Below are positions 1 to 64,000 of a stretch of DNA of 64,000 nt, piece by piece (the first letter of the stretch is position 1; every line of letters begins with the position of its first letter). This DNA comes from a bacterium ADurb.Bin236. GTDB taxonomy: Bacteria > UBP15 > UBA6099. The notes below the pieces were generated by a model. It did no database searches and was not told where the DNA came from. It was given only the letters and a program-made list of their open reading frames with translations. A program made the translations under genes and the position numbers. The stretch spans positions 1 to 64,000 of the forward strand of contig MWCD01000008.1 in the NCBI GenBank assembly GCA_002069885.1, given 5' to 3'.

Positions 1-456
1 CCATAACCCTGTTGCGGGTGATTGTGAATGTTGCTCACCCACAATCAAAAAACGCTTGAAGGTGGCGTCCAATTATTCATGAACCGTATATTCTATTCGC
101 TGTAAATATGCGCAATGCGGCGCGCGTTATCAGCTCAAATGCTTTGGTGTTGCGGGTGGGCGAAAAGAGGGTGCGGGCATCGCTGGGATGCGCGCTGCCA
201 GTCCCCTTTTTTCGCAATTGGCGGCTGGGGGAGCAACGGGCGACCCGCCGGGTCGCCTCTACGGTTAATACTTTTATCATCGGGCAAAGGCATGAGGGGC
301 GGGAATCGGGGTTTCCGCCCTGCACGGGAGCCGGGAATGGATTCCCGGCAAAGACAAAGCGACATGAATTGTAGCGCTCCAAAGCGCGCGAAATGCGGCG
401 CGCGTTTCATCCGCTTCGAGAAATATCTTTCAAATCTTAATGACGAGCCGGGTTGA
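1..456. repeat. Repeat-rich intergenic stretch with short palindromes
   Basis: No convincing gene is seen before the promoter at 457. The stretch holds several small inverted repeats. One at 239-257 has an 8-bp perfect stem (GGCGACCC/GGGTCGCC) with a 3-nt loop, and one at 331-348 has an 8-bp stem (CCGGGAAT/ATTCCCGG). Another near-palindrome is at 297-320. A 15-mer, AATGCGGCGCGCGTT, is present directly at 114-128 and 392-406. Overlapping ORFs on both strands here look like GC-driven shadows. The palindromes resemble the REP-like intergenic units common in environmental genomes; that family assignment is inference. Confidence 0.5.
31..44 (+). repeat. Direct repeat copy 1 (TTGCTCACCCACAA)
   Basis: The 14-mer TTGCTCACCCACAA here recurs in the same orientation at 4078-4091, just after tRNA-Arg. 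About 30 bases downstream of each copy is a similar, degenerate block (TATTCATGAACCGTATAT at 74 and TATTCAATGCTTCGTATAT at 4126). The pair may be the edges of an acquired segment or two copies of a decayed small element. Confidence 0.5.
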
Positions 457-485
457 TTGACAGGGGAAAGTGGCCGTGTTAGAAT
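457..485 (+). promoter_or_regulatory. Sigma-70-type promoter for the methyltransferase gene
   Basis: TTGACA at 457-462 and TAGAAT at 480-485 are separated by 17 bases. The -35 is perfect and the -10 has one mismatch. Transcription would start near 492, leaving about 50 bases before the ATG at 544. Confidence 0.7.
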
Positions 486-543
486 CTGCGGCAATAAAAA
501 TCCCTATGGTTAACTGACAAAAATCATATTGTGGAGCCAAAAA

Positions 544-1428
544 ATGAAGGGTAAAAAAGAGGAGAAAAAATCGACCGCGCTGCATTACGACGAACAGGCG
601 GCCGACTATCATTTGATGTACCAGAAGGAGTTTTTCGAGGATGTCAACGCGGTGTATCCGGCGAATTATTTCCGGCTTCAACTGCTGCTGAATTCGTTCA
701 CGCGGAAACGGATCAAGAGGGTGATAGAGGTGGGCGTGGGGGAAGGGACGCCGCTGGCGGCGATGCACAATGCGGGGGTGGAGGTCTGGGGGTTCGACTT
801 CGCGCCCAAGATGGTGGAAAAAAGCAGGGAGAAGATGAGGGGTCTGGGGCTTGACGAGAACCGGATTTCGCTGGGGGATATTCAGGACCCGATGTCATAC
901 GCAAAGTTGCTCGGCTGCGGCCCGTTTGACGGCCTGATAGCGATGGGCGTGCTTCCTCATGTGGAGAACGACGACATGGTGATTGAGAACATGACGTCGC
1001 TGGTGCGCCCGGGGGGCAGCGTGTTCATCGAATTCAGGAACAAGCTGTTCTCCCTTTTCACGCTTAACAGGCTCACGCGCGATTTCATAATGGACGACCT
1101 TCTGCATGATGTTGATGAAGAAATACGGCAGGTTGTATCCGCGGAGTTGGAGAAACGATGCCGGATGGACGCGCCGCCGGTTCAGAAAAACGCCATCCTC
1201 GCGAAGTTCCACAATCCGTTTGAAGTGGTAGAAATGTTCAAGAGGCACAACTACGAGGACATCCGGCTGTTGTGGTATCATTACCATCCGGCCATGCCGT
1301 GGCTGTCATCCAAGAATCCCGAGTTGTTCCGCAAAGAATCAATCAAGCTGGAGCATGAGCCTTCAGGGTGGCGAGGGCTTTTCCTGTGTTCCGCGTTCGT
1401 AATCGAAGCGGTCAGAAAGGAGCGCTGA
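544..1428 (+). CDS. Class I SAM-dependent methyltransferase
   Basis: A 294-residue class I methyltransferase. Motif I (VIEVGVGEG) lies at about residues 60-68, followed by the acidic ribose-contacting region (VWGFDFAPKMVEKSREKM) and the motif IV-like stretch GPFDGLIAMGVLPHVE. The substrate is not evident. A TTG at 529 would add five residues, but the ATG at 544 has GGAG eight bases upstream and is chosen. The gene is followed within 12 bases by a DUF4910-type aminopeptidase-like gene, suggesting one transcript from the promoter at 457-485. Such methyltransferase/aminopeptidase neighbours are known mainly from surface-sugar gene clusters, so a role in modifying a glycan or a small conjugate is an inference only. 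Confidence 0.8.
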   Translation: MKGKKEEKKSTALHYDEQAADYHLMYQKEFFEDVNAVYPANYFRLQLLLNSFTRKRIKRVIEVGVGEGTPLAAMHNAGVEVWGFDFAPKMVEKSREKMRGLGLDENRISLGDIQDPMSYAKLLGCGPFDGLIAMGVLPHVENDDMVIENMTSLVRPGGSVFIEFRNKLFSLFTLNRLTRDFIMDDLLHDVDEEIRQVVSAELEKRCRMDAPPVQKNAILAKFHNPFEVVEMFKRHNYEDIRLLWYHYHPAMPWLSSKNPELFRKESIKLEHEPSGWRGLFLCSAFVIEAVRKER

Positions 1429-1439
1429 AAAGCCTCCTG

Positions 1440-2795
1440 ATGGGAAACCCTTTGCTACCGAGAGAGAAAAGCCCGTTCCTGATCCAAGCGCTTGAAGAGG
1501 CCGACCGGGAAAAACCTGAAGATTACAAGAGGTATTTCGACCGGCTGTTCCCCCTGTTCAGAAGCATCACGGGCGACGGCGCGCGAAAAACGCACGACAT
1601 CCTTTCCGAGATAATGCCCCTTCAGAGAATCGAGACGCCTTCCGGCTCTCAGGTTTTCGACTGGACGGTTCCCAAGGAATGGGTCGTGCGGGAGGCTTAT
1701 GTCGTCACGCCCAAAGGCGAGCGGATTCTTGACATCCGGGACAGCAATCTGCACCTTGTCAACTATTCGCAACCGTTTCGCGGAAAGGTGTCGCGCGAAG
1801 AGCTGGACAAGCATTTGCACAGTCTGCCGGAGCTGCCGGCCGCGGTTCCGTACGTGATTAGCTATTACGCGCCGCGATGGGGTTTCTGTCTGACGCAGAA
1901 CATGCGGGACAGGTTGGAGGACGGCGAATACGAGGTCGTGATAGACACGGAACACATCGACGGCTCGATGACGATATCCGAGACGGTTCTCCCCGGCGAA
2001 GAAACAAAAGAGGTTTTAATCACGGCCTACACGTGCCACCCGTCGATGGCGAACCACGAGCTGTCGGGGCCGCTTGTGACCGCGTTTGTCCACAGGAGGC
2101 TGGCGTCGCTGCCGAAGCGCAGGCTCACGTACCGGTTCGTCTACGCGCCGGAAACCATCGGCAGCATAACGTACCTGAGCCTGAGGGGAGAGCATCTGCT
2201 GAAAAACCTCGCGGCGGGATATGTCTGCAACAGCCTCGGAATGCCTACCCACTTCACCTGCAAGAAGACGCGTAGGGAGAACTCTCTGTCTGACCGCGCG
2301 GCTCTTCACGCGCTGCCGTTCTTCGGAGACAAAGAGTTGCAGGTCAGAGAATTTTTTCCGAGCCACGGAAGCGACGAGCGGCAGTACAACTCTCCCGGTT
2401 TCAATCTGCCGGTGGGAGTGCTGGCGCGGACAATTTACGGGGAGTATCCCGAATACCACACGTCGCTCGACAACCCGGATTTCATATCATTTGAGGCTCT
2501 CGCGGAGTCGGCGGACGCCATTTTCGCGGTATGCTCAGTTCTCGACAAGAACGCCGTCTATGAGAGGACGATGCCTTATTGCGAGCCGTTCATGACTAAG
2601 TATGGTCTGTATCCGACGCTCAGCGGAAGGCGAAAGATTGAAGACTACAGCAAGGGGATGATGTGGCTGCTGAACTATGCGGACGGAGAGCACGACTTGC
2701 TGAGCATAGCAGAACGCTCCGGATTCGATTTCTGGATGCTAGACGATATAGCGCGCGTCTGCCTCGACGCGGGAATAATCAGACTAAAAAAATAG
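1440..2795 (+). CDS. DUF4910/DUF2172-type aminopeptidase-like zinc protein with C-terminal winged helix
   Basis: A 451-residue cytoplasmic protein matching the M28-like aminopeptidase family annotated as DUF4910/DUF2172. Candidate zinc ligands lie in HPSMANHELSG (His near residue 200, Glu near 207), in SHGSDERQY (about 310) and in YPEYHTSLDN (about 339). The last 65 or so residues look like the winged-helix domain usual for this family. The ATG at 1440 is chosen, but the Shine-Dalgarno-like AAAGGAG is about 18 bases upstream, so an earlier non-ATG start is possible; a GTG at 1368 would overlap the methyltransferase. The physiological substrate of the family is not firmly known. It is probably cotranscribed with the preceding methyltransferase. 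Confidence 0.75.
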   Translation: MGNPLLPREKSPFLIQALEEADREKPEDYKRYFDRLFPLFRSITGDGARKTHDILSEIMPLQRIETPSGSQVFDWTVPKEWVVREAYVVTPKGERILDIRDSNLHLVNYSQPFRGKVSREELDKHLHSLPELPAAVPYVISYYAPRWGFCLTQNMRDRLEDGEYEVVIDTEHIDGSMTISETVLPGEETKEVLITAYTCHPSMANHELSGPLVTAFVHRRLASLPKRRLTYRFVYAPETIGSITYLSLRGEHLLKNLAAGYVCNSLGMPTHFTCKKTRRENSLSDRAALHALPFFGDKELQVREFFPSHGSDERQYNSPGFNLPVGVLARTIYGEYPEYHTSLDNPDFISFEALAESADAIFAVCSVLDKNAVYERTMPYCEPFMTKYGLYPTLSGRRKIEDYSKGMMWLLNYADGEHDLLSIAERSGFDFWMLDDIARVCLDAGIIRLKK

Positions 2796-2937
2796 AAACG
2801 CCACGAAACCCGCCGCGCTCGCGGAACAAATATTCGTCATATTTTGTCATTACGCGATATTCGGCCGCGAAATAAGCGCCGGTCGCCGCTAGTCCGCATT
2901 TTTCGCTATGAGAACTATACATGTTATTAGATGATTC

Positions 2938-3131
2938 TACCCACTACCAAGTGTGCCATGCGCAAAGCTTTTTCCTTTGCGCATGATGCTTTTTACCAAA
3001 GTAGTTAGTGGGAACTTTTATTTAATTCTCCGTATATACGGTTTATTATTTGGAATTACCCATGAATTGTCGCTGTTTTCGCTCATGCGCAAAAGAAAGC
3101 ATTTTGCGCATGGCACACAAACGGGTGGGTA
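2938..3131. repeat. Pair of nested hairpins in inverted orientation (MITE-like or structured RNA)
   Basis: Two hairpins of the same design face each other. The left one has an outer stem CCCACTA/TAGTGGG (2939-2945/3006-3012) around an inner 11-bp perfect stem CATGCGCAAAG/CTTTGCGCATG with a 7-base loop. The right one has an outer stem TTACCCA/TGGGTAA (about 3056-3132) around an inner 11-bp stem CATGCGCAAAA/TTTTGCGCATG, also with a 7-base loop. The arms, read inverted, also share GTGTGCCATGCGCAAA. The last inner base pair is G-C on the left and A-T on the right, a compensatory change. The interior and flanks are AT-rich relative to neighbouring genes. No ORF is present. Confidence 0.65.
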
Positions 3132-3283
3132 AAATCAATTAAGAACTGGCATAAAATCGAAGGATAGTTTTCTGCGGGAAATCCGCGCCAAACTTCTGCT
3201 TTTCAGCGCGGCGCGATGCGGATATGATATTTGACGGCAGGCGGCGCGTTATGAGAATCCAACCGCCTTTCGGAGACCCTACG

Positions 3284-3820
3284 ATGGTGAAGTTTAAAAA
3301 AATCAGAGTTTACGATCACGACGCGGAAAAATCCGTGGACTACCTTATTGAAAGGGAGCTGGGTTACGACATTGTCGAGTTGCAGAACGTGACTTCGGTA
3401 AAAAAGATTAAGCGAACGGACGACGGCAAAGTGAGGAAAGACGTGGACGAATGGTGCGCGCACGCGCAGTTGCCTAAATCGCTGCAACACGTTATCCCTC
3501 CCAAGGCGCTGACGTGGATAGCATACGCAGAGTGGATCAGAGCGACCAAGACAATCAATTTTCGCATTGAGCCGATAGTTCTTAAAAATGCCGTTGAATG
3601 TTCCGGCAGGACAACCTACAGCGGAGACGAGCGGAACCGGCTCGTGCGCGACTTTGAAATAAGCATTAATGTGAAAATGCCGGTTCTTGGACAGGTCGCC
3701 GAAAACTTCATCATAGAAGTTCTCAAGAACAACGAGCGGCAGGACGACGAGCTGTGCCGAAAAATACTTAAACGGATGGAGAACGACGACCGCCGCTCGG
3801 TTTATGTCCAGAAAGATTGA
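3284..3820 (+). CDS. DUF2505-like (SRPBCC-fold) protein
   Basis: A 178-residue protein. The later part, with FEISINVKMPVLGQVAENFI and then a charged helix, resembles the DUF2505/SRPBCC (START-like) lipid-binding fold; this is a pattern match and only moderately certain. No signal peptide or membrane segment is seen, so it is probably cytoplasmic. In-frame ATGs at 3224 and 3251 lack good ribosome sites. The ATG at 3284 has CGGAG eight bases upstream and begins the conserved-looking part (MVKFKKIRVYDHD). It stands alone: the hairpin pair lies upstream and tRNA-Arg follows after about 140 bases. Confidence 0.65.
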   Translation: MVKFKKIRVYDHDAEKSVDYLIERELGYDIVELQNVTSVKKIKRTDDGKVRKDVDEWCAHAQLPKSLQHVIPPKALTWIAYAEWIRATKTINFRIEPIVLKNAVECSGRTTYSGDERNRLVRDFEISINVKMPVLGQVAENFIIEVLKNNERQDDELCRKILKRMENDDRRSVYVQKD

Positions 3821-3963
3821 CAGGGAAAGAGAGAGGGTTAAAAATAAATACTCTCGGTTGCGAGTCGCGGACCGGGCAGGAAAACTGTGGAAGCTTAGAA
3901 GCAGTTCGACGTTGTTGGAATTGCCTCGGATCCGCCGGAGCTATCGGCAAATCCGTGTTGAGA

Positions 3964-4037
<74 letters not shown>

Positions 4038-4077
4038 TAGATTTCATCCGATGCCTATTCTTAATTGGTTTTATACA

Positions 4078-4091
4078 TTGCTCACCCACAA
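4078..4091 (+). repeat. Direct repeat copy 2 (TTGCTCACCCACAA)
   Basis: Same 14-mer and orientation as 31-44. It lies 40 bases after the end of tRNA-Arg, not inside the tRNA, so it is not a classical tRNA attachment site. Confidence 0.5.
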
Positions 4092-4184
4092 CGGGGTAAT
4101 AGGCGATACCCGGCAAATGGGCAAATATTCAATGCTTCGTATATGCCTGTTGTTTTTGCGGGATGCGCTTGCAAAGCATAGTAG

Positions 4185-4328
4185 TTGAACCCAGATTGCG
4201 ACTTCTGACAAGGCGCTTGTGCGCCTTTAAGAAAAAAACCGGCGCTGTTCTTCGCTGCAGAACGCCCCCAAGCTGCGTCAGCTTGGGGGCGCCACCCGGG
4301 AAGGTTTTTTCAGAGGTCGCAGATTCAA
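4185..4328. repeat. Multibranched inverted-repeat element (144 nt)
   Basis: An outer imperfect stem joins TTGAA (4185-4189), TGCGACTTCTGA (4197-4208) and AAAAAAACC (4232-4240) to GGTTTTTT (4303-4310), TCAGAGGTCGCA (4310-4321) and TTCAA (4324-4328). Inside are three hairpins: AAGGCGC/GCGCCTT (4210-4227), GTTCT/AGAAC (4247-4263) and a perfect 12-bp stem GCCCCCAAGCTG/CAGCTTGGGGGC with a 3-base loop (4264-4290). No T-run follows the strongest hairpin on either strand, so a simple terminator is unlikely. It lies between tRNA-Arg and the 3' end of the efflux operon and could be a structured RNA or a small palindromic mobile element. Confidence 0.6.
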
Positions 4329-4388
4329 TTGGATGATCCGGTTTTGCGTCAAATTGCCGTCGCCGGTAAACGACCATCGGTCTAAATC

Positions 4389-7300
4389 TTAATTCGGCTT
4401 TAATATCTCCCTTTCCTTGATTATCGAGTATATAACCGGATAAATAAGCAATTCGAGCATTACGGCGGTGACGAGGCCGCCGACCATGGGGGCGGCGATT
4501 CGTTTCATGACTTCCGAGCCTGTGCCGCTGGAGAACATTATCGGGAGCAGCCCGATGAGCGTGGTGCAGACGGTCATAAGTTTGGGCCGCACGCGATTCA
4601 CAGCGCCTTCGATTATCGCTTCGCGCACGTCCTCTCGCGTGTTCATCGTTCCGGCGGCGACGCGGTTCTCAAAGGCGTGTTTAAGGTAGACCAGCATCAC
4701 AACGCCGGTTTCGGCGTCAAGCCCCGCCAGCGCGATGAAGCCGACCCAGACGGCGACGCTGGTGTTGTATCCCAAGATATACAGCAGCCAGAAACCGCCT
4801 ATGAGAGAGAACGGAATCGCCGCCATGACGATGAATGTCTCCCTGAATGTGCCGAAGTGGAAGTAGAGAAGCAGCATGATGACGACCAGCGTGACGGGAA
4901 TGACTATCTTGAGGAGCGCGGCGGCTTTCTGCATGTGCTCGAACTGGCCGCTCCAGACTATGCTGTAGCCGGGCGGCAACTCTATATTGTTCCCTATGGT
5001 TTCCTGCGCCTTTTTTATGTATGAACCCATGTCGGCGTTCCGGATGTCGACGTACACCCAAGCGGTGCGGCGCGCGTTCTCGCTTTTTATGCCTGACGGG
5101 CCTTTCTTTATGGAGATGTCCGCTAGCTCGCTGAGCGGAACGCGCGCCCCTGAGGGCGTTATCACAAGCGTCCGCTTGAGCGCGGGCAGGTTGTCCCTGA
5201 GTTCGCGTTTGTAGCGCACGTTCACGGGGTAGCGCTCAAGCCCTTCGACGGTGTATGTGACGTTCATGCCGCCGATGGTGTTGGCGATGACGTCCTGAAC
5301 GTCGCCGACTGTGAGGCCGTGGCGCGCGGCGGCCAGACGGTTGATTTTTAGGTCGAGGTAATTGTCGCCGATAGTTTTTTCGGGATACGCGCTAGCAGTG
5401 CCCGGCAGTAGGCGCAGTTCGTTCGATATGCTGTCGGCAAGTTCCGAAAGAGTTTCAAGGTCGGAGCCCATTATCTTCACGCCGATGGGGGTTTTGATGC
5501 CGGTGGAAAGCATGTCGATGCGGGTGCGGATGGGCATGGTCCAAGCGTTTGTGAGGCCGGGAAACTGGACGGCGCGGTCCAGTTCGTCCACGAGTTTTTC
5601 CATTGTCATGTCTTTGCGCCATTCCTTTTTGTCCTTGAGGGTGATGGTTGTTTCGAGCATCATGAGCGGCGCCGGGTCGGTGGGGGTTTCCGCGCGGCCG
5701 ATTTTGCCGAACACTGTTTCTACTTCCGGAAACTGTTTGATGATTTTATCCGTCTGCTGGAGAAGTTCCTTCGCTTTGCCGACGGAGACGCCGGGGTCGG
5801 TTGTGGGCATGTAGAGCAGGTCGCCCTCGTTGAGGGGCGGCATGAACTCGGAGCCGACTTTGCTTATGGGTATTATCGTGAGCGCCAGAGCAGCGAGAGC
5901 GATTATGAGCGTGGCCTTTCTGTATTTGAGGACGAAGTTGATCGCGGGCAGGTAGGCGGCTTTGCTGGCGCGGCTGACGGGGTTATTGTCCTCGCTACGG
6001 ACTTTGCCTCGGATGAAGTAGAACATGAGCACGGGGATGACTGTCACTGCGAGAACCGACGACGCGGCCATGGAAAATGTTTTCGTGTAGGCAAGGGGTT
6101 TGAAGAGGCGGCCGCTCTGCTCCTGCAACGCGAAAACGGGGAGAAATGAGACGGTGATGACAAGGAGAGAATAGAACAAGGCGGGGCCGAGTTCCTTTGA
6201 CGCTTCGAGGATTATGTCGAAGCGAGGTTTCGAGTCGCCGTATTTCTCCATTTTCTTGTGGGCGTTCTCGACCATGACGACCGAGGCGTCCACCATGACG
6301 CCGATGGCGATAGCTATGCCGCCTAAGCTCATGATGTTGGCATTTATCCCGAGCAGGCGCATGATGATTATGGATATGAGGACGGCTGCGGGCAGAGTGA
6401 AGACGGCCACGCCGACGCTAGAGAGGTGAAACAGGAATATCGCGCAGACTATGGCTACGACTATTATTTCCTCCGCAAGTTGTTTTTTGAGGGTCGAGAT
6501 TGCGCGTTTTATGAGGTTGGAGCGGTCGTAGACTGTTTTTATCTCGACGCCTTCGGGTAGCCCGGCTTTGAGGCTTTCGAGTTTTTGTTTAACCGCGTTG
6601 ATTACGGAGAGAGCGTTTTCCCCCTGCCGGATGAGGATGATGCCGCCGACGACTTCGCCTTCTCCGTCAAGTTCGGCGACGCCGCGCCGGATTTCCGGGC
6701 CGACATGAACGCGCGCCACGTTGCGGACAAGGACAGGAGTTCCGCTTGCGCCGCTTTGCGCGGGAGCGGCTGACATTAAGCCCATGCCGGCTTGCGGGGG
6801 CGTTCCGGCCGCGCCGCCGACGCCAAGCGGTATGTTTTCAATGTCTTCGATGGATTTTATATATCCGAGGCCGCGGACCATGAACTCGTTTTCGCCCATC
6901 TCGATAAGCCCGCCGCCGGTGTCGCTGTTGCTTCTTTTTATCGCGTCCATCACCGCCATGACGGTGACTCCGTGCGCGTCCATTTTTACCGGGTCAATCT
7001 CCACTTGGTACTGCTTGACGAAGCCGCCGAGGCTGGCCACCTCCGAAACGCCGGGGACCGATGTAAGCTCATACTTGAGGTACCAGTCTTGGATGGAGCG
7101 AAGTTGCGCCAGATCGTGTTTGCCGGAGCGGTCCACGAGGGCGTATTGATAAACCCAGCCCACGCCGGTGGCGTCCGGGCCGATCTTCGGCGTGACTCCG
7201 GCGGGCAGGCGGGATGAGACGGCGCTGAGTTGTTCAAGCACTCGGCTTCTTGCCCAGTAGAGATCCGTGCCGTCCTCGAAAATAATGTAAACGAAGGAGA

Positions 7301-7568
7301 CACCGAAGAAGGAGTAGCCTCGCACGTTCTTTGCGTGCGGAACTGCCATCATGGCTGTCGTCAGGGGATACGTAACCTGCTCCTCCATGATATCGGGCGA
7401 CTGCTCGGCGAACTCGGTCTGTATGATAACCTGCACGTCGCTGAGGTCCGGAATCGCATCCACGGCGATGTTCCTTGCGGAGTATATGCCCGCGAGGAAA
7501 ATAAAGACTATGCCGACAAGCACAAGCATCCGATTTTTAAGCGAATATTCGATAAGATTTGAAATCAT
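4389..7568 (-). CDS. cusA: CusA-family heavy-metal RND efflux pump
   Basis: A 1059-residue inner-membrane RND transporter of the heavy-metal efflux family, near the usual length. The N-terminal helix is followed by DAIPDLSDVQVIIQTEF and by TGVGWVYQYAL, typical of CusA/CzcA. In the fourth transmembrane region GGIAIAIGVMVDASVVMVEN has Ala where divalent-metal CzcA pumps carry the first Asp, as in Cu(I)/Ag(I)-type CusA. TRIDMLSTGIKTPIG is also CusA-like. It would expel Cu+ or Ag+ through the adaptor and outer-membrane channels encoded just upstream. The ATG at 7568 follows a strong AAGGAGG site, 25 bases after the adaptor gene. Metal choice is inferred from family motifs. Confidence 0.93.
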   Translation of the reverse strand: MISNLIEYSLKNRMLVLVGIVFIFLAGIYSARNIAVDAIPDLSDVQVIIQTEFAEQSPDIMEEQVTYPLTTAMMAVPHAKNVRGYSFFGVSFVYIIFEDGTDLYWARSRVLEQLSAVSSRLPAGVTPKIGPDATGVGWVYQYALVDRSGKHDLAQLRSIQDWYLKYELTSVPGVSEVASLGGFVKQYQVEIDPVKMDAHGVTVMAVMDAIKRSNSDTGGGLIEMGENEFMVRGLGYIKSIEDIENIPLGVGGAAGTPPQAGMGLMSAAPAQSGASGTPVLVRNVARVHVGPEIRRGVAELDGEGEVVGGIILIRQGENALSVINAVKQKLESLKAGLPEGVEIKTVYDRSNLIKRAISTLKKQLAEEIIVVAIVCAIFLFHLSSVGVAVFTLPAAVLISIIIMRLLGINANIMSLGGIAIAIGVMVDASVVMVENAHKKMEKYGDSKPRFDIILEASKELGPALFYSLLVITVSFLPVFALQEQSGRLFKPLAYTKTFSMAASSVLAVTVIPVLMFYFIRGKVRSEDNNPVSRASKAAYLPAINFVLKYRKATLIIALAALALTIIPISKVGSEFMPPLNEGDLLYMPTTDPGVSVGKAKELLQQTDKIIKQFPEVETVFGKIGRAETPTDPAPLMMLETTITLKDKKEWRKDMTMEKLVDELDRAVQFPGLTNAWTMPIRTRIDMLSTGIKTPIGVKIMGSDLETLSELADSISNELRLLPGTASAYPEKTIGDNYLDLKINRLAAARHGLTVGDVQDVIANTIGGMNVTYTVEGLERYPVNVRYKRELRDNLPALKRTLVITPSGARVPLSELADISIKKGPSGIKSENARRTAWVYVDIRNADMGSYIKKAQETIGNNIELPPGYSIVWSGQFEHMQKAAALLKIVIPVTLVVIMLLLYFHFGTFRETFIVMAAIPFSLIGGFWLLYILGYNTSVAVWVGFIALAGLDAETGVVMLVYLKHAFENRVAAGTMNTREDVREAIIEGAVNRVRPKLMTVCTTLIGLLPIMFSSGTGSEVMKRIAAPMVGGLVTAVMLELLIYPVIYSIIKEREILKPN

Positions 7569-7593
7569 TCTCGTCCGCCTCCTTCAGCCGGGA

Positions 7594-9135
7594 TCAGTGA
7601 AAGTGTCCCCCGTGGATTTCGTCTAACAGTTTTCGCGTCTCCACTAGGTCCATGCCGCACTTCGGGCAATCGCCGGCGCTGTCTGAGTAGTAATCATCTT
7701 CTTCCATCGGGCAGACGTATTTGCCCTTCGCGGGGTCCGGCCACATGGAGGAGGTCTCTTGGGCCGGAGCGGCGGATTTCGCGGGGACCGTATATTTCGC
7801 GCCTTTGGAGCCTTTCAGGTTCTTTCCGGCGTCTATGGACGGTTCCGCCAGCTTATTCTTTCCTTTAGGCGCAGCGCCGTGGTCGTGCCCGCTCGCCGCG
7901 GCCGCCCCGAACTTCGCCACAGCCTCCCTCAAACGGCTCTCTGAATCGAGCAGAAATTGCCCGGAAACAACTATCTTCTCTCCGGGTTCGAGGCCTGAAA
8001 TCACCTGTATTCTTCCCTTGTCGTCCTCCGCGCCTGTCGCAAGCTCGCGCGGCTCGAACTTGCCTTCTCCCATCGCAACGAAGGCTATCTTCCTCTCGCC
8101 GGAATCTATTACGGCCTCCAGCGGAACCACTACCGCGTCGTCCGACACCATCGATTCGATCTTAACGGTCGCGAACATTCCCGGCTTCAGTTCGTTTTCA
8201 GGATTCTGGAGCGCAACCCTTGCCGTGAGCGTCCTCGTTGTTTCGTCTAGGAACGGATAAACATAATCCACGACGCCCGGAAAAGTTTTCCCCGGCAGAT
8301 AGTCCAGCGAGACTTCCGCGCTCATTCCGTTTTTTACAAAAGGAGCTTCGTCCTCGTAGATGGAGGCGTTCACCCATACTGTGGAAATGTCGGCGATTTT
8401 GAAAAGGGTCGCGCCCATCATTACGGATTGGCCCGCGACGGCTTGCAGTTCCGTGATGAACCCAGAGCGCGGAGCCGTTATTGTTATTGTTCTGCTGACG
8501 GTCCCGGAGCTTTTAAGCTTTGATATTTCTCCCGTCGGAACATCCCAGAACTCAAGACGCTTTCTAGCCGCGTTGCGGATTGTCTCCGAACCGCTGTTCA
8601 GGCTGAGCAGGAATTCCCTCTGCGCGGAAACCAGTTCTGGGGAATAGATTTCGTACAGCGGCTCTCCTTTCTTCACGAACGCGCCGGTTTTCTGATGGTA
8701 AACTTTTTCTATCCAGCCGCCGACTTTGCCGGAGACAATGGAGAACTTTTGTTCGTCGTATTCAATCTTGCCCGTGGCGCGGATGACGCGGGATATCGGC
8801 GCCCGCTCGACAACCGCGACGCGCACTCCCATATTCTGAACCACAGCCGGGTCAATGGTTATGCCGCTTGAGGTCATTCCGTCGGAATCGCCCGCGCCGT
8901 CTCTTATCGGCGTCAGCCTCATGCCGCATATAGGGCAGTTGCCGGGATGGTCTTGGATAATCTGGGGGTGCATGCCGCAAGTGTAAAGAATTTTACTTCC
9001 TTTTTCGTCGGCGTGGTCGGAATGGCCCGGCGCGCCGCCGCTGGCAAACGGCAGCTTGCTTCGGAACGCCAACGCCCCCGTTAGGACTACAATCCCCGCA
9101 ACCGCTATTGCCGCTATCGTCTTTGTATTCTTCAT
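7594..9135 (-). CDS. cusB: CusB-type periplasmic adaptor with heavy-metal-binding motifs at both ends
   Basis: A 513-residue membrane-fusion adaptor (HlyD/RND type) linking the CusA pump to an outer-membrane channel. A signal or anchor helix lies at residues 7-24. An HMBD motif follows at about residue 50 (YTCGMHPQI with NCPICGM). The barrel-sandwich, beta-barrel and membrane-proximal domains follow. Unusually, the C-terminus carries a second HMBD-like motif (YVCPMEEDDYYSDSAGDC with PKCGMDLVE) after a low-complexity linker, and ends in GGHFH. Start and preceding stop overlap as ATGA (9132-9135), and GGTGGAG lies upstream, so coupling to the OMF gene is likely. The duplicated metal motif suggests a strong capture role for Cu/Ag; this is inference. 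Confidence 0.92.
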   Translation of the reverse strand: MKNTKTIAAIAVAGIVVLTGALAFRSKLPFASGGAPGHSDHADEKGSKILYTCGMHPQIIQDHPGNCPICGMRLTPIRDGAGDSDGMTSSGITIDPAVVQNMGVRVAVVERAPISRVIRATGKIEYDEQKFSIVSGKVGGWIEKVYHQKTGAFVKKGEPLYEIYSPELVSAQREFLLSLNSGSETIRNAARKRLEFWDVPTGEISKLKSSGTVSRTITITAPRSGFITELQAVAGQSVMMGATLFKIADISTVWVNASIYEDEAPFVKNGMSAEVSLDYLPGKTFPGVVDYVYPFLDETTRTLTARVALQNPENELKPGMFATVKIESMVSDDAVVVPLEAVIDSGERKIAFVAMGEGKFEPRELATGAEDDKGRIQVISGLEPGEKIVVSGQFLLDSESRLREAVAKFGAAAASGHDHGAAPKGKNKLAEPSIDAGKNLKGSKGAKYTVPAKSAAPAQETSSMWPDPAKGKYVCPMEEDDYYSDSAGDCPKCGMDLVETRKLLDEIHGGHFH

Positions 9136-10793
9136 TTCGCTCCACCTTCCAGTGCGGTCGCCGTGCGGCCTCCCGCCATCTTTTCCAGCATCGCCAGTTC
9201 CATTCTCATGTCGCGCTCGAACATCGCAAGGTCCATCCGTTTCATCAACGACATCTCCAGCGCGCCCATAAGGGTCATGAAGTCGCGCGCGCCGGAGAAA
9301 TATTCCGCCAGCGCCGCCTCATAAGCGTTATCGGCGGATTTTACGATGGTGTTTTTGTACGACGCGGCAGAGTTGCGCGCGGCGCTGTAATTGGCATAGC
9401 TTTCAGCCACGTCTGCGGCCATGCGCCTTTCCATGTCTTCTATTCCCGCCGCCATCGCCTTTCGTTTCTCCTTCAACTCCGCGGAGTAGGCGTTTTCCGC
9501 GGCGTAATCAGGGTTGACGTTCAGCGCCGGGAGCGATGGGAACGAACCCATTCCGACCATGCCGCCGGCGCCGCCCGTGCCCGGAGCGTTCATTTCCATG
9601 TCGCCGCCGCCTGTTTCCATCGCGCCGGAATTCATGCCCATTCCTGAAGATTGCGCAGGGGGAGCCGCAGCGATTTCCGCCGCCGCGTTAGCCATTCCCG
9701 CGTCGCGTGGTTTGATATTCATTCCTGAGAAATAAGAAAAGCCCAATGTGTGGTCCGGCGACAGGTTCCGCTCGATCATCTCAATCATCACATCCATGCG
9801 TTCGAGTTCTTTTTTCATCATGAGGAGTTCCGAGTTGCGTGCGAGCGCCGCGTCTAGGATTATTTCGCGGGGCTGGACAGTGGCAGCCGGGGATGGAGCG
9901 AGCGCGGCGGGGCGCGCGTCCCGCGGCAGCCCGGCAAGTTCGGACAGCCGGGCGAGCGCCGCATTTTTCTTTTCAGCGTAAGAACCGGCGTCCGCCTTCA
10001 GTTCGTCTTCTCTGATCGAGGCCATCGCCATGTCCGAGTAGGCGGCCATGCCGGTTTCATACATCGTGACGGCGGCCCTGTTGACATCTCTGGCGAGCGA
10101 AAGATTTTCGTGAGCGAGTTTTTCCGCTTCCGCGAAATAGAGCGCGTCGGCGAAAGCGAGTTCGATGTCGGCGAAAAGCTCTCTGAGGTTTTTTTCATAG
10201 CCGAGCCGCGCGAGTTCCACGTCCCGCGCCACCGCCGAGGCGCGAAGCGCCGACATGCCGGGATACGGAAATTCCATTGTCGGCATCCGCATGTTTGTTT
10301 TCGGTCCGGTGGAGATGTCGAGAGAGCTTGTGACAGCGGTGTATCCGTATATCAAGCGGTCAAGAAATTCCGCCTGCCCGTATCTTTTTTCAACGGCTTT
10401 AAGCGTGAAATCCGCGTTGCGTACGGAGGGGCTGAACGCGGCGGCGGCCCCCAGCATTTTTTCAAGCGATACTTCGCCGGAAAGGAATTCATCCAGTCCG
10501 CCTGTCCCAGCGGCATCGAGCGCGGCCTTATATTCTTTCAAAACGGCGGCGCCAAGAAGATGCTCCGGCAACTTCATTTGTGGCTTTTGCGCAACCGGAC
10601 TAACAACCTGTCCGGGGACAGGGACCGGGGCGTCAGCGCGCAACTGGGTAGCCCCCGCTTTCTCCAGCGAATCGACATAGAATGAAGGCGTGTAATCCTT
10701 TATATGCGGTTTCTGCCGGGAATGGGCGTCCGACGCGAAGGCTGACAATGAAATCAGCGCGATTAAGGTTGACGAGAAAATATATTTATTCAT
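9132..10793 (-). CDS. TolC/CusC-like outer-membrane efflux protein with Met-rich insertion
   Basis: A 553-residue TolC-family protein with a signal peptide (MNKYIFSSTLIALISLSAFA). The long alpha-helical repeats contain a Met/Gly-rich loop at about residues 365-410 (SSGMGMNSGAMETGGG, MVGMGSFPSL). Such methionines can bind Cu(I) or Ag(I), but that is inferred. An earlier in-frame start would add 37 residues inside the upstream gene; the ATG at 10793 has GGAGG upstream and forms an ATGA overlap with that gene's stop. It is the second of two consecutive OMF genes; the more ordinary one is directly upstream. The two may act with the same pump or form mixed channels. Confidence 0.85.
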   Translation of the reverse strand: MNKYIFSSTLIALISLSAFASDAHSRQKPHIKDYTPSFYVDSLEKAGATQLRADAPVPVPGQVVSPVAQKPQMKLPEHLLGAAVLKEYKAALDAAGTGGLDEFLSGEVSLEKMLGAAAAFSPSVRNADFTLKAVEKRYGQAEFLDRLIYGYTAVTSSLDISTGPKTNMRMPTMEFPYPGMSALRASAVARDVELARLGYEKNLRELFADIELAFADALYFAEAEKLAHENLSLARDVNRAAVTMYETGMAAYSDMAMASIREDELKADAGSYAEKKNAALARLSELAGLPRDARPAALAPSPAATVQPREIILDAALARNSELLMMKKELERMDVMIEMIERNLSPDHTLGFSYFSGMNIKPRDAGMANAAAEIAAAPPAQSSGMGMNSGAMETGGGDMEMNAPGTGGAGGMVGMGSFPSLPALNVNPDYAAENAYSAELKEKRKAMAAGIEDMERRMAADVAESYANYSAARNSAASYKNTIVKSADNAYEAALAEYFSGARDFMTLMGALEMSLMKRMDLAMFERDMRMELAMLEKMAGGRTATALEGGAK

Positions 10794-12118
10794 TTTGCGC
10801 CTCCAGCAGAGGGGATGACTGTCCCGGTCAGGCGCTCGACGGAAGCCGTGTTTCGCGCGAGGTCCGCTCTTGCGCGCGCCAGCGCAAGATTGAAATTCAG
10901 CCATGCGGACTGCGACTCGATAAGGCCGGGGAAGGTCAGTTCGCCTGAATTGTATAAAGCCTCGGCAGTCTCGACCGCTTTGTCCGCCTGAGGCGCGAGG
11001 GTGTTGCGGTATAGCTCAACCAGCCGGGCGCTTGTTCGCATCCGGAAATAAGCGTCTGCCAGCGCGGCGCGAGATGTGTCAAGACCCCGGTCAGTCCTGA
11101 GCCTAGACGCTTCGAGACGGCGCTCCGCCTCGCGTTTCGCCGCTTCGTTTTTCCGCCGCCAGACCGGGAGGTTCATCTCCAATGTGAACGCCCATGTGCT
11201 CCTTACCATCGAACGGGCCATCGGGTCGTCGAACTTTCCCGGCGTGTCGTAGATAACGCCGACGTTCATGTCCGGCGCGTCTACCTTGTGCGCGAGAGAA
11301 ACATCCACAGCGCCGATTCGCTCATTCAGCAAATCGAGCATTGTTTCCTGACGTCCGGTTTCGAGCAGATGGTAGAGGTCTTCGAGCCGGATGTCGGGAG
11401 CCGGAACATCAATTTGTGCTTCAGCAGTCACCGGCGTTTCCGGGTCGCGCCCAAGCAACGAGTTGACGCGCGCTTCTTCCGCGCGGCGCAGTTCTTCAAG
11501 GACAGCTAAGTCGTATTCTATCTGAGCAAGCTGCGATTGAGCTGACGCCAAGTCTAGGAAAGTCGCGTTTCCGGCGGCGTAATCCCGCACAGAGATATCG
11601 GCCAGCCGCGTCACGAATTCGCGCTGCCGACGGGTGAGCGACATGGCGGTCTGGAGGTACTGGAGTTCTGCGTAACTTGTTTTAAGTTCGGTAATCGCGT
11701 CGCGGGCCGCAATGTCGAGTTTCAGACGAGCCGCTTCCGACAGAATAGACGCCCTGTCTCCCAACAGCCCCCTTTTCCCTGCTCCCGGAAACATCTGCGA
11801 CGCCATAAACATAAGGCGGCGCGATCCCATTTCTTTCTCCATCGGCAGCGGTGTGTAAGTGACTCCGAACATGGGGTCGGGCAGCGATTCCGCTTGTGGA
11901 ACCCTCTCGGATGCGGCCGCCCACTCCAGCCGCGCCGCCGCGATTCCCGGATTGTTCTGATATGCCGATTCGATAAGGGAGAGCAAGGACGAAGGCATGC
12001 TCCGATCGGACAACTCCGGCGTCGAAGCTGTAGCCCAAGCGTCGGCCGATGCGAAGCATAGCAACGCGATAAGCGCGGCCGTCGAAAGAATAATGGTTTG
12101 TTTTCTCAAATATGTCAT
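10790..12118 (-). CDS. TolC/CusC-like outer-membrane efflux protein
   Basis: A 442-residue outer-membrane factor with a signal peptide ending near AWA (residue 29) and the expected repeated helical hairpins. NPGIAAARLEWAAASERVPQ and QMFPGAGKRGLLGDRA resemble metal-efflux OMFs. The ATG at 12118 has GGGAGG well placed. The gene ends in an ATGA overlap with the next OMF gene. It belongs to the cus operon and would provide the outer-membrane exit duct. Confidence 0.87.
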   Translation of the reverse strand: MTYLRKQTIILSTAALIALLCFASADAWATASTPELSDRSMPSSLLSLIESAYQNNPGIAAARLEWAAASERVPQAESLPDPMFGVTYTPLPMEKEMGSRRLMFMASQMFPGAGKRGLLGDRASILSEAARLKLDIAARDAITELKTSYAELQYLQTAMSLTRRQREFVTRLADISVRDYAAGNATFLDLASAQSQLAQIEYDLAVLEELRRAEEARVNSLLGRDPETPVTAEAQIDVPAPDIRLEDLYHLLETGRQETMLDLLNERIGAVDVSLAHKVDAPDMNVGVIYDTPGKFDDPMARSMVRSTWAFTLEMNLPVWRRKNEAAKREAERRLEASRLRTDRGLDTSRAALADAYFRMRTSARLVELYRNTLAPQADKAVETAEALYNSGELTFPGLIESQSAWLNFNLALARARADLARNTASVERLTGTVIPSAGGAK

Positions 12119-12186
12119 GCCGTTTCCTCCCAGCCAACCGGGCTTAAAGCCCTTGCTCGCGCCCCCGCCTTAAAGGAGCGATTCTG

Positions 12187-12873
12187 TCAATGCGAGTGGC
12201 CCATGCCATGTCCCTCGTGCTCGTTCTTGTTTTTATTCGAACCCTTGAATTCGCAACCGCACTTGCCGGTCTTCTTTTCGCAGGCGCATTTCCCATCGCA
12301 ATTCGCGCATTCTTTGGCGTAGTCGATGGTCCTGCCGCACCTGAGCATTTCTTTGCCATGATAGGGGTTGCGGGTCTTGTCATCTGTCTGAATCCAATAA
12401 CCCTTTGCCATCGGGCAATAAAATACGTTGTATTTCGCGGCCGCCTTTTCGGGCAAATGATTTTTCACAAGCTCTACCACCGCGTCGCTCAGAGCAAAAA
12501 AATTGTCTCTGACATCATTGAGGGTTGTTTTTTCAGACGCGATGCTATTTGCGGGCATTTTAACAGCCTTAAGAGTTTCTATCAATTTATCATTTCTCTT
12601 AACGTCTTTACTCGCCAGTTTCAGAGCCGCGTCCGCGTTCTTCGCGATGGCGGCAGCGCGATGGTTGACATGTTCCACCGTATCCCCGGCCAGAGCTTCG
12701 TGGATGCCGGTATACTCAACCGCGATTGCCACAAGCCGCTCTTCCAGCGTCGGCTCCTTTTTTGTTTCCTTCCCGGCCTTGTCCGCCGCTAAAACCGCCG
12801 AAGATACCGCCAGAGCCACAATCAGTATCCCTGCAAAACCAACCCTCATACCGACTTGTTTCATTGTCTTCAT
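12187..12873 (-). CDS. Exported DUF3347-type metal-binding protein with Cys-rich and His-rich tail
   Basis: A 228-residue exported protein with a signal peptide (residues 1-30). The middle part is helical, then YNVFYCPMAKGYWIQTDDKT and PYHGKEMLRCG match the DUF3347 pattern that often accompanies CusB proteins. The tail is exceptional: CANCDGKCACEKKTGKCGCE gives a dense Cys cluster and HEGHGMGHSH a His/Met end. It probably binds copper or silver in the periplasm and may pass it to the adaptor. It lies 68 bases before the OMF gene in the same direction; GGGGAG precedes the ATG. Confidence 0.8.
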   Translation of the reverse strand: MKTMKQVGMRVGFAGILIVALAVSSAVLAADKAGKETKKEPTLEERLVAIAVEYTGIHEALAGDTVEHVNHRAAAIAKNADAALKLASKDVKRNDKLIETLKAVKMPANSIASEKTTLNDVRDNFFALSDAVVELVKNHLPEKAAAKYNVFYCPMAKGYWIQTDDKTRNPYHGKEMLRCGRTIDYAKECANCDGKCACEKKTGKCGCEFKGSNKNKNEHEGHGMGHSH

Positions 12874-13021
12874 GATTTTTACTCCCCTGTTTTTTTTCGA
12901 ACCCTTCGGATTCGATTTTCAACTTGTTTGCCAACTGCCTGTAGAGAAAAGCGCTCAGGGTTGCAAGCATGACCACTCCTGTGGTCGCCAGTATGAAATG
13001 TAGGTTCAATGCTCCGGTCAC
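12716..13021 (-). CDS. Probable small membrane protein at the head of the cus operon (reading frame likely disrupted)
   Basis: A GTG at 13021 has GGGGAG seven bases upstream. It begins a plausible small protein whose first 25 or so residues form a transmembrane helix (ILATTGVVMLATLSAFLYRQL) followed by a charged tail. As written the frame runs on into the next gene to 12716, which looks unnatural. A run of eight A (plus-strand T run at 12890-12897) sits at residue 41 or so; one extra A would give EKKTGE and a TAA directly before the next gene's ATG, producing a protein of about 46 residues. Either the sequence has a homopolymer error, or the frame shifts here. Function unknown. Confidence 0.4.
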   Translation of the reverse strand: MTGALNLHFILATTGVVMLATLSAFLYRQLANKLKIESEGFEKKQGSKNHEDNETSRYEGWFCRDTDCGSGGIFGGFSGGQGREGNKKGADAGRAACGNRG

Positions 13022-13385
13022 CCTATCGCTCCCCAAGTTGCGCACAAACATATATCAAACAGAGCGCCATAGTCGGGATTTGCTTGAATAATTCGGAGTC
13101 AAAGAAAAATATCTAGGTTGTTTCTAGCTTTTTTTCGGACGGATGTTTTTTTTCATTAATGACGATAGGAATAGCCGCCCGGAAAAACCGCATTTTCTGT
13201 TATATTTGCATCATGGCGCTGCTTGATTTCCAACAGCTCGAAGGCCATAATAATCATAGAACCAGTAAGAATCGATTTAAAAATGCAATTGGGAATTATC
13301 AGGATTTAAGTAAGGATTGACCAAAAAATAGAGCAATAAAAAGATGATAGTAACTAAAAACTGATGAAAATTGCGAGAGACATTT
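13022..13385. other. Divergent regulatory region between the cus operon and the two-component genes
   Basis: This AT-rich stretch separates the minus-strand efflux operon from the plus-strand kinase gene. A candidate sigma-54 site for the efflux operon lies at 13055-13070. I see no clear sigma-70 promoter for the kinase and no coding sequence other than the 13021 start region. Confidence 0.5.
13055..13070 (-). promoter_or_regulatory. Candidate sigma-54 (-24/-12) promoter for the cus operon
   Basis: On the minus strand TGGCGCT-CTGT-TTGA has the GG of the -24 element at 13068-13067 and TTG of the -12 element 10 bases on, against the consensus TGGCACG-N4-TTGC. The final C is A here and two other positions differ. 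The adjacent sigma-54 activator gene makes it plausible. Transcription would begin near 13044. Confidence 0.3.
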
Positions 13386-14471
13386 ATGAATAGATTCAGA
13401 GATAGGAAAACAATAATTGGAATTTTAATGTGTATAGCAATTGTTTCGATGCTGCATTTTATGACTCCCGTGAATAGCGCCCAGTATCACGATGTGTACG
13501 ACAGGTTGTACTATATACCGATAATATTCAGCGCGTTTTTCTTCGGACTGCGCGGGGGCGCGGCGGCGGCGGCTGGCTGCGGACTGGTTTTTCTCTTTCA
13601 TCTGCTGCTTCAGTGGCAGTCGCATGCGCATCACGTTGACCTCACAGGGCGATATCTGGAAATCATAATGTACCTCGTGGTAGGAGCGCTGACCGGCGTC
13701 CTGTCCGATCTCGGACGGAAACAGAGGCGGCGCGCGGAGGACGCTTATGACAAACTGCTTGATTCGTTCGAGAAAGCGAAGGAGTCAGACCGTCTGGCGG
13801 CTATAGGGACTTTGGCGGCTGGCATAGCTCATGAAATCCGCAACCCACTCGGCGGCGTCAAGGGCGCCGTGGAGATTTTAGCTGTCGAATTCGACGCGGA
13901 CCATCCGAAACGGAGATTTGTAGAAATAACAAATAAAGAAATTCAGAGGATGGAGCGCATAGTCTGCGAGTTTCTGGATTTTTCGCGGCCCCAAGAGCCG
14001 AGTCTTGCTCCCGGCCGAATCAACAGCGTTCTGAAATCCGTTCTTGAGCTATCGATGAAAAATCTGAGCAAGAATAATGTGCGCTTGAAAATGGACCTGT
14101 TTGAGCCGGACGCCGCTTTCAATATGGATTCCAACCAACTCGGGCAGGTTTTTCTCAACTTGGTGTTAAACGGGGTGGATTCCATGCCGGAAGGCGGCGA
14201 ACTGCTCGTAACAACCCGGCGACTGGGAGATGAAGTGGAAATCGAGATAGCCGACACCGGGAGCGGGATAGACCCGGCGGACGAGGAGAGGATTTTTGAG
14301 CCGTTTTTCACTAAAAAACAGGGCGGCACAGGGCTTGGTCTTCCGATATGCCGACAGATAGTTGAGCGGCACGGCGGACGGATAGCTATCCGGAATCGGA
14401 GAGATGGGCAGGGCGCGGCGGCAAGGGTCGCTCTTCCCGTAAAAGGCTCCGGCGAAAGCGAGGTGGGCTGA
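13386..14471 (+). CDS. Membrane sensor histidine kinase (NtrB/AtoS-like)
   Basis: A 361-residue kinase. The N-terminal ~115 residues form about four membrane helices with almost no periplasmic loop, so sensing is within or near the membrane. HisKA has the phospho-acceptor His near residue 149 (LAAGIAHEIRNPLGG). The ATPase domain shows N box (FLNLVLNGVDSMPEGG), G1 (DTGSGID), F box (FEPFFTKK) and G2 (GTGLGLPI). A TTG at 13371 would add five residues; the ATG at 13386 is preferred. It ends one base before the start of the response-regulator gene. With the neighbouring efflux operon, a copper/silver-stress role is likely but inferred. Confidence 0.9.
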   Translation: MNRFRDRKTIIGILMCIAIVSMLHFMTPVNSAQYHDVYDRLYYIPIIFSAFFFGLRGGAAAAAGCGLVFLFHLLLQWQSHAHHVDLTGRYLEIIMYLVVGALTGVLSDLGRKQRRRAEDAYDKLLDSFEKAKESDRLAAIGTLAAGIAHEIRNPLGGVKGAVEILAVEFDADHPKRRFVEITNKEIQRMERIVCEFLDFSRPQEPSLAPGRINSVLKSVLELSMKNLSKNNVRLKMDLFEPDAAFNMDSNQLGQVFLNLVLNGVDSMPEGGELLVTTRRLGDEVEIEIADTGSGIDPADEERIFEPFFTKKQGGTGLGLPICRQIVERHGGRIAIRNRRDGQGAAARVALPVKGSGESEVG

Positions 14472-14472
14472 A

Positions 14473-15834
14473 GTGGCGGCGATATTGCTTGTGGACGATG
14501 ACGAGAGCCTGCGGGAGGTAATGAAATATCACCTTGAGCAGGACGGGCATGAAGTTTTGACAGCCGAGAACGGACGCGCGGGTTTTGAGCTATTTACGAA
14601 ACACGGGCCGGATGTGGTGGTGTCAGACATAGTGATGCCGGAAATAGGCGGAGTGGAACTGCTGAAAAGGATAAAGGATGTTTCCTCTGATACGATGTTT
14701 GTGATGATAACCGCGCACGGGTCGGTGGAGTCGGCGGTGGAGGCGATGCGGCTCGGCGCATGCGATTACCTTGAGAAACCTTTCGCGGCGGACGCGCTGA
14801 AGATGAGCGTAAAGAAAGCGCTGCGAGTGGCAAACCTTGAGAAGGAAAACAAGTATCTGCGCGGCGTCGCGATTGATAAATACCGGTTCGGCAACATTGT
14901 GGGGGCGTCCGAGGCGATGAAGCGGGTGTTCGAGACGGCGGCGCGGGTGGCGGAGAGAAACGCAACCGTGCTGATTCTGGGCGAAAGCGGCTCAGGGAAG
15001 GAACTGCTGGCGAAAGCGATACACTTCAACAGCAGAAGGAAGGACGGACCGTTCATTCCAGTGAACGTAAGCGCAATTCCCGGACAGCTAATAGACTCGG
15101 AACTTTTCGGCCACGAGAAAGGCGCGTTCACGGGGGCGGTGACGCGGCATGCCGGAGCGTTCGAGCGCGCGTCCGGCGGAACTATATTTCTTGACGAAAT
15201 AGCCGAGATGCCGGCTGAACACCAAGTGCGGCTGCTGCGCGTGTTGCAGGAAAAGGAAATTGTGCGCGTGGGCGGCGAAAAGTCAGAACAGGTGAACGCG
15301 CGCGTGATAGCCGCCACGAACAGGGACCTCGATGACATGGTCAGGTCGGGGCAATTCCGGCAGGACTTATATTTCCGCCTTTCCGTGGTGCCGATAGAAA
15401 TGCCGCCGCTTCGCCGACGCGCGGACGATATCCCTTCTCTGGTCGCGCACTTCCTTGAAAAACATGGGGCTGAATCCGGCTCTGAGCGAATGAAAATGTC
15501 GCCTGAGGCGATGGATGTTCTGATGAAATACGACTGGCCGGGCAATGTGCGCGAACTTGAGAACGCAATAGAGCGTTGCGCGGCGATAACCGCCGGGCCG
15601 GTGATTGCGCCGGAAGACCTGCCAGAAAAAATCAGGCAGGGCGCAGCCGCTCTCGGATTGAAAGCCTTCAGGTTCGAACTTCCCGAAGGCGGCATAGTTC
15701 TTGAAGACGTAGAGAAGACGCTGATCCAAGCTGCGCTTGAGAAAAACAACAACAACCAGTCCGCCGCCGCTCGTTATTTGGGAATTACCAGAAACACGCT
15801 ATTGTATAGAATGGATAAGTTTAATCTGAAATAA
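14473..15834 (+). CDS. Sigma-54-dependent response regulator (NtrC/ZraR-like)
   Basis: A 453-residue activator with three domains: receiver (phosphorylatable Asp52 in SDIVMPE), AAA+ ATPase (Walker A GESGSGKE near residue 170, sigma-54 contact loop GAFTGA near 217, Walker B GGTIFLDEI), and a C-terminal Fis-type helix-turn-helix (NNNQSAAARYLGITRNTLLY). It starts with GTG at 14473, immediately after the kinase stop, with AGGTGGG upstream. It would activate sigma-54 promoters on phosphorylation by the partner kinase; the candidate site at 13055-13070 is the obvious local target. Confidence 0.93.
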   Translation: MAAILLVDDDESLREVMKYHLEQDGHEVLTAENGRAGFELFTKHGPDVVVSDIVMPEIGGVELLKRIKDVSSDTMFVMITAHGSVESAVEAMRLGACDYLEKPFAADALKMSVKKALRVANLEKENKYLRGVAIDKYRFGNIVGASEAMKRVFETAARVAERNATVLILGESGSGKELLAKAIHFNSRRKDGPFIPVNVSAIPGQLIDSELFGHEKGAFTGAVTRHAGAFERASGGTIFLDEIAEMPAEHQVRLLRVLQEKEIVRVGGEKSEQVNARVIAATNRDLDDMVRSGQFRQDLYFRLSVVPIEMPPLRRRADDIPSLVAHFLEKHGAESGSERMKMSPEAMDVLMKYDWPGNVRELENAIERCAAITAGPVIAPEDLPEKIRQGAAALGLKAFRFELPEGGIVLEDVEKTLIQAALEKNNNNQSAAARYLGITRNTLLYRMDKFNLK

Positions 15835-16083
15835 ACGATACAGATTCTTCGCGAATCCGCCATCGAGATTCTGAGGCATGCTACAAATTTTTCTTGAAAA
15901 AAACCAGTGTAGCCCCTCTTCAAGCGCTCATTGCGCGCGCATCTTCTCCAGAACCCCGCATCCCCCGCCCAAACAAACACACCCTGTAAAAGAGGGCCGT
16001 TTTTCGACGCTGCGGCGGTCAATATTCACCCCCGCTCTACAAAAGCCGCTGGACGGAGGCTAAAAACAGAACTGAGGCGAATG
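15835..16083. other. Intergenic region with no gene seen
   Basis: Between the activator stop and the promoter at 16084 I see no ORF with a ribosome site and no clear intrinsic terminator. Confidence 0.5.
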
Positions 16084-16112
16084 TTGACAATCGCAGCGCA
16101 GCTGGCTATTAT
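16084..16112 (+). promoter_or_regulatory. Near-consensus sigma-70 promoter
   Basis: TTGACA at 16084-16089 and TATTAT at 16107-16112 are 17 bases apart. Transcription should start near 16119, more than 320 bases before the thioredoxin/FMN gene, leaving a long leader. Confidence 0.75.
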
Positions 16113-16172
16113 TGTGGTATTATGGTGTTGCTTTATTAGTTTCTAAAACTTTCCGATGGGGAGATTTGTAAC

Positions 16173-16358
16173 ATGATTGTAACGAGTTTCATCGCACAGA
16201 ACATCGGCGAAGGCGGAACCATCTGGAACGGGCGAGCGCCGGGTTTCCGGCGCGACCAGAGATTTCGCCGGGTGCGTGACAATATCAAATATCTGTTTTG
16301 TCTCATATTTTTTTCGTTTTTGCCCTTTTTCATTCACCATGAACGCAAGGATGTATGA
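16173..16358 (+). CDS. Possible small membrane peptide in the leader
   Basis: A 61-residue ORF with ATG at 16173 and GGGGAG nine bases upstream, downstream of a near-consensus promoter. The C-terminus is a hydrophobic helix (YLFCLIFFSFLPFFI) followed by HHERKD, giving a tail-anchored appearance; the middle is Arg-rich. It overlaps a strong RNA hairpin, so the sequence may be selected as RNA rather than as protein. No similarity is recognised. Confidence 0.35.
   Translation: MIVTSFIAQNIGEGGTIWNGRAPGFRRDQRFRRVRDNIKYLFCLIFFSFLPFFIHHERKDV
16205..16270 (+). promoter_or_regulatory. Three-tier leader hairpin with a competing stem
   Basis: CGGCGAA (16205-16211) pairs with TTCGCCG (16264-16270), ATCTGG (16221-16226) with CCAGAgAT (16256-16263), and GCGCCGG (16236-16242) with CCGGCGC (16247-16253). 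Upstream CCGATG (16153-16158) can instead pair with CATCGG (16202-16207), which overlaps the first strand by three bases; that upstream stem also covers the small ORF's GGGGAG. The two folds exclude each other, as in an attenuator or riboswitch, but no known class is recognised. Confidence 0.4.
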
Positions 16359-16442
16359 ATATTTGATGATTAAGAAGCACAAATACAGAATTGCTACTGG
16401 CGAACTTCTGACGGGCTAGTTAAAAAACAGGAGGCGGTTTTT

Positions 16443-17573
16443 TTGAATAAACACTTGCGACAACACATAAAAACGTTGGCGGTGGTCGCTGTATTTGCGG
16501 CGCTAATGTCCAGCTTTCAGTTGCGCGGAATCTCGAACGACGCGGCCGGGTTGTTGATGTCCGGCGACGCTATGTGGAACTTTCATCTGCCCGCCCCGCA
16601 GAGAATAGCGGACAGATATTATCTGGGTCTGAGCGCTGGCGAAGAGTTCAATCTTGCGGACATTAAGGCTGAACTGCTGATAGTGGAGATTTTGAGCGTT
16701 TACTGTTCGAGTTGTCAGAGCATGAAGCCGTACATGAACGAGTTTGCAGAAAAAATCGAACGAGACCCTCAGATGCGTGGCAAGGTGAAGATAATCGGAG
16801 TCGGCGCCGGGAACGCGCAGTCGGAGCTTGACATGTACAACAAAGCCGAGCAGGTTCAGTTCCCGCTGTTTCCAGACCCGGAGTTCTATGTTTACGAACT
16901 GGTGAAAGAGCCTAGAACTCCTTTTCTGCTGTTTGTGAAACCTGACGGAGAGGGCGGTTTGGCGGTGGCGGCATCGCATTTGGGAACGTTGAAGGACGCG
17001 GATGCGCTTTACGAGAAGGCTCGCTCGGCTTTCAATTCCGACATCTCGCTGATTGTTGCGGCGGCGGCGAAGAGAAAAGACCCCGACACTGCCTCAAGGG
17101 ATTTGGTTCTGCCGGTGACGGAGGATGATCTTTGGGAGAAAATCAGGCGGTCTATGGCTTCGGCTGGCGGCGTGCCGACAGACATCATGAAACTCGACAT
17201 AGAGGGCGAAGACACTTTATACATGGGATTCGTGAACGACGAAAAGGTCTTCGCAAAACTAGTTTCTCGCAGAATCCCTTGTAACGACTGTCATCATAAC
17301 TTCTTTATAATCGGATTCAATGATAAAGGGGTTTTTCTTGATTTCGTTCCCGTATATATCATAAAGATCGGTTACAAACAGTGGTCTGACACCGAGGTAA
17401 AAACGATAAACCAACGTTTCTTCGGCAAATCGGTGAACGATGCGTTTCCGTTCGACCCTGAGGTTGACGCTATCACTTCAGCGACAGTGAGCACGCGGTT
17501 GGTTTACGACACTTACAACAAGGCGCATCTCGCGTTTGAGAAATTGGTTGAGCGGGGCTATGCGGAGAAATGA
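16443..17573 (+). CDS. Exported thioredoxin-fold / CxxCH / FMN-binding fusion protein
   Basis: A 376-residue protein with an N-terminal membrane or signal segment (residues 10-25). A thioredoxin-like domain carries CSSC at 88-91 (LSVYCSSCQSMKPYMNEF). The C-terminal part is an FMN-binding (NqrC/RnfG-type) domain with DAITSAT at 342-348, matching the ApbE flavinylation motif in which the last Thr bears covalent FMN. Between them is CNDCHH at 280-285, a CxxCH pattern that could bind haem c or a metal. The TTG start at 16443 follows a strong AGGAGG eight bases upstream. An extracytoplasmic electron-transfer role joining thiols and flavin is inferred. The TlpA-like gene follows closely. Confidence 0.75.
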   Translation: MNKHLRQHIKTLAVVAVFAALMSSFQLRGISNDAAGLLMSGDAMWNFHLPAPQRIADRYYLGLSAGEEFNLADIKAELLIVEILSVYCSSCQSMKPYMNEFAEKIERDPQMRGKVKIIGVGAGNAQSELDMYNKAEQVQFPLFPDPEFYVYELVKEPRTPFLLFVKPDGEGGLAVAASHLGTLKDADALYEKARSAFNSDISLIVAAAAKRKDPDTASRDLVLPVTEDDLWEKIRRSMASAGGVPTDIMKLDIEGEDTLYMGFVNDEKVFAKLVSRRIPCNDCHHNFFIIGFNDKGVFLDFVPVYIIKIGYKQWSDTEVKTINQRFFGKSVNDAFPFDPEVDAITSATVSTRLVYDTYNKAHLAFEKLVERGYAEK

Positions 17574-17647
17574 AGGGCTGGCGGCGTCGCATTGCGGCGT
17601 CTGCGCCGATGTATAGAGTTGACGAAAAACAACTGGAGGCGACGGCG

Positions 17648-18673
17648 ATGAAGATGAACGGAGCGAAAAAAGCGGTTTTGTCGGCGGCGATTGCGGCGTC
17701 TCTTTATTTCGCGCCGGCCGCTCGCGCGCTGTCGCCCGGAGACTCCGTTGGGGCGTTGTCTGTCGCGATTGACGGAGGCGGCTCTGCGGATTTGGGCGCG
17801 TACGGCAAGCCGTATGTGTTGAGCTTCTTTCTGCCGGATCACGCGGACAGCGGCGCTCAATTGCGCGCTCTGAACGTGTTGCTGTTAAGGAATGAGTTTC
17901 GAGGGCTCGGGTTTGTGGCGGCGACGCGCGGAAAAGACGATGCGGAAAAGGCCGCCGCGCGCGAGTTTCTTCGCGCCGGAGGGATTCGCGCGGCGCTCAT
18001 TTTCGACCCGACCGCCAATGTGGCCCGTCGTTTTATGAACGACCGATTCCCGGCATTTTATATCATACGCGGCGATGGCGTTCTGCTGACTTCTTTGCTG
18101 CCGACGGTCACCGAAACCATACGCGCCAGAAGTTTCAGGGATTTTCTGTCGCTTGCGGCGGCGGGCGCGGACATACCGTTGGTTGACATAACGCTGCACG
18201 GAGGCGGACAGGACGTTAGGGAGCTTGTGGGCGCGCGCGCGCCTGATTTTTCGCTCTCCGTCGCGTCAGGCGGCTCTCGCTCGCTGTCTTCTTTGAAAGG
18301 AACTAAGACTATCGTCGTTTACTGGAGTTCGACTTGCCCCGTCTGCGGCAGAGAGATGCCGAAAATAAACAAATATTACGTCGCCAACAGAAATAGGCGC
18401 GATATCAAAATATTGGCGGTGGCGCGGGCGCAGGGCGCTGGCGCAGCAAAGCATGTCAGGGAAAACGCCGATAGGGAAAAATACGCCTTTCCCATACTGC
18501 TAGACTCCGACGGCAAGGTGTCCGAGAACTACAAAATCAAGTCCGTCCCGGCGGTTTTTTTTATTGACGAAAATGGAACAGTGGTTGAAACGCTTGTCGG
18601 CGAGATCCCCGACCTCGAAAAAGTTTTCGATTCGATATTGGACGACCCGAAACGATTTCGCGGCGCGCGGTAA
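17648..18673 (+). CDS. TlpA-like two-domain thioredoxin-fold protein (paralogue 1)
   Basis: A 341-residue exported protein: signal peptide (residues 1-26, ending ARA), an N-terminal peroxiredoxin-like domain without a CxxC, and a C-terminal TlpA/ResA-like domain with CPVC at 230-233 and cis-Pro in VPAVFF. It aligns end to end with the product of 22085-23170 (shared LGAYGKPYVL, TRG-DDAEK, RSF-DFL and FFI-E/D-G blocks). An ATG at 17570 overlaps the previous stop as ATGA, but the ATG at 17648 has GGAG nine bases upstream and begins a normal signal peptide. It may reduce or oxidise thiols together with the upstream FMN/thioredoxin protein. Confidence 0.8.
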   Translation: MKMNGAKKAVLSAAIAASLYFAPAARALSPGDSVGALSVAIDGGGSADLGAYGKPYVLSFFLPDHADSGAQLRALNVLLLRNEFRGLGFVAATRGKDDAEKAAAREFLRAGGIRAALIFDPTANVARRFMNDRFPAFYIIRGDGVLLTSLLPTVTETIRARSFRDFLSLAAAGADIPLVDITLHGGGQDVRELVGARAPDFSLSVASGGSRSLSSLKGTKTIVVYWSSTCPVCGREMPKINKYYVANRNRRDIKILAVARAQGAGAAKHVRENADREKYAFPILLDSDGKVSENYKIKSVPAVFFIDENGTVVETLVGEIPDLEKVFDSILDDPKRFRGAR

Positions 18674-18675
18674 CT

Positions 18676-19113
18676 TCAGTTGTCGTCGGCTATCGTCAGC
18701 AGAGACAGCTTCAGCATCCCGACTCTGATTTCTTTTCCAACCGCCATATCGTTTTTCAGGTAGGCGTGAATTTTTTTATCTCCAGCCGGAGCTTGTATCG
18801 AAACCCCTCGTCCATAGCCTAAAACGGTTCGTCCATGCAGAGCGCCGACGGGGAGGCGGCAAGCGCCAACGCGATGGCGACCCGATGTTTCTCGCCCCCG
18901 CTCAGCATGCGCGCGTCCCTTTTTAACAAATTCGCGATGTTCAGTAGTTTGACCATTTCCAACAACGCGCAGTTGCCGGGAAGTTTTTTTCGCTCCGATG
19001 AGTATATTTTGCTTCGCGTTCAGGAACGGAAACAAGCGCGTAGCCCGCGTTTTTTCACCAATGCGGGCTGAAGGGATGAGATACGAGGCAATCGAGCGAG
19101 AACTAGGGAGCAT
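18676..19113 (-). pseudogene. Broken ABC transporter ATPase (ModC-like)
   Basis: The minus strand holds pieces of a molybdate-type ABC ATPase in two frames. One frame reads RIGEKTRATRLFPFLNAKQN, like the Q-loop region of ModC (ARLFPHLxVxxN). The next frame reads NCALLEMVKLLNIANLLKRD and then MLSGGEKHRVAIALALAASP and LCMDEPF, which is the ABC signature and Walker B. The frames join if one base is removed from the seven-A run (plus-strand T run 18984-18990). A TAG follows DEPF at 18819-18821, and neither a Walker A nor the usual C-terminal part is found. It is a truncated, decayed gene; the frameshift alone could be a sequencing error, but the missing ends could not. Confidence 0.7.
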
Positions 19114-19512
19114 GCTGTTTCGTATGTGACGGCAGTCCGAGTCGGTGATTCAGCGACGTAGATCGCCCTTTATTCGATTTCTCGGATTTTTCTCGTGAAA
19201 AATTATGGGTAGTCCTGCGGCACAAAGCCGACCTTCCTTTTTCGGGAGGCAGCCTTGTGATGTCTTTGCAGCAAACTTCAACGCGCCCGCTCGACCCCTT
19301 GCGTATGCCGACGCAACTATATCCTTCCTGCTCACGCGCGCTCTAAAAAAACCGATTTTGTGCTATTGTATAAAAGGATTCTGATGATATTGAATTTATA
19401 TCATGGAGAATTAATTTATATTAAAACAAATATCGTAAGCGGTTTGTCTATACTTGCTCGTGATGAGTCGCTCCAAAAATTTTTCCTTAACTTAACACCA
19501 GACTCCAGCGAG
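19114..19512. other. Intergenic region, AT-rich on its right half
   Basis: It follows the ABC ATPase remnant. It contains the 18-bp palindromic repeat at 19186-19203. From about 19340 to 19500 composition turns AT-rich. A 60-residue plus-strand ORF (19360-19542) lacks a good ribosome site and runs into the peptidase gene, so I do not call it. Confidence 0.4.
19186..19203. repeat. 18-bp palindromic repeat, copy 1
   Basis: ATTTTTCTCGTGAAAAAT forms a 7-bp stem (ATTTTTC/GAAAAAT) with a TCGT loop. The identical 18-mer occurs at 30890-30907. Both are intergenic. Confidence 0.55.
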
Positions 19513-20604
19513 TCAGATGACGCGCATGATGCGGGAGCCTGATGTTAGGGGTACGGGGCCGTCTTTAGTCTGAAGGAATGTGTCTTCTATTCTGACGCCG
19601 CCGCGGCCTTTGATGTAAACGCCGGGTTCGATTGTGAACACCATTCCGGGGACAAGTTTTTCTTTCGCGCCGGGGGCGAGTCGAGGTCGCTCATGGACTT
19701 CGAGGCCGACGCCGTGGCCCAAACCGTGTGTGAAATACTGTTCGAGGCCGTGTTTGCGGAGGGCGAGGCGGGCAGCTCTGTCGGGGGCTTCGCCGGGCGC
19801 GCCGGGGACGGCGGCTTCAACGGCGCTGTTCCGCGCTTCGAGCACGGCGCGGTATATCCGGGCGTCTTCCGCCGAGGGTCGTCCGACATGCGCGGTGCGC
19901 GTCATGTCCGAGTTGTAGCCGTCGACGCGCGCGCCGAAGTCGATCACCACGAAATCGCCGGGCGCAAGCTTTCTGTCCGTCGGCGCTCCGTGTGCGTACG
20001 CCGACCTCGGCCCTGACGCCGCTATCGTGTCGAACGCTATCCCTTCCGCGCCGGACATTATCATCCGGGATTCGAGGCCCGCGCGGATGTCTTTCTCGGT
20101 CGAGCCGGGAACGGTTTCCGCGAGGGTCTCCCTTAGCGCGCGAGCCATTACTGCCGACGCCCGCTTTATGGCAGCGACTTCGGAGCCGTCCTTGACCGTC
20201 CTGACGCTCTCGACCGCTCCCGAATGCGGGATCAGTTTCACTCCGCGCGCGCGCTCCGACAGCTTCTCGTAGTCGGCGAACGAGAGCGCTTCCGGCTCGA
20301 AGCACAGCTTTCGCGCTTTCGCGCCGCCGAGGATTTCCCTGATAACTTCTGGCGCGCGCTCGGACTTCGTCTCTTCTATCTCGTCGGCCACCGCTTTTTT
20401 CCGCGCCTCGAATATGTATCTGGAATCAGTGAGAAAAAAGAATCTGCCGCCGACTGCGAGCAGGCTGCCGTACGTGCAGGCGAATCCGGTGAGGTATCTG
20501 ACATTGATGAGATTCGAGACGAGCAGCGCGGGGACGCGCTCTTTTTCGAGCAGGACGGTCAGCCGCTTCTGTCTGTCTTGGAAGATGTCCGCGCGTTTCT
20601 TCAT
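19513..20604 (-). CDS. M24 metallopeptidase (Xaa-Pro aminopeptidase/dipeptidase family)
   Basis: A 363-residue cytoplasmic protein with an N-terminal creatinase-like domain and a C-terminal pita-bread fold. Metal ligands are visible as the two Asp in DFGARVDGYNSDMTRTAHVG, His in HGLGHGVGLEVHE, and Glu in FTIEPGVY and GVRIEDTF. It should remove the N-terminal residue before proline or cleave Xaa-Pro dipeptides. The ATG at 20604 begins the family-like sequence MKKRADIFQDRQKRL; the longer ORF to 20778 overlaps aroQ. The ribosome site is weak, so translation may be coupled to aroQ, 19 bases upstream. The aroQ-pepQ order is common in bacteria. Confidence 0.92.
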   Translation of the reverse strand: MKKRADIFQDRQKRLTVLLEKERVPALLVSNLINVRYLTGFACTYGSLLAVGGRFFFLTDSRYIFEARKKAVADEIEETKSERAPEVIREILGGAKARKLCFEPEALSFADYEKLSERARGVKLIPHSGAVESVRTVKDGSEVAAIKRASAVMARALRETLAETVPGSTEKDIRAGLESRMIMSGAEGIAFDTIAASGPRSAYAHGAPTDRKLAPGDFVVIDFGARVDGYNSDMTRTAHVGRPSAEDARIYRAVLEARNSAVEAAVPGAPGEAPDRAARLALRKHGLEQYFTHGLGHGVGLEVHERPRLAPGAKEKLVPGMVFTIEPGVYIKGRGGVRIEDTFLQTKDGPVPLTSGSRIMRVI

Positions 20605-20623
20605 GATGGAAAATGAGGCGGCG

Positions 20624-21061
20624 TCAGTCTCCGGCGATGCGGGCCTTGAGAGCTTCGAGCGCGAGTATGTAGCTGCGCGGTCCGAAACCTGAAACGATGC
20701 CGGTTGCGACGGCGGCGGTGACGGACACCGACCTGAAAGCCTCCCGCGCGTGGATGTTCGACAAGTGGGCCTCGACAACCGGGATGCTTATCGCCGCGAT
20801 GGCGTCGCGCACCGCATAGCTGTAGTGAGTGAGAGCGCCGGGGTTGACGACCAGTCCGTCGGCGTCGCGGCCCGCGCAGTGAATCGCCTCGACAAGTTCG
20901 CCCTCATGGTTCGTCTGGGATATCTCTATATCGACGCCCGCGCGCTCCGCCCACGCCCTCATCGCCGCGTTGATGTCTTCGAGAGTTTGAGAACCGTAGA
21001 CATCAGGTTCGCGCGTTCCCAGTAGGTTGAGGTTCGGGCCGTGAAGCGCAACAAGTTTCAT
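20624..21061 (-). CDS. aroQ: 3-dehydroquinate dehydratase, type II
   Basis: A 145-residue enzyme of the shikimate pathway that dehydrates 3-dehydroquinate to 3-dehydroshikimate by anti elimination. Typical motifs are HGPNLNLLGTREPDVYG (with the catalytic Tyr), NPGALTHYSYAVRDA, and HLSNIHARE (catalytic His). Length fits the family. The ATG at 21061 begins MKLVALHGPN; an upstream ATG at 21094 would add 11 unconserved residues. It is followed by the Xaa-Pro peptidase and preceded by a thioredoxin gene on the same strand. Confidence 0.96.
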   Translation of the reverse strand: MKLVALHGPNLNLLGTREPDVYGSQTLEDINAAMRAWAERAGVDIEISQTNHEGELVEAIHCAGRDADGLVVNPGALTHYSYAVRDAIAAISIPVVEAHLSNIHAREAFRSVSVTAAVATGIVSGFGPRSYILALEALKARIAGD

Positions 21062-21090
21062 ATCAGACGCTCCGCGCGGGCAATCCCGCG

Positions 21091-21417
21091 TCACGAAATC
21101 TCGTTCAGTTTTTTGCCAATCTTGTCTTCGAGGTCGCGGCGGGTGTTATAGCCGATAACCTGAAGAGCCTGCTTGCCGCCCGCGAACATTATGATTGTGG
21201 GAGTCTGGATGACCGAACACCTGTCCGCCAACTCCTCGTTGCCCTCGACCTCGACATGACGCATCGAGACCTTGCCTGCAAACGCTTTTTCGATTTCTTC
21301 AAGGTCGGAGCGCATCAGCTCGCAGGGTTTGCAACCGCCAGCCATAAAAATAACGATTACGGGTATAGGGGCGTTGAGCGCCTCGGACTCGAAATTTTCC
21401 TTTGTCAGCGACTTCAT
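21091..21417 (-). CDS. Thioredoxin-like protein (CKPC active site)
   Basis: A 108-residue cytoplasmic single-domain thioredoxin fold. The active site is GGCKPCELM, in place of the usual WCGPC, and the cis-Pro loop reads QTPTIIMF. The missing Trp and changed inter-Cys dipeptide suggest altered redox potential or partner choice. It lies 29 bases before aroQ and probably heads that transcript. A disulphide-reducing role is expected. Confidence 0.88.
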   Translation of the reverse strand: MKSLTKENFESEALNAPIPVIVIFMAGGCKPCELMRSDLEEIEKAFAGKVSMRHVEVEGNEELADRCSVIQTPTIIMFAGGKQALQVIGYNTRRDLEDKIGKKLNEIS

Positions 21418-21797
21418 GCCACTCCGCCGCGGTTCGGAACCGCCTCCGCCGGGGACCGTTTCCCCCGACCCGGCCTATTATATAACAACAACCGTTTAAA
21501 ATAAAAACCTCCGCCGTGCCGGTGGGACAGATCTTTGAACCTGTATAAAACAGGTGGGTGTTCCCGCATGCGCCCGGAAGTCCTCTCGAAGAGGCATTTC
21601 CTCGCGCTGCTAGTCGGAACTCCCTTTGTTAAAATGTTGGCTCAAGACTCATGGCCCTGCCGCGCAAAGCAGAGATCATTTAAATAATAGCACATGCAGA
21701 AACATCCATCAACTTTGCGGGAAGCGCAAAGAAAAAGATTTTCACCACAAAGACACGGAGAAGACTTATTAATAAAAGAAACGAACCGGCGGGGCTG
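21418..21797. other. Intergenic region between two minus-strand operons
   Basis: It carries a weak candidate promoter for the thioredoxin gene near its left end, a small hairpin CTTTGCG/CGCAAAG at 21713-21731, and, near 21740-21757, CACCACAAAGACACGGAG, a sequence of a kind that recurs between genes in many environmental genomes. No gene is seen. Confidence 0.45.
21477..21505 (-). promoter_or_regulatory. Weak candidate promoter for the thioredoxin-aroQ-peptidase genes
   Basis: A perfect -10 TATAAT (plus-strand 21477-21482) is preceded after 17 bases by TTTATT, a poor -35. Transcription would begin near 21470, about 50 bases before the thioredoxin start. Confidence 0.35.
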
Positions 21798-22088
21798 TCA
21801 TTTCAAAAAATCGGCGGGGGTTATAGTGTCAAGCCAGTCGCGGAAGGCTTCTTTTTCGCTGTCCTGAAAAACGCTGTCTCTCGGAGCGAAGACAACGTAT
21901 ATGTTGCCTGTCTCCTCGCCGACTTCGGCCCAGCCGTTTATGGGAAAATGTGTTTCAAGCATCTGGAAAAATTCCGGGGGAGGGTTCCTGACGAGGTCGG
22001 CGACGGCCTCGCACAGCCTGAAAAGCTCTCTCAGCTTTATGAGTTCGCCGTTTACGGATTCGTAGAATGATATCTTGAATGATTTCAT
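21798..22088 (-). CDS. Small protein of unknown function
   Basis: A 96-residue soluble protein (MKSFKISFYESVNGEL...). No domain is recognised. It is mixed alpha/beta in appearance, with a Pro-rich turn (NPPPEFFQMLETHFPINGW) and an acidic C-terminus. The start overlaps the stop of the TlpA-like gene as ATGA (22085-22088), so it is almost certainly translated with that gene and may work with it. Confidence 0.7.
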   Translation of the reverse strand: MKSFKISFYESVNGELIKLRELFRLCEAVADLVRNPPPEFFQMLETHFPINGWAEVGEETGNIYVVFAPRDSVFQDSEKEAFRDWLDTITPADFLK

Positions 22089-23170
22089 CCGGCGGCTCCC
22101 TTCGCGCTACGCGCTGCGGATTTTCCTCCCAGCCTTCCGGGATCGGCGAAGATGGAATGGTAAACCTCGTCGAACTGCGCTGCCGCTCCGGAAAGATGCT
22201 CAACGATTACGCCTTTGTCGTTTATGAAAAACACGGATGGCACGTACTTGACGCCGTAGTCGGTCATGACCGCCGAGGCGGGATCCATCAGGTTGGAATA
22301 TGTTACCATCTTCTCTTTGACGGCTTTTTGCGCGTCCTTCTTGGAGTTGTCGCCGGAGTCGCGGGTCACTCCTAAAACCTTTAAGTTGTAACGCGCGGAA
22401 TTGGCGGCGAGAAAACTCTGTATCTTCGGCATTTCCGCCATGCAATGTCCGCAGCTCGGACTCCAGAAAATCAGAATGATATTCTTGCCCTTGTAGTCGG
22501 ACAGTTTGTGATTCTTGCCTGAGAGGTCCTTCAGGGAGAAAGCCGGGGCGGGTTTTCCTATGAGCGCGGCGGACTGCTCTGAGCCGGACCCTCTGGGCAG
22601 AAGGTCGATGTACGGGATTGTCGCGCCGGCGGAAACTGCTTTCAGAAAATCCTCAAAGGATCGTTTTCTCATCTTTTCGGTGACAGAAGACATGAGGGTG
22701 GTGCGAGCCGCTCCTGCCGCGTCGACAATGATTATTGCAGGGAACTGGGTGACGCCGAGTTTTTTGGCGGCATGAGACTGTGTGTCGAAGGCAAGGCGCG
22801 CTACGTATTTGCCCGAAGAAAGGAAGTCGCGGGCGCGCTTCTTTTCCGCGTCGTTCGCGCCCCGCGTGGCAATGATAAAATCGAATTTGGCAAATTCTTT
22901 TTTCTTGAGAAGCTTGGAGATTGCGGCAAGTTGCGCAGCGTCTTTGTCTCGCCCCGGCACGAAGAAGGCCAGAACGTAAGGTTTGCCGTAAGCTCCGAGG
23001 TCTATCGCCGGGCCGGATGCCGATTCAATTTTCAGAGAGCCTACGGCGGTTCCGGGCGCAACTTGAGCGGACGCGGCGGCTCCGAACGCCACCATCGCGG
23101 CGACCGCCATCGCCGCGGTTATGATGAATGTTTTTTCAAATAAGCCATTTTCAAGACCTCTCCGCCGCAT
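22085..23170 (-). CDS. TlpA-like two-domain thioredoxin-fold protein (paralogue 2)
   Basis: A 361-residue exported protein, paralogue of 17648-18673. The signal segment is about residues 12-36 (ending ASAQ). The N-terminal thioredoxin-like domain lacks CxxC; the C-terminal TlpA-like domain carries CGHC at 240-243 (WSPSCGHCMAEMP) and VPSVFFIND. The ATG at 23170 has only a weak ribosome site; no other in-frame start was found before the signal segment. Likely a periplasmic thiol reductase or oxidase. The 96-residue unknown is coupled downstream. Confidence 0.8.
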   Translation of the reverse strand: MRRRGLENGLFEKTFIITAAMAVAAMVAFGAAASAQVAPGTAVGSLKIESASGPAIDLGAYGKPYVLAFFVPGRDKDAAQLAAISKLLKKKEFAKFDFIIATRGANDAEKKRARDFLSSGKYVARLAFDTQSHAAKKLGVTQFPAIIIVDAAGAARTTLMSSVTEKMRKRSFEDFLKAVSAGATIPYIDLLPRGSGSEQSAALIGKPAPAFSLKDLSGKNHKLSDYKGKNIILIFWSPSCGHCMAEMPKIQSFLAANSARYNLKVLGVTRDSGDNSKKDAQKAVKEKMVTYSNLMDPASAVMTDYGVKYVPSVFFINDKGVIVEHLSGAAAQFDEVYHSIFADPGRLGGKSAARSAKGAAG

Positions 23171-23247
23171 TTCGAAAGCTGCTTTTGATGATTAATATAA
23201 AGAAAATCCGGGGTCTTTCACCCCGCCGGCGGAAAAACCCGCGCGGT

Positions 23248-24552
23248 TCATTCGAATCTTTCCGGCTGGCCGGTGCTCTCGATGACGTTCAACCAGAACG
23301 CGCCGTTGACGTCTATCACGTTGCGCCTGAGAGTCGCCATCGCAATCGGCACATGAGTAAAGCTGTTGTTACACTCGCCGACCACCATTGCGGTTTTGCC
23401 CGCCATCGCGGCGTGGACTGCGTTCTGCGCAAGCTGCGTGCAGTAAACGCTGTCCGCCGGGTTCGCGGGCACGCTGCGGATGATGTAGCTGGGATCGATG
23501 AGTTTTATGTTTGATTCCATGTTGATAGATTTGAAGTATTCATTGAACTTGTCTTTGAGGAAGACGCCGATGTCGAGGAGCCTGACGTTGCCGGAGGCGT
23601 CGCGCTCCTGTTTGAGTCCCTGTTCGGCCATGATTTCCTGCCCGGCCCCCTCGGCGACCACTATCAGGCAATGCCCGCGCTCGCGAAGTCTGCCTTCCAC
23701 ATATTTAAGCAGCCCGCCATCGCCTTCGAGCTTAAAGGGGCATTCCGGCACGAGCACGATGTTCACGTCGCTCATCGCCAGAGTGGCCATTGCGGCGATG
23801 AAGCCCGAATGCCGCCCCATGAGCTTGACTATGGAGACGCCGTTCGGCGCGCCTCTGGCTTCTTCGTGCGCGCCGTTTATCGCGTCGGCGGCCGCGCCGA
23901 AAGCCGTCTCGAACCCGAAGGATTTCTCTATGAAACAAAGGTCGTTGTCCACTGTTTTCGGGATGCCGACCACAGCGAGTTTCATGCCTCTTTTTTTTGC
24001 TTCCTCGTAGATGGCGAGAGTGCCGCGCTGTGTGCCGTCTCCGCCGATGGTGAACAGGATGTTGACGTTCATCCGTTCCAGAGTGTCGGCCATCTCGGAA
24101 GGGTCCTGAGGGCCGCGGGAAGTGGCCAGCATGCTGCCGCCTTCCTTGTGTATCGACCTCACCAGTTCAGGCGTCATATCGATGGCCTTGTGTTTGTATT
24201 TCGGCGAAAGCCCCTGATAGCCATACTGATATCCGAAGATGTTTCTCACCCCGTAAACGTACCAGAGGGACATTACAAGAGCGCGGATCACGTCGTTGAT
24301 GCCCGGACACAGGCCGCCGCAGGTCACAATGCCCGCCTTGGTCTTGGAGGGATCGAAGTATATCTTGCGGCGCGAGCCCGCCACTTCGAGGCTCAAAGGC
24401 CCGCCAGCGCGCTCCATTTCCCCTTTCAACTCCGACATCCTGATGTTCAACAGAATCCGCTCGTCGTCGCCCTCGAAATGCGCGGTCTTGATGGGCGAGT
24501 CAACTTTGCAAGGCCCAAGCGTTTCGATGCTGAAATTCAATTCTTCCGGCAT
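23248..24552 (-). CDS. pfkA: ATP-dependent 6-phosphofructokinase
   Basis: A 434-residue PFK of the longer type related to PPi-PFKs and plant-type ATP-PFKs. It phosphorylates fructose 6-phosphate in glycolysis. CGGLCPGINDVIRALV and GGDGTQRG form the nucleotide site; Gly in GGDG, where PPi enzymes usually have GGDD, argues for ATP. GIPKTVDND carries the catalytic Asp, and MGRHSGF binds substrate. The ATG at 24552 has AAAGGAGA upstream; the ORF extends further but without family similarity. It is transcribed away from the phosphoesterase gene. Confidence 0.93.
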   Translation of the reverse strand: MPEELNFSIETLGPCKVDSPIKTAHFEGDDERILLNIRMSELKGEMERAGGPLSLEVAGSRRKIYFDPSKTKAGIVTCGGLCPGINDVIRALVMSLWYVYGVRNIFGYQYGYQGLSPKYKHKAIDMTPELVRSIHKEGGSMLATSRGPQDPSEMADTLERMNVNILFTIGGDGTQRGTLAIYEEAKKRGMKLAVVGIPKTVDNDLCFIEKSFGFETAFGAAADAINGAHEEARGAPNGVSIVKLMGRHSGFIAAMATLAMSDVNIVLVPECPFKLEGDGGLLKYVEGRLRERGHCLIVVAEGAGQEIMAEQGLKQERDASGNVRLLDIGVFLKDKFNEYFKSINMESNIKLIDPSYIIRSVPANPADSVYCTQLAQNAVHAAMAGKTAMVVGECNNSFTHVPIAMATLRRNVIDVNGAFWLNVIESTGQPERFE

Positions 24553-24634
24553 ATCGGTCTCCTTTTTCAAATTATCGAATTCTTGTTTTTGTGTTGCGCC
24601 CCGCTCCTGCCTGCCTCGCCCGGCGCAAGAGTAA

Positions 24635-24663
24635 ATTATAGCGCCCGGCGCGCGCGGAATCCA
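24635..24663 (-). promoter_or_regulatory. Candidate promoter for phosphofructokinase
   Basis: A perfect TATAAT (plus-strand 24635-24640) is preceded after 17 bases by TGGATT, a weak -35. It would give a leader of about 75 bases. Confidence 0.35.
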
Positions 24664-24739
24664 TTGCCGCCGCATTCGTCCGGCGCTACACTATGAATCC
24701 AAAGGCAGGAGGAAAGCCGGCGTCGCCGGTTCGTCAGGG

Positions 24740-25762
24740 ATGAAGGATAAGGAAAAAACAAAAAGCGGGCAGCATGCCGTTTCCACCGGGGAACTGTGTC
24801 CGCGAATGACGCGCCGGGAGTTCATATCCGGGACGCTGCTGGGAGCGGGCGCGTGCCTGCTCGGCGGAACGTCGCTGGCGTCCGCTCTCGCGCCCTCCGC
24901 CGCTCCGCCGGATTCCGTCTCGTTCGTCCACTTTACGGACACCCATCTCAATCCCGCCCGCGACTACTCGCACTGCCGGATGATCAAGGACTCGCTGGCG
25001 CTGCTCGAAGACGCCGTATCGTCCGTCAACACGATGAAAAACATCGACTTCGTCATCTTCACCGGCGACATGATAGACAGCCCGACCGAGAAGCTGGTCG
25101 AGACGTTCGCGCGCGCGGCGAACCGGCTGCAAGTCCCGTGGTTCTGGTCGATCGGCAACCACGACGTCGGCCCCGGAGGAATGAAAGTTCCTAAGATGGT
25201 CGAGGCGCTGAACAAGCACAACCCCCACTTCACCGCCCCGGCTCCGCGATACTCTTTCACGGTGAACGGGTTCCTGTTCGTGTCCATGTGCGGAGCGATA
25301 GACAACGCGGTGACCGCCGCCGCCCGATTCCCGGAAGACGAGTTTCAATTTCTCGACGAGCGGCTGCGCGCGGACGCCTCCCGCCCAGCCATCCTGTTCC
25401 AGCACTTCCCAATCGTCTATCCCTTCAAGTCCGCCACCCACGTCGTGCTCAACCAGCAGGAGTATTTCGGCCTGATCGACTCGCGCCCGAATGTGAAAGC
25501 CGTCTTTTCCGGGCACTACCACGCCGCCCGGCTGTCCGAACGCAACGGCGTCGCCCACGTTTCCACCCCCGCTTTGATCCAGTATCCGAACGAGATAAGA
25601 AAAACAACCGTCACACGCGCCGCGCAGGGCGTCAAGTTCGACTTTGAGATGATACCCACCCGCCTGCGCAATATCCGCGAAAGCAGCCGCGCGGCCTGCT
25701 CCTCGTCCGCGCTCCTCGAAGGGAAACCTTCAGACAGAACCGCCTCAATGTCCGTGAAATAA
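24740..25762 (+). CDS. Tat-exported calcineurin-like metallophosphoesterase
   Basis: A 340-residue protein with a twin-arginine signal (MTRREFISGTLLGAG) near residues 23-37, then a metallophosphoesterase domain with all metal motifs: FTDTHLN, FTGDMID, GNHD and FSGHYHAA. It would hydrolyse a phosphodiester or phosphomonoester outside the cytoplasm after folding inside; the substrate is unknown. The first ATG (24740) has little ribosome site and would give a long n-region; an ATG at 24806 starting at MTRREF is a fair alternative. Confidence 0.88.
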   Translation: MKDKEKTKSGQHAVSTGELCPRMTRREFISGTLLGAGACLLGGTSLASALAPSAAPPDSVSFVHFTDTHLNPARDYSHCRMIKDSLALLEDAVSSVNTMKNIDFVIFTGDMIDSPTEKLVETFARAANRLQVPWFWSIGNHDVGPGGMKVPKMVEALNKHNPHFTAPAPRYSFTVNGFLFVSMCGAIDNAVTAAARFPEDEFQFLDERLRADASRPAILFQHFPIVYPFKSATHVVLNQQEYFGLIDSRPNVKAVFSGHYHAARLSERNGVAHVSTPALIQYPNEIRKTTVTRAAQGVKFDFEMIPTRLRNIRESSRAACSSSALLEGKPSDRTASMSVK

Positions 25763-25795
25763 CAGTCTCCTCCCGGCTCTGCGCCGCAAATTTTC

Positions 25796-25824
25796 TTGAC
25801 TGCTGTATTTTTGTATAGCATAAT
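25796..25824 (+). promoter_or_regulatory. Sigma-70 promoter with a LexA-like box in its spacer
   Basis: TTGACT (25796-25801) and CATAAT (25819-25824) are 17 bases apart. The spacer at 25803-25818 reads CTGTATTTTTGTATAG, that is CTG-N10-TAG, one base away from the gamma-proteobacterial-type LexA operator CTG-N10-CAG. A repressor bound there would block the promoter. The downstream genes include DNA polymerase IV, a classical SOS target. Confidence 0.5.
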
Positions 25825-25831
25825 TGTCACA

Positions 25832-25895
25832 GGCGGCCGATACACTATCAAACACAGCCCGGATCTTTTCACCAATCCGGGTCAACAAGGCCGCC
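25832..25895 (+). promoter_or_regulatory. Structured 5' leader of the DUF6504-type gene
   Basis: GGCGGCC (25832-25838) can pair with GGCCGCC (25889-25895), enclosing a second hairpin CCCGGAT/ATCCGGG (25858-25864/25875-25881). It begins right after the promoter and ends about 40 bases before the start codon. Confidence 0.4.
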
Positions 25896-25937
25896 GCTCG
25901 CAGGCGCGGCTTCAACGGAGAAGGAGGCTGATGCGCT

Positions 25938-26195
25938 ATGCCGGTCGAGGATGTCGGCGAAGTGATTGATGTGCTCGCCGTGTTCAGAGACGGAAGGTTC
26001 GAGCCGAGGAAATTCAAATGGCGCGGACGAGCGCATAAAATAGGCCGCGTTAACGGCCGCTGGGCCGAACACGACGGAAAATACCGCGTCTACCACTTCG
26101 CGGTAGTCTCGGATTCCGACTCGTTCTACGAACTGTCTCTCCGCACGAAAAGCATGGAATGGACGCTCGACCGCTTCATGGTCGGCGAAGCTTAG
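25938..26195 (+). CDS. DUF6504-like small protein
   Basis: An 85-residue basic/acidic protein. FKWRGRAHKIGRVNGRWAEH followed by a tyrosine/histidine beta-rich stretch resembles the DUF6504 family, known beside translesion polymerase genes such as imuB/dnaE2 in other phyla. Here it precedes a dinB gene, in keeping with a DNA-damage role. AAGGAGG lies ten bases before the ATG at 25938; a nearer ATG at 25931 is in another frame and soon stops. Family assignment is from memory of the pattern and moderate. Confidence 0.65.
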   Translation: MPVEDVGEVIDVLAVFRDGRFEPRKFKWRGRAHKIGRVNGRWAEHDGKYRVYHFAVVSDSDSFYELSLRTKSMEWTLDRFMVGEA

Positions 26196-26232
26196 TTAAG
26201 GGAATAAAAGAAAAGAAGAGAAGAGAAAAGGA

Positions 26233-26480
26233 AAGGGAAAACTTTTGAAAAAGTTTTCCCTTAAACCCTTTCAAAACTTTTCATGCCGGCGCCGAAGTCG
26301 GGGCTTCGCCTCCGCCATCGGCGCGGACAGCACGAAAAGGCATTGAGAAAGGATTTTACTGAGAATACTCTTCAAAAACATTTCACAGGAGCGTCGGGAC
26401 AGTGCGCGGCAGCGTCCCGGCCCGACGCTCAAGGAAAAGTTTGAAGGATTTTCAAGGAAACTTTTCAAAGTTTCCTTGAA
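26233..26480 (+). repeat. Palindrome-ended non-coding element, copy A
   Basis: It starts with a perfect 14-bp-stem palindrome (26233-26262, arm AAGGGAAAACTTTT) and ends with another (26451-26480, arm TTCAAGGAAACTTT). Next to each terminal palindrome lies a third, inward partial copy of its arm: ACCCTTTCAAAAC on the left, GTTTGAAGGATT on the right. Between are GCGCC-AAGTCGG-GCTTCGCCTCCGCC and GAGCGTCGGG/CCCGACGCTC blocks. The same element lies inverted at 36659-36915. This copy sits between the DUF6504-type gene and dinB; its right edge is followed by CCGCCGGAGG, which serves as the dinB ribosome site. Confidence 0.75.
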
Positions 26481-26499
26481 CCGCCGGAGGCCCGTTTTC

Positions 26500-27831
26500 A
26501 TGGCGCATGGAGCAAAGACATTCGGGAGGCGCGCGCCGTTTTTGTCCGGCGCGCCGGTTGGCGGGGCGTTCGACTACGGCGGCAGAGTTGTGGCGCTTAT
26601 CGACATGAACGCGTTTTTCGCGCAGGTCGAGCAAATATGCAATCCGTCGCTGAAAGGCAAAGCCGTGCTTGTGGGCGGCAACCCGAAGAAGCGCACCATA
26701 GTCGCCGCCGCGTCCTATGAAGCGAAGAACAAAGGCGTAAAGTCCGGCATGTCGTACTACGAGGCTCTGCGGCTGTGCCCCGAAGCCGTCATCGTCGAGG
26801 GCAACACCTCCAAGTATCTGGACTACTGTTACCGCATAGTGGCGATATTCAGGGAGTTCACCGATCTGGTTGAAGCGTTCTCGATAGACGAGGCGTTTTT
26901 GGATTTGACGCATGTGAGGAATCTGTTCGGGGAGCCGGAAGACGTTTGCCGGAGGATAAAAGACAGGCTGTACGAGGAGTTGGAGTTGAAATGCTCGGTG
27001 GGAATCGGGCCGAACAAGCTGGTGGCGAAGATGTCGGCGGACTGGCACAAGCCGGACGGGCTGACCCGAGTCTGGCCGGAGGAACTGCCGCATATACTCT
27101 GGACGCTGCCCGTCGAAGAACTGGTCGGCGTGGGCCGCAGGATGAAGCGCCGCCTCAACTCTCTGGGGATTGAAACCATCGGCAACCTCGCCGACTATCC
27201 GCAGGATTTGCTGAAACGCAAATTCGGAGTCTACGGAGAGCTTCTTCATCAGTGGGCGAATGGGGTGGACGACTCCGAGGTTGATCCCGGCGTGTTCATG
27301 ACCGTCAAGTCGATGGGCCACAGCTACACGCTGCCGTACGACACCGACGACGAGGAGACGGCGCGGCAGTTCCTGTTCTGGCTGTCCGACAGGGTGGCGC
27401 GGAGGCTGCGGAGCGACGGATACCGGGGCCGAACCGTAACCCTTACGGTGCGCAACAGCGACATGTTTTGTTTCACCCGGTCGCGCACGCTGCCGGCGGC
27501 CACCGCGTCTTCGCACAAGATAAGGGACGCGGCGGTAGAACTGTTCCGAGCAAACGTGCCGCCGGGCGTCAAAGTCCGCCTACTCGGCGTCGGCATGTCC
27601 AACCTAGAAACCGCGGACCGGCAGCGCGAACTGTCCATCGACTCCGAATCGGCTTGGGACCGCGTCTTCGAGGCCGTCGACTGCGTAAAAAACAGATACG
27701 GCGACTCGGCTATAACATTCGCCTCGCTTGTAGACCGGCCCAAACGGATGGTCCAACCCAAAATTGGAATGTTCCTCACCAACCGCGAAAAAGGCTGCCC
27801 CGACTCCCCCCTAATCCCTTTCGCTGACTGA
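26500..27831 (+). CDS. dinB: DNA polymerase IV (Y family)
   Basis: A 443-residue translesion polymerase. Palm motifs are visible: LIDMNAFFAQVEQ with the first catalytic Asp, and FSIDEAFLDL with the Asp-Glu pair. The HhH region (VGVGRRMKRRLNSLGI) and little-finger domain follow. Asn replaces the second Asp of the common MD-A/C-FF motif; that residue is not a metal ligand. No terminal beta-clamp motif is obvious. ATG at 26500 has CCGGAGG upstream; the TTG at 26476 lies inside the repeat's terminal palindrome and is rejected. It probably shares the LexA-like promoter at 25796 with the DUF6504-type gene. Confidence 0.93.
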   Translation: MAHGAKTFGRRAPFLSGAPVGGAFDYGGRVVALIDMNAFFAQVEQICNPSLKGKAVLVGGNPKKRTIVAAASYEAKNKGVKSGMSYYEALRLCPEAVIVEGNTSKYLDYCYRIVAIFREFTDLVEAFSIDEAFLDLTHVRNLFGEPEDVCRRIKDRLYEELELKCSVGIGPNKLVAKMSADWHKPDGLTRVWPEELPHILWTLPVEELVGVGRRMKRRLNSLGIETIGNLADYPQDLLKRKFGVYGELLHQWANGVDDSEVDPGVFMTVKSMGHSYTLPYDTDDEETARQFLFWLSDRVARRLRSDGYRGRTVTLTVRNSDMFCFTRSRTLPAATASSHKIRDAAVELFRANVPPGVKVRLLGVGMSNLETADRQRELSIDSESAWDRVFEAVDCVKNRYGDSAITFASLVDRPKRMVQPKIGMFLTNREKGCPDSPLIPFAD

Positions 27832-27935
27832 ACGCCCGCCTCCGCTCGGCGAATGTATGGCCAATATGAACAATCGCCCCTGTTCGTCGGTTCTACCGGC
27901 GAATCCGGGATCTAACTTACCGCTTCCCGGCGGGG

Positions 27936-28697
27936 CTATTGAGAGAGAGCAAAGTAAACGATGTTCACAGCCATGCGAAAAGCCTGTTCCTGAACTTCGG
28001 GGGGATCGTTGTGGATGGACGGAGCTTCGAGGCCGTCGCCGATGTCGGTGTTGATATCAGCGAAGAACACCATTCTGTCGCCCAAGAAGAGCGCGTAGCC
28101 GCGAGGCGGGCCGCCGTCGTGCTCGTGAATTTTAGGCAGCCCGGACGAGAACCTGTAAGGGGCCTGATAAATCGGATGGCTGAACGGCAACTCAACATAG
28201 TCCTGTCCGGGCAGGACTTTTTTCAACTCGCGGCGAAGGGACGAGGCCATGCCGTAATCGTCGCTGGCCCACAGGAATCCGCCGCGCTCGAAATACGCGC
28301 GCAGCCGGGCGACCTCTTCTGGAGCGAAGGACACGTTGCCGTGTCCGGACATGAATATGACCGGATATGAGAATAGGTCGTCGTCAGCGAGCCGAACAAC
28401 TTTGCGCTCTGCGCCGGGGAAAACGCCGAATTCGCGGGCGAGCCGTTCCTGAAGTCTCGGCATGGACGTGCGGTTGTCGTACCAGTCTCCGCCGCCGCCA
28501 TATCTCAATTGAGCAATATAAAACTTGTCTCCCGTGTCTGACGCTTTGACGGCCGTAGGCGCGGCGCGGAGCGCGGCGGCTGCGAGGGCAACGGCGAGCG
28601 CGGCGGCGAGAATAAACCCGCAAAAATATTTTGAAACGGCTTTCGCCTTCGGCGATTTCGGCCTCAAACCAAGCCTCCTCTTCTTCTCGCCACCCAT
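27936..28697 (-). CDS. DUF4159-domain protein
   Basis: A 253-residue protein with one N-terminal signal or anchor segment (about residues 28-46) and an extracytoplasmic DUF4159 domain, a GATase-like fold. FYIAQLRYGGGGDWYDN, FSYPVIFMSGHG and GGFLWASDDYG are typical. Members usually lie in gene sets with MoxR ATPase, DUF58 and VWA proteins. Here only the VWA gene is adjacent, overlapping by 34 bases. Function of the family is unknown; a role in envelope assembly is a guess. Confidence 0.85.
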   Translation of the reverse strand: MGGEKKRRLGLRPKSPKAKAVSKYFCGFILAAALAVALAAAALRAAPTAVKASDTGDKFYIAQLRYGGGGDWYDNRTSMPRLQERLAREFGVFPGAERKVVRLADDDLFSYPVIFMSGHGNVSFAPEEVARLRAYFERGGFLWASDDYGMASSLRRELKKVLPGQDYVELPFSHPIYQAPYRFSSGLPKIHEHDGGPPRGYALFLGDRMVFFADINTDIGDGLEAPSIHNDPPEVQEQAFRMAVNIVYFALSQ

Positions 28698-30814
28698 TCC
28701 GCCGTCAGCAACGCGGCAACAAGCGCGAAAAGCGCGGGCATGCTCCAGAGGGATTTTTTCACGGAGGCGCGTTCGCGGGCGGCCCCTTTTTTGACGGCGG
28801 CGGCGACGTTTCCGGCATCCGCCTCGGCAAAATAGGTTCCGCCGTTGAGTTCGGCCATGCGTTTCATGAAGGCTTCGTCCGCGCCGGGATTCCTGAACTC
28901 CGAAGGAGAGGCGTGGACCGCCGCCGGGCGAGGCTCTGACGCTCCGCCGGACGCCAAGGCAGTAAAATAGTGAACGCCCGCCCGACCCGGCACGAACTCT
29001 GCTGAAAACGCGCCTGCGTGGCCTTCCAGCGGCTTCATCGGGATTTCAACCGCAGGCTCTCCGGGAGCCGTCGCGGAGAGAACTGGAGTTTCGCCTTCCG
29101 CAAGCGCGTCAGGTTCGACATGCGCGGTGGCGGAGAGCATCGCGCCGAGCGTGGCTTCGCGGGCCGACATGAAGAGCCTGACCGGAGCCGGGTTTTCAGT
29201 TTCCAGCATCATCGTCAGCGCGTTCGACATCAGTCTGTCATAAGCGGCGGACTCTTTTTCGCGTTCGCGGAACTTCCATCTCCAGAGGCCGTCGAAAGCG
29301 AACAGCAGGACGCGGCCCCTGCCCCACCGCGCGTCCATAATCATCGGACACCGCCTCGCGCCGCAGTTGAGCCACGGGTGTTCGGCGTGTACGGAAGCGC
29401 CCTGCGGCGGCTCCGCGCGGCTGAACGTCTGCGCGAACGGCAGCGTTTTCCATATCAGCCGGTTGTCCGCCTCAGATTCGGCCAGCCGCAACAGCGGGCC
29501 GGAAAGCCCGGTCGGCGTCGGGGTTGCTTCAAAACCAGCGGCGTCTCCGGCTGACGAGCCGGGAGCGAGAGGAGACGACTTCCAGCGTCCGCCGGCTCCC
29601 GCAAGCGAGTTGCGCCCGCCGAGAACTATCAGCCGCCCGCCTCTTTCGGCGTATTCGGCCAAGGCGTCTCTCTCCGCGGGTTTCATCCACGGAGCCGCCG
29701 CTCCGGCGACAACAAGGTTGTACTCGGAGAGCGCCCGCGCGGACGCCGCAGTCCTTCTCAGTTCCGCGCCCTTGAACGTCCCCGCAGGGCCGATCAGCAA
29801 CACATCCGCCTCCGTCTCCTCCAGCCCGGACAAGAAAGCTCCGAGGAACTTGCTCTCCCATCGCGGAGCGTCTATATACAGCAGCCTGCGGCGCGCCGAG
29901 GCCACATCGACGAAAGCGGAGCGGGAATCGTCCTCCGGCGCGGGATCTGGCGCGGCGGCCATTATTTTTACCGTCATCGCCCGAAGCCCTGATTCGGACG
30001 GCTTGTGACTAAGAGTGAAAGGGAGCCTCGCGTCGCCGCCGCCCGAAGGAGCTTTGACAGTCGCCGCCGCCGCCCGCGCCCCGCCGTCATGCAACTCGAC
30101 GTCGAAGGTCTCGCCCCCCGACGAGTTTGTCACATGCACGAAGCCGCGCGCTTCGAACTCCTCCCCCTCGAAACCGTATTCGGGCATCGAAAGCTCCGAG
30201 ACGCCCGCGTTGAACGAAGGGAACGGCGCCCCGAAACCGACAATGTGCGCGCGCGGGCCGCCGAGCGCCGGCGGCCTCGCCCCGGAGGTGTCCCTCCCGT
30301 CAGTCAATATGATTATGTCCGTGAACGGGATGTCGGAAACCTTTGCTATTTCATCCGGCGCTGCGGCTATGAAAGACTCGGGGCCGACGGGTCTGAGCGC
30401 CCGCGCGTCCTCCGCCGACGCAAGCGGCCTGACAGCGTCAGAGGCGATGAAAAACGAAGTCGTTTTGCCGCCCAGCGCGCGCGCGATTTCCTCCGCAGCT
30501 CCGAGCGCCCGCGCCCACCGCTCTTCAGCGCCGCCGTCCTTCGACATCATGCTCTGCGAAGAGTCAACTACTATCGCCGCGCGCGGGGAAACTTCCCTTT
30601 CGACGTCGAACTTGACGACCGGGCCTGCCGACAGGAATACCGCCAGCGCCAGCGCGGCTCCGCGCAACGCGGCGGGCAGCCATGCAGGCTGAAACTCGGC
30701 GGCTTTCAGACTGCGGTAATATCTCCAAACGGCAAACGCGCACAACGCCGCAGCCGGCCCCGCGATCCACAACGGCATCCCTTGAAAGCTGATTTCGAAT
30801 CCGCCCGGCAGCAT
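28664..30814 (-). CDS. Membrane VWA-domain protein with GATase-like domain
   Basis: A 716-residue membrane protein. Two N-terminal helices (about residues 15-31 and 47-64) precede a von Willebrand A domain with MIDAS DSSQSM (84-89) and LTDGRDTSG. A beta-sandwich part follows, then a GATase-I-like segment (YNLVVAGAAAPWM, GGRLIVLGG), and a C-terminal helix before RRRGG. It resembles the large VWA proteins that accompany DUF4159 and MoxR genes. A divalent-metal-dependent protein contact at the cell surface is likely. The 34-base overlap shows coupling with the DUF4159 gene. No MoxR gene lies nearby. Confidence 0.8.
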   Translation of the reverse strand: MLPGGFEISFQGMPLWIAGPAAALCAFAVWRYYRSLKAAEFQPAWLPAALRGAALALAVFLSAGPVVKFDVEREVSPRAAIVVDSSQSMMSKDGGAEERWARALGAAEEIARALGGKTTSFFIASDAVRPLASAEDARALRPVGPESFIAAAPDEIAKVSDIPFTDIIILTDGRDTSGARPPALGGPRAHIVGFGAPFPSFNAGVSELSMPEYGFEGEEFEARGFVHVTNSSGGETFDVELHDGGARAAAATVKAPSGGGDARLPFTLSHKPSESGLRAMTVKIMAAAPDPAPEDDSRSAFVDVASARRRLLYIDAPRWESKFLGAFLSGLEETEADVLLIGPAGTFKGAELRRTAASARALSEYNLVVAGAAAPWMKPAERDALAEYAERGGRLIVLGGRNSLAGAGGRWKSSPLAPGSSAGDAAGFEATPTPTGLSGPLLRLAESEADNRLIWKTLPFAQTFSRAEPPQGASVHAEHPWLNCGARRCPMIMDARWGRGRVLLFAFDGLWRWKFREREKESAAYDRLMSNALTMMLETENPAPVRLFMSAREATLGAMLSATAHVEPDALAEGETPVLSATAPGEPAVEIPMKPLEGHAGAFSAEFVPGRAGVHYFTALASGGASEPRPAAVHASPSEFRNPGADEAFMKRMAELNGGTYFAEADAGNVAAAVKKGAARERASVKKSLWSMPALFALVAALLTAEWVARRRGGLV

Positions 30815-30889
30815 ATCTAGTCAATCCTGATTCGCCTTTGTCGAGGCGAATCCCCGGCGCTAATTAACTGCTCTGGAATCTTAGCCTGT

Positions 30890-30907
30890 ATTTTTCTCGT
30901 GAAAAAT
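30890..30907. repeat. 18-bp palindromic repeat, copy 2
   Basis: Identical to 19186-19203 (ATTTTTCTCGTGAAAAAT). It lies in the gap between the VWA gene and the LolA-like gene. Confidence 0.55.
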
Positions 30908-30965
30908 CCGGGCTGGTTGAAATTTCGGCCTATAAAGAATTCCCTCTACCGCGGGAATGACGGCG

Positions 30966-31631
30966 TCAGATTTTAAAATCGGCAGGCCCAAGTTTCGCGT
31001 CTATCTCGATTTCGCTCCAAGTCTTTTTCTCGAAGATTGCGCCGCCCTTGCGCCGCTCGTACTGGAGCAGAACCGATTCCTTTTTGTCCACCCATAGAGT
31101 CATCTTGTCGAATTCCGGGTTCTTGAGTCCGGAGAATTCAATTTTCCACGCGTCCCGGCCGGCAACTTTTTCCGCGCCTGCCATTTTCGAGGCAACTCCG
31201 CCGACCTCGTCCTTTATCTCCATAACATCCGATTTCCAGTCGCTTTTGAAAAAGCCCGCCAACCTCGGATCGTCCTTGCCCACCCATATCGCCGGGATGA
31301 TGCCCTGCTTGGCGCGCACGTGGCTCTTCTTCACTTTTCCATTGTAAACCACCTTCGAGCCTTTATCGTCTCCGTCCACAACGTCCAGCCTCATCACGTC
31401 GGGCGCGATATACCAGTACATACATTTTCGGCTCTCCGTGCGGGCTTTGCTTTTGCCCGATTCGGGATGTGTTTTCAGATAGTCGAACGTTAGCTTGTAT
31501 TGTTTCAAAGTGTCGGCGCGTTTCACCAACGCGTCAAACACTTCGGACGCCGTCGGGTCCGCGAAAGAAGCCGACGCGGCAAAGACGGCGGATACCGCGG
31601 CTAACAAGAGAACAGCAGACAGTTTTTTCAC
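30966..31631 (-). CDS. Exported LolA-like protein
   Basis: A 221-residue protein with a signal peptide (MKKLSAVLLLAAVSAVFAAS). The mature part, with FDALVKRADTLKQYKLTFDY, RLDVVDG, GKDDPRLAGFF and DKMTLWVDKKESVLLQ, has the beta-strand pattern of the outer-membrane lipoprotein-sorting (LolA/LolB) fold. It may bind a lipid or lipoprotein in the periplasm. AAAGGAG directly abuts a TTG at 31637, but is six bases from the GTG at 31631, which is therefore taken as the start. The next gene upstream lies 43 bases away on the same strand. Confidence 0.7.
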   Translation of the reverse strand: MKKLSAVLLLAAVSAVFAASASFADPTASEVFDALVKRADTLKQYKLTFDYLKTHPESGKSKARTESRKCMYWYIAPDVMRLDVVDGDDKGSKVVYNGKVKKSHVRAKQGIIPAIWVGKDDPRLAGFFKSDWKSDVMEIKDEVGGVASKMAGAEKVAGRDAWKIEFSGLKNPEFDKMTLWVDKKESVLLQYERRKGGAIFEKKTWSEIEIDAKLGPADFKI

Positions 31632-31674
31632 AGACAACTCCTTTCGCGGCGTGGCCGCGTAAAATTTTCCGCCC

Positions 31675-32565
31675 TCATTTGGTTGAGGACGGCTTTGACG
31701 CCGGCTTCATCTCCGGCGCGGTGGTTTTGAACTCCTCTAACCGGGGCAACGCCAGAAGGTAATGCGAAGCGGAGCCGGACGCGGTTTCAATCTTCATGAC
31801 GGCCTTGAAAGAAACCAGTTCGCCGTCCGCCGGGACGGAGGCTAAGCCTGCGCGCTCCGGAACCGGGCCTCGCGCGCGCATGCAGTTGCCCAATAGGTCC
31901 TCGATAGCCCACTCCCCTTCGAGCGCGGGAGCGTCTGAACCGCATCCCGCAGAGTCAGCCCGGTAATTTCCTGCAGCAAAAAACTCCATGCCGAAAAACA
32001 GAGCCGGGTTCTGAAGCAACTCTCCGGGCGAGAAGGATTGAGAAGCGTCGCGCTCCCTCTCGATTTCGAGCATTCTCTGCTCCGCGGCCTCCTTTCGTTC
32101 CTTCTGCGTTTCTTTGGGATCCTTGCGAGGCTGTTGCGCGGATTGTTGCCGCTGCGCCCCCGCCTTCGCCGGGTCGCGGGCCGGAAACAACATCGGCCTG
32201 TTCCTGACCATCGAGACGATGCCCTCTGCGGCCACCGTCCTGCCGACTCCAACTTTCGTCGCCGGATCACAACCCTGCGGCGGCTCGACCCTGACCCACA
32301 CGCAATTCCTTCCCTCTCCCTGCAACATCCAGTCCCGCGCGTCCATCCTCCCGACGCACGCTCCGTCGCCGCCCATGAACATCCCGACCGCCACGACCGT
32401 CTTGCCCGCGTAGTCCGCTGGAGAATCTATGAGTTGTTTGACCGTCACGATTGTTCTGGATTCCTGTTCCTGCTCCGCGCCCCGAGTAGCCGCGCTGGCA
32501 AAAATCAAGCATAACGCCGCCGCCAACGCCGCCGCGCGCAATTCCATTCCATATTTTATTTTCAT
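31675..32565 (-). CDS. Exported protein with two related beta-rich domains
   Basis: A 296-residue protein with a signal peptide (about residues 1-24). Two similar halves each start with a short helix and Pro (LIDSPADYAGKTVVAVGMF; LLQNPALFFGMEFFAAGNY), then a Cys-bearing strand (GACVGRMDARDWML; GCGSDAPALEGEWAI) and a NC motif (RNCVWVRV; GNCMRARG). They are joined by a Gln/Lys/Glu-rich helical linker. The pattern is like a duplicated OB-type fold, but no family is certain. The paired cysteines could form disulphides. ATG at 32565 has AGGGAG upstream; an earlier ATG at 32595 is possible. Confidence 0.6.
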   Translation of the reverse strand: MKIKYGMELRAAALAAALCLIFASAATRGAEQEQESRTIVTVKQLIDSPADYAGKTVVAVGMFMGGDGACVGRMDARDWMLQGEGRNCVWVRVEPPQGCDPATKVGVGRTVAAEGIVSMVRNRPMLFPARDPAKAGAQRQQSAQQPRKDPKETQKERKEAAEQRMLEIERERDASQSFSPGELLQNPALFFGMEFFAAGNYRADSAGCGSDAPALEGEWAIEDLLGNCMRARGPVPERAGLASVPADGELVSFKAVMKIETASGSASHYLLALPRLEEFKTTAPEMKPASKPSSTK

Positions 32566-32883
32566 AATCCCATGCTCCCTGTCTGTTAGGCCCATGTCCG
32601 CTCCTGCAATAAATCTTCAGCCAATAATGCCTTCCCCGGAGCCGCGCTTACACCCCGCCGCTCCGCCGCGTTCCGCCGTTGCGCAGAATTTCGCGTCAGA
32701 CCCGGATTTCCAAAAAATCCGATTTACATCATTTTAACGGATACACGCGCCCCTCTTCAACCCGAAAAAAAACGACCCGCTCCTTTTCCTCCGCTCGCCT
32801 TTGCTCTCAGCGCCGGGAATTGGATTTTCAATTCGGATTCTGGTAAACTGACGGCGAAAAAAAAGCGCGGAGGAAGTTGCGAC

Positions 32884-33906
32884 ATGAAGACATCTAGGAT
32901 TGCGCTGATTTGGGCGGCGGCTCTGGCTGTGGCGGCATGGACGGCTGTGTCGCCCGCGCGGGCCGAAGACAGGATTCTTAAAATGACGTCCGCAGGGCTG
33001 GGAACCGAGATCGAAGTCGATATGGCCGAAATCCGGGCCGCTTACGAATTCGACCGGAGCGCTCCCCTCAATGTCGTCATCGAGAAGGAAGCCGAGTTCC
33101 TGCCGTCTTGCGTGAAGATAAGTTTCTCGTACGACAGCCCGAACGGGGGCAGAGTCCCGGCGTCGCTGATTATGCCCAAGCCGCATATCGGGCCGATGAA
33201 CCCGGCGCGCTCGACCGTAGAAGGCGCTTTGCCCGCCGTATTCTTCATGCACTTCCACGTGTCGGACAAAAGCCTCGCGGATGTTTTCGCTCCGTGGACG
33301 GGCCACGGCATCGCCATCATGGCGATTGACGGCGTCTACAGGGGAGACCGCGCGGAAAAGGGCAAGGACGTCCTGATGGACGACCCTGCCCTCAGCGCAA
33401 AACACATGCAGGAACAGATTCGGGACATCCTTCGCGGCTTCGACGTTCTGGCCTCTTGGAAAGGAATCGACCCCGGCCGCCTCGGCTACATGGGCATTAG
33501 CATGGGCGCTCTCACCGGAACCGCCGCCACCTCTCTCGACCCCAGAATCAAATCCATCCTGCTCGCCGACGGCGGCGCGGACTTCTCTCTCATGTTCCGC
33601 CACTCTGATTACGGCGATATGCAGGAAATCAGAAAATACATGGAAACAAATAACATGTCTCCTGAGCAATTCGTCGACATGTTCAAGTTCGTCGATCCCG
33701 GCGTTTTCGCTCCCTTGCTCAACGACAGAGCGGTCATGCTCATGAACGGCAAGAACGACACCACAATCAGCGTCCCGGCGATGGAGGCTCTTCACAACCT
33801 CATCGACACGCCCCGCAAAGGCGTCGTGTGGTACGACTCAGACCACATCCTTCCTCTGGACAAAGTGGTGGTGGACAGCCTGAAATGGTTTAAGAAATCG
33901 CTGTAG
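32884..33906 (+). CDS. Secreted alpha/beta-hydrolase (dienelactone hydrolase/acetyl-esterase-like)
   Basis: A 340-residue protein with a signal peptide (about residues 1-28, ending ARA). The nucleophile elbow is GISMG with Ser near residue 206; an acid in NGKNDTTIS and His in YDSDHILP complete the triad. HFHVSDKS and DVLASWKGID fit the DLH/xylan-esterase-like group. It probably hydrolyses an ester or lactone outside the cytoplasmic membrane; the substrate is unknown. It is flanked by divergent and separately promoted genes, so likely monocistronic. Confidence 0.82.
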   Translation: MKTSRIALIWAAALAVAAWTAVSPARAEDRILKMTSAGLGTEIEVDMAEIRAAYEFDRSAPLNVVIEKEAEFLPSCVKISFSYDSPNGGRVPASLIMPKPHIGPMNPARSTVEGALPAVFFMHFHVSDKSLADVFAPWTGHGIAIMAIDGVYRGDRAEKGKDVLMDDPALSAKHMQEQIRDILRGFDVLASWKGIDPGRLGYMGISMGALTGTAATSLDPRIKSILLADGGADFSLMFRHSDYGDMQEIRKYMETNNMSPEQFVDMFKFVDPGVFAPLLNDRAVMLMNGKNDTTISVPAMEALHNLIDTPRKGVVWYDSDHILPLDKVVVDSLKWFKKSL

Positions 33907-33936
33907 CGAATACGCCCGCGCCCGGCGCTCCGATAA

Positions 33937-33964
33937 TTGACTTGAGCGGGGGAGCGGGTATAAT
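33937..33964 (+). promoter_or_regulatory. Sigma-70 promoter of the Met/Gly-rich exported protein gene
   Basis: TTGACT (33937-33942) and a perfect TATAAT (33959-33964) with a 16-base spacer. The start of transcription would be about 22 bases before the ATG, with AGGGGG as ribosome site. Confidence 0.7.
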
Positions 33965-33992
33965 CAGACCAAACCACTAGGGGGAACGCGCA

Positions 33993-35045
33993 ATGAAACT
34001 GTCAAGGATAACAGCGGTTTTCGCGGCGCTCGCAGCGGCGGCGGTATGCTCGCAGGCGCTCGCGCAACAGACTTATGAACTGAAGATTAAGGGAACTCCC
34101 GGAGTCATAACAAAATACGAGGCGTCCCTCGGCGGCGCGCTCTCCTTCGACCTCGTCGGCCTCCCGATGCCCAACGCGAAGATGTCGGGCGAAAACCTCG
34201 CCGTCAAGATAAACCTCGACGCGTACATGGACACGCAGGACGCTTATGACGAAGGCACGGTGTTCCTCGCCAAGGCGATGATAAAGAACGTGATACTCGG
34301 CGGGCTGCTGCAACTGCCGGACATCGGCGGCATAGGCGCCGGCGCAGCTCCCGAACTCCTGCTCGACATCAGCCCGCAGGGCGGCATCAACAACATCGAA
34401 GTCCGCAACCTCAGCATGCCCGGCGGCATGGGCAACATGCTCGGCGGCATGATGCCCGGCATGGGCAACTCCGGCATGGACCTCACCAGCCTCGACACCA
34501 TCCTGCCTATAATCACCGGCCTCATCCCGCCCGTCCTTCCCAAAGACCCGGTCGCCGTCGGCGACACTTGGGTGCAGAAGGTCGCTCAGGACGATATGCC
34601 GATGCCGATTTTCCCCATCCTCGAAATGAGATACAAACTCATATCCGTCGACAACGGCGTGGCCGTCATGGAGTTCGCCTCCACTGGCGACTACGACGCC
34701 GGATTCCTCAACAGCTTCCTTTCCATGATCCCCGAAATCCCGATGGGCGACGACGTGATGTCTATCGGCAAAGTCGACCTCAAGATGAAATGGGAAGTCG
34801 CAGGCGGAATGTCTCTGGCGATTGATTCCGGAACGATTAAGGACATGAGCGCCGACTCCAAAGTGACCGTCAAAGGCGGAGCAAAAATCAACTTCACCAA
34901 ACCCGACGGCTCCAAGGAAAAATGGGAGCCGGAAGCAAAAGTCAACCTGACCCTCAACGGAACTCTCAAAAATGCCGGAGAAGTGTCCCGCGAACAGTTC
35001 GAAGAACTCTTCCCCGCCCCCGCAGAAGAAGCGGAAGAAGAATAA
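33993..35045 (+). CDS. Exported beta-rich protein with Met/Gly-rich loop
   Basis: A 350-residue protein with a signal peptide (ending ALAQ near residue 25). Long amphipathic strands and the phrase PVAVGDTWVQ recall DUF6263- or LolA-like exported proteins, but no family is certain. A flexible insertion at about residues 140-165 is rich in Met and Gly (MPGGMGNMLGGMMPGMGNSG). The C-terminus is acidic (AEEAEEE). It is driven by a good promoter directly upstream. Function unknown; it may bind a hydrophobic ligand in the envelope. Confidence 0.6.
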   Translation: MKLSRITAVFAALAAAAVCSQALAQQTYELKIKGTPGVITKYEASLGGALSFDLVGLPMPNAKMSGENLAVKINLDAYMDTQDAYDEGTVFLAKAMIKNVILGGLLQLPDIGGIGAGAAPELLLDISPQGGINNIEVRNLSMPGGMGNMLGGMMPGMGNSGMDLTSLDTILPIITGLIPPVLPKDPVAVGDTWVQKVAQDDMPMPIFPILEMRYKLISVDNGVAVMEFASTGDYDAGFLNSFLSMIPEIPMGDDVMSIGKVDLKMKWEVAGGMSLAIDSGTIKDMSADSKVTVKGGAKINFTKPDGSKEKWEPEAKVNLTLNGTLKNAGEVSREQFEELFPAPAEEAEEE

Positions 35046-35063
35046 CCCGTATTTAACGAGGGT

Positions 35064-36515
35064 TCAATCTCGTTTGAACAGAGGAAGTATCCGCCCGTCG
35101 GCGGTGGTCATAGAAACGTCAAACAGAGCGGCGACCGTCGGCGCGGTGTCTATAATCGAGCACATGCCGCGTATCATCCCGGACTCCACTCCGGGGCCTG
35201 AGAAGAGGAGCGGCACAAGCGAGTCTTCCGCGCACAGGCCGCCGCCACCGCGCGCGCCGTTTTCCACCTCGAAGCAGAAACCCTTCCCCCTGTCCGCGAG
35301 CAACACCACGTCCGGGCTGTGCTTGCAGAAAAAACCCTTCAGTCTCTTGCTCGCTCCGGGGTACTTGGTTTCGTTCCCGCTCCGCGAAAAGAAATCTTCA
35401 GGAGACTCCGCCAGAACGCCGTCATAAACCATGTACTCGCCCATCTCTACGTTTTTAACCAGCGCCAAATCCAGCCATCCGGGAGCAGCGCCACCCGAGC
35501 CGCTCGCCGACGCCCCGAAAAATGCGTCCGCCGCAGCCATCAAATCTTCCTCGAAAAGCGGCGGACTGTGCCATTTCCCAGTCGCCCTGTTCCTCAAGTG
35601 CAGATGATATGAGCCTGAATGAATGAACGCCACCGCCGACCGCCTCTTCGGGTTGTCCGACTCGGCTGGGTTGTATATCGAATACCCGGCGGAAGAAAGG
35701 ATTCTCCGCATCGCCGCGCGGGACACCACGCGTTCCGGCGAAGCGGGAGCGTGCCTGCCTCCGCGCGCCGCGCATAGAGTGAAATGGAACTCCTCGAGCG
35801 GATGCCTCCGGGCGAGCGCGTCGAGCGTCCTCCCGAAACACGCGTCCAAAACGCCGGAAATATACTCGCGCTCCTCGTCCTCTGCCGCGTCTGCGCTCCT
35901 CGGAAACGCGCCCGCGAAATTCACCTGAATCATCCTGTGCAGCCGCCTAGTGTCAGCTATAAACTTCGCTGCCTTACGCGCCGCCGCTCGGTCAAACGCC
36001 GCCCGGCCTCCCTTCCCCCCCGCCGACGCCAACGCTATCTCCAGCGCGCTCGCCGTTATGTGCTCGTCCGCCCCTCGCCCCACCGGCGTCCAGACCGCCG
36101 CCGACCTCGCCGCGCGCGTCTTCAACGCCTCGAATATTGTCGCCGTTCCGCCGCTTATGTCCTTATCCAGCGCCGGCCCGTCCCCCGTCTTCGGCAGAGC
36201 CGGAAGCCCCAGCCGCCCAGCCGCGCCCCGCCACGGCTCCGTCATCGCGTATTCCCTGTGCGCCGGCATCTTCCCGTGTCTGTCGAACCGCCCGCCTCCC
36301 GTTATCAGGTTCCTTCCGGGCATAGCTCCCGTCGCCAGCGCCGCGTGGCACGACGCCGCCACGGACGGAAAAACCGCCGCTGCCAGTTCCGCCCTTACCG
36401 CGTTGCTGAATATCTTTTCGATGTTCGGCAGCCTTCCGTCGTCAAGCAACTCATAAAACACGCCCGGACGCATTGCTCCTATCGTGAACATCGCCGCACG
36501 GGTTTCCACTCTCAT
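35064..36515 (-). CDS. Alkaline-phosphatase-superfamily pseudoenzyme (NPP/phosphodiesterase fold)
   Basis: A 483-residue paralogue of the 61751-63184 product. The two align through MFTIGAMRPG/MIDIDGIHPD, AVFPSVAASC/AVFPAVTLSC, PLEEFHF and the C-terminal SGPG-I/V-DTAPT-type region. All catalytic positions are changed here: the metal Asp (Asp15 in the partner) is Gly13, the Thr nucleophile (Thr54) is Ala53, the metal ADH is ARG, the GHDNSSH motif is absent, and GEHGG is GARGG. It therefore keeps the fold but should not hydrolyse phosphates. A binding, scaffold or regulatory role is inferred. No signal peptide is evident. Confidence 0.85.
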   Translation of the reverse strand: MRVETRAAMFTIGAMRPGVFYELLDDGRLPNIEKIFSNAVRAELAAAVFPSVAASCHAALATGAMPGRNLITGGGRFDRHGKMPAHREYAMTEPWRGAAGRLGLPALPKTGDGPALDKDISGGTATIFEALKTRAARSAAVWTPVGRGADEHITASALEIALASAGGKGGRAAFDRAAARKAAKFIADTRRLHRMIQVNFAGAFPRSADAAEDEEREYISGVLDACFGRTLDALARRHPLEEFHFTLCAARGGRHAPASPERVVSRAAMRRILSSAGYSIYNPAESDNPKRRSAVAFIHSGSYHLHLRNRATGKWHSPPLFEEDLMAAADAFFGASASGSGGAAPGWLDLALVKNVEMGEYMVYDGVLAESPEDFFSRSGNETKYPGASKRLKGFFCKHSPDVVLLADRGKGFCFEVENGARGGGGLCAEDSLVPLLFSGPGVESGMIRGMCSIIDTAPTVAALFDVSMTTADGRILPLFKRD

Positions 36516-36658
36516 GCCTTTTCCTTTCCGCGTTCGGTAATTCTATAATATTTCTTTACTCGTGTTCAGTCCCCTCCGGAAACATTTCATCCATTCGCGC
36601 CGTGGAGATAATAGAAAAGATGAAAAATGAAATAAGGGAAAAGAAAAACGAAAAAACC

Positions 36659-36915
36659 ACAGAGAAACTTTTGAAAAGTTTCTCTGTTAATCTCTTCAAA
36701 ACATTTCAATGATCGTCGAGAGCGAATCGCTGAAGCGCTTCCATCCCGACGCTCCATGTAAAATCATTTATAAACAGACTCCACTGAAAACCATTTCCCG
36801 ACATCTTCTCTCGCGATGCGCACCGAAGGCGGAGGCGAAGCTCCGACTTGGGCGCTGGCATGAAAGATTTTGAAAGGGATTTTAAGGGAAAACTTTTTCA
36901 AAAGTTTTCCCTTAA
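36659..36915 (-). repeat. Palindrome-ended non-coding element, copy B (inverted relative to copy A)
   Basis: Terminal palindromes lie at 36659-36687 (arm ACAGAGAAACTTTT) and 36882-36915 (arm TTAAGGGAAAACTTTT, 16-bp stem). Each is followed inward by a third partial copy: AATCTCTTCAAAAC on the left and GATTTTGAAAGGGATT on the right. Read on the minus strand, its first 45 or so interior bases match copy A with about five differences, and GGAGCGTCGGGA is shared. In each end the third copy carries the same base changes as its hairpin arm. It lies between the pseudophosphatase and tRNA-Leu. Confidence 0.75.
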
Positions 36916-37037
36916 CGCCACTAACAACCTGTTTATATTGATTTTTCAGAGAATTGAACTGAAAATGTGTGTTGGCGGCGGCGAGGCGCGGACGATGGGG
37001 GAAAATAAAAAACCGCAGGAGGTTTTCCCGCGGTTAG

Positions 37038-37123
37038 TGCCGAAGAGGGGACTTGAACCCCTACGTCCGCAATTGGACACTAGAACCTGAATCTAGCGCG
37101 TCTGCCAATTCCGCCACTTCGGC
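37038..37123 (-). tRNA. tRNA-Leu (anticodon CAG)
   Basis: On the minus strand the acceptor GCCGAAG pairs with CTTCGGC, the loop TTCAGGT carries CAG, a long variable arm is present, and the T-arm GGGGTTCAAGTCCCC is canonical. Discriminator A; CCA not encoded. Confidence 0.96.
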
Positions 37124-37192
37124 GAGCGGGCGCGCCGCGCGCGCCGCACGTTAAAAAGGTTAGTTTCTTTTCGAGAAAAGTCAATTGCCGCA

Positions 37193-38278
37193 ATGAGATT
37201 ATTTAAAACTGTCGACCGTTACCTGATGTCCGAATTCTTCACATTCTTCACCTTCGGCGTGTCTCTAATCATCCTTTTTCTGATGGTAAACACGGTGCTT
37301 TTCGAGATGATGGACTTCGTTATTGAGAAGCAGGTTCCCTTCAAGATATTCATAAGGATACTATTCTATCAGTTGCCCGCGTTCGCGGTTCTGGCGTTTC
37401 CGATGGCGACGCTTTTCGCGACGCTGCTGGGGATGAGCCGCATGTCGAAGGACAGCGAGATAGACGTGATGAGGACAAGCGGGATAAGCGTTTTCAGGCT
37501 GATGGCGCCGCTTCTGCTGATGGGAGCGCTTGTGAGCGGCGCGGGATTCCTGATGCTTCAAAAGCTCGTCCCGTGGTCGAACAACCACAGCATATCGCTT
37601 TGGCGGGAGTTCCTCGTCAGCGATGTGTCGGGCAAACCGATGGAGAATGTCTTCTTCAAGGGCAAGGGGAACAAACATTTCATTATCAATAAGATAGACC
37701 CGGCGGCGGGAACGCTGGAAGGGGTGACGGTGTACGAGACGGGAGACGGACCTCATCCGAGGGCGATAACCGCCCCGGTCGGCAAATGGACAAAGAAGGA
37801 CATGAAGCTGTTCGACGGCTCGATACACAACTACGACTCCGCCGGACACTTGGAGTATCAGATAGATTTCGAAGAGCTTTCATTGAACATAGAGAGGGAG
37901 ATGGACGAGATATTCGGGGAGCAGAGATCGCCGCAGGAGATGAGCATAACGGAACTGAAGGATAAGATAGCGCTCTATAAGGAAAGCGGGATAGACACTA
38001 GGCAGTTCGAGACAGACCTGCACTTCAAGACGGCGGTTCCGGCGGCGAGTTTCATACTAGTTCTGGTGGGCGCTCCGCTGAGCATCAGGGCGGGACGGAG
38101 CGGGATGATGGCCGGGGTGGCTGTGACGGCAGCTCTGGTGCTGCTGTACTGGGTGGGAACGATTGTGAGCACGATGCTAGGCAAGAAGGGCGTGCTGCCC
38201 CCGGTGGTCGCCGCGTGGTCTCTAAACTTTATTTTCCTCGCGGTGGGAATCATTCTAGTGTCCCGCACAAGAAAATGA
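37193..38278 (+). CDS. lptF: LptF/LptG-family lipopolysaccharide export permease
   Basis: A 361-residue inner-membrane protein of the YjgP/YjgQ family. Three N-terminal helices (FFTFFTFGVSLIILFLMVN, the PAFAVLAFPMATLFATLLG region and FRLMAPLLLMGALVSGAGFL) precede a periplasmic beta-jellyroll and three C-terminal helices. RMSKDSEIDVMRTSG is the conserved cytoplasmic coupling helix that contacts the LptB ATPase. It would extract LPS for transport to LptD. The other permease and LptB must lie elsewhere. The stop overlaps the next gene's start as ATGA. LptF and LptG are hard to tell apart here. Confidence 0.92.
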   Translation: MRLFKTVDRYLMSEFFTFFTFGVSLIILFLMVNTVLFEMMDFVIEKQVPFKIFIRILFYQLPAFAVLAFPMATLFATLLGMSRMSKDSEIDVMRTSGISVFRLMAPLLLMGALVSGAGFLMLQKLVPWSNNHSISLWREFLVSDVSGKPMENVFFKGKGNKHFIINKIDPAAGTLEGVTVYETGDGPHPRAITAPVGKWTKKDMKLFDGSIHNYDSAGHLEYQIDFEELSLNIEREMDEIFGEQRSPQEMSITELKDKIALYKESGIDTRQFETDLHFKTAVPAASFILVLVGAPLSIRAGRSGMMAGVAVTAALVLLYWVGTIVSTMLGKKGVLPPVVAAWSLNFIFLAVGIILVSRTRK

Positions 38279-40590
38279 CATCCGGAATCCGACATAAAAA
38301 AAGACGCGCGACTGCAAAAGCCAGCCTGACGGCTGTGGGAGCGGCGCTCTTGTTTGTGTTTGCGCTCGCCCTGCCCTCCGCCGCTCAGGACGCTCCGCAG
38401 GACGGCGACGAGCTTATCGTCATTGAATCCGCCGACTACATGCGCCGCGAGCAGGAAACTCAGATAACAGTCCTGAAAGGCGACGTCAAGTTCAAGTACG
38501 GCGACATTTCCGTAAGCTGCGACGAAGCCACGCTGGACGAGAATCGAAAGACCGTCTTCGCCCGCCACAGCGTAAAGATGACAGGCCCGCAGGGCGACTA
38601 CGTGGGCGACTCCCTGTTCTACAACTACGACAACGAATGGTTTGAGATAGTGAACGGCAGCGGCTCGACCACCGCCGAAGGCGTTTCCGGGCGGCTGTTT
38701 TTCTCCGCCGATTTTATCAAAGGCGATCCGCAGAGGATAAAGCTGAACAAAGCGCGCATGACTACGTGCGAGCCGGACTGCAAGACGGAGTACCACCTGA
38801 GAGCGAAGGAAGTGACGATCCGCCCGAGCATCAAAATCGTCGCCCGCGACGTGTACGTGTTTTTCGGCGGAACGCGCTCGATTTATTATCCTCTCTATGT
38901 GATCAGCCTTAAACAGGACCGGCGGCACACGCCGGAAATGGGCTACAACAAGACGGACGGTTTCTACGTCAACCACGACTACGCGTATCTGACGAAAGAC
39001 AATATAGACGGCTGGGCGCTGATCTACCTCGCGTCGAAAAAAGGCGCGAAATACGGCGCGGAGCACATGTACACTTCCAAAAGGTTGGGCGGCGACGGAA
39101 GAAACTGGTTCCTCACAAACAGAGAGAAAGACACCGGGAACTCGACCAACATGGCAAACGTGACGCAGAAGTTAAATCTGAACGACCGGATGTCGGGGGA
39201 TTTCTCGTTCAACCGAACAAGCTCGTTCATCATCGACAGACCGGGATCTCGGCGAAACACAAACCGGACTTCGTTTAACCTGACCCGAAGCGTGCGCGAA
39301 ATCAAGGAAGGCCCATCGGGAACGGTCAAAGGAGCCGAGCGCAGGCGGATGACGCTCGGAGTTACGACGACCACCACCCAAACCCTCACCGGCGAGTCCG
39401 TCACGGGCAACTATAACTTCGGGCACACTCTGAACCATTCGCAGAAGCTCAACACGAATTACACGTACCGTCTGGCGACCACAGGCGGGACGAACAAGAC
39501 GGAAAGCAGAAACGCGGACTTCAGATCGACCACCACGTACACCGGCGACCTCTACAGGCTTACCGTGGCGACGCAGAAATCTTTCGATCTCTCGGAGCAA
39601 CAGAGCGCCACGAAGTCGCTGAACACTCTCTGGCCGAAAGCGACGTTGGCGTTGCAACCGAAGCTTTACTCAAGGTTTATTCCATTGAAGTATGTTCCGA
39701 TAACCGCGATAACGCTCAACCACGAAAGAATACGACAGGGGACAAGGAGCGATAGCGAGGCGCTGCGGCACGCTTCCGCTTCAATAACAGCCGCAAAGAC
39801 TCTGTTGCGGACGAACAGGTTCGAGTTCAAGACTTCGCAGAGATACGACCAGAGCTTCTACAGCACGACGGACGCCAACTACCTGATGACGCACTCGTCC
39901 GACATGTCGTACTACCTGCAAAAGGCAGGGCCGAACACCTCCGCGCTGAAGTTCAACTTCTCAACCAACAAAGATTCCGGAGGGTGGCCGAACAGAAACA
40001 CTGTGAACCGTGAAAGCTCGAGGCTGCGCGGCGAGTTCGCTTTCAACAGGCCCAAAACGACTCTGACGATGAACACGCAGTACGATTACCGCGCGGCTCA
40101 AGGCTCGCGCTATTCGCCCATGACCATTCTGGTGAACAGGTCGGCGACCCAAAACACGCGCTTCACGCTCCGGAGTTCGCGGAACCTAAACACGCACAGA
40201 TGGGGTTACTCGGACATCAGCATGGAGTTGAGGAGAAAGAACACGTTGCTGAACGCCAGCACGACATGGGACACTGAGAAGGGAGACCTGAGGGCGGCCA
40301 CGCTCTCAGCGGCGTCGACCCGCAGCAACGGCTGGAAGGTCGCCGTCCAATCAAGCTGGTCTAGAAATATGACGGACAGCATTATCAAGGACGTCGTCGT
40401 CACAAAAGAAAGATGCTGCACTATAATTGAAATGAAGTACAACACGACGCGCGAGGAATTCCAGTTGCAGTATATAATCCGCGCGTTCCCGCAGAAAAGA
40501 CTCGGATTCACGCAGAGCGAGCGGGGATTCGACCTCGACGACTCGTTCTGGACGACGCAGTCGCAGACGCGGCAGTTGGGAACGAACTGA
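38275..40590 (+). CDS. lptD: LptD-like outer-membrane LPS-assembly protein
   Basis: A 771-residue exported protein. After an n-region rich in Arg and Lys, a signal helix (about residues 17-38) is followed by an OstA/LptA-like domain (ITVLKGDVKFKYGDISVSCDE), then a large beta-barrel with alternating strands. GYNKTDGFYVNHDYAYL is the typical start of the LptD barrel. It should insert LPS into the outer leaflet. The ATG at 38275 overlaps the lptF stop, so the permease and the outer-membrane translocon are translationally coupled, an unusual pairing. The paired cysteines known from enteric LptD are not obvious. Confidence 0.82.
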   Translation: MTSGIRHKKRRATAKASLTAVGAALLFVFALALPSAAQDAPQDGDELIVIESADYMRREQETQITVLKGDVKFKYGDISVSCDEATLDENRKTVFARHSVKMTGPQGDYVGDSLFYNYDNEWFEIVNGSGSTTAEGVSGRLFFSADFIKGDPQRIKLNKARMTTCEPDCKTEYHLRAKEVTIRPSIKIVARDVYVFFGGTRSIYYPLYVISLKQDRRHTPEMGYNKTDGFYVNHDYAYLTKDNIDGWALIYLASKKGAKYGAEHMYTSKRLGGDGRNWFLTNREKDTGNSTNMANVTQKLNLNDRMSGDFSFNRTSSFIIDRPGSRRNTNRTSFNLTRSVREIKEGPSGTVKGAERRRMTLGVTTTTTQTLTGESVTGNYNFGHTLNHSQKLNTNYTYRLATTGGTNKTESRNADFRSTTTYTGDLYRLTVATQKSFDLSEQQSATKSLNTLWPKATLALQPKLYSRFIPLKYVPITAITLNHERIRQGTRSDSEALRHASASITAAKTLLRTNRFEFKTSQRYDQSFYSTTDANYLMTHSSDMSYYLQKAGPNTSALKFNFSTNKDSGGWPNRNTVNRESSRLRGEFAFNRPKTTLTMNTQYDYRAAQGSRYSPMTILVNRSATQNTRFTLRSSRNLNTHRWGYSDISMELRRKNTLLNASTTWDTEKGDLRAATLSAASTRSNGWKVAVQSSWSRNMTDSIIKDVVVTKERCCTIIEMKYNTTREEFQLQYIIRAFPQKRLGFTQSERGFDLDDSFWTTQSQTRQLGTN

Positions 40591-40604
40591 AGGCGGAGGA
40601 CAGA

Positions 40605-41267
40605 ATGAGGATTTCTGAATCGACGAAAAAGCAGGGACGGCTAGTCGCGCTCGCGTCGGCGCTGTTCGCCGCCGCCGTCGTTTCAGGTTGCGCCAGATAC
40701 GCTCCGTCCCCATTGCCGACGACCCCGAAATACCGGGTAATTGAGATCAACCTCAAGACGGCGTCTCCGGTTTCATCGGATTACTTTTATTACGTCGCGC
40801 TGGACATCGGCCCGACGCTGTCAGAAGAAGGCCCGCGCGAAATTTTGTCCGGACCCGACCGCGCGAAAAACTGGGAATACTACATCAGGCTTTATGATGG
40901 CGTGTTCACCGAGAAAATCATATCTGCCGCAGAAGACATCGACGAAGAGCCGGAAGTCTTCAACCACAACTCGCCCCTGTTCGAACTCGCCGAAGTTTCC
41001 GGCAATTCGATTAGAATAATCCTGAGAACCGCCGGGCTTATCCCCGACAACGCTTACATCAAATTCAATTTCGTCACGGGATATTATCCGATACGCGACA
41101 ATGATTCGCCCGCGCTCGACTTCCTGACCCAGCCGTTGATAACATTTCAGACGCGGCTTAACAACTACACCGACAACGAATTGAACTCATTTATAAGCAC
41201 ACACCAGAACGCGCAACATCCGGCGGCTGATATTGACGAGTGGTCGGTCGAAGTTTACGAAAAATAG
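40605..41267 (+). CDS. Lipoprotein of unknown function
   Basis: A 220-residue protein with a lipobox (VVSGC, Cys29) after a hydrophobic segment. The mature part is beta-rich with no recognised domain. It lies 14 bases after the lptD-like gene and could be its LptE-like partner, which in many phyla is not recognisable by sequence; this is inference. Confidence 0.7.
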   Translation: MRISESTKKQGRLVALASALFAAAVVSGCARYAPSPLPTTPKYRVIEINLKTASPVSSDYFYYVALDIGPTLSEEGPREILSGPDRAKNWEYYIRLYDGVFTEKIISAAEDIDEEPEVFNHNSPLFELAEVSGNSIRIILRTAGLIPDNAYIKFNFVTGYYPIRDNDSPALDFLTQPLITFQTRLNNYTDNELNSFISTHQNAQHPAADIDEWSVEVYEK

Positions 41268-41321
41268 CGCCCCCCGCCAGCCCCAACGGCTACCGTCAGC
41301 AAATCAAAACTCGAACCCGCT

Positions 41322-42539
41322 TCAACTTTTATCCAGAGGGACTTTGACTTCAATGTCCGTCACCGGATACGAGGAGCAAGGGTGAAAGACGTCGAATTTT
41401 TTCGCGGCCAGCCTGCGTCTGTCCGTCTCCGGGATGACAAACACTTTCCCGTTCATTAGGATGGACGCGCAGAAGCCGCATTCGCCCGATCTGCATTCAG
41501 ACGGCGGGGCGATGCCGGCGCGTTCGAGCGCGACAAGAGCTGATTCGCTTGAGTTCGCCGGAATGACCGTCGTCTCGCTCCCGCAATGAACCGTCATCGA
41601 GAAAGATTTGCCAGCGGCGTCCGTCGGATAATCAGGATGAGCCGAAACATCGGCGGTCTCTCCGAAAACCTCCCGGCGCACCCGTCTCTTAGGCAGTTCG
41701 AACTGCTTCAACTCGGTTTCGAGGAAGCTGTACATGGCTTGAGGGCCGCAGATGAAGAAGGATTTGCCCGCCGGGTCTCCGGCGAGTTTGCGGATTGAGT
41801 CGGCAGTGAGGAACCCGGTCGGCCCGCACCAAGCGGCGTCCGGTTCGCAGCATACGAAATGGACGTTTATCCTGTCCGGGGCCTGAGCCGCAAAAGCTTC
41901 GAGATCGCTTTTAAACATAATTTCGTCCGGCCTGTTCACGCCGTACAGCAGAGTGAATTTAACGTCGGCTCCGGTTTCGACGATGTCCTTTAACATCGAA
42001 CGGAAGGGAGTGATTCCGCTGCCGCCGGCGAGGCCGACGATATGCCGCGCGTCGCGCAAAGGTTCGACACAGAAGAATCCCGCAGGGCCTGAGGCTTCGA
42101 TTTTCGTCCCCACGCGCCATTCTTTCCACGCGTGTTCGGAAAGGAATCCGCCGTCCTTCTTGCGGATAGTTATCTCGTAGAAGCCGCCGTCGGCTGCGTC
42201 CGCAGGCGAGGAGGAAATCGAGTACGGACGCGCGACGCGGACGCCTGAGATGTCGATTTTAAGGCTTAGGTATTGGCCCGCCCTGAAAACTGCGGGCGCG
42301 GCAGTCCCTGATTCCATGTCGGAAACGAGCCTGAACACGCGAGCGCCCGCGGCTTCTTGGCGAACATCGGCTATAACGAGCCGTTGAAGTTCGGGGTGCA
42401 GCGCGCGGGCCAGAGCGGCCATCGCGTCCCCGGTCTGCGGCTCGGCGGACGCCTTCTTCATCCTTTTTTTGCGTTCCGGCAACAGTTCCAGAAGCGCGGC
42501 CATATCTTTAAGACCATCGAAATTTATCAGTTCGCTCAT
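41322..42539 (-). CDS. Flavin reductase with C-terminal plant-type 2Fe-2S ferredoxin domain
   Basis: A 405-residue cytoplasmic protein. After a leader helix, an FAD domain (RPYSISSSPADA) and an NAD(P) domain (GLAGGSGITPFRSML; ICGPQAMY) are followed by a ferredoxin domain with CRSGECGFC and a last Cys in FHPCSSYP. The order is the same as in vanillate- or benzoate-type reductases that feed electrons from NAD(P)H to a partner enzyme. It starts four bases after the CrtI-like gene, which is the likely partner. Confidence 0.9.
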   Translation of the reverse strand: MSELINFDGLKDMAALLELLPERKKRMKKASAEPQTGDAMAALARALHPELQRLVIADVRQEAAGARVFRLVSDMESGTAAPAVFRAGQYLSLKIDISGVRVARPYSISSSPADAADGGFYEITIRKKDGGFLSEHAWKEWRVGTKIEASGPAGFFCVEPLRDARHIVGLAGGSGITPFRSMLKDIVETGADVKFTLLYGVNRPDEIMFKSDLEAFAAQAPDRINVHFVCCEPDAAWCGPTGFLTADSIRKLAGDPAGKSFFICGPQAMYSFLETELKQFELPKRRVRREVFGETADVSAHPDYPTDAAGKSFSMTVHCGSETTVIPANSSESALVALERAGIAPPSECRSGECGFCASILMNGKVFVIPETDRRRLAAKKFDVFHPCSSYPVTDIEVKVPLDKS

Positions 42540-42543
42540 CGCG

Positions 42544-44154
42544 TCATCCTCCCAGTCCGGCGAGAGTTTTCAGGCCGGCAGACCGCCCGGATATCAGCGA
42601 GCTGCTGAACCCGTGCCCCATTGTCGCGAATCCTCCCGCGACCTCCAGCCCCTTGATGTATGATTCGTCCTTTTCGGACAGTATGCGCGGGATTATCGAG
42701 TCCCACGGGTCAAGCTCGTACCCGTAAATCCCGCCGTTGAAGGAGCGGGCGTACCGCGCGAATGTCGCCGGAGTAGCCACCTCTATCTCCTCCACCCGCG
42801 AGCGGATGTCCGTTCCGAGCGCGTCGTCGAACTGCGATATCATCGCGTCCGCCAACCGGTTCTTAAGCGCGGCGTATTCCTTGGGCTTGACCGCGTCCCA
42901 CACACCCGGCTTGTAGAGCGTGGTCATCGAGATTATCGTCGTGCCTGGAGGCGAGCAGTCGGGGATGGCGTTGTTCAGGCAGATGGTGGCCTGCATGTCC
43001 ACAAGGTCGAGCTTTTCCATGGACCCGTACACTGCGTCCGTGTTCATCGTCTTGGAAATGAAATAGCCGTAGTCGTTCACGCCCAACTCAACCGGTGAAG
43101 CGTCTAGGCCGAGGTAGACGACGAACCCGGCCCCGCCCAGCTTGCGGGAGTTGACGTTACGCAACGCGGCTGCGGGAGCCTCGGAGGCCGGGCTGACCAG
43201 CGAGCCGTAAAGCTGCGTCGGAGACGTGTTGGCTATTACCGCCGACGTTTTGATGGTCTCGCCGGATGCCGTGACAACGCCCTTCACCCTGCCCCGCTCC
43301 ACCAGAACGCGATCCACGCGAGTATTGTACTCCACCCTGCCGCCAAGCTCCCTGACACGCGCCTCTATCGCGTAAGACATTTCCTGAGAGCGCAGCCTCG
43401 GTATCCATGCGCCGTAGTCGATATAGTCGATCAGCATCGCCGCCCAGATGGTGAAGTTCATCCTGCTCATCGGGATGCCCAAGTAGCACCAGTACGGATA
43501 CAGCAAATCGACGGCCTTGGGTGGTATTCCCATTTTGAGGGTCACTTCGTCGACGGTCTTAGGCAGAGTGCGGAGGAACGTCACGACGTTGGACGCGTTG
43601 CGGCGCGCGTCATCGAAAGGATCGGCGGACTCGGCGACGAATTTTTTAAGGTCTTTCATTATGCGTTTCGGGCTGGGGTTGGACGCGGTTTTGGCTAGCA
43701 GGCCGAGCGCGCCGCTCACCTCGCGGCACAGCGCGAAATAGCGCGTCAACGGCTCCCTGCTGCCGGGGACTTTCTCTTCTATCGCGTCGATAAAAGGAGC
43801 CTCGCCGAACGGAAGCCGCGCGTCCATCCCGCTGTCCGTCAGGATAACCCTGTACGCCTCCGGGATGGGAACCCAGTCGATGTCGACTCCGCCCTCGTCT
43901 TCGAGGAATCGCCGCACGCCGCCCTTGTTGTTCTCCGGGCCGATGCTGGACAACTCGTGAAGGGCCGCCTCGAACTCGAACCTGCCCCTAACAAAACTGG
44001 TGGCGAACCCGCCGGGAGCGTTGTGCTGTTCGAGCACGAGGGGTTTCGCCCCTCTCACCGCCAGCGCGAGCGCCGCCGCCAGCCCGCCGTTTCCGGCCCC
44101 GATTATCACAGCGTCGCACGCGCCGCCCAATTTGGCTTTCTTTCCTTCCGCCAT
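42544..44154 (-). CDS. CrtI/retinol-saturase-like FAD oxidoreductase
   Basis: A 536-residue protein with an N-terminal dinucleotide fold (IIGAGNGGLAAALALAVRG, GGFATSF) and a C-terminal FAD contact (GFATMGHGFSSSLISGRSAG). It belongs to the phytoene desaturase/carotenoid isomerase/retinol saturase group. Members add or remove hydrogens on polyene or isoprenoid chains. Paired with a dedicated NAD(P)H reductase four bases downstream, saturation rather than desaturation seems likely (inference). ATG at 44154 has GGAGGTGA upstream and a promoter at 44192-44221. Confidence 0.85.
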   Translation of the reverse strand: MAEGKKAKLGGACDAVIIGAGNGGLAAALALAVRGAKPLVLEQHNAPGGFATSFVRGRFEFEAALHELSSIGPENNKGGVRRFLEDEGGVDIDWVPIPEAYRVILTDSGMDARLPFGEAPFIDAIEEKVPGSREPLTRYFALCREVSGALGLLAKTASNPSPKRIMKDLKKFVAESADPFDDARRNASNVVTFLRTLPKTVDEVTLKMGIPPKAVDLLYPYWCYLGIPMSRMNFTIWAAMLIDYIDYGAWIPRLRSQEMSYAIEARVRELGGRVEYNTRVDRVLVERGRVKGVVTASGETIKTSAVIANTSPTQLYGSLVSPASEAPAAALRNVNSRKLGGAGFVVYLGLDASPVELGVNDYGYFISKTMNTDAVYGSMEKLDLVDMQATICLNNAIPDCSPPGTTIISMTTLYKPGVWDAVKPKEYAALKNRLADAMISQFDDALGTDIRSRVEEIEVATPATFARYARSFNGGIYGYELDPWDSIIPRILSEKDESYIKGLEVAGGFATMGHGFSSSLISGRSAGLKTLAGLGG

Positions 44155-44191
44155 GTCGCCGTCACCTCCGGATTTCTCTTTTCACATCGCT

Positions 44192-44221
44192 ATGATATCC
44201 GCGCCCGCTCCAAAAAGTCAA
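44192..44221 (-). promoter_or_regulatory. Sigma-70 promoter for the CrtI-like/reductase pair
   Basis: On the minus strand TTGACT (44216-44221) is followed after 18 bases by TATCAT (44192-44197). Start of transcription near 44185, about 30 bases before the ATG. Confidence 0.55.
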
Positions 44222-44232
44222 AGCCGACGCGC

Positions 44233-45930
44233 CTATTCGACTCCGTTGCGCGCCAATATCTCTTTCAAATCCGCCGCATAAACGCCTGTGGTTGTGCCCA
44301 CATACAATATCTTTCCGGCTTCGTCGTACGAAACCGCCCTCGCCCCAGCCCCAACTTTCAGTTTCGCCAATTCCTTCTTCGCATCCACATCATAAACCGA
44401 CAAGTCGCCCTGATAGTGCGCGAGCGTGAACAGAAGGCCCGATTTCCGGTCGCACTCTATCTCCCGCACGCCGAACCCGGTCGGAATCCACCCCTTCCTT
44501 TCGAGAGTGAGCGCGTCCAGCGCGTCCACCCTCCTGTGAAGCGGCCTCGCCACAAGCAGCAACCCCCTGTCGGGCATCGCGCAAATGCCCACGTTCATGA
44601 ACCCGTTGAACGCCGTCTTTATGTCGCCGTAGTTTTTTCCTTCCACGCGGTGAACAAACGGCGAAAAAAACCAGTTGCTCGCATAGAACGCCCCCGGCCT
44701 CTCGCTTCTCTCTATCGCATATATCCAGCCCGTGCCGTTTGGAAGCGTCACATGTCTTCGTTTGCCGCTCTTCAGGTCGTACACGATAATGTTGTTGATG
44801 ATTTCCTGCGCTATCGCCGCCGTGTCCGAGCCTGTCTTCTCGACATCGACCGTGTGAGACTCGAATATCTTTTCGTCGAACATGCCGGCGAGGTCGAGAG
44901 AGAGGGATTTAAGGCCGTACACGCTCCCGATGAGGACCCTGTCGTGTTCGGGGAAAACCGCTATTCTTCGCGGCTCGGGAATGTCGTGCGGCGAAACTAT
45001 TTCCGCGCCTGTGGCGGCGTTGATGTAGCGTGCGTTCGGTTTGTCCCTCGACGTCACATAAAGGCGGGACAGCTCGCTGTCATATTTCACGTCGTACACC
45101 CTGCCCGCATCGCTTATCTTGCGAAGCCCGCCGCCCGCCGCGTCTCCTGCGTTGACGATCTCAAGCGCGAACGCAGCGCATATCAGAGCGCAGACTGGGA
45201 ACGAGCATGCCGCCAGAGTTTTGAAAATGGAAGTAGCGCCGATTTTTCGCGAATCGCGCCGCCGCGCCGCGCGCCATGCGATGAATCCCGCGCACCCTGC
45301 GAAAAGCGCGCCGGACGATAACACAGCGTCAAACCGCGACAGCGCCGCATATAACCCCGCGCCAACGGCAACCGTCCCGGCTGCTTTTAAAATTTGCGCG
45401 CGCCTCGACACGCCGCCTACGGCTGCCGCAAACGCTCCGACCGCAAGATGCGCCGCGAGGAAACTCAAAGCGCCGAGCCGCGTCTTCTCGGATTCAATGA
45501 GAAATCCTGTGAAAACCGCTCCTAGAATAAGAAGCCATGCGTAGAATCGCGCAATCGCAACTGCGGCGCGGCCGACCGCCGACAGCGGGACTCCCGGTTT
45601 TCTCTTCAGTATTTTTCCTGCCAAACCGGACACAGCCGCGATTATCGCCGTCACTGCCGCCGCCGGAATCCCCGCCCACAACAACGCCAGAAGCGACAAC
45701 GCCGAAAGCGTGTATATCAATATAAACAGCGCCGGAGCCGCGTGCTCTTCCCCGAAATTAAACACTCCGGGCGCGAGCTGCGCCACTATCGCCGCAGCGA
45801 TTATCAGCTTCGACGCGACCGAGATGTTTCTTGCGGAAAAAACAGTTCTGACGAGGTTCCACAACAACCCGCCCGCGCCGCGCGCAAAAGCCGCTACCGC
45901 TCCAACAGCGCGTTTCACAAGTTCCCTCAT
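44233..45930 (-). CDS. Membrane protein with C-terminal beta-propeller (paralogue 2)
   Basis: A 565-residue protein. About the first 290 residues carry eight or so hydrophobic helices; the rest is an extracytoplasmic YVTN/WD-type beta-propeller with repeats such as SRLYVTSRDKPNARYINAAT, YGLKSLSLDLAGMF and AGKILYVGTTTGVYA. The adjacent gene has the same layout. ATG at 45930 overlaps the stop of that gene (ATGA) and lies just after GGGAGG; the longer ORF to 46089 runs into it. Such propellers usually bind proteins or ligands. No enzyme motif is seen. Confidence 0.7.
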   Translation of the reverse strand: MRELVKRAVGAVAAFARGAGGLLWNLVRTVFSARNISVASKLIIAAAIVAQLAPGVFNFGEEHAAPALFILIYTLSALSLLALLWAGIPAAAVTAIIAAVSGLAGKILKRKPGVPLSAVGRAAVAIARFYAWLLILGAVFTGFLIESEKTRLGALSFLAAHLAVGAFAAAVGGVSRRAQILKAAGTVAVGAGLYAALSRFDAVLSSGALFAGCAGFIAWRAARRRDSRKIGATSIFKTLAACSFPVCALICAAFALEIVNAGDAAGGGLRKISDAGRVYDVKYDSELSRLYVTSRDKPNARYINAATGAEIVSPHDIPEPRRIAVFPEHDRVLIGSVYGLKSLSLDLAGMFDEKIFESHTVDVEKTGSDTAAIAQEIINNIIVYDLKSGKRRHVTLPNGTGWIYAIERSERPGAFYASNWFFSPFVHRVEGKNYGDIKTAFNGFMNVGICAMPDRGLLLVARPLHRRVDALDALTLERKGWIPTGFGVREIECDRKSGLLFTLAHYQGDLSVYDVDAKKELAKLKVGAGARAVSYDEAGKILYVGTTTGVYAADLKEILARNGVE

Positions 45931-47633
45931 CTCCTCCCGTCCCCGCCCGCGCTTTGCCACTTCGCAATATCGACGCGCGCGTATCCCCTCTCGGACGCGA
46001 AAGTCAAAAAGTTCCTCTCCCTGTCGTATTCCATCCTTTTTATTTTCCGTCCGACGTTCACTGTGCCGGCAATCCTCCGTTTCGCCCAATCGATTCTGTA
46101 AATATCCCCCGTCAGATAGTTCGAGACATAAAGGAATCCGTCTGAACCTGCCGCTATGTCTCTGACCCCGACAGGCGTCTTCATCCGCGCCCGGTCTTCG
46201 AGCGTCGCCGGGTCCAGCTCGACAATTTCCCCGCCGTTCAGGCTCGTATACGGCGCGGTTATGAAAACAGTTTTTCCTTCAGGGCCGATACAAATCCCCA
46301 ACGGATAGACCGACATATCGCGCATCCGCAACAGCCTTTCGCTCTGGATGTCATAAGCTCCGATATAAATGCCGTTGAACATGTAAATGAAATACACTAT
46401 GCCATCCGGGGACATCGTAGTCTCCACTATCGAGCCGCCGTATCCCTCGCGCATAGGCTCCAGCTTCTTCGCCTCCAACCCGTCGAGCGAATACACTATC
46501 GCCCTGCTGTGTGTGGTCTCGCCGAAACCGGCGAACAGCGAGCGCGACTCCTCGTCGGCTTCGAGCCAGTACGGGCCTCCGAACCGTCCGTAGCGATACT
46601 CCTTTTTCTGCGTCATTGACTCCTCGTCGAAAACCAGCATCGCTCTGTCCTGCGGGCACGCGAAAAAAAGTCGGCCCGTCGCCGCGTCTTTGTGAAGCGA
46701 GAAAAAACCGCAACCAATAGTGACTATCTCTCCTGAATCGAAGTCGTAAGAAAACGAAATCTCGTTGCTCGCGCCGATGTAAACCCTGCCGCCGGACTCT
46801 GCCGCCGCGCGGTATCTCTCGCGAATCTGCCAGACGCGTTTGCCGCCCAGCGTTTCCCTTATCTTCTTCGCGGGTATGAGTTGCGCGCTTTCGTCGCAGA
46901 AGTTGACGTAGTATTGAACAAAAGAAGGTTCCGGGCCGGCGGCGCACTTGTCCGCCATCGAGAATATCGACGCCGCCACAGCGAACGCCGCACACGACGG
47001 AACCACCGCCGCCTGCGCCGCGACGCTAAATACCGGCCTCCCGGTCTTCGCCGCCCAGAATACCGCCGCCGCAACCGCAACCGCGAGCGCTGGAAAAAAC
47101 CACTTGAACATCATCCACGCCACATAAAACATCGGCTGCCACAACGCCAACGTGTGCGCGCATATTACGTAGAAAATCGCGAATAGGACAACCGCTCCCG
47201 CTCCTTTGCGGCTGGAAAAAGCGTCCACAATCGAACAGATTAGAAATACGGCGATGTAGAAAACCCCTATGAATATCGCCAACGGCTTGGAAAGGGCCGA
47301 CAGGCCGGGCAGGGGCGAAGGAAAATGCGAATAAAGCACGACGGGAGCGAGCAGAACACCCCTCCCCGCCGTCAGAACGATGAACCGCCCTGTCTTGAAA
47401 AACACACTGTTCTTTTCAGATTGCGAGGCGCTTTTCACATCTGCGGACTTGAAGACGAACACCGCGAACCTGACCGCGAGCAAGGAGACCTTTCGAAGCG
47501 AGGCGGAGAGTCTCAGGATGCGGCCCCGCGCCGCCCCGGCTCTCCCGGCAAGCGCCCCTAGCGCGCCCGCCGCAAAATACAGCGCCGCCGCCAGCGCCGC
47601 TAGGTATATTATCCCCACAATTATCTTTGTCAT
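45927..47633 (-). CDS. Membrane protein with C-terminal beta-propeller (paralogue 1)
   Basis: A 568-residue protein built like its neighbour: about 260 residues with several membrane helices, then a beta-propeller (GGRVYIGASNEISFSYDFDS, ATGRLFFACPQDRAML, VRDIAAGSDGFLYVSNYLTG). A segment with Cys (MADKCAAGPEP, VNFCDESAQ) joins the two parts. CAGGAAG precedes the ATG, and a promoter lies at 47660-47688. The two genes overlap by four bases and very likely act as a pair. No known family function is recognised. Confidence 0.7.
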   Translation of the reverse strand: MTKIIVGIIYLAALAAALYFAAGALGALAGRAGAARGRILRLSASLRKVSLLAVRFAVFVFKSADVKSASQSEKNSVFFKTGRFIVLTAGRGVLLAPVVLYSHFPSPLPGLSALSKPLAIFIGVFYIAVFLICSIVDAFSSRKGAGAVVLFAIFYVICAHTLALWQPMFYVAWMMFKWFFPALAVAVAAAVFWAAKTGRPVFSVAAQAAVVPSCAAFAVAASIFSMADKCAAGPEPSFVQYYVNFCDESAQLIPAKKIRETLGGKRVWQIRERYRAAAESGGRVYIGASNEISFSYDFDSGEIVTIGCGFFSLHKDAATGRLFFACPQDRAMLVFDEESMTQKKEYRYGRFGGPYWLEADEESRSLFAGFGETTHSRAIVYSLDGLEAKKLEPMREGYGGSIVETTMSPDGIVYFIYMFNGIYIGAYDIQSERLLRMRDMSVYPLGICIGPEGKTVFITAPYTSLNGGEIVELDPATLEDRARMKTPVGVRDIAAGSDGFLYVSNYLTGDIYRIDWAKRRIAGTVNVGRKIKRMEYDRERNFLTFASERGYARVDIAKWQSAGGDGRR

Positions 47634-47659
47634 CAGACGGCTTCCTGTCGCTGACTGAA

Positions 47660-47688
47660 ATGATACCGCCGCCCAAATCTTTTTTCAA
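47660..47688 (-). promoter_or_regulatory. Sigma-70 promoter of the membrane-propeller genes
   Basis: On the minus strand TTGAAA (47683-47688) is followed after 17 bases by TATCAT (47660-47665). Start near 47653, 20 bases before the ATG. Confidence 0.55.
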
Positions 47689-47751
47689 TCACGACGACTG
47701 CTTGCGGCATCCGAGGCCGCGTTTGCGGAATAACGCGCGCCCGCCTCCATG

Positions 47752-47779
47752 TTGACCCCGGCGCTTCCCCTGATATAAT
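47752..47779 (+). promoter_or_regulatory. Sigma-70 promoter of the GT39-like gene
   Basis: TTGACC (47752-47757) and TATAAT (47774-47779), 16-base spacer. Divergent from the propeller promoter; the leader is only about 17 bases. Confidence 0.7.
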
Positions 47780-47802
47780 GATTTTTATGGAGCTTCGCTG
47801 AA

Positions 47803-50037
47803 ATGGGAACCAAACACGCCGTCTCCGCTTCACGGTGGAAAGTCTTGTTCGTCCTCTCGGCGCTATTCGTCTGTTTCAACATTCTTCTACATTCCATAGA
47901 GCCGATTTCAGACGGCGACTCCTTCGAGTACGCGGGCGTCGCGCGCAATATCCTTCGCGGCGAAGGCCTTCGAGAAGACTTGCTGCGCTCTTACGCCATC
48001 CCCGACCAGCCTCTTCCCCACCCGGCCTCGCAAAGGGCCAACCTCTATGTGTTCTTCGTCGCGCCCTTCCAAGCCGTCTTCGGGGATTCCCACTGGGCTT
48101 TCCTCGCCCCGTCGCTGATCGGCCTCTTTATCTTTCCTCTGGCCGTCTATTGGGCGGGCAGGCGGCTCTTCGGCGAAGACCCGGCTTGGCATTCCGCCCT
48201 TCTCTCCCTCTTCCTGCCTTCCTTCCTCCGCCTCTACTACCTCGCCGACCCCGGCCTGCCGGAAGTCTGGCAGATGATATTCTATCTGCTGTTCGCCGTC
48301 TTCCTTTATGAAGAAAGATACGCCGCCGCCGGGTTGTTCATGGGCCTCGCATACCAGTTCCGCCCGAACAGCGTCGCGCTCATACCCGCCGCGCTGATAT
48401 GGATGGCCATCCGCAGGAGAGACCGCCTGTTTTCGACCGCCTCGCTCAAGATGTTCGCCCTCGCCTTCCTGATCGTCCTTCCCTTTCTTGTCCGAAACTG
48501 GATGGTGTTCGGCTCTCCAACATACAACGAACAGATAGTCGGCGCGGCCAAAGTTTACGACGGGACGCTGCGCGAGCATTTCGAAGACGCGCGCATGTTC
48601 GCTGTGGTGTTCAACTACGAAGCGTATCGCGGAGGATGGCAGGACCCGTCCGGCTCCTTCGCCTCAAACTTCGCCGCCGTACTGCTCGCCAACGCCAAAA
48701 TGGCTCTCTTCGGCAAACAGTCCGACATTCTTTACATCCCCGGCATTTTTCAGACCTTAGGACTTCTGACACTCCCCTTTATCTTTCTCGGCGTCCGAGC
48801 TTCCAGAGGGTCGCCCGCGACTTCTCTGGCCCTCGCCGTCATCCTGTTTCAGACAGCCATGCACGTCGTCATGATTACTTATTCGGATAGGTACTTCATG
48901 TGCGTCGCGCCTTTCGCTTTCATGCTCTGCGGAGCCGGATTCGCCGAGTTCAGGCGCATGTTCGCCTCCCGCCCATTGCTTTCTTCGCCTAAACTCCCCG
49001 CCGCGATAATCGCCTTCCTCATACTCTCGGAATCGGCGGGACTGCTGGTTTTCGGAGTCGCTCGCATGGCGGGCGACTCCCGCAAAAACATATACGCCGA
49101 ACTCAACTCAGCCTGCGAACACATCCGCAATACTACAGCCCCCGGCGACGCCGTGATGACATACCCCTTTTTCTCGACCCACTACCTCTGCGACCGCCCA
49201 ACCGTCCCTTTGCCGTACGGCAATATTAAGTCCGTCGCCGAAGTCGCCGCAAAATACAATGTCAAGAACATAGTCTTCGCCTCGGCGTGGCGCGTTGACC
49301 GCTTCCCGGAGTTGCCGTTCACGAACACGGTCGCCTCCGGAATGCGGCTGACCCTTTATTCCGTCGATAGAGACAAGCTCGGCGAATATATTAATGACCC
49401 CGACGCGAATTACATCGAGAGCCTAAACCCTGTGGCCGGTTTCCTTTCAGGGCGTTTCAATTTTGAGTTCGCGCCCCCGCTTTATAAAGTCCTGCCCGCC
49501 CTTGCGCGCGGCGTCGTTCCGGGTCTAGCGGCGTATCTCGCCGTTTTCCTTCTCTTCGCGCTTGCCTTCCTGTCTCCGAAAAGCTTCGCGCGCTCCGCGT
49601 CCCTTTTCGTTCTATCCGCCGCCATCATCGCGGCGCAGGTCTTCCGAATGAGCGCGATATTCGCCCCGATACTCGCCCCGGCCCCCCCGTTGAGCATGGT
49701 CCAAGCCGCTCTCGCCGCCGAGACCGCGCCTCCGCAAAAACAAACCCTAATCGTCATCTCGGAAAACCCGATAGCCGCAGCCGCAGCGCAATCCGCGTTG
49801 TCAAAAAGATTCCCCGTTTCAAGCGTCGCATCCGCCCCGCCGGATTCGCTCCCGGAAAACTCCGCCCTATTCATCGCAGTCCAGCCCGCCGCCTCTTGGC
49901 TGTCCGATAAATCTTCTTTCAAAATAAACATGCAAACTCAGCGTCAGGCCAATGACATACGCGACAAAGCGACCGCAGCCCGCCGCGCCCTCGGCGAAAC
50001 CGCCATCCCCATCGCCGGCGGCGTCATCTCATTCTGA
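47803..50037 (+). CDS. GT39-like (ArnT/PMT-type) membrane glycosyltransferase
   Basis: A 744-residue polytopic protein. The first extracytoplasmic loop has ISDGDSFEYAGVARNIL, with the acidic residues expected of GT-C transferases that use polyprenyl-phosphate sugars. About ten helices follow, then a soluble extracytoplasmic region (DSRKNIYAELNSACEHIRNT onward) and another helix near residue 570, with a C-terminal domain lacking known motifs. It would transfer a sugar to a lipid or protein on the outer face of the inner membrane. Confidence 0.8.
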   Translation: MGTKHAVSASRWKVLFVLSALFVCFNILLHSIEPISDGDSFEYAGVARNILRGEGLREDLLRSYAIPDQPLPHPASQRANLYVFFVAPFQAVFGDSHWAFLAPSLIGLFIFPLAVYWAGRRLFGEDPAWHSALLSLFLPSFLRLYYLADPGLPEVWQMIFYLLFAVFLYEERYAAAGLFMGLAYQFRPNSVALIPAALIWMAIRRRDRLFSTASLKMFALAFLIVLPFLVRNWMVFGSPTYNEQIVGAAKVYDGTLREHFEDARMFAVVFNYEAYRGGWQDPSGSFASNFAAVLLANAKMALFGKQSDILYIPGIFQTLGLLTLPFIFLGVRASRGSPATSLALAVILFQTAMHVVMITYSDRYFMCVAPFAFMLCGAGFAEFRRMFASRPLLSSPKLPAAIIAFLILSESAGLLVFGVARMAGDSRKNIYAELNSACEHIRNTTAPGDAVMTYPFFSTHYLCDRPTVPLPYGNIKSVAEVAAKYNVKNIVFASAWRVDRFPELPFTNTVASGMRLTLYSVDRDKLGEYINDPDANYIESLNPVAGFLSGRFNFEFAPPLYKVLPALARGVVPGLAAYLAVFLLFALAFLSPKSFARSASLFVLSAAIIAAQVFRMSAIFAPILAPAPPLSMVQAALAAETAPPQKQTLIVISENPIAAAAAQSALSKRFPVSSVASAPPDSLPENSALFIAVQPAASWLSDKSSFKINMQTQRQANDIRDKATAARRALGETAIPIAGGVISF

Positions 50038-50063
50038 CCGTAGGCATTCGCGGCTTCAGTTTT

Positions 50064-51500
50064 TTACGGCAGATAGTTGTTAAAGTTTTTCGTCCGGTAC
50101 TGCGGCGCGGTGGTGTTTAGAAAAAATATTATCCCGGATATCAGGCTTATCTTGAAGAATTTCTTTTCGCGCAGCATCCTCGGGATGAGAAGGAAGAAAA
50201 GAACGACCGGGGGGATTTTCACTCGCAGCAGCTTCCTGACCAGCTTTTCCAGCGCCGGAGACGCCGCCGCAATGTCAAACAGCGCGTACAACGTCTCAAA
50301 CTCCCTGTCCTTCTTCGTGTGTATCTCCGGCGTCATAATCCGCATGCCCGTCTCTTCGTAATTGACATCCAGCAAGCCATCTTTCACCGCGTCCTCCACC
50401 ATCCTCGTGCGCGGGATCGGCGACAGGAACGTCACCCTTATGTTGTCCGCCTTGATAAACCGGTTCAACCTAACGGTCTCGAACGCGTTTTCAATCGTCT
50501 CATACGGCAGGGCTATCATATTGAACGCGGTCAGAATCAGCCCGTGTTTTTTGACGAGCTCCGCAGCCGCGATTATCTGGCTGTCCAGATAATGCTTGTT
50601 GAGCTTGTCGATGCGCAGTCGCTCGTTTCCCGTCTCCACCCCGATGGCGATCCCCGCGCAGTTCGCCCTCTTCATCTCCGCCACCATCTCGTCGTCGATG
50701 TCGTGCACCGTCGTGTTGCAGGTGAACGGGATGTCGCCGAATCTCTTTCCGTATTCCCGGCTGAACTCCATCACCCACGGCTTGTCGTGAGTAAAAATAT
50801 CGTCTGAGAAGTGAATGCTGCGCACGGGAGCCAGCCGCTTCATGTCCGCTATCTCATCGATTATCCGCGACACCGGTTTTCTGCGCAGATAGCGCCCCTT
50901 GCCCGTGAAAAACCCCCTGAACGTGGCGTTGTAACAGAAACTGCACGCGTTCGGGCACCCCCGCCCGCTCGTGAACCTCTTGACGCTGATTATCTTCATG
51001 AACCGATACTTGAAGTACAGCCCCCTGTCGGGCAGAGGAAGCTCTTCTAAATCCTGAATGAGCGGCCTCATCTCATTGATCACAACCTCGCCGTCCTTCT
51101 TCACCGTCAGGTTCGGCGTGTCATAATAGTCCTCTCCCCGCTCCAGCTTGTCGGCGAGATCAAGTATGGCATGCTCCGATTCGCCCCTCGACACGATATC
51201 CACCTGAGGATCATTTATCACCTCTGGAAACAGCATCGGATACGTGCCGCAAAACACGATGGGAGCCTTTGAGACCTCCTTCGCCTCGGCGGCCATCGAC
51301 AGCGCAACCCGTTCCCCCCAGATGTCCATCGGAACCACTATCAGCCCCGCCCCGCTCTCGGCCACCTTGTCCGCGAATCGCTTCTCGTTCTTCTTGAAGA
51401 ACAAATCCGTCTCATGCCCCCGGCTCTTCAGCAACCCCGATATATCCGTCACCGCCAGAGACTCGTTGATCCCGTTGTCCTGCAGGAAAATAACTTTCAT
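50064..51500 (-). CDS. B12-binding-domain radical SAM protein
   Basis: A 478-residue protein. An N-terminal cobalamin-binding-like domain (ESGAGLIVVPMDIWGERVAL) is followed by a radical SAM core with the cluster motif CPNACSFC (Cx3Cx2C), FSDDIF, and GIAIGVETGNE. The B12 His-ligand motif (DxHxxG) is not seen. The C-terminus has two hydrophobic stretches (PPVVLFFLLIPR, ISLISGIIFFLN), suggesting a membrane tether. Relatives act on lipids, hopanoids or natural products. ATG at 51500 has GGGGAG upstream. The substrate cannot be told from context. Confidence 0.85.
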   Translation of the reverse strand: MKVIFLQDNGINESLAVTDISGLLKSRGHETDLFFKKNEKRFADKVAESGAGLIVVPMDIWGERVALSMAAEAKEVSKAPIVFCGTYPMLFPEVINDPQVDIVSRGESEHAILDLADKLERGEDYYDTPNLTVKKDGEVVINEMRPLIQDLEELPLPDRGLYFKYRFMKIISVKRFTSGRGCPNACSFCYNATFRGFFTGKGRYLRRKPVSRIIDEIADMKRLAPVRSIHFSDDIFTHDKPWVMEFSREYGKRFGDIPFTCNTTVHDIDDEMVAEMKRANCAGIAIGVETGNERLRIDKLNKHYLDSQIIAAAELVKKHGLILTAFNMIALPYETIENAFETVRLNRFIKADNIRVTFLSPIPRTRMVEDAVKDGLLDVNYEETGMRIMTPEIHTKKDREFETLYALFDIAAASPALEKLVRKLLRVKIPPVVLFFLLIPRMLREKKFFKISLISGIIFFLNTTAPQYRTKNFNNYLP

Positions 51501-51607
51501 CGGACTCCCCAATTAAAGATCGCCGCAAACGCAATCTCTTGAAAACTGCCACAATTCTAACTCCAACTCCGTCCCCTCCGCAAATCCCGCCGCCGCCATC
51601 CCCGGAT

Positions 51608-51635
51608 TTGCCTTCGCTGGTTTTATTTGTAGAAT
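51608..51635 (+). promoter_or_regulatory. Sigma-70 promoter of the methyltransferase gene at 51716
   Basis: TTGCCT (51608-51613) and TAGAAT (51630-51635), 16-base spacer. Start near 51642 supports the ATG at 51716 over any start further upstream. Confidence 0.5.
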
Positions 51636-51715
51636 ATGACATTGAATCAGACTTTTGCGGATTCTACGCGCGCGGAGCGTTTTCGCCGCAATACCGCGTC
51701 CGGGACAGATTCTTA

Positions 51716-52597
51716 ATGGACGGCCTTTACAGAAAACTTTTATTAAGAGAGGGAGAGAAGTTCCGGCCCTCGCTCGAAAACAAGGTGGCGCATCAGCACG
51801 AGCGTGAAATCTCCCTGCTCACCGTCTGGATGGACAGGGAAAGGAACGCCAACATATTCAGGATTGTAAATGAGGAGATTGAAAGGCTCAGGACGGCAGG
51901 AACAAAAGAAATCCGGATTCTGGACATCGGTTGCGCGTACGGAAACCATATCTTCATGCTGAACGCCCGCTACGGCGGCGGGCGCGACATCCGCTTCGCC
52001 GGAATCGACATAGACCCAAAGGCTTTGGAATTCGCAAAGGCTTTCAGCGAAGCGATACCGGGATACGACAACTGCGAATTTTCAGAGGGCGACGTCGACG
52101 CCGGGCTGGTATTCGAGGACGGCTCTTTCCACATCATTCTCTGCTCGGATGTTCTCGAACACAGCCAAGACCTCGCCGCAGCTTTGAGAGAGACCGCGCG
52201 GACGCTGAAACCCGGCGGAAAAGTCGTGTTCACTTCTCCACTGAAAAACAGCCTTTTCAAGACGGCCTCAAAAATCCTGAGCGCCGTTTCGTTCGGAAAA
52301 CTTGAGAAAAAGTATTACGACGGCGGCACAAAGCCGGGCATCGGCAAGACCGACAAGCCGGAACACGGTTACGGCCACATATCCGAAATGAACCTGAAAG
52401 GATACCTTAAGGCGGGCGCGGAAGCGGGCCTAGCTCCGGCAGAGATTATCCCGGCGTCTGTCTTCAGCGGCAGCATGTTTTTCGACAGGCATCCGATTCT
52501 GCTCGCCTGCCTCGTGTTCATCGAAGCGCTTCACAGAACGTTCAGACTCGTCTCATGGGCTCACGGCGTCCAGATCGTTTTCGTAAAAAAGGATTAG
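51716..52597 (+). CDS. Class I SAM-dependent methyltransferase
   Basis: A 293-residue enzyme. Motif I is ILDIGCAYGNHIFML at about residue 66, with AGIDIDPKAL and HIILCSDVLEH further on. The C-terminal ~80 residues form a lid typical of UbiE/lipid or sugar methyltransferases (KPEHGYGHISEMNLKGYL), ending in a hydrophobic helix. The open frame extends to 51539, but the ATG at 51716 lies after the likely promoter. It is adjacent to the radical SAM gene in divergent orientation and may modify the same product. Confidence 0.82.
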   Translation: MDGLYRKLLLREGEKFRPSLENKVAHQHEREISLLTVWMDRERNANIFRIVNEEIERLRTAGTKEIRILDIGCAYGNHIFMLNARYGGGRDIRFAGIDIDPKALEFAKAFSEAIPGYDNCEFSEGDVDAGLVFEDGSFHIILCSDVLEHSQDLAAALRETARTLKPGGKVVFTSPLKNSLFKTASKILSAVSFGKLEKKYYDGGTKPGIGKTDKPEHGYGHISEMNLKGYLKAGAEAGLAPAEIIPASVFSGSMFFDRHPILLACLVFIEALHRTFRLVSWAHGVQIVFVKKD

Positions 52598-52764
52598 AAC
52601 GGCTGCTTGCTTTAGTAATACTACCGCATAAATCATAATATTTTTATAAGAAGCTGTAAGCCTGATTCGCCGACAGCGCTCGCAGATTCAAAATCATTGT
52701 TTTATGGCAACACAAATGAGTCGTTAGCATAAAAAACGATAATCAAGCCTTGCTATATTATGGA

Positions 52765-53925
52765 TTACCTGCGTTTGCCGAGGGCGATCGCTTCGTCATA
52801 AACGGAGGCGAGGAGAAATGAAAGAGAGCGTTCATCGAAGTTGACGACGCGGGCGCGGGCGCCGCGCACCAAACGCTCACGCAACGAAAGGTCGGCTTCG
52901 ATATCGAGCAGTCGCTCGGCCAATCCCTGCGCATCGCCCGGCGCGAAGAACAGGCCGCTGTCGTTGTCGGAAATAATTTCGAGCGGGCCGCCCGCGCCGG
53001 CGGCGACGCAAGGCAGCCCCGCAGCCATAGCTTCCAGCAGGGCTATTCCGAACGGCTCGGCGCGGGAGCACAACACAAAAGCGTCCGACGCGGCCAGCAG
53101 TTCTCCGGGGTTGTCGACATATCCGGCGAGCGTCACGCTAGCTGAAACGTTCAGGGCGGCGGCGGCGGACGGCAGCGACTCTCTCAACGGGCCTTCGCCC
53201 GCGACGATGAAGTGGAAGCGTCCCGGGAGCGCGCGGTCGAGGACGGCTGCGGTTTCGAGAAGCGTGTCCAGCCCTTTCTCCGGCGCCAGACGCGAGAGCG
53301 TGGAGACAAGGAACCTTCCGGGAGGGACGCCGAACCTGTCGCGTATCCGCTCCGAGTCTTCGGGCATAAGCTCCTCTTTGAAAGGCCCTCTCAGGATGTC
53401 TATTCCGTTCGGGATGACAACACCCCGCTCTCCGAGCGCGCCTTCGCGCAGTTCTATAGCGGAGCGAACGGCTTCGGAGACGAATATGACGCGCGCGAAC
53501 CTCTTGTTCATGCGGGCATATATCCGGGCGTAAAGCCTTTTAAGGGCGGGGTTGGATATTGTCGCGTATCTATCCTCGATGAAGTGGCGGGTGGCGACGA
53601 CTGGCGGGTTGCCGGAAAGCCGCGCCGCCGCAAGAGACAGAAACGCGCTTATTCCGAGATGGGCATGGACGAGCGCGACATTTTCGGTCGCAATGATGTT
53701 TCTCAGGGCGGCGACGGACGAAGTGTCTCTGAGGTTGGCGAGAGGCACAGGGAAGTGGGGTATTCTTTCGGCCCTGAGAGCTTCAGTAAAACGTCCTCGC
53801 GGAGGCGAGGCGACCAGAGGCTTATGGCGGGCTGGGTCCAGACGTCGCGCGGCGCTGAGAATGTTTCTCTGCGTGCCGTAAAGGTCTGAATCGCAGACGA
53901 CGTAGAGAACGGCGGCTGGGGCCAC
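52765..53925 (-). CDS. GT4-family glycosyltransferase
   Basis: A 386-residue GT-B transferase. The donor-site motifs RLAPEKGLDTLL and EPFGIALLEAMAAGLPCV are clear. It transfers a nucleotide-sugar residue onto a lipid-linked glycan in the cytoplasm. The start is GTG, three bases after the O-antigen ligase gene's stop. It is the last gene of the co-directional run that begins at 60729. Confidence 0.92.
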   Translation of the reverse strand: MAPAAVLYVVCDSDLYGTQRNILSAARRLDPARHKPLVASPPRGRFTEALRAERIPHFPVPLANLRDTSSVAALRNIIATENVALVHAHLGISAFLSLAAARLSGNPPVVATRHFIEDRYATISNPALKRLYARIYARMNKRFARVIFVSEAVRSAIELREGALGERGVVIPNGIDILRGPFKEELMPEDSERIRDRFGVPPGRFLVSTLSRLAPEKGLDTLLETAAVLDRALPGRFHFIVAGEGPLRESLPSAAAALNVSASVTLAGYVDNPGELLAASDAFVLCSRAEPFGIALLEAMAAGLPCVAAGAGGPLEIISDNDSGLFFAPGDAQGLAERLLDIEADLSLRERLVRGARARVVNFDERSLSFLLASVYDEAIALGKRR

Positions 53926-53928
53926 GGG

Positions 53929-55359
53929 TCAGATTCCCATTTCTATGTGGTGTCGCTTCAGGTCGAGAGATGAAAGCATTCCCGCCCATTCAGTTTCCGC
54001 CGGCGTGTTGTCCTCTATATAGGTCGCAGCCGGAAAAAGCGCCAGAAATATGGCAAACGGAATGCCAAGCCCGCGAATAAGCTGATACGCGAACATATTC
54101 ACAGTCGCAAACGCCACGACGGCTGCGAACAGCGCTATGTAAAAGGAGTAAAAGAAAGGATCTGTCGTGCGGCCGATGCGGCGGACGATATTTACGAAGA
54201 AAGACACGAAGATCGCGCACAGCGCAATCATAGCCGGAACGCCCCTCTCGCTGCCGATGTGAAGGAAAAGATTGTGAATCTCGCTGTTGTGAGGCTCGTT
54301 GTAGACCAGAGTGACATATTCTAGATTGCTGCCGAGTCCAACGCCGAGCAGAGGATACGTGGAGATGGTGTCCGTTGCGATTTCATACTGGCGGAGGCGG
54401 CTAAGAGAAGCCTCGTCAGCCACGCGCGGAGCCGAATAAAGCCTTCCTATGTAACGGGGAGGCGCGGCTACTGCAAGAACCGTTATCGCCACGACTATGA
54501 GCGCGAACGCTCTGATGAACTGTATCATCCCTCTTATCTGCGCGGACAATACTATGCCTAATATTGTGGCAATCCACGCTCCGCGCGAGAATGTCATCAA
54601 AAGCGCGGCGGTGTTCAATATGATTATCGCATAGTAGAAATATTTCGTTTTGAGGTCTTTCTGGGCCAAAGCCAGATTGAAAGTGAAGACCAAGTTCATC
54701 GCCAGATATGAGCCGGTGGCGTTGAAATGCCCCAGAGCGCCGAATATCCTCGTGTCGCCGCCGCCGAGTTGGAAATACTGAAGTATCCCTTGTATCGACA
54801 CGAGAGCGCTGACAATCACTATCGCGTAAATAATCGCGTCAAGCACGCCCCGTTTGTAAACCGCGACGACAATCAGAAAATAAGCAAAGACGAAGAATTC
54901 CAGAGTCTGCGCCAGATTTGCGAACCCACTAGACATGTCTCTGCTGTTTATCATGGACAACACGGTGAGAGCGACAAAAATGAAAATTATTCTGTTCAGG
55001 TGGGTAGAAGGAACGCCGCGCTCCCGCCGGAGGTTTGAACGGACGAACATAAGAAAAACAAGAATCACCAAATACATATCGGACAGAGTGAAAAAGAACT
55101 TCAAGCCCGGCAAGGTATAGCCGGCAAGCGGGGCTAAGAAAATCAGAATTAGGACCGCCAACTCGAAATTTAGGATGGCGATAAGTGTTAGAATAGCGCC
55201 GCCGGCGTAATATGAGCCGACGACGAATTTTGAAACTTTCAGGCTCGTTTCCGGATCTATAAATCCGAACAAAGAATTGAGGACTACTGAGGCTACGATA
55301 ATCGCGGCCAAGATGAACGCGTGCCTAGGGGAAACCATGTCGCGCGACTGAGCGTTCAT
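53929..55359 (-). CDS. O-antigen ligase/polymerase (WaaL/Wzy family)
   Basis: A 476-residue membrane protein with about 12 helices. The large periplasmic loop contains the family pattern YPLLGVGLGSNLEY and EPHNSEIHNLFLHIGSERG, where conserved Arg/His residues bind the lipid-linked glycan. It ligates or polymerises polysaccharide units at the outer face of the inner membrane. It lies three bases after parB and three before the GT4 gene. Confidence 0.88.
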   Translation of the reverse strand: MNAQSRDMVSPRHAFILAAIIVASVVLNSLFGFIDPETSLKVSKFVVGSYYAGGAILTLIAILNFELAVLILIFLAPLAGYTLPGLKFFFTLSDMYLVILVFLMFVRSNLRRERGVPSTHLNRIIFIFVALTVLSMINSRDMSSGFANLAQTLEFFVFAYFLIVVAVYKRGVLDAIIYAIVIVSALVSIQGILQYFQLGGGDTRIFGALGHFNATGSYLAMNLVFTFNLALAQKDLKTKYFYYAIIILNTAALLMTFSRGAWIATILGIVLSAQIRGMIQFIRAFALIVVAITVLAVAAPPRYIGRLYSAPRVADEASLSRLRQYEIATDTISTYPLLGVGLGSNLEYVTLVYNEPHNSEIHNLFLHIGSERGVPAMIALCAIFVSFFVNIVRRIGRTTDPFFYSFYIALFAAVVAFATVNMFAYQLIRGLGIPFAIFLALFPAATYIEDNTPAETEWAGMLSSLDLKRHHIEMGI

Positions 55360-55362
55360 CTA

Positions 55363-56244
55363 TTATTCGCCTGTAGCCTCCGAGCGGGGCTGAGGGCCTG
55401 ACTCTTCGCGCTCCAGAGGAAAAGACAGCCTGACATTAACGGATTTGCCTGTGACAAGCTCGCTGACTTCCACTCTCACGCCCGCTGCGCGGAACTCGCC
55501 CACCAACTGCCTTATCATATCGACGCAGGCAGCGGCCCTGCCCAAACTCTCTTTGGAGTATCTGTAGGTTTTTCCGTGCGGCTTCTCGAAGCCGCGTTTG
55601 GCCTTCATATATTCTGGCAGGGAGCTTACCAGTTCGCGAGTCTGCTCCACCGTCAATTTTTCCCGGTAAATCTTTTCGAGGGCCTCCATCTGTTTTTTCT
55701 CTCCGACTATCTCGGAGAGGAGCCTCGCGTGTTCGACAGTGATAAGTTTGGAGACGACCGCTTTTTTTACGACTTGGGGAAGCTTGAGCATCCAAAGCTT
55801 GGCTTTGACCGAATCGACGTCGCGGCCGATGCGTTCGGCGACGGCCTTGATGTCTCCGCCCGCCGCGGCCATCTTGCCGACCGCCTCGGCAGTCTCGACG
55901 TCGTCGAGCTGCTCGCGCTGGAGGTTCTCTATGAAGGCAATCTCGATCATGTCCTGATCGTCGAGCTGCCTGACAATCGCGGGGATTGTTTTAAGGCCTA
56001 TAAGCTTGCAGGCGCGAAGCCTGCGCTCTCCGGCGACAAGCTCGTATCCGCCGCCGAACTTGCGCGCTATCACCGGCTGCAACACGCCCTGTTCCCGGAT
56101 GGACTTGGCAAGCTCGTCTAGCTTGTCGGGGTCGAACGTTCTTCTAGGCTGATACGGGTTGACCGAAATCTCGTCGACAGGCAACTCGACGACGGATTTC
56201 TTTCCCTCTTTTTCGATGATTCCTCTTACGAACCGCTCAAGCAT
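55363..56244 (-). CDS. ParB/Spo0J-family protein
   Basis: A 293-residue ParB: the N-terminal ParB/sulfiredoxin-like domain has NPYQPRRTFD, GERRLRACK and ENLQREQLD; the central helix-turn-helix (DIKAVAERIGRDVDSVKAKL) should bind parS. GERR is the CTP-contacting box in this family. The C-terminal part is divergent. No ParA gene lies next to it and I saw no canonical parS palindrome in the window. It sits three bases before the O-antigen ligase gene and 18 after the Wzc-like kinase gene, whose P-loop domain is of the ParA/MinD type. Confidence 0.9.
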   Translation of the reverse strand: MLERFVRGIIEKEGKKSVVELPVDEISVNPYQPRRTFDPDKLDELAKSIREQGVLQPVIARKFGGGYELVAGERRLRACKLIGLKTIPAIVRQLDDQDMIEIAFIENLQREQLDDVETAEAVGKMAAAGGDIKAVAERIGRDVDSVKAKLWMLKLPQVVKKAVVSKLITVEHARLLSEIVGEKKQMEALEKIYREKLTVEQTRELVSSLPEYMKAKRGFEKPHGKTYRYSKESLGRAAACVDMIRQLVGEFRAAGVRVEVSELVTGKSVNVRLSFPLEREESGPQPRSEATGE

Positions 56245-56262
56245 CGGCGCCGCCTTTTCCCT

Positions 56263-58428
56263 CTAGCGTTTGAGCTTCACTCTCTTCTGCCTCTGCCGGC
56301 TGCCGTAGCCGTAGCCGCCGTAATAGTAATAGTAATAATAATCCGGGCTTGAGGCTTCAATGTTGTTGAGGGCCACGCCGATTATGGGAGTCTTCGTGCT
56401 CTCTATCATGTATTTGACCTGAACCGCTTCGTCCCGGTTGATTCGTCCGGAGTTAATGACAAGCAGCACGCCGTCGAGCATCTGCGCCATGACCACCGAG
56501 TCGATGACGTGTATTGAGGGCGGGCTGTCGAACAGCACGATGTCGGCCTTTCTTTCGACGCACCTAAGGAACTGAAGCATGCGCTCGGAGCGCAGCAGCT
56601 CTATCGAATTTGCGGGCAGCGGGCCGGAAGGTATCATGCTCAGGCCTTTGATGCCCACCGGCTGGATCAATCGGTCGACCACAACATCCATGAACGACTC
56701 TTTGGGGAGCCTTCCGCTCACGGACAGGTCGCTGACGGCTATCTCCGCTTCCAGTTCTCCTGTGAGTATCGAGCTTAATCCGAGCGAATTGTCGACCCCG
56801 AACATCCTGTGGAGCATGGGGCGGCGCAGGTCGGTGTCGATCATAAGCACTTTCGTGCCTTCCTGCGCCATCGATATGGCCAAGTTGGCCATTGTCGTGG
56901 ATTTCCCCTCGTCCGATTTCGAGCTTGTCACCAGCAGGGTTTTTACAGGCGGGTCCAAGCAGAACAACTGGGTGAAGAAGCTAAGCCGCCTGTATGCCTC
57001 GGCTATGGGCGACTTCAACGGCACGTCGGTGATGAGCTTGTTTATGGTTTCCGCGCTGTAAGGTATCGAGCCTAGCACGGGCAGGTTCAGATAGGTCTTG
57101 ACGTCGTCGCTTGTGCGGACGGTCTCTTCCATCTCTTCGAGGATGAAGGCAAGCCCGATGCCTGACAGCAGGCCGAACATGAGAGCCACCGCCATGTTCT
57201 TGGCCCTGTTCGGCCTAATCGGCCTATTGGGCGTTTCGGCTTCGTCGAACACTCTCACTTTTACGTCTTTGCGGACTTCTTCGATCATTATCCTCTGATG
57301 CTGTTCGTACAGCATCATGAACAACTCCTCGGCTATCTGTTTTTCCCTGATGAGCCGGCTCAGTTCATACTGCAACTGCGGGTAGTCAAGCTGCTCGGCT
57401 TTCAGCTTGTTTATGTTGGATTCGAGGTTGGCGGATCTAACTCTCGCCAACTGCATCCGGGAGTTCAACTCCTCTAGGGCTTCCTGCTCCTTGACGTATT
57501 TCGATGGCGATATGACCCTGTTGTTTATAAGGTCGGCCGCGTGCTTGTCCAGTTGTTTTTCGAGCACCGCGATTCTGTCGTCAATCTCTTTTATGGCGGG
57601 ATGTTCCGGTTTGTACTTCTTAAGTTTCGATTCCTTCTCCATTTTGAGGTTCATCAGCATTGAGGTGACGCTTGTCGAGTCGCCGGAAGTGAACTGGGTC
57701 GTTTCGGCGAGCGATTCCACATTCTGCGCCACCAGCAGAGTCTTGTCCCTCAAGGCGGATCTCACGCCTGCGGATTGGGTCTCGAGAAGCCTGACCTCTA
57801 TGTCCGCCATGATTTTCTCCGTCTCGAAATCGGCTATATTCTTGTTTTTCTGAATCGCCGTTTCGTCGAGCATGACGACGCCGTTCTGCAGGTTGAAATC
57901 AAAGATGTTCTTTTCTTTCTCTTCTAGGCTTTCGCGCGCGTGGTCCAGTTGCTGTTTGATAAATTCGAGGGTCTCGCGGTAAGACTTTTCGGAGAGGTCT
58001 TTGCTGAAGTCCTCGAAAGCGCGGGCGTATGCGTTGGCGACGCTCGAGCATTCTGCGGGGTTTCCGCCCTCTATCGTCACGTAGATTATTCCGGTGTCCT
58101 CGTCGCTCTTGTCCATCACCCTGTTGACAAGCTCTATGGCTTTTTCCGGGGGCCAGTTGAGCTTCTCGGCGGCGCGCTCTGCCACCGCCCTGCTCTTGAG
58201 CAGTTTGCGCTGCGTCTCGACGCTCATCGGAGACTGCATGTTGGGCGTCGGCGACGTTATGAGAAGCACCCTGCTAGGCTGGTCTACGAGTATTCTGGCG
58301 GTGGCGCTGTACACGGGTTTCAGGTAAATGAAAGTGTACAGAAAGCCGATCAAAGCCACGCCGATGACGCACAGGAAGACGATGAATTTCCGCTTCCAAA
58401 TAATCGCCCAGTAATCTCTTATCTCCAA
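56263..58428 (-). CDS. Wzc-like polysaccharide co-polymerase / tyrosine autokinase
   Basis: A 721-residue inner-membrane protein. Two helices (about residues 14-34 and 420-440) flank a coiled-coil periplasmic domain. The C-terminal BY-kinase has Walker A SSKSDEGKSTT, Walker A' LMIDTDLRRP and Walker B IVLFDSPP. The tail after SPD is seven Tyr in a row followed by GGYGYG and a basic end; these are the autophosphorylation sites. It controls chain length and export of an exopolysaccharide. Start is TTG with GGGAGG upstream. No Wza-type exporter gene is in the window. Confidence 0.93.
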   Translation of the reverse strand: MEIRDYWAIIWKRKFIVFLCVIGVALIGFLYTFIYLKPVYSATARILVDQPSRVLLITSPTPNMQSPMSVETQRKLLKSRAVAERAAEKLNWPPEKAIELVNRVMDKSDEDTGIIYVTIEGGNPAECSSVANAYARAFEDFSKDLSEKSYRETLEFIKQQLDHARESLEEKEKNIFDFNLQNGVVMLDETAIQKNKNIADFETEKIMADIEVRLLETQSAGVRSALRDKTLLVAQNVESLAETTQFTSGDSTSVTSMLMNLKMEKESKLKKYKPEHPAIKEIDDRIAVLEKQLDKHAADLINNRVISPSKYVKEQEALEELNSRMQLARVRSANLESNINKLKAEQLDYPQLQYELSRLIREKQIAEELFMMLYEQHQRIMIEEVRKDVKVRVFDEAETPNRPIRPNRAKNMAVALMFGLLSGIGLAFILEEMEETVRTSDDVKTYLNLPVLGSIPYSAETINKLITDVPLKSPIAEAYRRLSFFTQLFCLDPPVKTLLVTSSKSDEGKSTTMANLAISMAQEGTKVLMIDTDLRRPMLHRMFGVDNSLGLSSILTGELEAEIAVSDLSVSGRLPKESFMDVVVDRLIQPVGIKGLSMIPSGPLPANSIELLRSERMLQFLRCVERKADIVLFDSPPSIHVIDSVVMAQMLDGVLLVINSGRINRDEAVQVKYMIESTKTPIIGVALNNIEASSPDYYYYYYYGGYGYGSRQRQKRVKLKR

Positions 58429-58471
58429 AACGTTCCTCCCGCCGTCTCTCGGGCTGTCTTATGCGGATGTC

Positions 58472-59806
<1,335 letters not shown>

Positions 59807-59811
59807 TTATT

Positions 59812-60729
59812 TCATTTCCATCCTAGCGGGGAAAACCTCACGGCTTCGCCCACCGACGCCGCTCTCGCGGCTACATCAGATATGTTCAATGTCCTGAATC
59901 TGTCAATGCTGAAATCCTCGCAACAGTAGGAAGCGGTGGCTGTTCCGGCGACCATCGCCTGCCGGAGAGTCTCTTCGTCCGCCGTGCCGCGCGAGGCCAC
60001 GTAGCCTATGAAGCCGCCAGCGAACGAGTCCCCGGCTCCCGTCGGGTCCTTCAATTTCTCCAGCGGGTATCCCGGAAGAGCGAAGTGGCTGCTTTTTGTG
60101 AACATCATCGCGCCGTGCTCGCCTTTTTTCACCACCACAATCCGGGGGCCCATCTCCAGAGCGGCGGCAGCCGCCGCCCTTAGGTTTCCGAATCCGGTGA
60201 GCATCCTCGCCTCTTCGTCGTTGAGCATCACCGCGTCCACCCGCTTCAGCGCTCTGTCCAGTTCCGCCCTGTATCCTTCTATCCAGAAATTCATCGTGTC
60301 CAGTATAGTGAACTCCAGCGAACCGCACTGGTCCAGAACTTTGTTCTGAAGTCCCGGTTCGATATTCGCCAGAAAAAGATATTTTGTTTTTTTATAATCA
60401 TCCGGCAACTTGGGGTCAAACCTCTCCAGAGCGTTAAGCTCGGTGAAGAGAGTAGTTCTTACGTTGACGTCGGTCTCATAGCGTCCGCCCCACCTGAAAG
60501 TGCCGCCGGGCGCGCGCTCGACCCCGGATGTGTCTATTCCGCGAGACCTCAGAGCCTCCAGATGCTCTTCGGGGAAGTCCTCCCCCACCACGCCCACAAG
60601 CCCCGGACGGGCGAAAAAGCTCGCCGCGCATCCCGCGTACGATCCGGAGCCGCCCAATGCGTCCTTCACGTTCCCGAAGGGCGTCTCCACTGTGTCCAGA
60701 GCCATTGTTCCTACTATCGCTAAATCCAT
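59812..60729 (-). CDS. PfkB-family kinase, possible adenosine kinase
   Basis: A 305-residue kinase. GGSGSYAGCAASFFARPGL near the N-terminus and DPTGAGDSFAGGF near residue 235 (catalytic Asp) define the ribokinase/PfkB family. Position before ahcY suggests it phosphorylates adenosine released by that enzyme; ribokinase or another sugar kinase activity is equally possible from sequence. It begins the co-directional run down to the GT4 gene. Confidence 0.88.
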   Translation of the reverse strand: MDLAIVGTMALDTVETPFGNVKDALGGSGSYAGCAASFFARPGLVGVVGEDFPEEHLEALRSRGIDTSGVERAPGGTFRWGGRYETDVNVRTTLFTELNALERFDPKLPDDYKKTKYLFLANIEPGLQNKVLDQCGSLEFTILDTMNFWIEGYRAELDRALKRVDAVMLNDEEARMLTGFGNLRAAAAAALEMGPRIVVVKKGEHGAMMFTKSSHFALPGYPLEKLKDPTGAGDSFAGGFIGYVASRGTADEETLRQAMVAGTATASYCCEDFSIDRFRTLNISDVAARAASVGEAVRFSPLGWK

Positions 60730-61088
60730 GAGCCTCTCTATCTATAGTATTCAATTTAATATAGCATCCGACAATTTTCAACAGTTTTTACCAAAAGTGA
60801 TTTTAGCCCATGAATCGGAGATTCCGCCGCGCGAAGCTTCTATCCTAAAAAACATCTTGTTTTCATTGATATTTATAGAAAAGCAATCTAAGTGTTTTTG
60901 TTGAGAGTTTCGCGCCCGCCGCCGCGACTGCAACATTTGTTGCGCCCGCATGAAAAACCATGCGCTACGACCGTGCTGATTATGTCTATTTTGTATTCTT
61001 GAATAGTTTACTCCGCTGCCCTCGGCGCGCTGTGCGGCGCGAGATTGCTTTCATCGTCGATTTTCGCGCGGTTCCCGGCTCCGCCCCT
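60730..61088. other. Intergenic region between divergent genes
   Basis: Two small hairpins are present: GCAACA/TGTTGC (60930-60943) and GCATG/CATGC (60948-60963). No coding sequence with a ribosome site and no clear promoter for the minus-strand run are seen. Confidence 0.45.
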
Positions 61089-61117
61089 TTGCTTGTTTGG
61101 CCCCGCGCGGTTACAAT
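61089..61117 (+). promoter_or_regulatory. Sigma-70 promoter of the rhodanese-like gene
   Basis: TTGCTT (61089-61094) and TACAAT (61112-61117), 17-base spacer. The start of transcription would be about 17 bases before the ATG. Confidence 0.5.
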
Positions 61118-61140
61118 GTGTCAATAACCGGAGGTGGCCG

Positions 61141-61710
61141 ATGAACACAAAGCAGCGCATGACATTGCCGGCTCTGGCGCTGGCATTTCTTCTGACCGCC
61201 GGAGCATTCGCGCCGGGTTGCAGCGGAGGCGCAAAACTTCAGGCTAAAGCTCCCGCCAATTCGGAGTCTGAGCGCAATTCCGGCGATTACGACAAAGATG
61301 CGGACGACAGAAAGCCTAAAGAGGTCGTCGGCCGCGCGGTGTATTCAGTGCGCGCCGAAGAAGTGGAAGGCATGGTCTCCAGAGGCGCGGTGATAATAGA
61401 CATCAGGGACTCGGATGATATTTGGAGCGGCGCGCCTCTCATCCCAGACTCGATAAACATTCCCGACGACGAGCTTGACGAGGCTCTTTCCGACATGGAC
61501 CCGAACGCGGATTACATCGTGGTGTCTGAAAAGGGAGACGAGAGCGTTGCGCCGGCGGCTAGAATGAGGAAAGCGGGCTTCAACTACGTGTTCAATCTTA
61601 AAGGCGGGGCCGTCGCGTACTGGGACCTGCATCCGGCCAACGCGGGAGAGGACGCCGAGGATTCCATCAAACGCTCGATGCCTAAATCATCTGTAAAACG
61701 AGGTTTCTAA
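61141..61710 (+). CDS. Rhodanese-fold lipoprotein lacking the catalytic cysteine
   Basis: A 189-residue exported protein with a hydrophobic leader and lipobox-like AFAPGC. A linker rich in Asp, Glu and Lys precedes a rhodanese domain (RGAVIIDIRDSDDIWSG, IPDSINIPDDEL). The active-site loop reads VVSEKGDES where active rhodaneses have VVYCxxGxRS, so Cys is replaced by Ser and Arg by Glu. Sulphur transfer is therefore unlikely; a binding role is more probable. ATG at 61141 has GGAGGTGG upstream. The phosphatase-family gene follows after 40 bases. Confidence 0.8.
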   Translation: MNTKQRMTLPALALAFLLTAGAFAPGCSGGAKLQAKAPANSESERNSGDYDKDADDRKPKEVVGRAVYSVRAEEVEGMVSRGAVIIDIRDSDDIWSGAPLIPDSINIPDDELDEALSDMDPNADYIVVSEKGDESVAPAARMRKAGFNYVFNLKGGAVAYWDLHPANAGEDAEDSIKRSMPKSSVKRGF

Positions 61711-61750
61711 TAAGCGAAAGGGCCGCTGCGCCACTCTGAACGGGGGAATA

Positions 61751-63184
61751 ATGGCTGACAATTCTCGAAAGCAACTAATAATGATAGACATCGACGGGAT
61801 TCATCCCGATGTTTTGTACGGGTTTCTCGACGACAAGACGACCAACACTTCAAGATTGGCCGGAACTGGGCTGCGGGCTGAAAACGCGTCCGCCGTTTTC
61901 CCAGCCGTCACTCTCTCATGCCAGCCTTCGATGTTCACGGGCGTGTTCCCCGGAAGGCACGGCATTATCGGCAACAGTTGGTTTGACCGCCACAGCGACC
62001 CGCTAATGTACCGGAGGTACACCACGGCTGCCACCGCCGCCGGGGTCTACGGGTTCGGCCTTGTCGGCTTCCCCACCATCATTCTGCCCCAGAGGCCGCA
62101 ACTTCAATACGCGAACAACGACATGGCCACAGACGTCAAGACGGTCTATCAGTTCGCCGCCGCCGCCGGGCTGGACTCGTGGCAGGTCTTCAACCAGATA
62201 AGCCGGGGAGTTGGCAAATGGATAAAGCCGACCCGGCCGGAGATGATTCTTTTCGCGCTCTGCCACGAAGAACTTGTTCATAACAAACATTGGGACAAGG
62301 CGACTTTCAAACACCTCTTCCGGGACATGCGGAAGAACCCGCTGCCAGACCTGACGGTGTTCTACATCTCCGGCCACGACAACAGCAGCCATGAAAACGG
62401 CCCGGACACTCAAAACGACTACTACCGCCAGATCGTGGACCCGCTTTTCGGGCTGTTCATCGCCGAGCTTGAAAAAATCCGGCCGCTCGAAGAATTCCAT
62501 TTTCTGCTGGCCGCCGACCACTGCCAAGCCAAGACCGTGCGAGAGAAGACCCACATCGTGACCAACGAAATGCTGGCGGAAGTAATGAATGGCGTTCCCG
62601 GCGGCGGGTTCGCGCTGTTCGACAAGAAATCGGTGCGCGACGCCGACACCGCAGTGATATGCACCGAGGCGTTCACGGCGCAGGTCCATCTAAAGAATAG
62701 GCAGACCGGGCGCTGGGCGGACGAGCCGGACTTCGAGCGCGACACGCTCCCCGCCGCCGCCGCTTTCGAGAAATTGAAAAACGGACAGATGCCGTTTGTC
62801 GACATTGTTCTGGTCAGACGAGGCTTCGGCGCGGACTACGAAGTGTTCTCCGGCGGCTCCCTAATCTCCCTCGAAAATTTCTTCTCCGGCAAGGAATCGG
62901 AATATCCCGACGCCGTCCGGCGGCTGAAAGGCGTGAACTGCTCCCGCTGCGGCGACATGATGGTTCTTCTCGATTGCCGAAAAGGTTATTACTTCGGGGA
63001 CAAACCGAAAGCGGGCGAGCACGGCGGGCTTCATATCTTGGACTCCGCGGTCCCGTTCGCGGTCTCAGGCCCCGGCATCCCGAACTCCACTGTCCGCGAC
63101 GCGAGCATTGTGGACATCGTTCCGACCATCGGAAAAATCATGGGGTTTGAAACGCCCGGCGTGGACGGAAAATCTTTGTTGTGA
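61751..63184 (+). CDS. Alkaline-phosphatase-superfamily enzyme (NPP/phosphodiesterase type)
   Basis: A 477-residue enzyme with its catalytic set intact: Asp15 (MIDIDGIHPD), Thr54 nucleophile (FPAVTLSC), RHGIIGNSWFD, SGHDNSSH, AADHCQAKT and GEHGGLH. These bind two metals and should cleave a phosphodiester or pyrophosphate. It has no signal peptide, so it probably acts in the cytoplasm. Its paralogue at 35064-36515 has lost all of these residues. Likely cotranscribed with the rhodanese-like gene. Confidence 0.9.
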   Translation: MADNSRKQLIMIDIDGIHPDVLYGFLDDKTTNTSRLAGTGLRAENASAVFPAVTLSCQPSMFTGVFPGRHGIIGNSWFDRHSDPLMYRRYTTAATAAGVYGFGLVGFPTIILPQRPQLQYANNDMATDVKTVYQFAAAAGLDSWQVFNQISRGVGKWIKPTRPEMILFALCHEELVHNKHWDKATFKHLFRDMRKNPLPDLTVFYISGHDNSSHENGPDTQNDYYRQIVDPLFGLFIAELEKIRPLEEFHFLLAADHCQAKTVREKTHIVTNEMLAEVMNGVPGGGFALFDKKSVRDADTAVICTEAFTAQVHLKNRQTGRWADEPDFERDTLPAAAAFEKLKNGQMPFVDIVLVRRGFGADYEVFSGGSLISLENFFSGKESEYPDAVRRLKGVNCSRCGDMMVLLDCRKGYYFGDKPKAGEHGGLHILDSAVPFAVSGPGIPNSTVRDASIVDIVPTIGKIMGFETPGVDGKSLL

Positions 63185-63229
63185 AACCGGGGATAGCGCA
63201 GCCGCCGGATAAGAAAGGATGAGACTCGC

Positions 63230-64000
63230 ATGTCTGAAATTAAACACGGAAAAACAGCCGCCGCGTTGGCCGTTTTAGCTCTGGCCGTCTTGTTGAGCGT
63301 CCCGCCGGCCGCGCAGACCAAACCGGCCTCCGTAGATTCCGACCCCGACGCGGTCGTTCTTATCCCCTCACAGTTGAAACACAGACACATATTGTTTTTA
63401 AAAGACATCCCCCTGCCCTCCGCCACAGCGCTTGAGTTCAACCCGTCTCCGCCCGCGCCAAAAAAACCCGCCATCCTCGGCGCGACATTCGCTCATGTGT
63501 CCGCCATCCCTCTAAAGATGGATTCCGCGAACGTGTTCCATAGCGCGGACGGCGGCAAGACATGGGGAGTGTCTGAGTTAGCCGCCGCGCCGGAGAGGGG
63601 GCGGATGATCGCGTCCCTGCCCGGCAGGTCCGCGGGCGCAAAAGTCTTAACAGCGCTCCGGGCGCGAAATGAAAAGGGGGGGACGCTGGCTGACCTTGCG
63701 TGCGCTCAGACTTCATGGCCGCCCTCCGCCGCCAATTTCAAACAGGACTGCGACGAATTCGCCAAAAGGCCTTTCGCCGAATGTCTCGCCGACAGACGTC
63801 CTAGAGGTTGCTTGTTCGCTCTTGGCGAAGAGGAGACGCCGGTAGACGACCCGCCTTCAAGAGCGGGCGAGGACTTCGACATCCTCGACTTCCGCATGGG
63901 CTACGACTCCCAATGGCTCTATTTCGACATAACGGTCCAAGGAAGAATCTCTCCTGGAAGCCTTACGCCCATCGCGCTCAATCAGTATGCGGTTACTGTG
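63230..64000 (+). CDS. Exported protein, cut by the window edge
   Basis: From ATG at 63230 the frame stays open for 257 codons to the end of the window. AAAGGA lies upstream. The product starts with a signal peptide (TAAALAVLALAVLLSVPPAAQ). A phrase HSADGGKTWGVSE is like a BNR/Asp-box repeat, and the last visible part (DSQWLYFDITVQGRISPG) resembles a beta-sandwich such as CBM9-like or DOMON domains. Four cysteines lie between residues 155 and 195. It follows the phosphatase gene by 45 bases and may be cotranscribed. Confidence 0.75.
   Translation, partial: MSEIKHGKTAAALAVLALAVLLSVPPAAQTKPASVDSDPDAVVLIPSQLKHRHILFLKDIPLPSATALEFNPSPPAPKKPAILGATFAHVSAIPLKMDSANVFHSADGGKTWGVSELAAAPERGRMIASLPGRSAGAKVLTALRARNEKGGTLADLACAQTSWPPSAANFKQDCDEFAKRPFAECLADRRPRGCLFALGEEETPVDDPPSRAGEDFDILDFRMGYDSQWLYFDITVQGRISPGSLTPIALNQYAVTV

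Follow-up and report, generated by a model that had tools for sequence, protein, structure and literature searches.

Intergenic repeats dispersed through the genome of the UBP15 bacterium ADurb.Bin236 end in hairpins whose homopyrimidine 3' arm is, in most types, repeated backwards, as a mirror, in a third segment that lies across a turn of 3-6 nt. The preferred reading, to which a probability of roughly 0.55 may be attached, is that these repeats form a family of triplex motifs which would act as a block to transcripts or as a 3'-end former, the triplex folding and the transcript-end role being the interpretive steps. The anatomy of the elements, the mirror rule, the copy number, the distribution, the gene context and the replacement of modules in place were established directly.

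The window, which is the whole 64,000-nucleotide stretch of DNA that was analysed, contains two non-coding elements (element 1, 26233-26480, and element 2, 36659-36915) that are mutually inverted and 77% identical. Each element is bounded by two AT-rich hairpins, the arms of which pair perfectly over 14-16 bp, and on the inner side of each hairpin lies a related third segment (Table 1). This arrangement had been described in the original prediction, and the hairpins were recovered by a scan for perfect arms of at least 10 bp, which gave only one further hairpin in the window (4263-4291, unrelated). The third segments also read as first written: CCCTTTC (26266-26272), TCCTTC (26443-26448, minus strand), TCTCTTC (36691-36697) and CCCTTTC (36872-36879, minus strand). 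RNA folding of both elements is far stronger than that of shuffled sequences (z of -7.5 and -6.5). Elsewhere in the window, a 6S RNA gene lies at 21504-21678 on the minus strand (Rfam match of 87.9 bits).

Table 1. Parts of the two elements in the window
Feature	Position	Strand	Remarks
Element 1, G-type end, perfect hairpin AAGGGAAAACTTTT-GA-AAAAGTTTTCCCTT	26233..26262	+	purine 5' arm, pyrimidine 3' arm
Element 1, G-type third segment AAA CCCTTTC AAAACTTTTC	26263..26282	+	CCCTTT is the mirror of TTTCCC in the 3' arm
Element 1, inner GC-rich stem-loop, G module	26284..26332 (limits approximate)	+	from fold; 79% column identity
Element 1, inner GC-rich stem-loop, A module	26380..26430 (limits approximate)	-	from fold
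Element 1, A-type third segment, minus strand AATCCTTCAAACTTTTCCTTG	26431..26450	-	TCCTT is the mirror of TTCCT in the arm
Element 1, A-type end hairpin TTCAAGGAAACTTTGAAAAGTTTCCTTGAA (minus strand)	26451..26480	-	
CCGCCGGAGGC motif beside element 1 A-type end	26481..26491	+	
Element 2, C-type end hairpin ACAGAGAAACTTTTGAAAAGTTTCTCTGT	36659..36687	+	outward T-rich tract at 36620-36658 (minus-strand reading)
Element 2, C-type third segment TAATCTCTTCAAAACATTTCA	36688..36708	+	TCTCTT is the mirror of TTCTCT in the arm
Element 2, G-type third segment, minus strand AATCCCTTTCAAAATCTTTC	36863..36881	-	
Element 2, G-type end hairpin TTAAGGGAAAACTTTTGAAAAAGTTTTCCCTTAA (minus strand)	36882..36915	-	

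The element had been taken to be present twice, and a search of the whole genome and of relatives had been proposed. That search gives 54 distinct elements between genes in the host genome (3.87 Mb in 169 contigs), a count based on 109 matches by BLAST and 71 exact matches to units, and it finds elements in all three of the congeners searched. By its LptF, the host (genus UBA6099, phylum UBP15) groups with bacterium UBP15_UBA6099 and close relatives, at an identity of 98-99%. Units of a related kind are present in a sister genus, a genus of the same order, two other phyla and several IMG/VR contigs. A search of plasmids returned no related element, the matches from several pattern scans of viral sequences were mostly due to chance, and none of the papers found in a literature search describes this element.

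The host elements are built from three end types: G (TTAAGGGAAAACTTTTGAAAAAGTTTTCCCTTAA, AA, TCCCTTTCAAAACNTTTC), C (CCAAAGAGAAACTTTTGAAAAAGTTTCTCTTTGG, AA, TCTCTTCAAAACGTTTC) and A (TTCAAGGAAACTTTGAAAAGTTTCCTTGAA, AA, TCCTTCAAACTTTTCCTTG). The usual layout sets a G end opposite an A or a C end, both pointing inward, although composite elements (for example G, A, C) also occur and about 20 are lone units or have a decayed mate. Every unit encloses a GC-rich stem-loop of variable sequence. Conservation over the copies is 92-98% in the hairpin and third segment (the column identity of the G-type hairpin is 98% over 42 copies) and 79% in the interior, and it falls to about 37%, the level of chance, just outside the G hairpin. 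The A and C ends are flanked on the outside by CCGCCGGAGGC, which in many C ends is replaced by a T-rich tract; the same motif is likewise present beside the related units of other genera and phyla, and a literature search on repeats flanked by it returned nothing relevant.

The elements are clustered regionally in the host genome, the composition of which is mostly uniform across contigs. The large contigs C1, C4, C5, C7, C10, C11 and C15 (~740 kb) carry none, while C3 carries eight, C6 seven and C12 six. Contamination was considered as the cause of this unevenness and rejected, because most of the element-free contigs have the shared tetranucleotide signature. Contig C14 (L255), which has a GC content of 41% and a foreign tetranucleotide signature, is probably a contaminant in the bin.

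The relation between arm and third segment is the central observation. A mirror of the 3' arm is equivalent to a parallel complement of the 5' arm, and the four ends in the window cannot separate it from a direct repeat, because their arms are nearly mirror-symmetric. The distinction is decided by asymmetric arms in relatives, and all of those listed here are mirrors: a genome of the same family, with 26 units identified by pattern, has the arm GCGCCCCCTT with the third segment TCCCCCGC and the arm GTTTCTCCTT with TCCTCTTC; a genome of the same order has GTTTTCTCAC with (C)ACTCTTTC; a genome of another phylum has GGTTCCCTCAA with ACTCCCT; and an IMG/VR contig has GTTTCCCCTCTGG with ACTCCCCTTC. 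Across the 21 unit types a score of 122 is obtained for the mirror, compared to 89.3 when the third segments are reassigned among types (0 of 100,000 reassignments, z of 7.1), while the direct-repeat fit is weaker (102 compared to 83.5 reassigned); the mirror is the better description in 11 types and the worse in one. The same 21 types give no signal for a reverse complement or complement relation. The mirror signal persists in less redundant sets (z of 6.6 for 12 types and 4.9 for 8 types). Since the unit types were assembled in this analysis and are not all independent lineages, these z and reassignment values serve as guides and not as exact probabilities.

The rule is valid between types and not copy by copy, as is evident from drift within types and from the exceptional units. 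The 3' arm of every type retains a pyrimidine run of 6-10 nt. The exceptions to the mirror are G004_u3 and G004_u6, and in the latter (GTTTTCCCCTATG with ACCCCTATC) a direct repeat fits better. Within types the third segment drifts alone, appearing for example as TCTCTTTC, TTTCTTC or CCATTTC beside unchanged arms, and both arms are altered with an unaltered third segment in L014, L024 and three G004 copies; in one copy from the genus, L224, all three segments have changed (GGTTCTCTTTGG with TCTCTCC). The coordinated change of three segments that had been predicted is thus highly significant between unit types and does not extend within them. Variation of the third segment independently of the arms, which had been named in advance as an observation that would count against the idea, is found within types and to that extent does count against it.

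Because the third strand mirrors the 3' arm, it can lie parallel to the purine arm, and the relation is for this reason better accounted for by a triplex than by two alternative Watson-Crick pairings with the arm. Each end module would be an intrastrand triplex motif made up of a homopurine 5' arm, a homopyrimidine 3' arm, a turn of 3-6 nt and a mirrored pyrimidine third strand. The third strand would lie parallel to the purine arm with T.A-T and C+.G-C triplets, which is the class III arrangement and could form in DNA or RNA, and the opposite strand would form a class I purine triplex. Two points stand against the triplex: C+.G-C triplets need protonation, and the G within the third segment TCCCCCGC is a non-standard third-strand base. 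The conserved CAAAACNTTTC part of the third segment is also left unexplained by it. In two IMG/VR contigs, L167 and L169, a pyrimidine arm comes first and is followed by a purine arm and a purine third segment (CCATATTTCTCTTTTTCAAAAAGAGAAATATGG GAAAGAGAAAAC); these units have the same CCGCCGGAGGC flank and then a GC-rich hairpin, and their order reads as class II.

Intrastrand triplex motifs are a known bacterial class, represented by BoxC/PIT, TM-ECO and the ITxF database (Holder 2015, PMC4666352), and the triplex classes III, I and II are used here as in that paper (Holder et al. 2015, PMC4666352). The tract organization defined there, three tracts on one strand with an R-Y-Y or R-R-Y code, is found by way of the mirror rule in the 21 types, with the exceptions G004_u3 and G004_u6. 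An ITxF stem has 6-15 triplets, with at most one mismatch from seven triplets up and none at six (Holder 2015, PMC4666352); the stems here have seven triplets in G, six in C, 7-8 in G004 u1 and u2, eight in L140 and only five in the A type. The turn is mostly 3-6 nt, yet the first loop, which separates the two arms, measures about 12 nt and contains base pairs of its own (CTTTTGAAAAAG), beyond the loops of 1-6 nt (ITxF; Holder 2015, PMC4666352) or 0-10 nt (Hoyne et al.) searched before. Because this loop exceeds the published limit, the family is ranked as a variant of the intrastrand triplex repeats and not as a formal member.

The family resembles BoxC/PIT in having purine, pyrimidine and Hoogsteen tracts on one strand in foldback order, in being intergenic and present in many copies, in its inverted pairs, which always join unlike types (here G with either A or C, in E. 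coli A with B), and in its association with genomic instability. It differs in being class III/I instead of the G/C-rich class II, in the GC-rich stem-loop and the CCGCCGGAGGC flank that its ends add, and in a third strand that varies together with the arm in many sequences unrelated to one another. Bacterial triplex motifs have so far been recognised by composition alone, and published searches miss those whose first loop is itself a hairpin; a family that obeys a mirror rule over many distinct sequences provides comparative evidence that is beyond the reach of composition searches. It can be suggested, tentatively, that this is a natural intrastrand triplex kept by selection, in which the third strand tracks the arms by a mirror code across lineages and paired inward triplexes act bidirectionally at gene 3' ends.

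The original prediction had proposed two alternative pairings. The mirror relation leads us to prefer a triplex to such a switch at the arm, but a second Watson-Crick partner does exist, namely the third segment of the other end. A different structure may be built on this pairing, a cloverleaf in which the third segments pair across the element alongside the end hairpins and inner stem-loops, as cruciform DNA or structured RNA, and in which the mirror likeness is secondary. The near-palindromic CAAAACNTTTC part, by which the two third segments can pair, is present in nearly all unit types, the duplex energy between third segments averages -10.1 kcal/mol compared to -4.7 kcal/mol for shuffled sequences, and the predicted fold of element 2 pairs them. 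This structure is nevertheless unlikely to be the primary one, given that the pyrimidine part which tracks the arm (TCCCTTT, TCTCTT, TCCTT) is a poor pairing partner for the mate's third segment, and that at G ends the two inner bases of CAAAANNTTTC are variable, with mostly CG at C ends, so that covariation is lacking there. Two other partners fare no better: pairing of the third segment with the element interior does not exceed that of shuffles, and the purine-rich sequence upstream of the hairpin that might serve (GAAAGGG at element 1) is missing at element 2.

The gene context bears on the role that the triplex motifs may have. Among the 48 elements for which both neighbouring genes were called, these genes converge at 24, run in the same direction at 17 and diverge at 7, while a small baseline of 53 element-free gaps of at least 50 nt, with genes called by a simple codon score, gives 10, 31 and 12; the convergent excess (24/48 compared to 10/53) has a p of 0.0014 for convergent against the rest. 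Facing stop codons lie at a median of 34 nt from the element start. On the outward side, the C ends face either a T-rich tract or CCGCCGGAGGC together with a brief run of T, and the C ends that lack CCGCCGGAGGC have 7.7 T among the first 15 nt outward; the T-rich tract is weaker at G ends. The likeliest role would be that of a structural block or 3'-end former for the transcripts of converging genes. Since both ends point inward, a transcript from either neighbouring gene would first meet a hairpin and then its third strand, which is the order compatible with a class III triplex in RNA. In the passages of Holder 2015 (PMC4666352) that quote earlier work, E. coli PIT motifs are described as having neither promoter nor terminator activity and as giving no footprint in vivo. 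Because of this precedent, and because random insertion into short convergent gaps is expected to produce a similar bias, the bidirectional transcript-end or roadblock role suggested by gene context and inward orientation is rated at about one in three.

The convergent bias, the distance to the stop codons, the outward T-rich tracts and the pyrimidine-rich third segment would equally be expected if the elements were plain bidirectional intrinsic terminators, in which the third segment provides the U tract for incoming transcripts and resembles a mirror through its pyrimidine composition. Like these terminators, the elements place hairpins between convergent genes, with T-rich tracts at many of the C ends, but their hairpins are perfect and AT-rich, there are two of them per element, and a mirror third strand and inner GC-rich stem-loops are added. 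Composition is an improbable source of the mirror, because the third segments of other types are equally rich in pyrimidine and yet fit the arm much worse, and because shuffling the letters inside each third segment never approaches the observed mirror score. By a strict scan, classical terminators are rare both at gene ends with elements (2 of 59) and at other gene ends (4 of 61).

The recombinase-recognised end that had been offered as one explanation was examined through the history of the elements in congeners, which are 92-97% identical around them. No empty site, a check that had also been proposed, was found: an element or a remnant is present at all eight site-genome pairs at which the congeners yielded both flanks. 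Target duplication is not seen (mean of 1.5 compared to 1.16 for shuffled sequences), and the host genome, a MAG that is 93% complete, has no match to the Y1 transposase (PF01797) in a search that was positive in 5 of 14 controls. The ends are instead exchanged or lost as whole modules, in place. At the site of element 1, congener G001 has the same G half with a C-type right end where the host has the A type, and in both genomes the right end is followed by CCGCCGGAGGC and the same flank; in G002 a contig starts within a C-type hairpin joined to that flank. Element E3 (contig C6) is of A type in one congener and of C type in others. Exchange of a whole module changes the arm and the third segment together in one step, and changes of type do not proceed by stepwise compensation.

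A non-autonomous mobile element of the MITE or REP/BIME type, with hairpin ends recognised by a transposase or recombinase, would account for the dispersal of about 54 copies, the inverted ends and the sharp boundary at the G end. In addition to the negative results above, no partner with the same ends was found: the candidate autonomous transposon, on contig C65, is a C>...<G pair of 1.5 kb with nothing but a hypothetical ORF inside, and the sole transposase found inside an element, an IS630-like gene in G003 (L293:14100-15200), was rejected as the element's own because it is inserted into the loop of that element's GC-rich stem-loop. A mobile origin of this kind is accordingly doubtful. The elements share with REP/BIME and their RAYTs the short palindromes, inverted intergenic pairs, mosaic modules and 3'-end bias, and they differ in the absence of a Y1 transposase from the genome, the mirror third segment and a modular element of 250-400 bp. 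The BOX elements of streptococci are similar in their modular A/B/C make-up and variable module numbers; their sequence and layout are different, and we know of no triplex relation for them. The triplex-motif family would rather be an old and vertically inherited set of dispersed intergenic repeats with two different inward end modules, G against A and/or C.

A switching RNA (riboswitch or attenuator), which had also been proposed and in which arm and third segment are alternative partners, would suit the three related segments per end and the stable folds, but it is very improbable, because the direct repeat that it requires, with the third segment rivalling the 3' arm for an antiparallel pairing with the 5' arm by strand displacement, is worse than the mirror and suits symmetric arms only, competitors of 5-7 nt would face perfect hairpins of 14-16 bp, the Rfam 15 covariance models give no match at the elements, and these lie at gene 3' ends and not in leaders.

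Breaks in synteny between congeners fall at elements in some cases and elsewhere in others, and the elements host insertions of other repeats; such rearrangement and insertion would be a by-product in the triplex-motif reading. A separate 121-bp repeat with the ends TATACATG...CTTCGTATA is present at L260:4367-4487 and 16524-16645 (host contig C6), is about 98% identical to its congener copies and sits in or beside the triplex elements; G002 and G003 lack it at the second of these sites, which suggests a MITE of recent activity with TA as its target. At L063:2414-2569, within the congener copy of window element 2, there is an insertion of about 140 bp (CCTGAGTATCTC...GGCAATCAGG) with AAATCATT on both sides, which is another MITE candidate. 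A third dispersed repeat, of about 208 bp (L262:5734-5941), has many copies in all of the congeners and is unrelated to the triplex elements.
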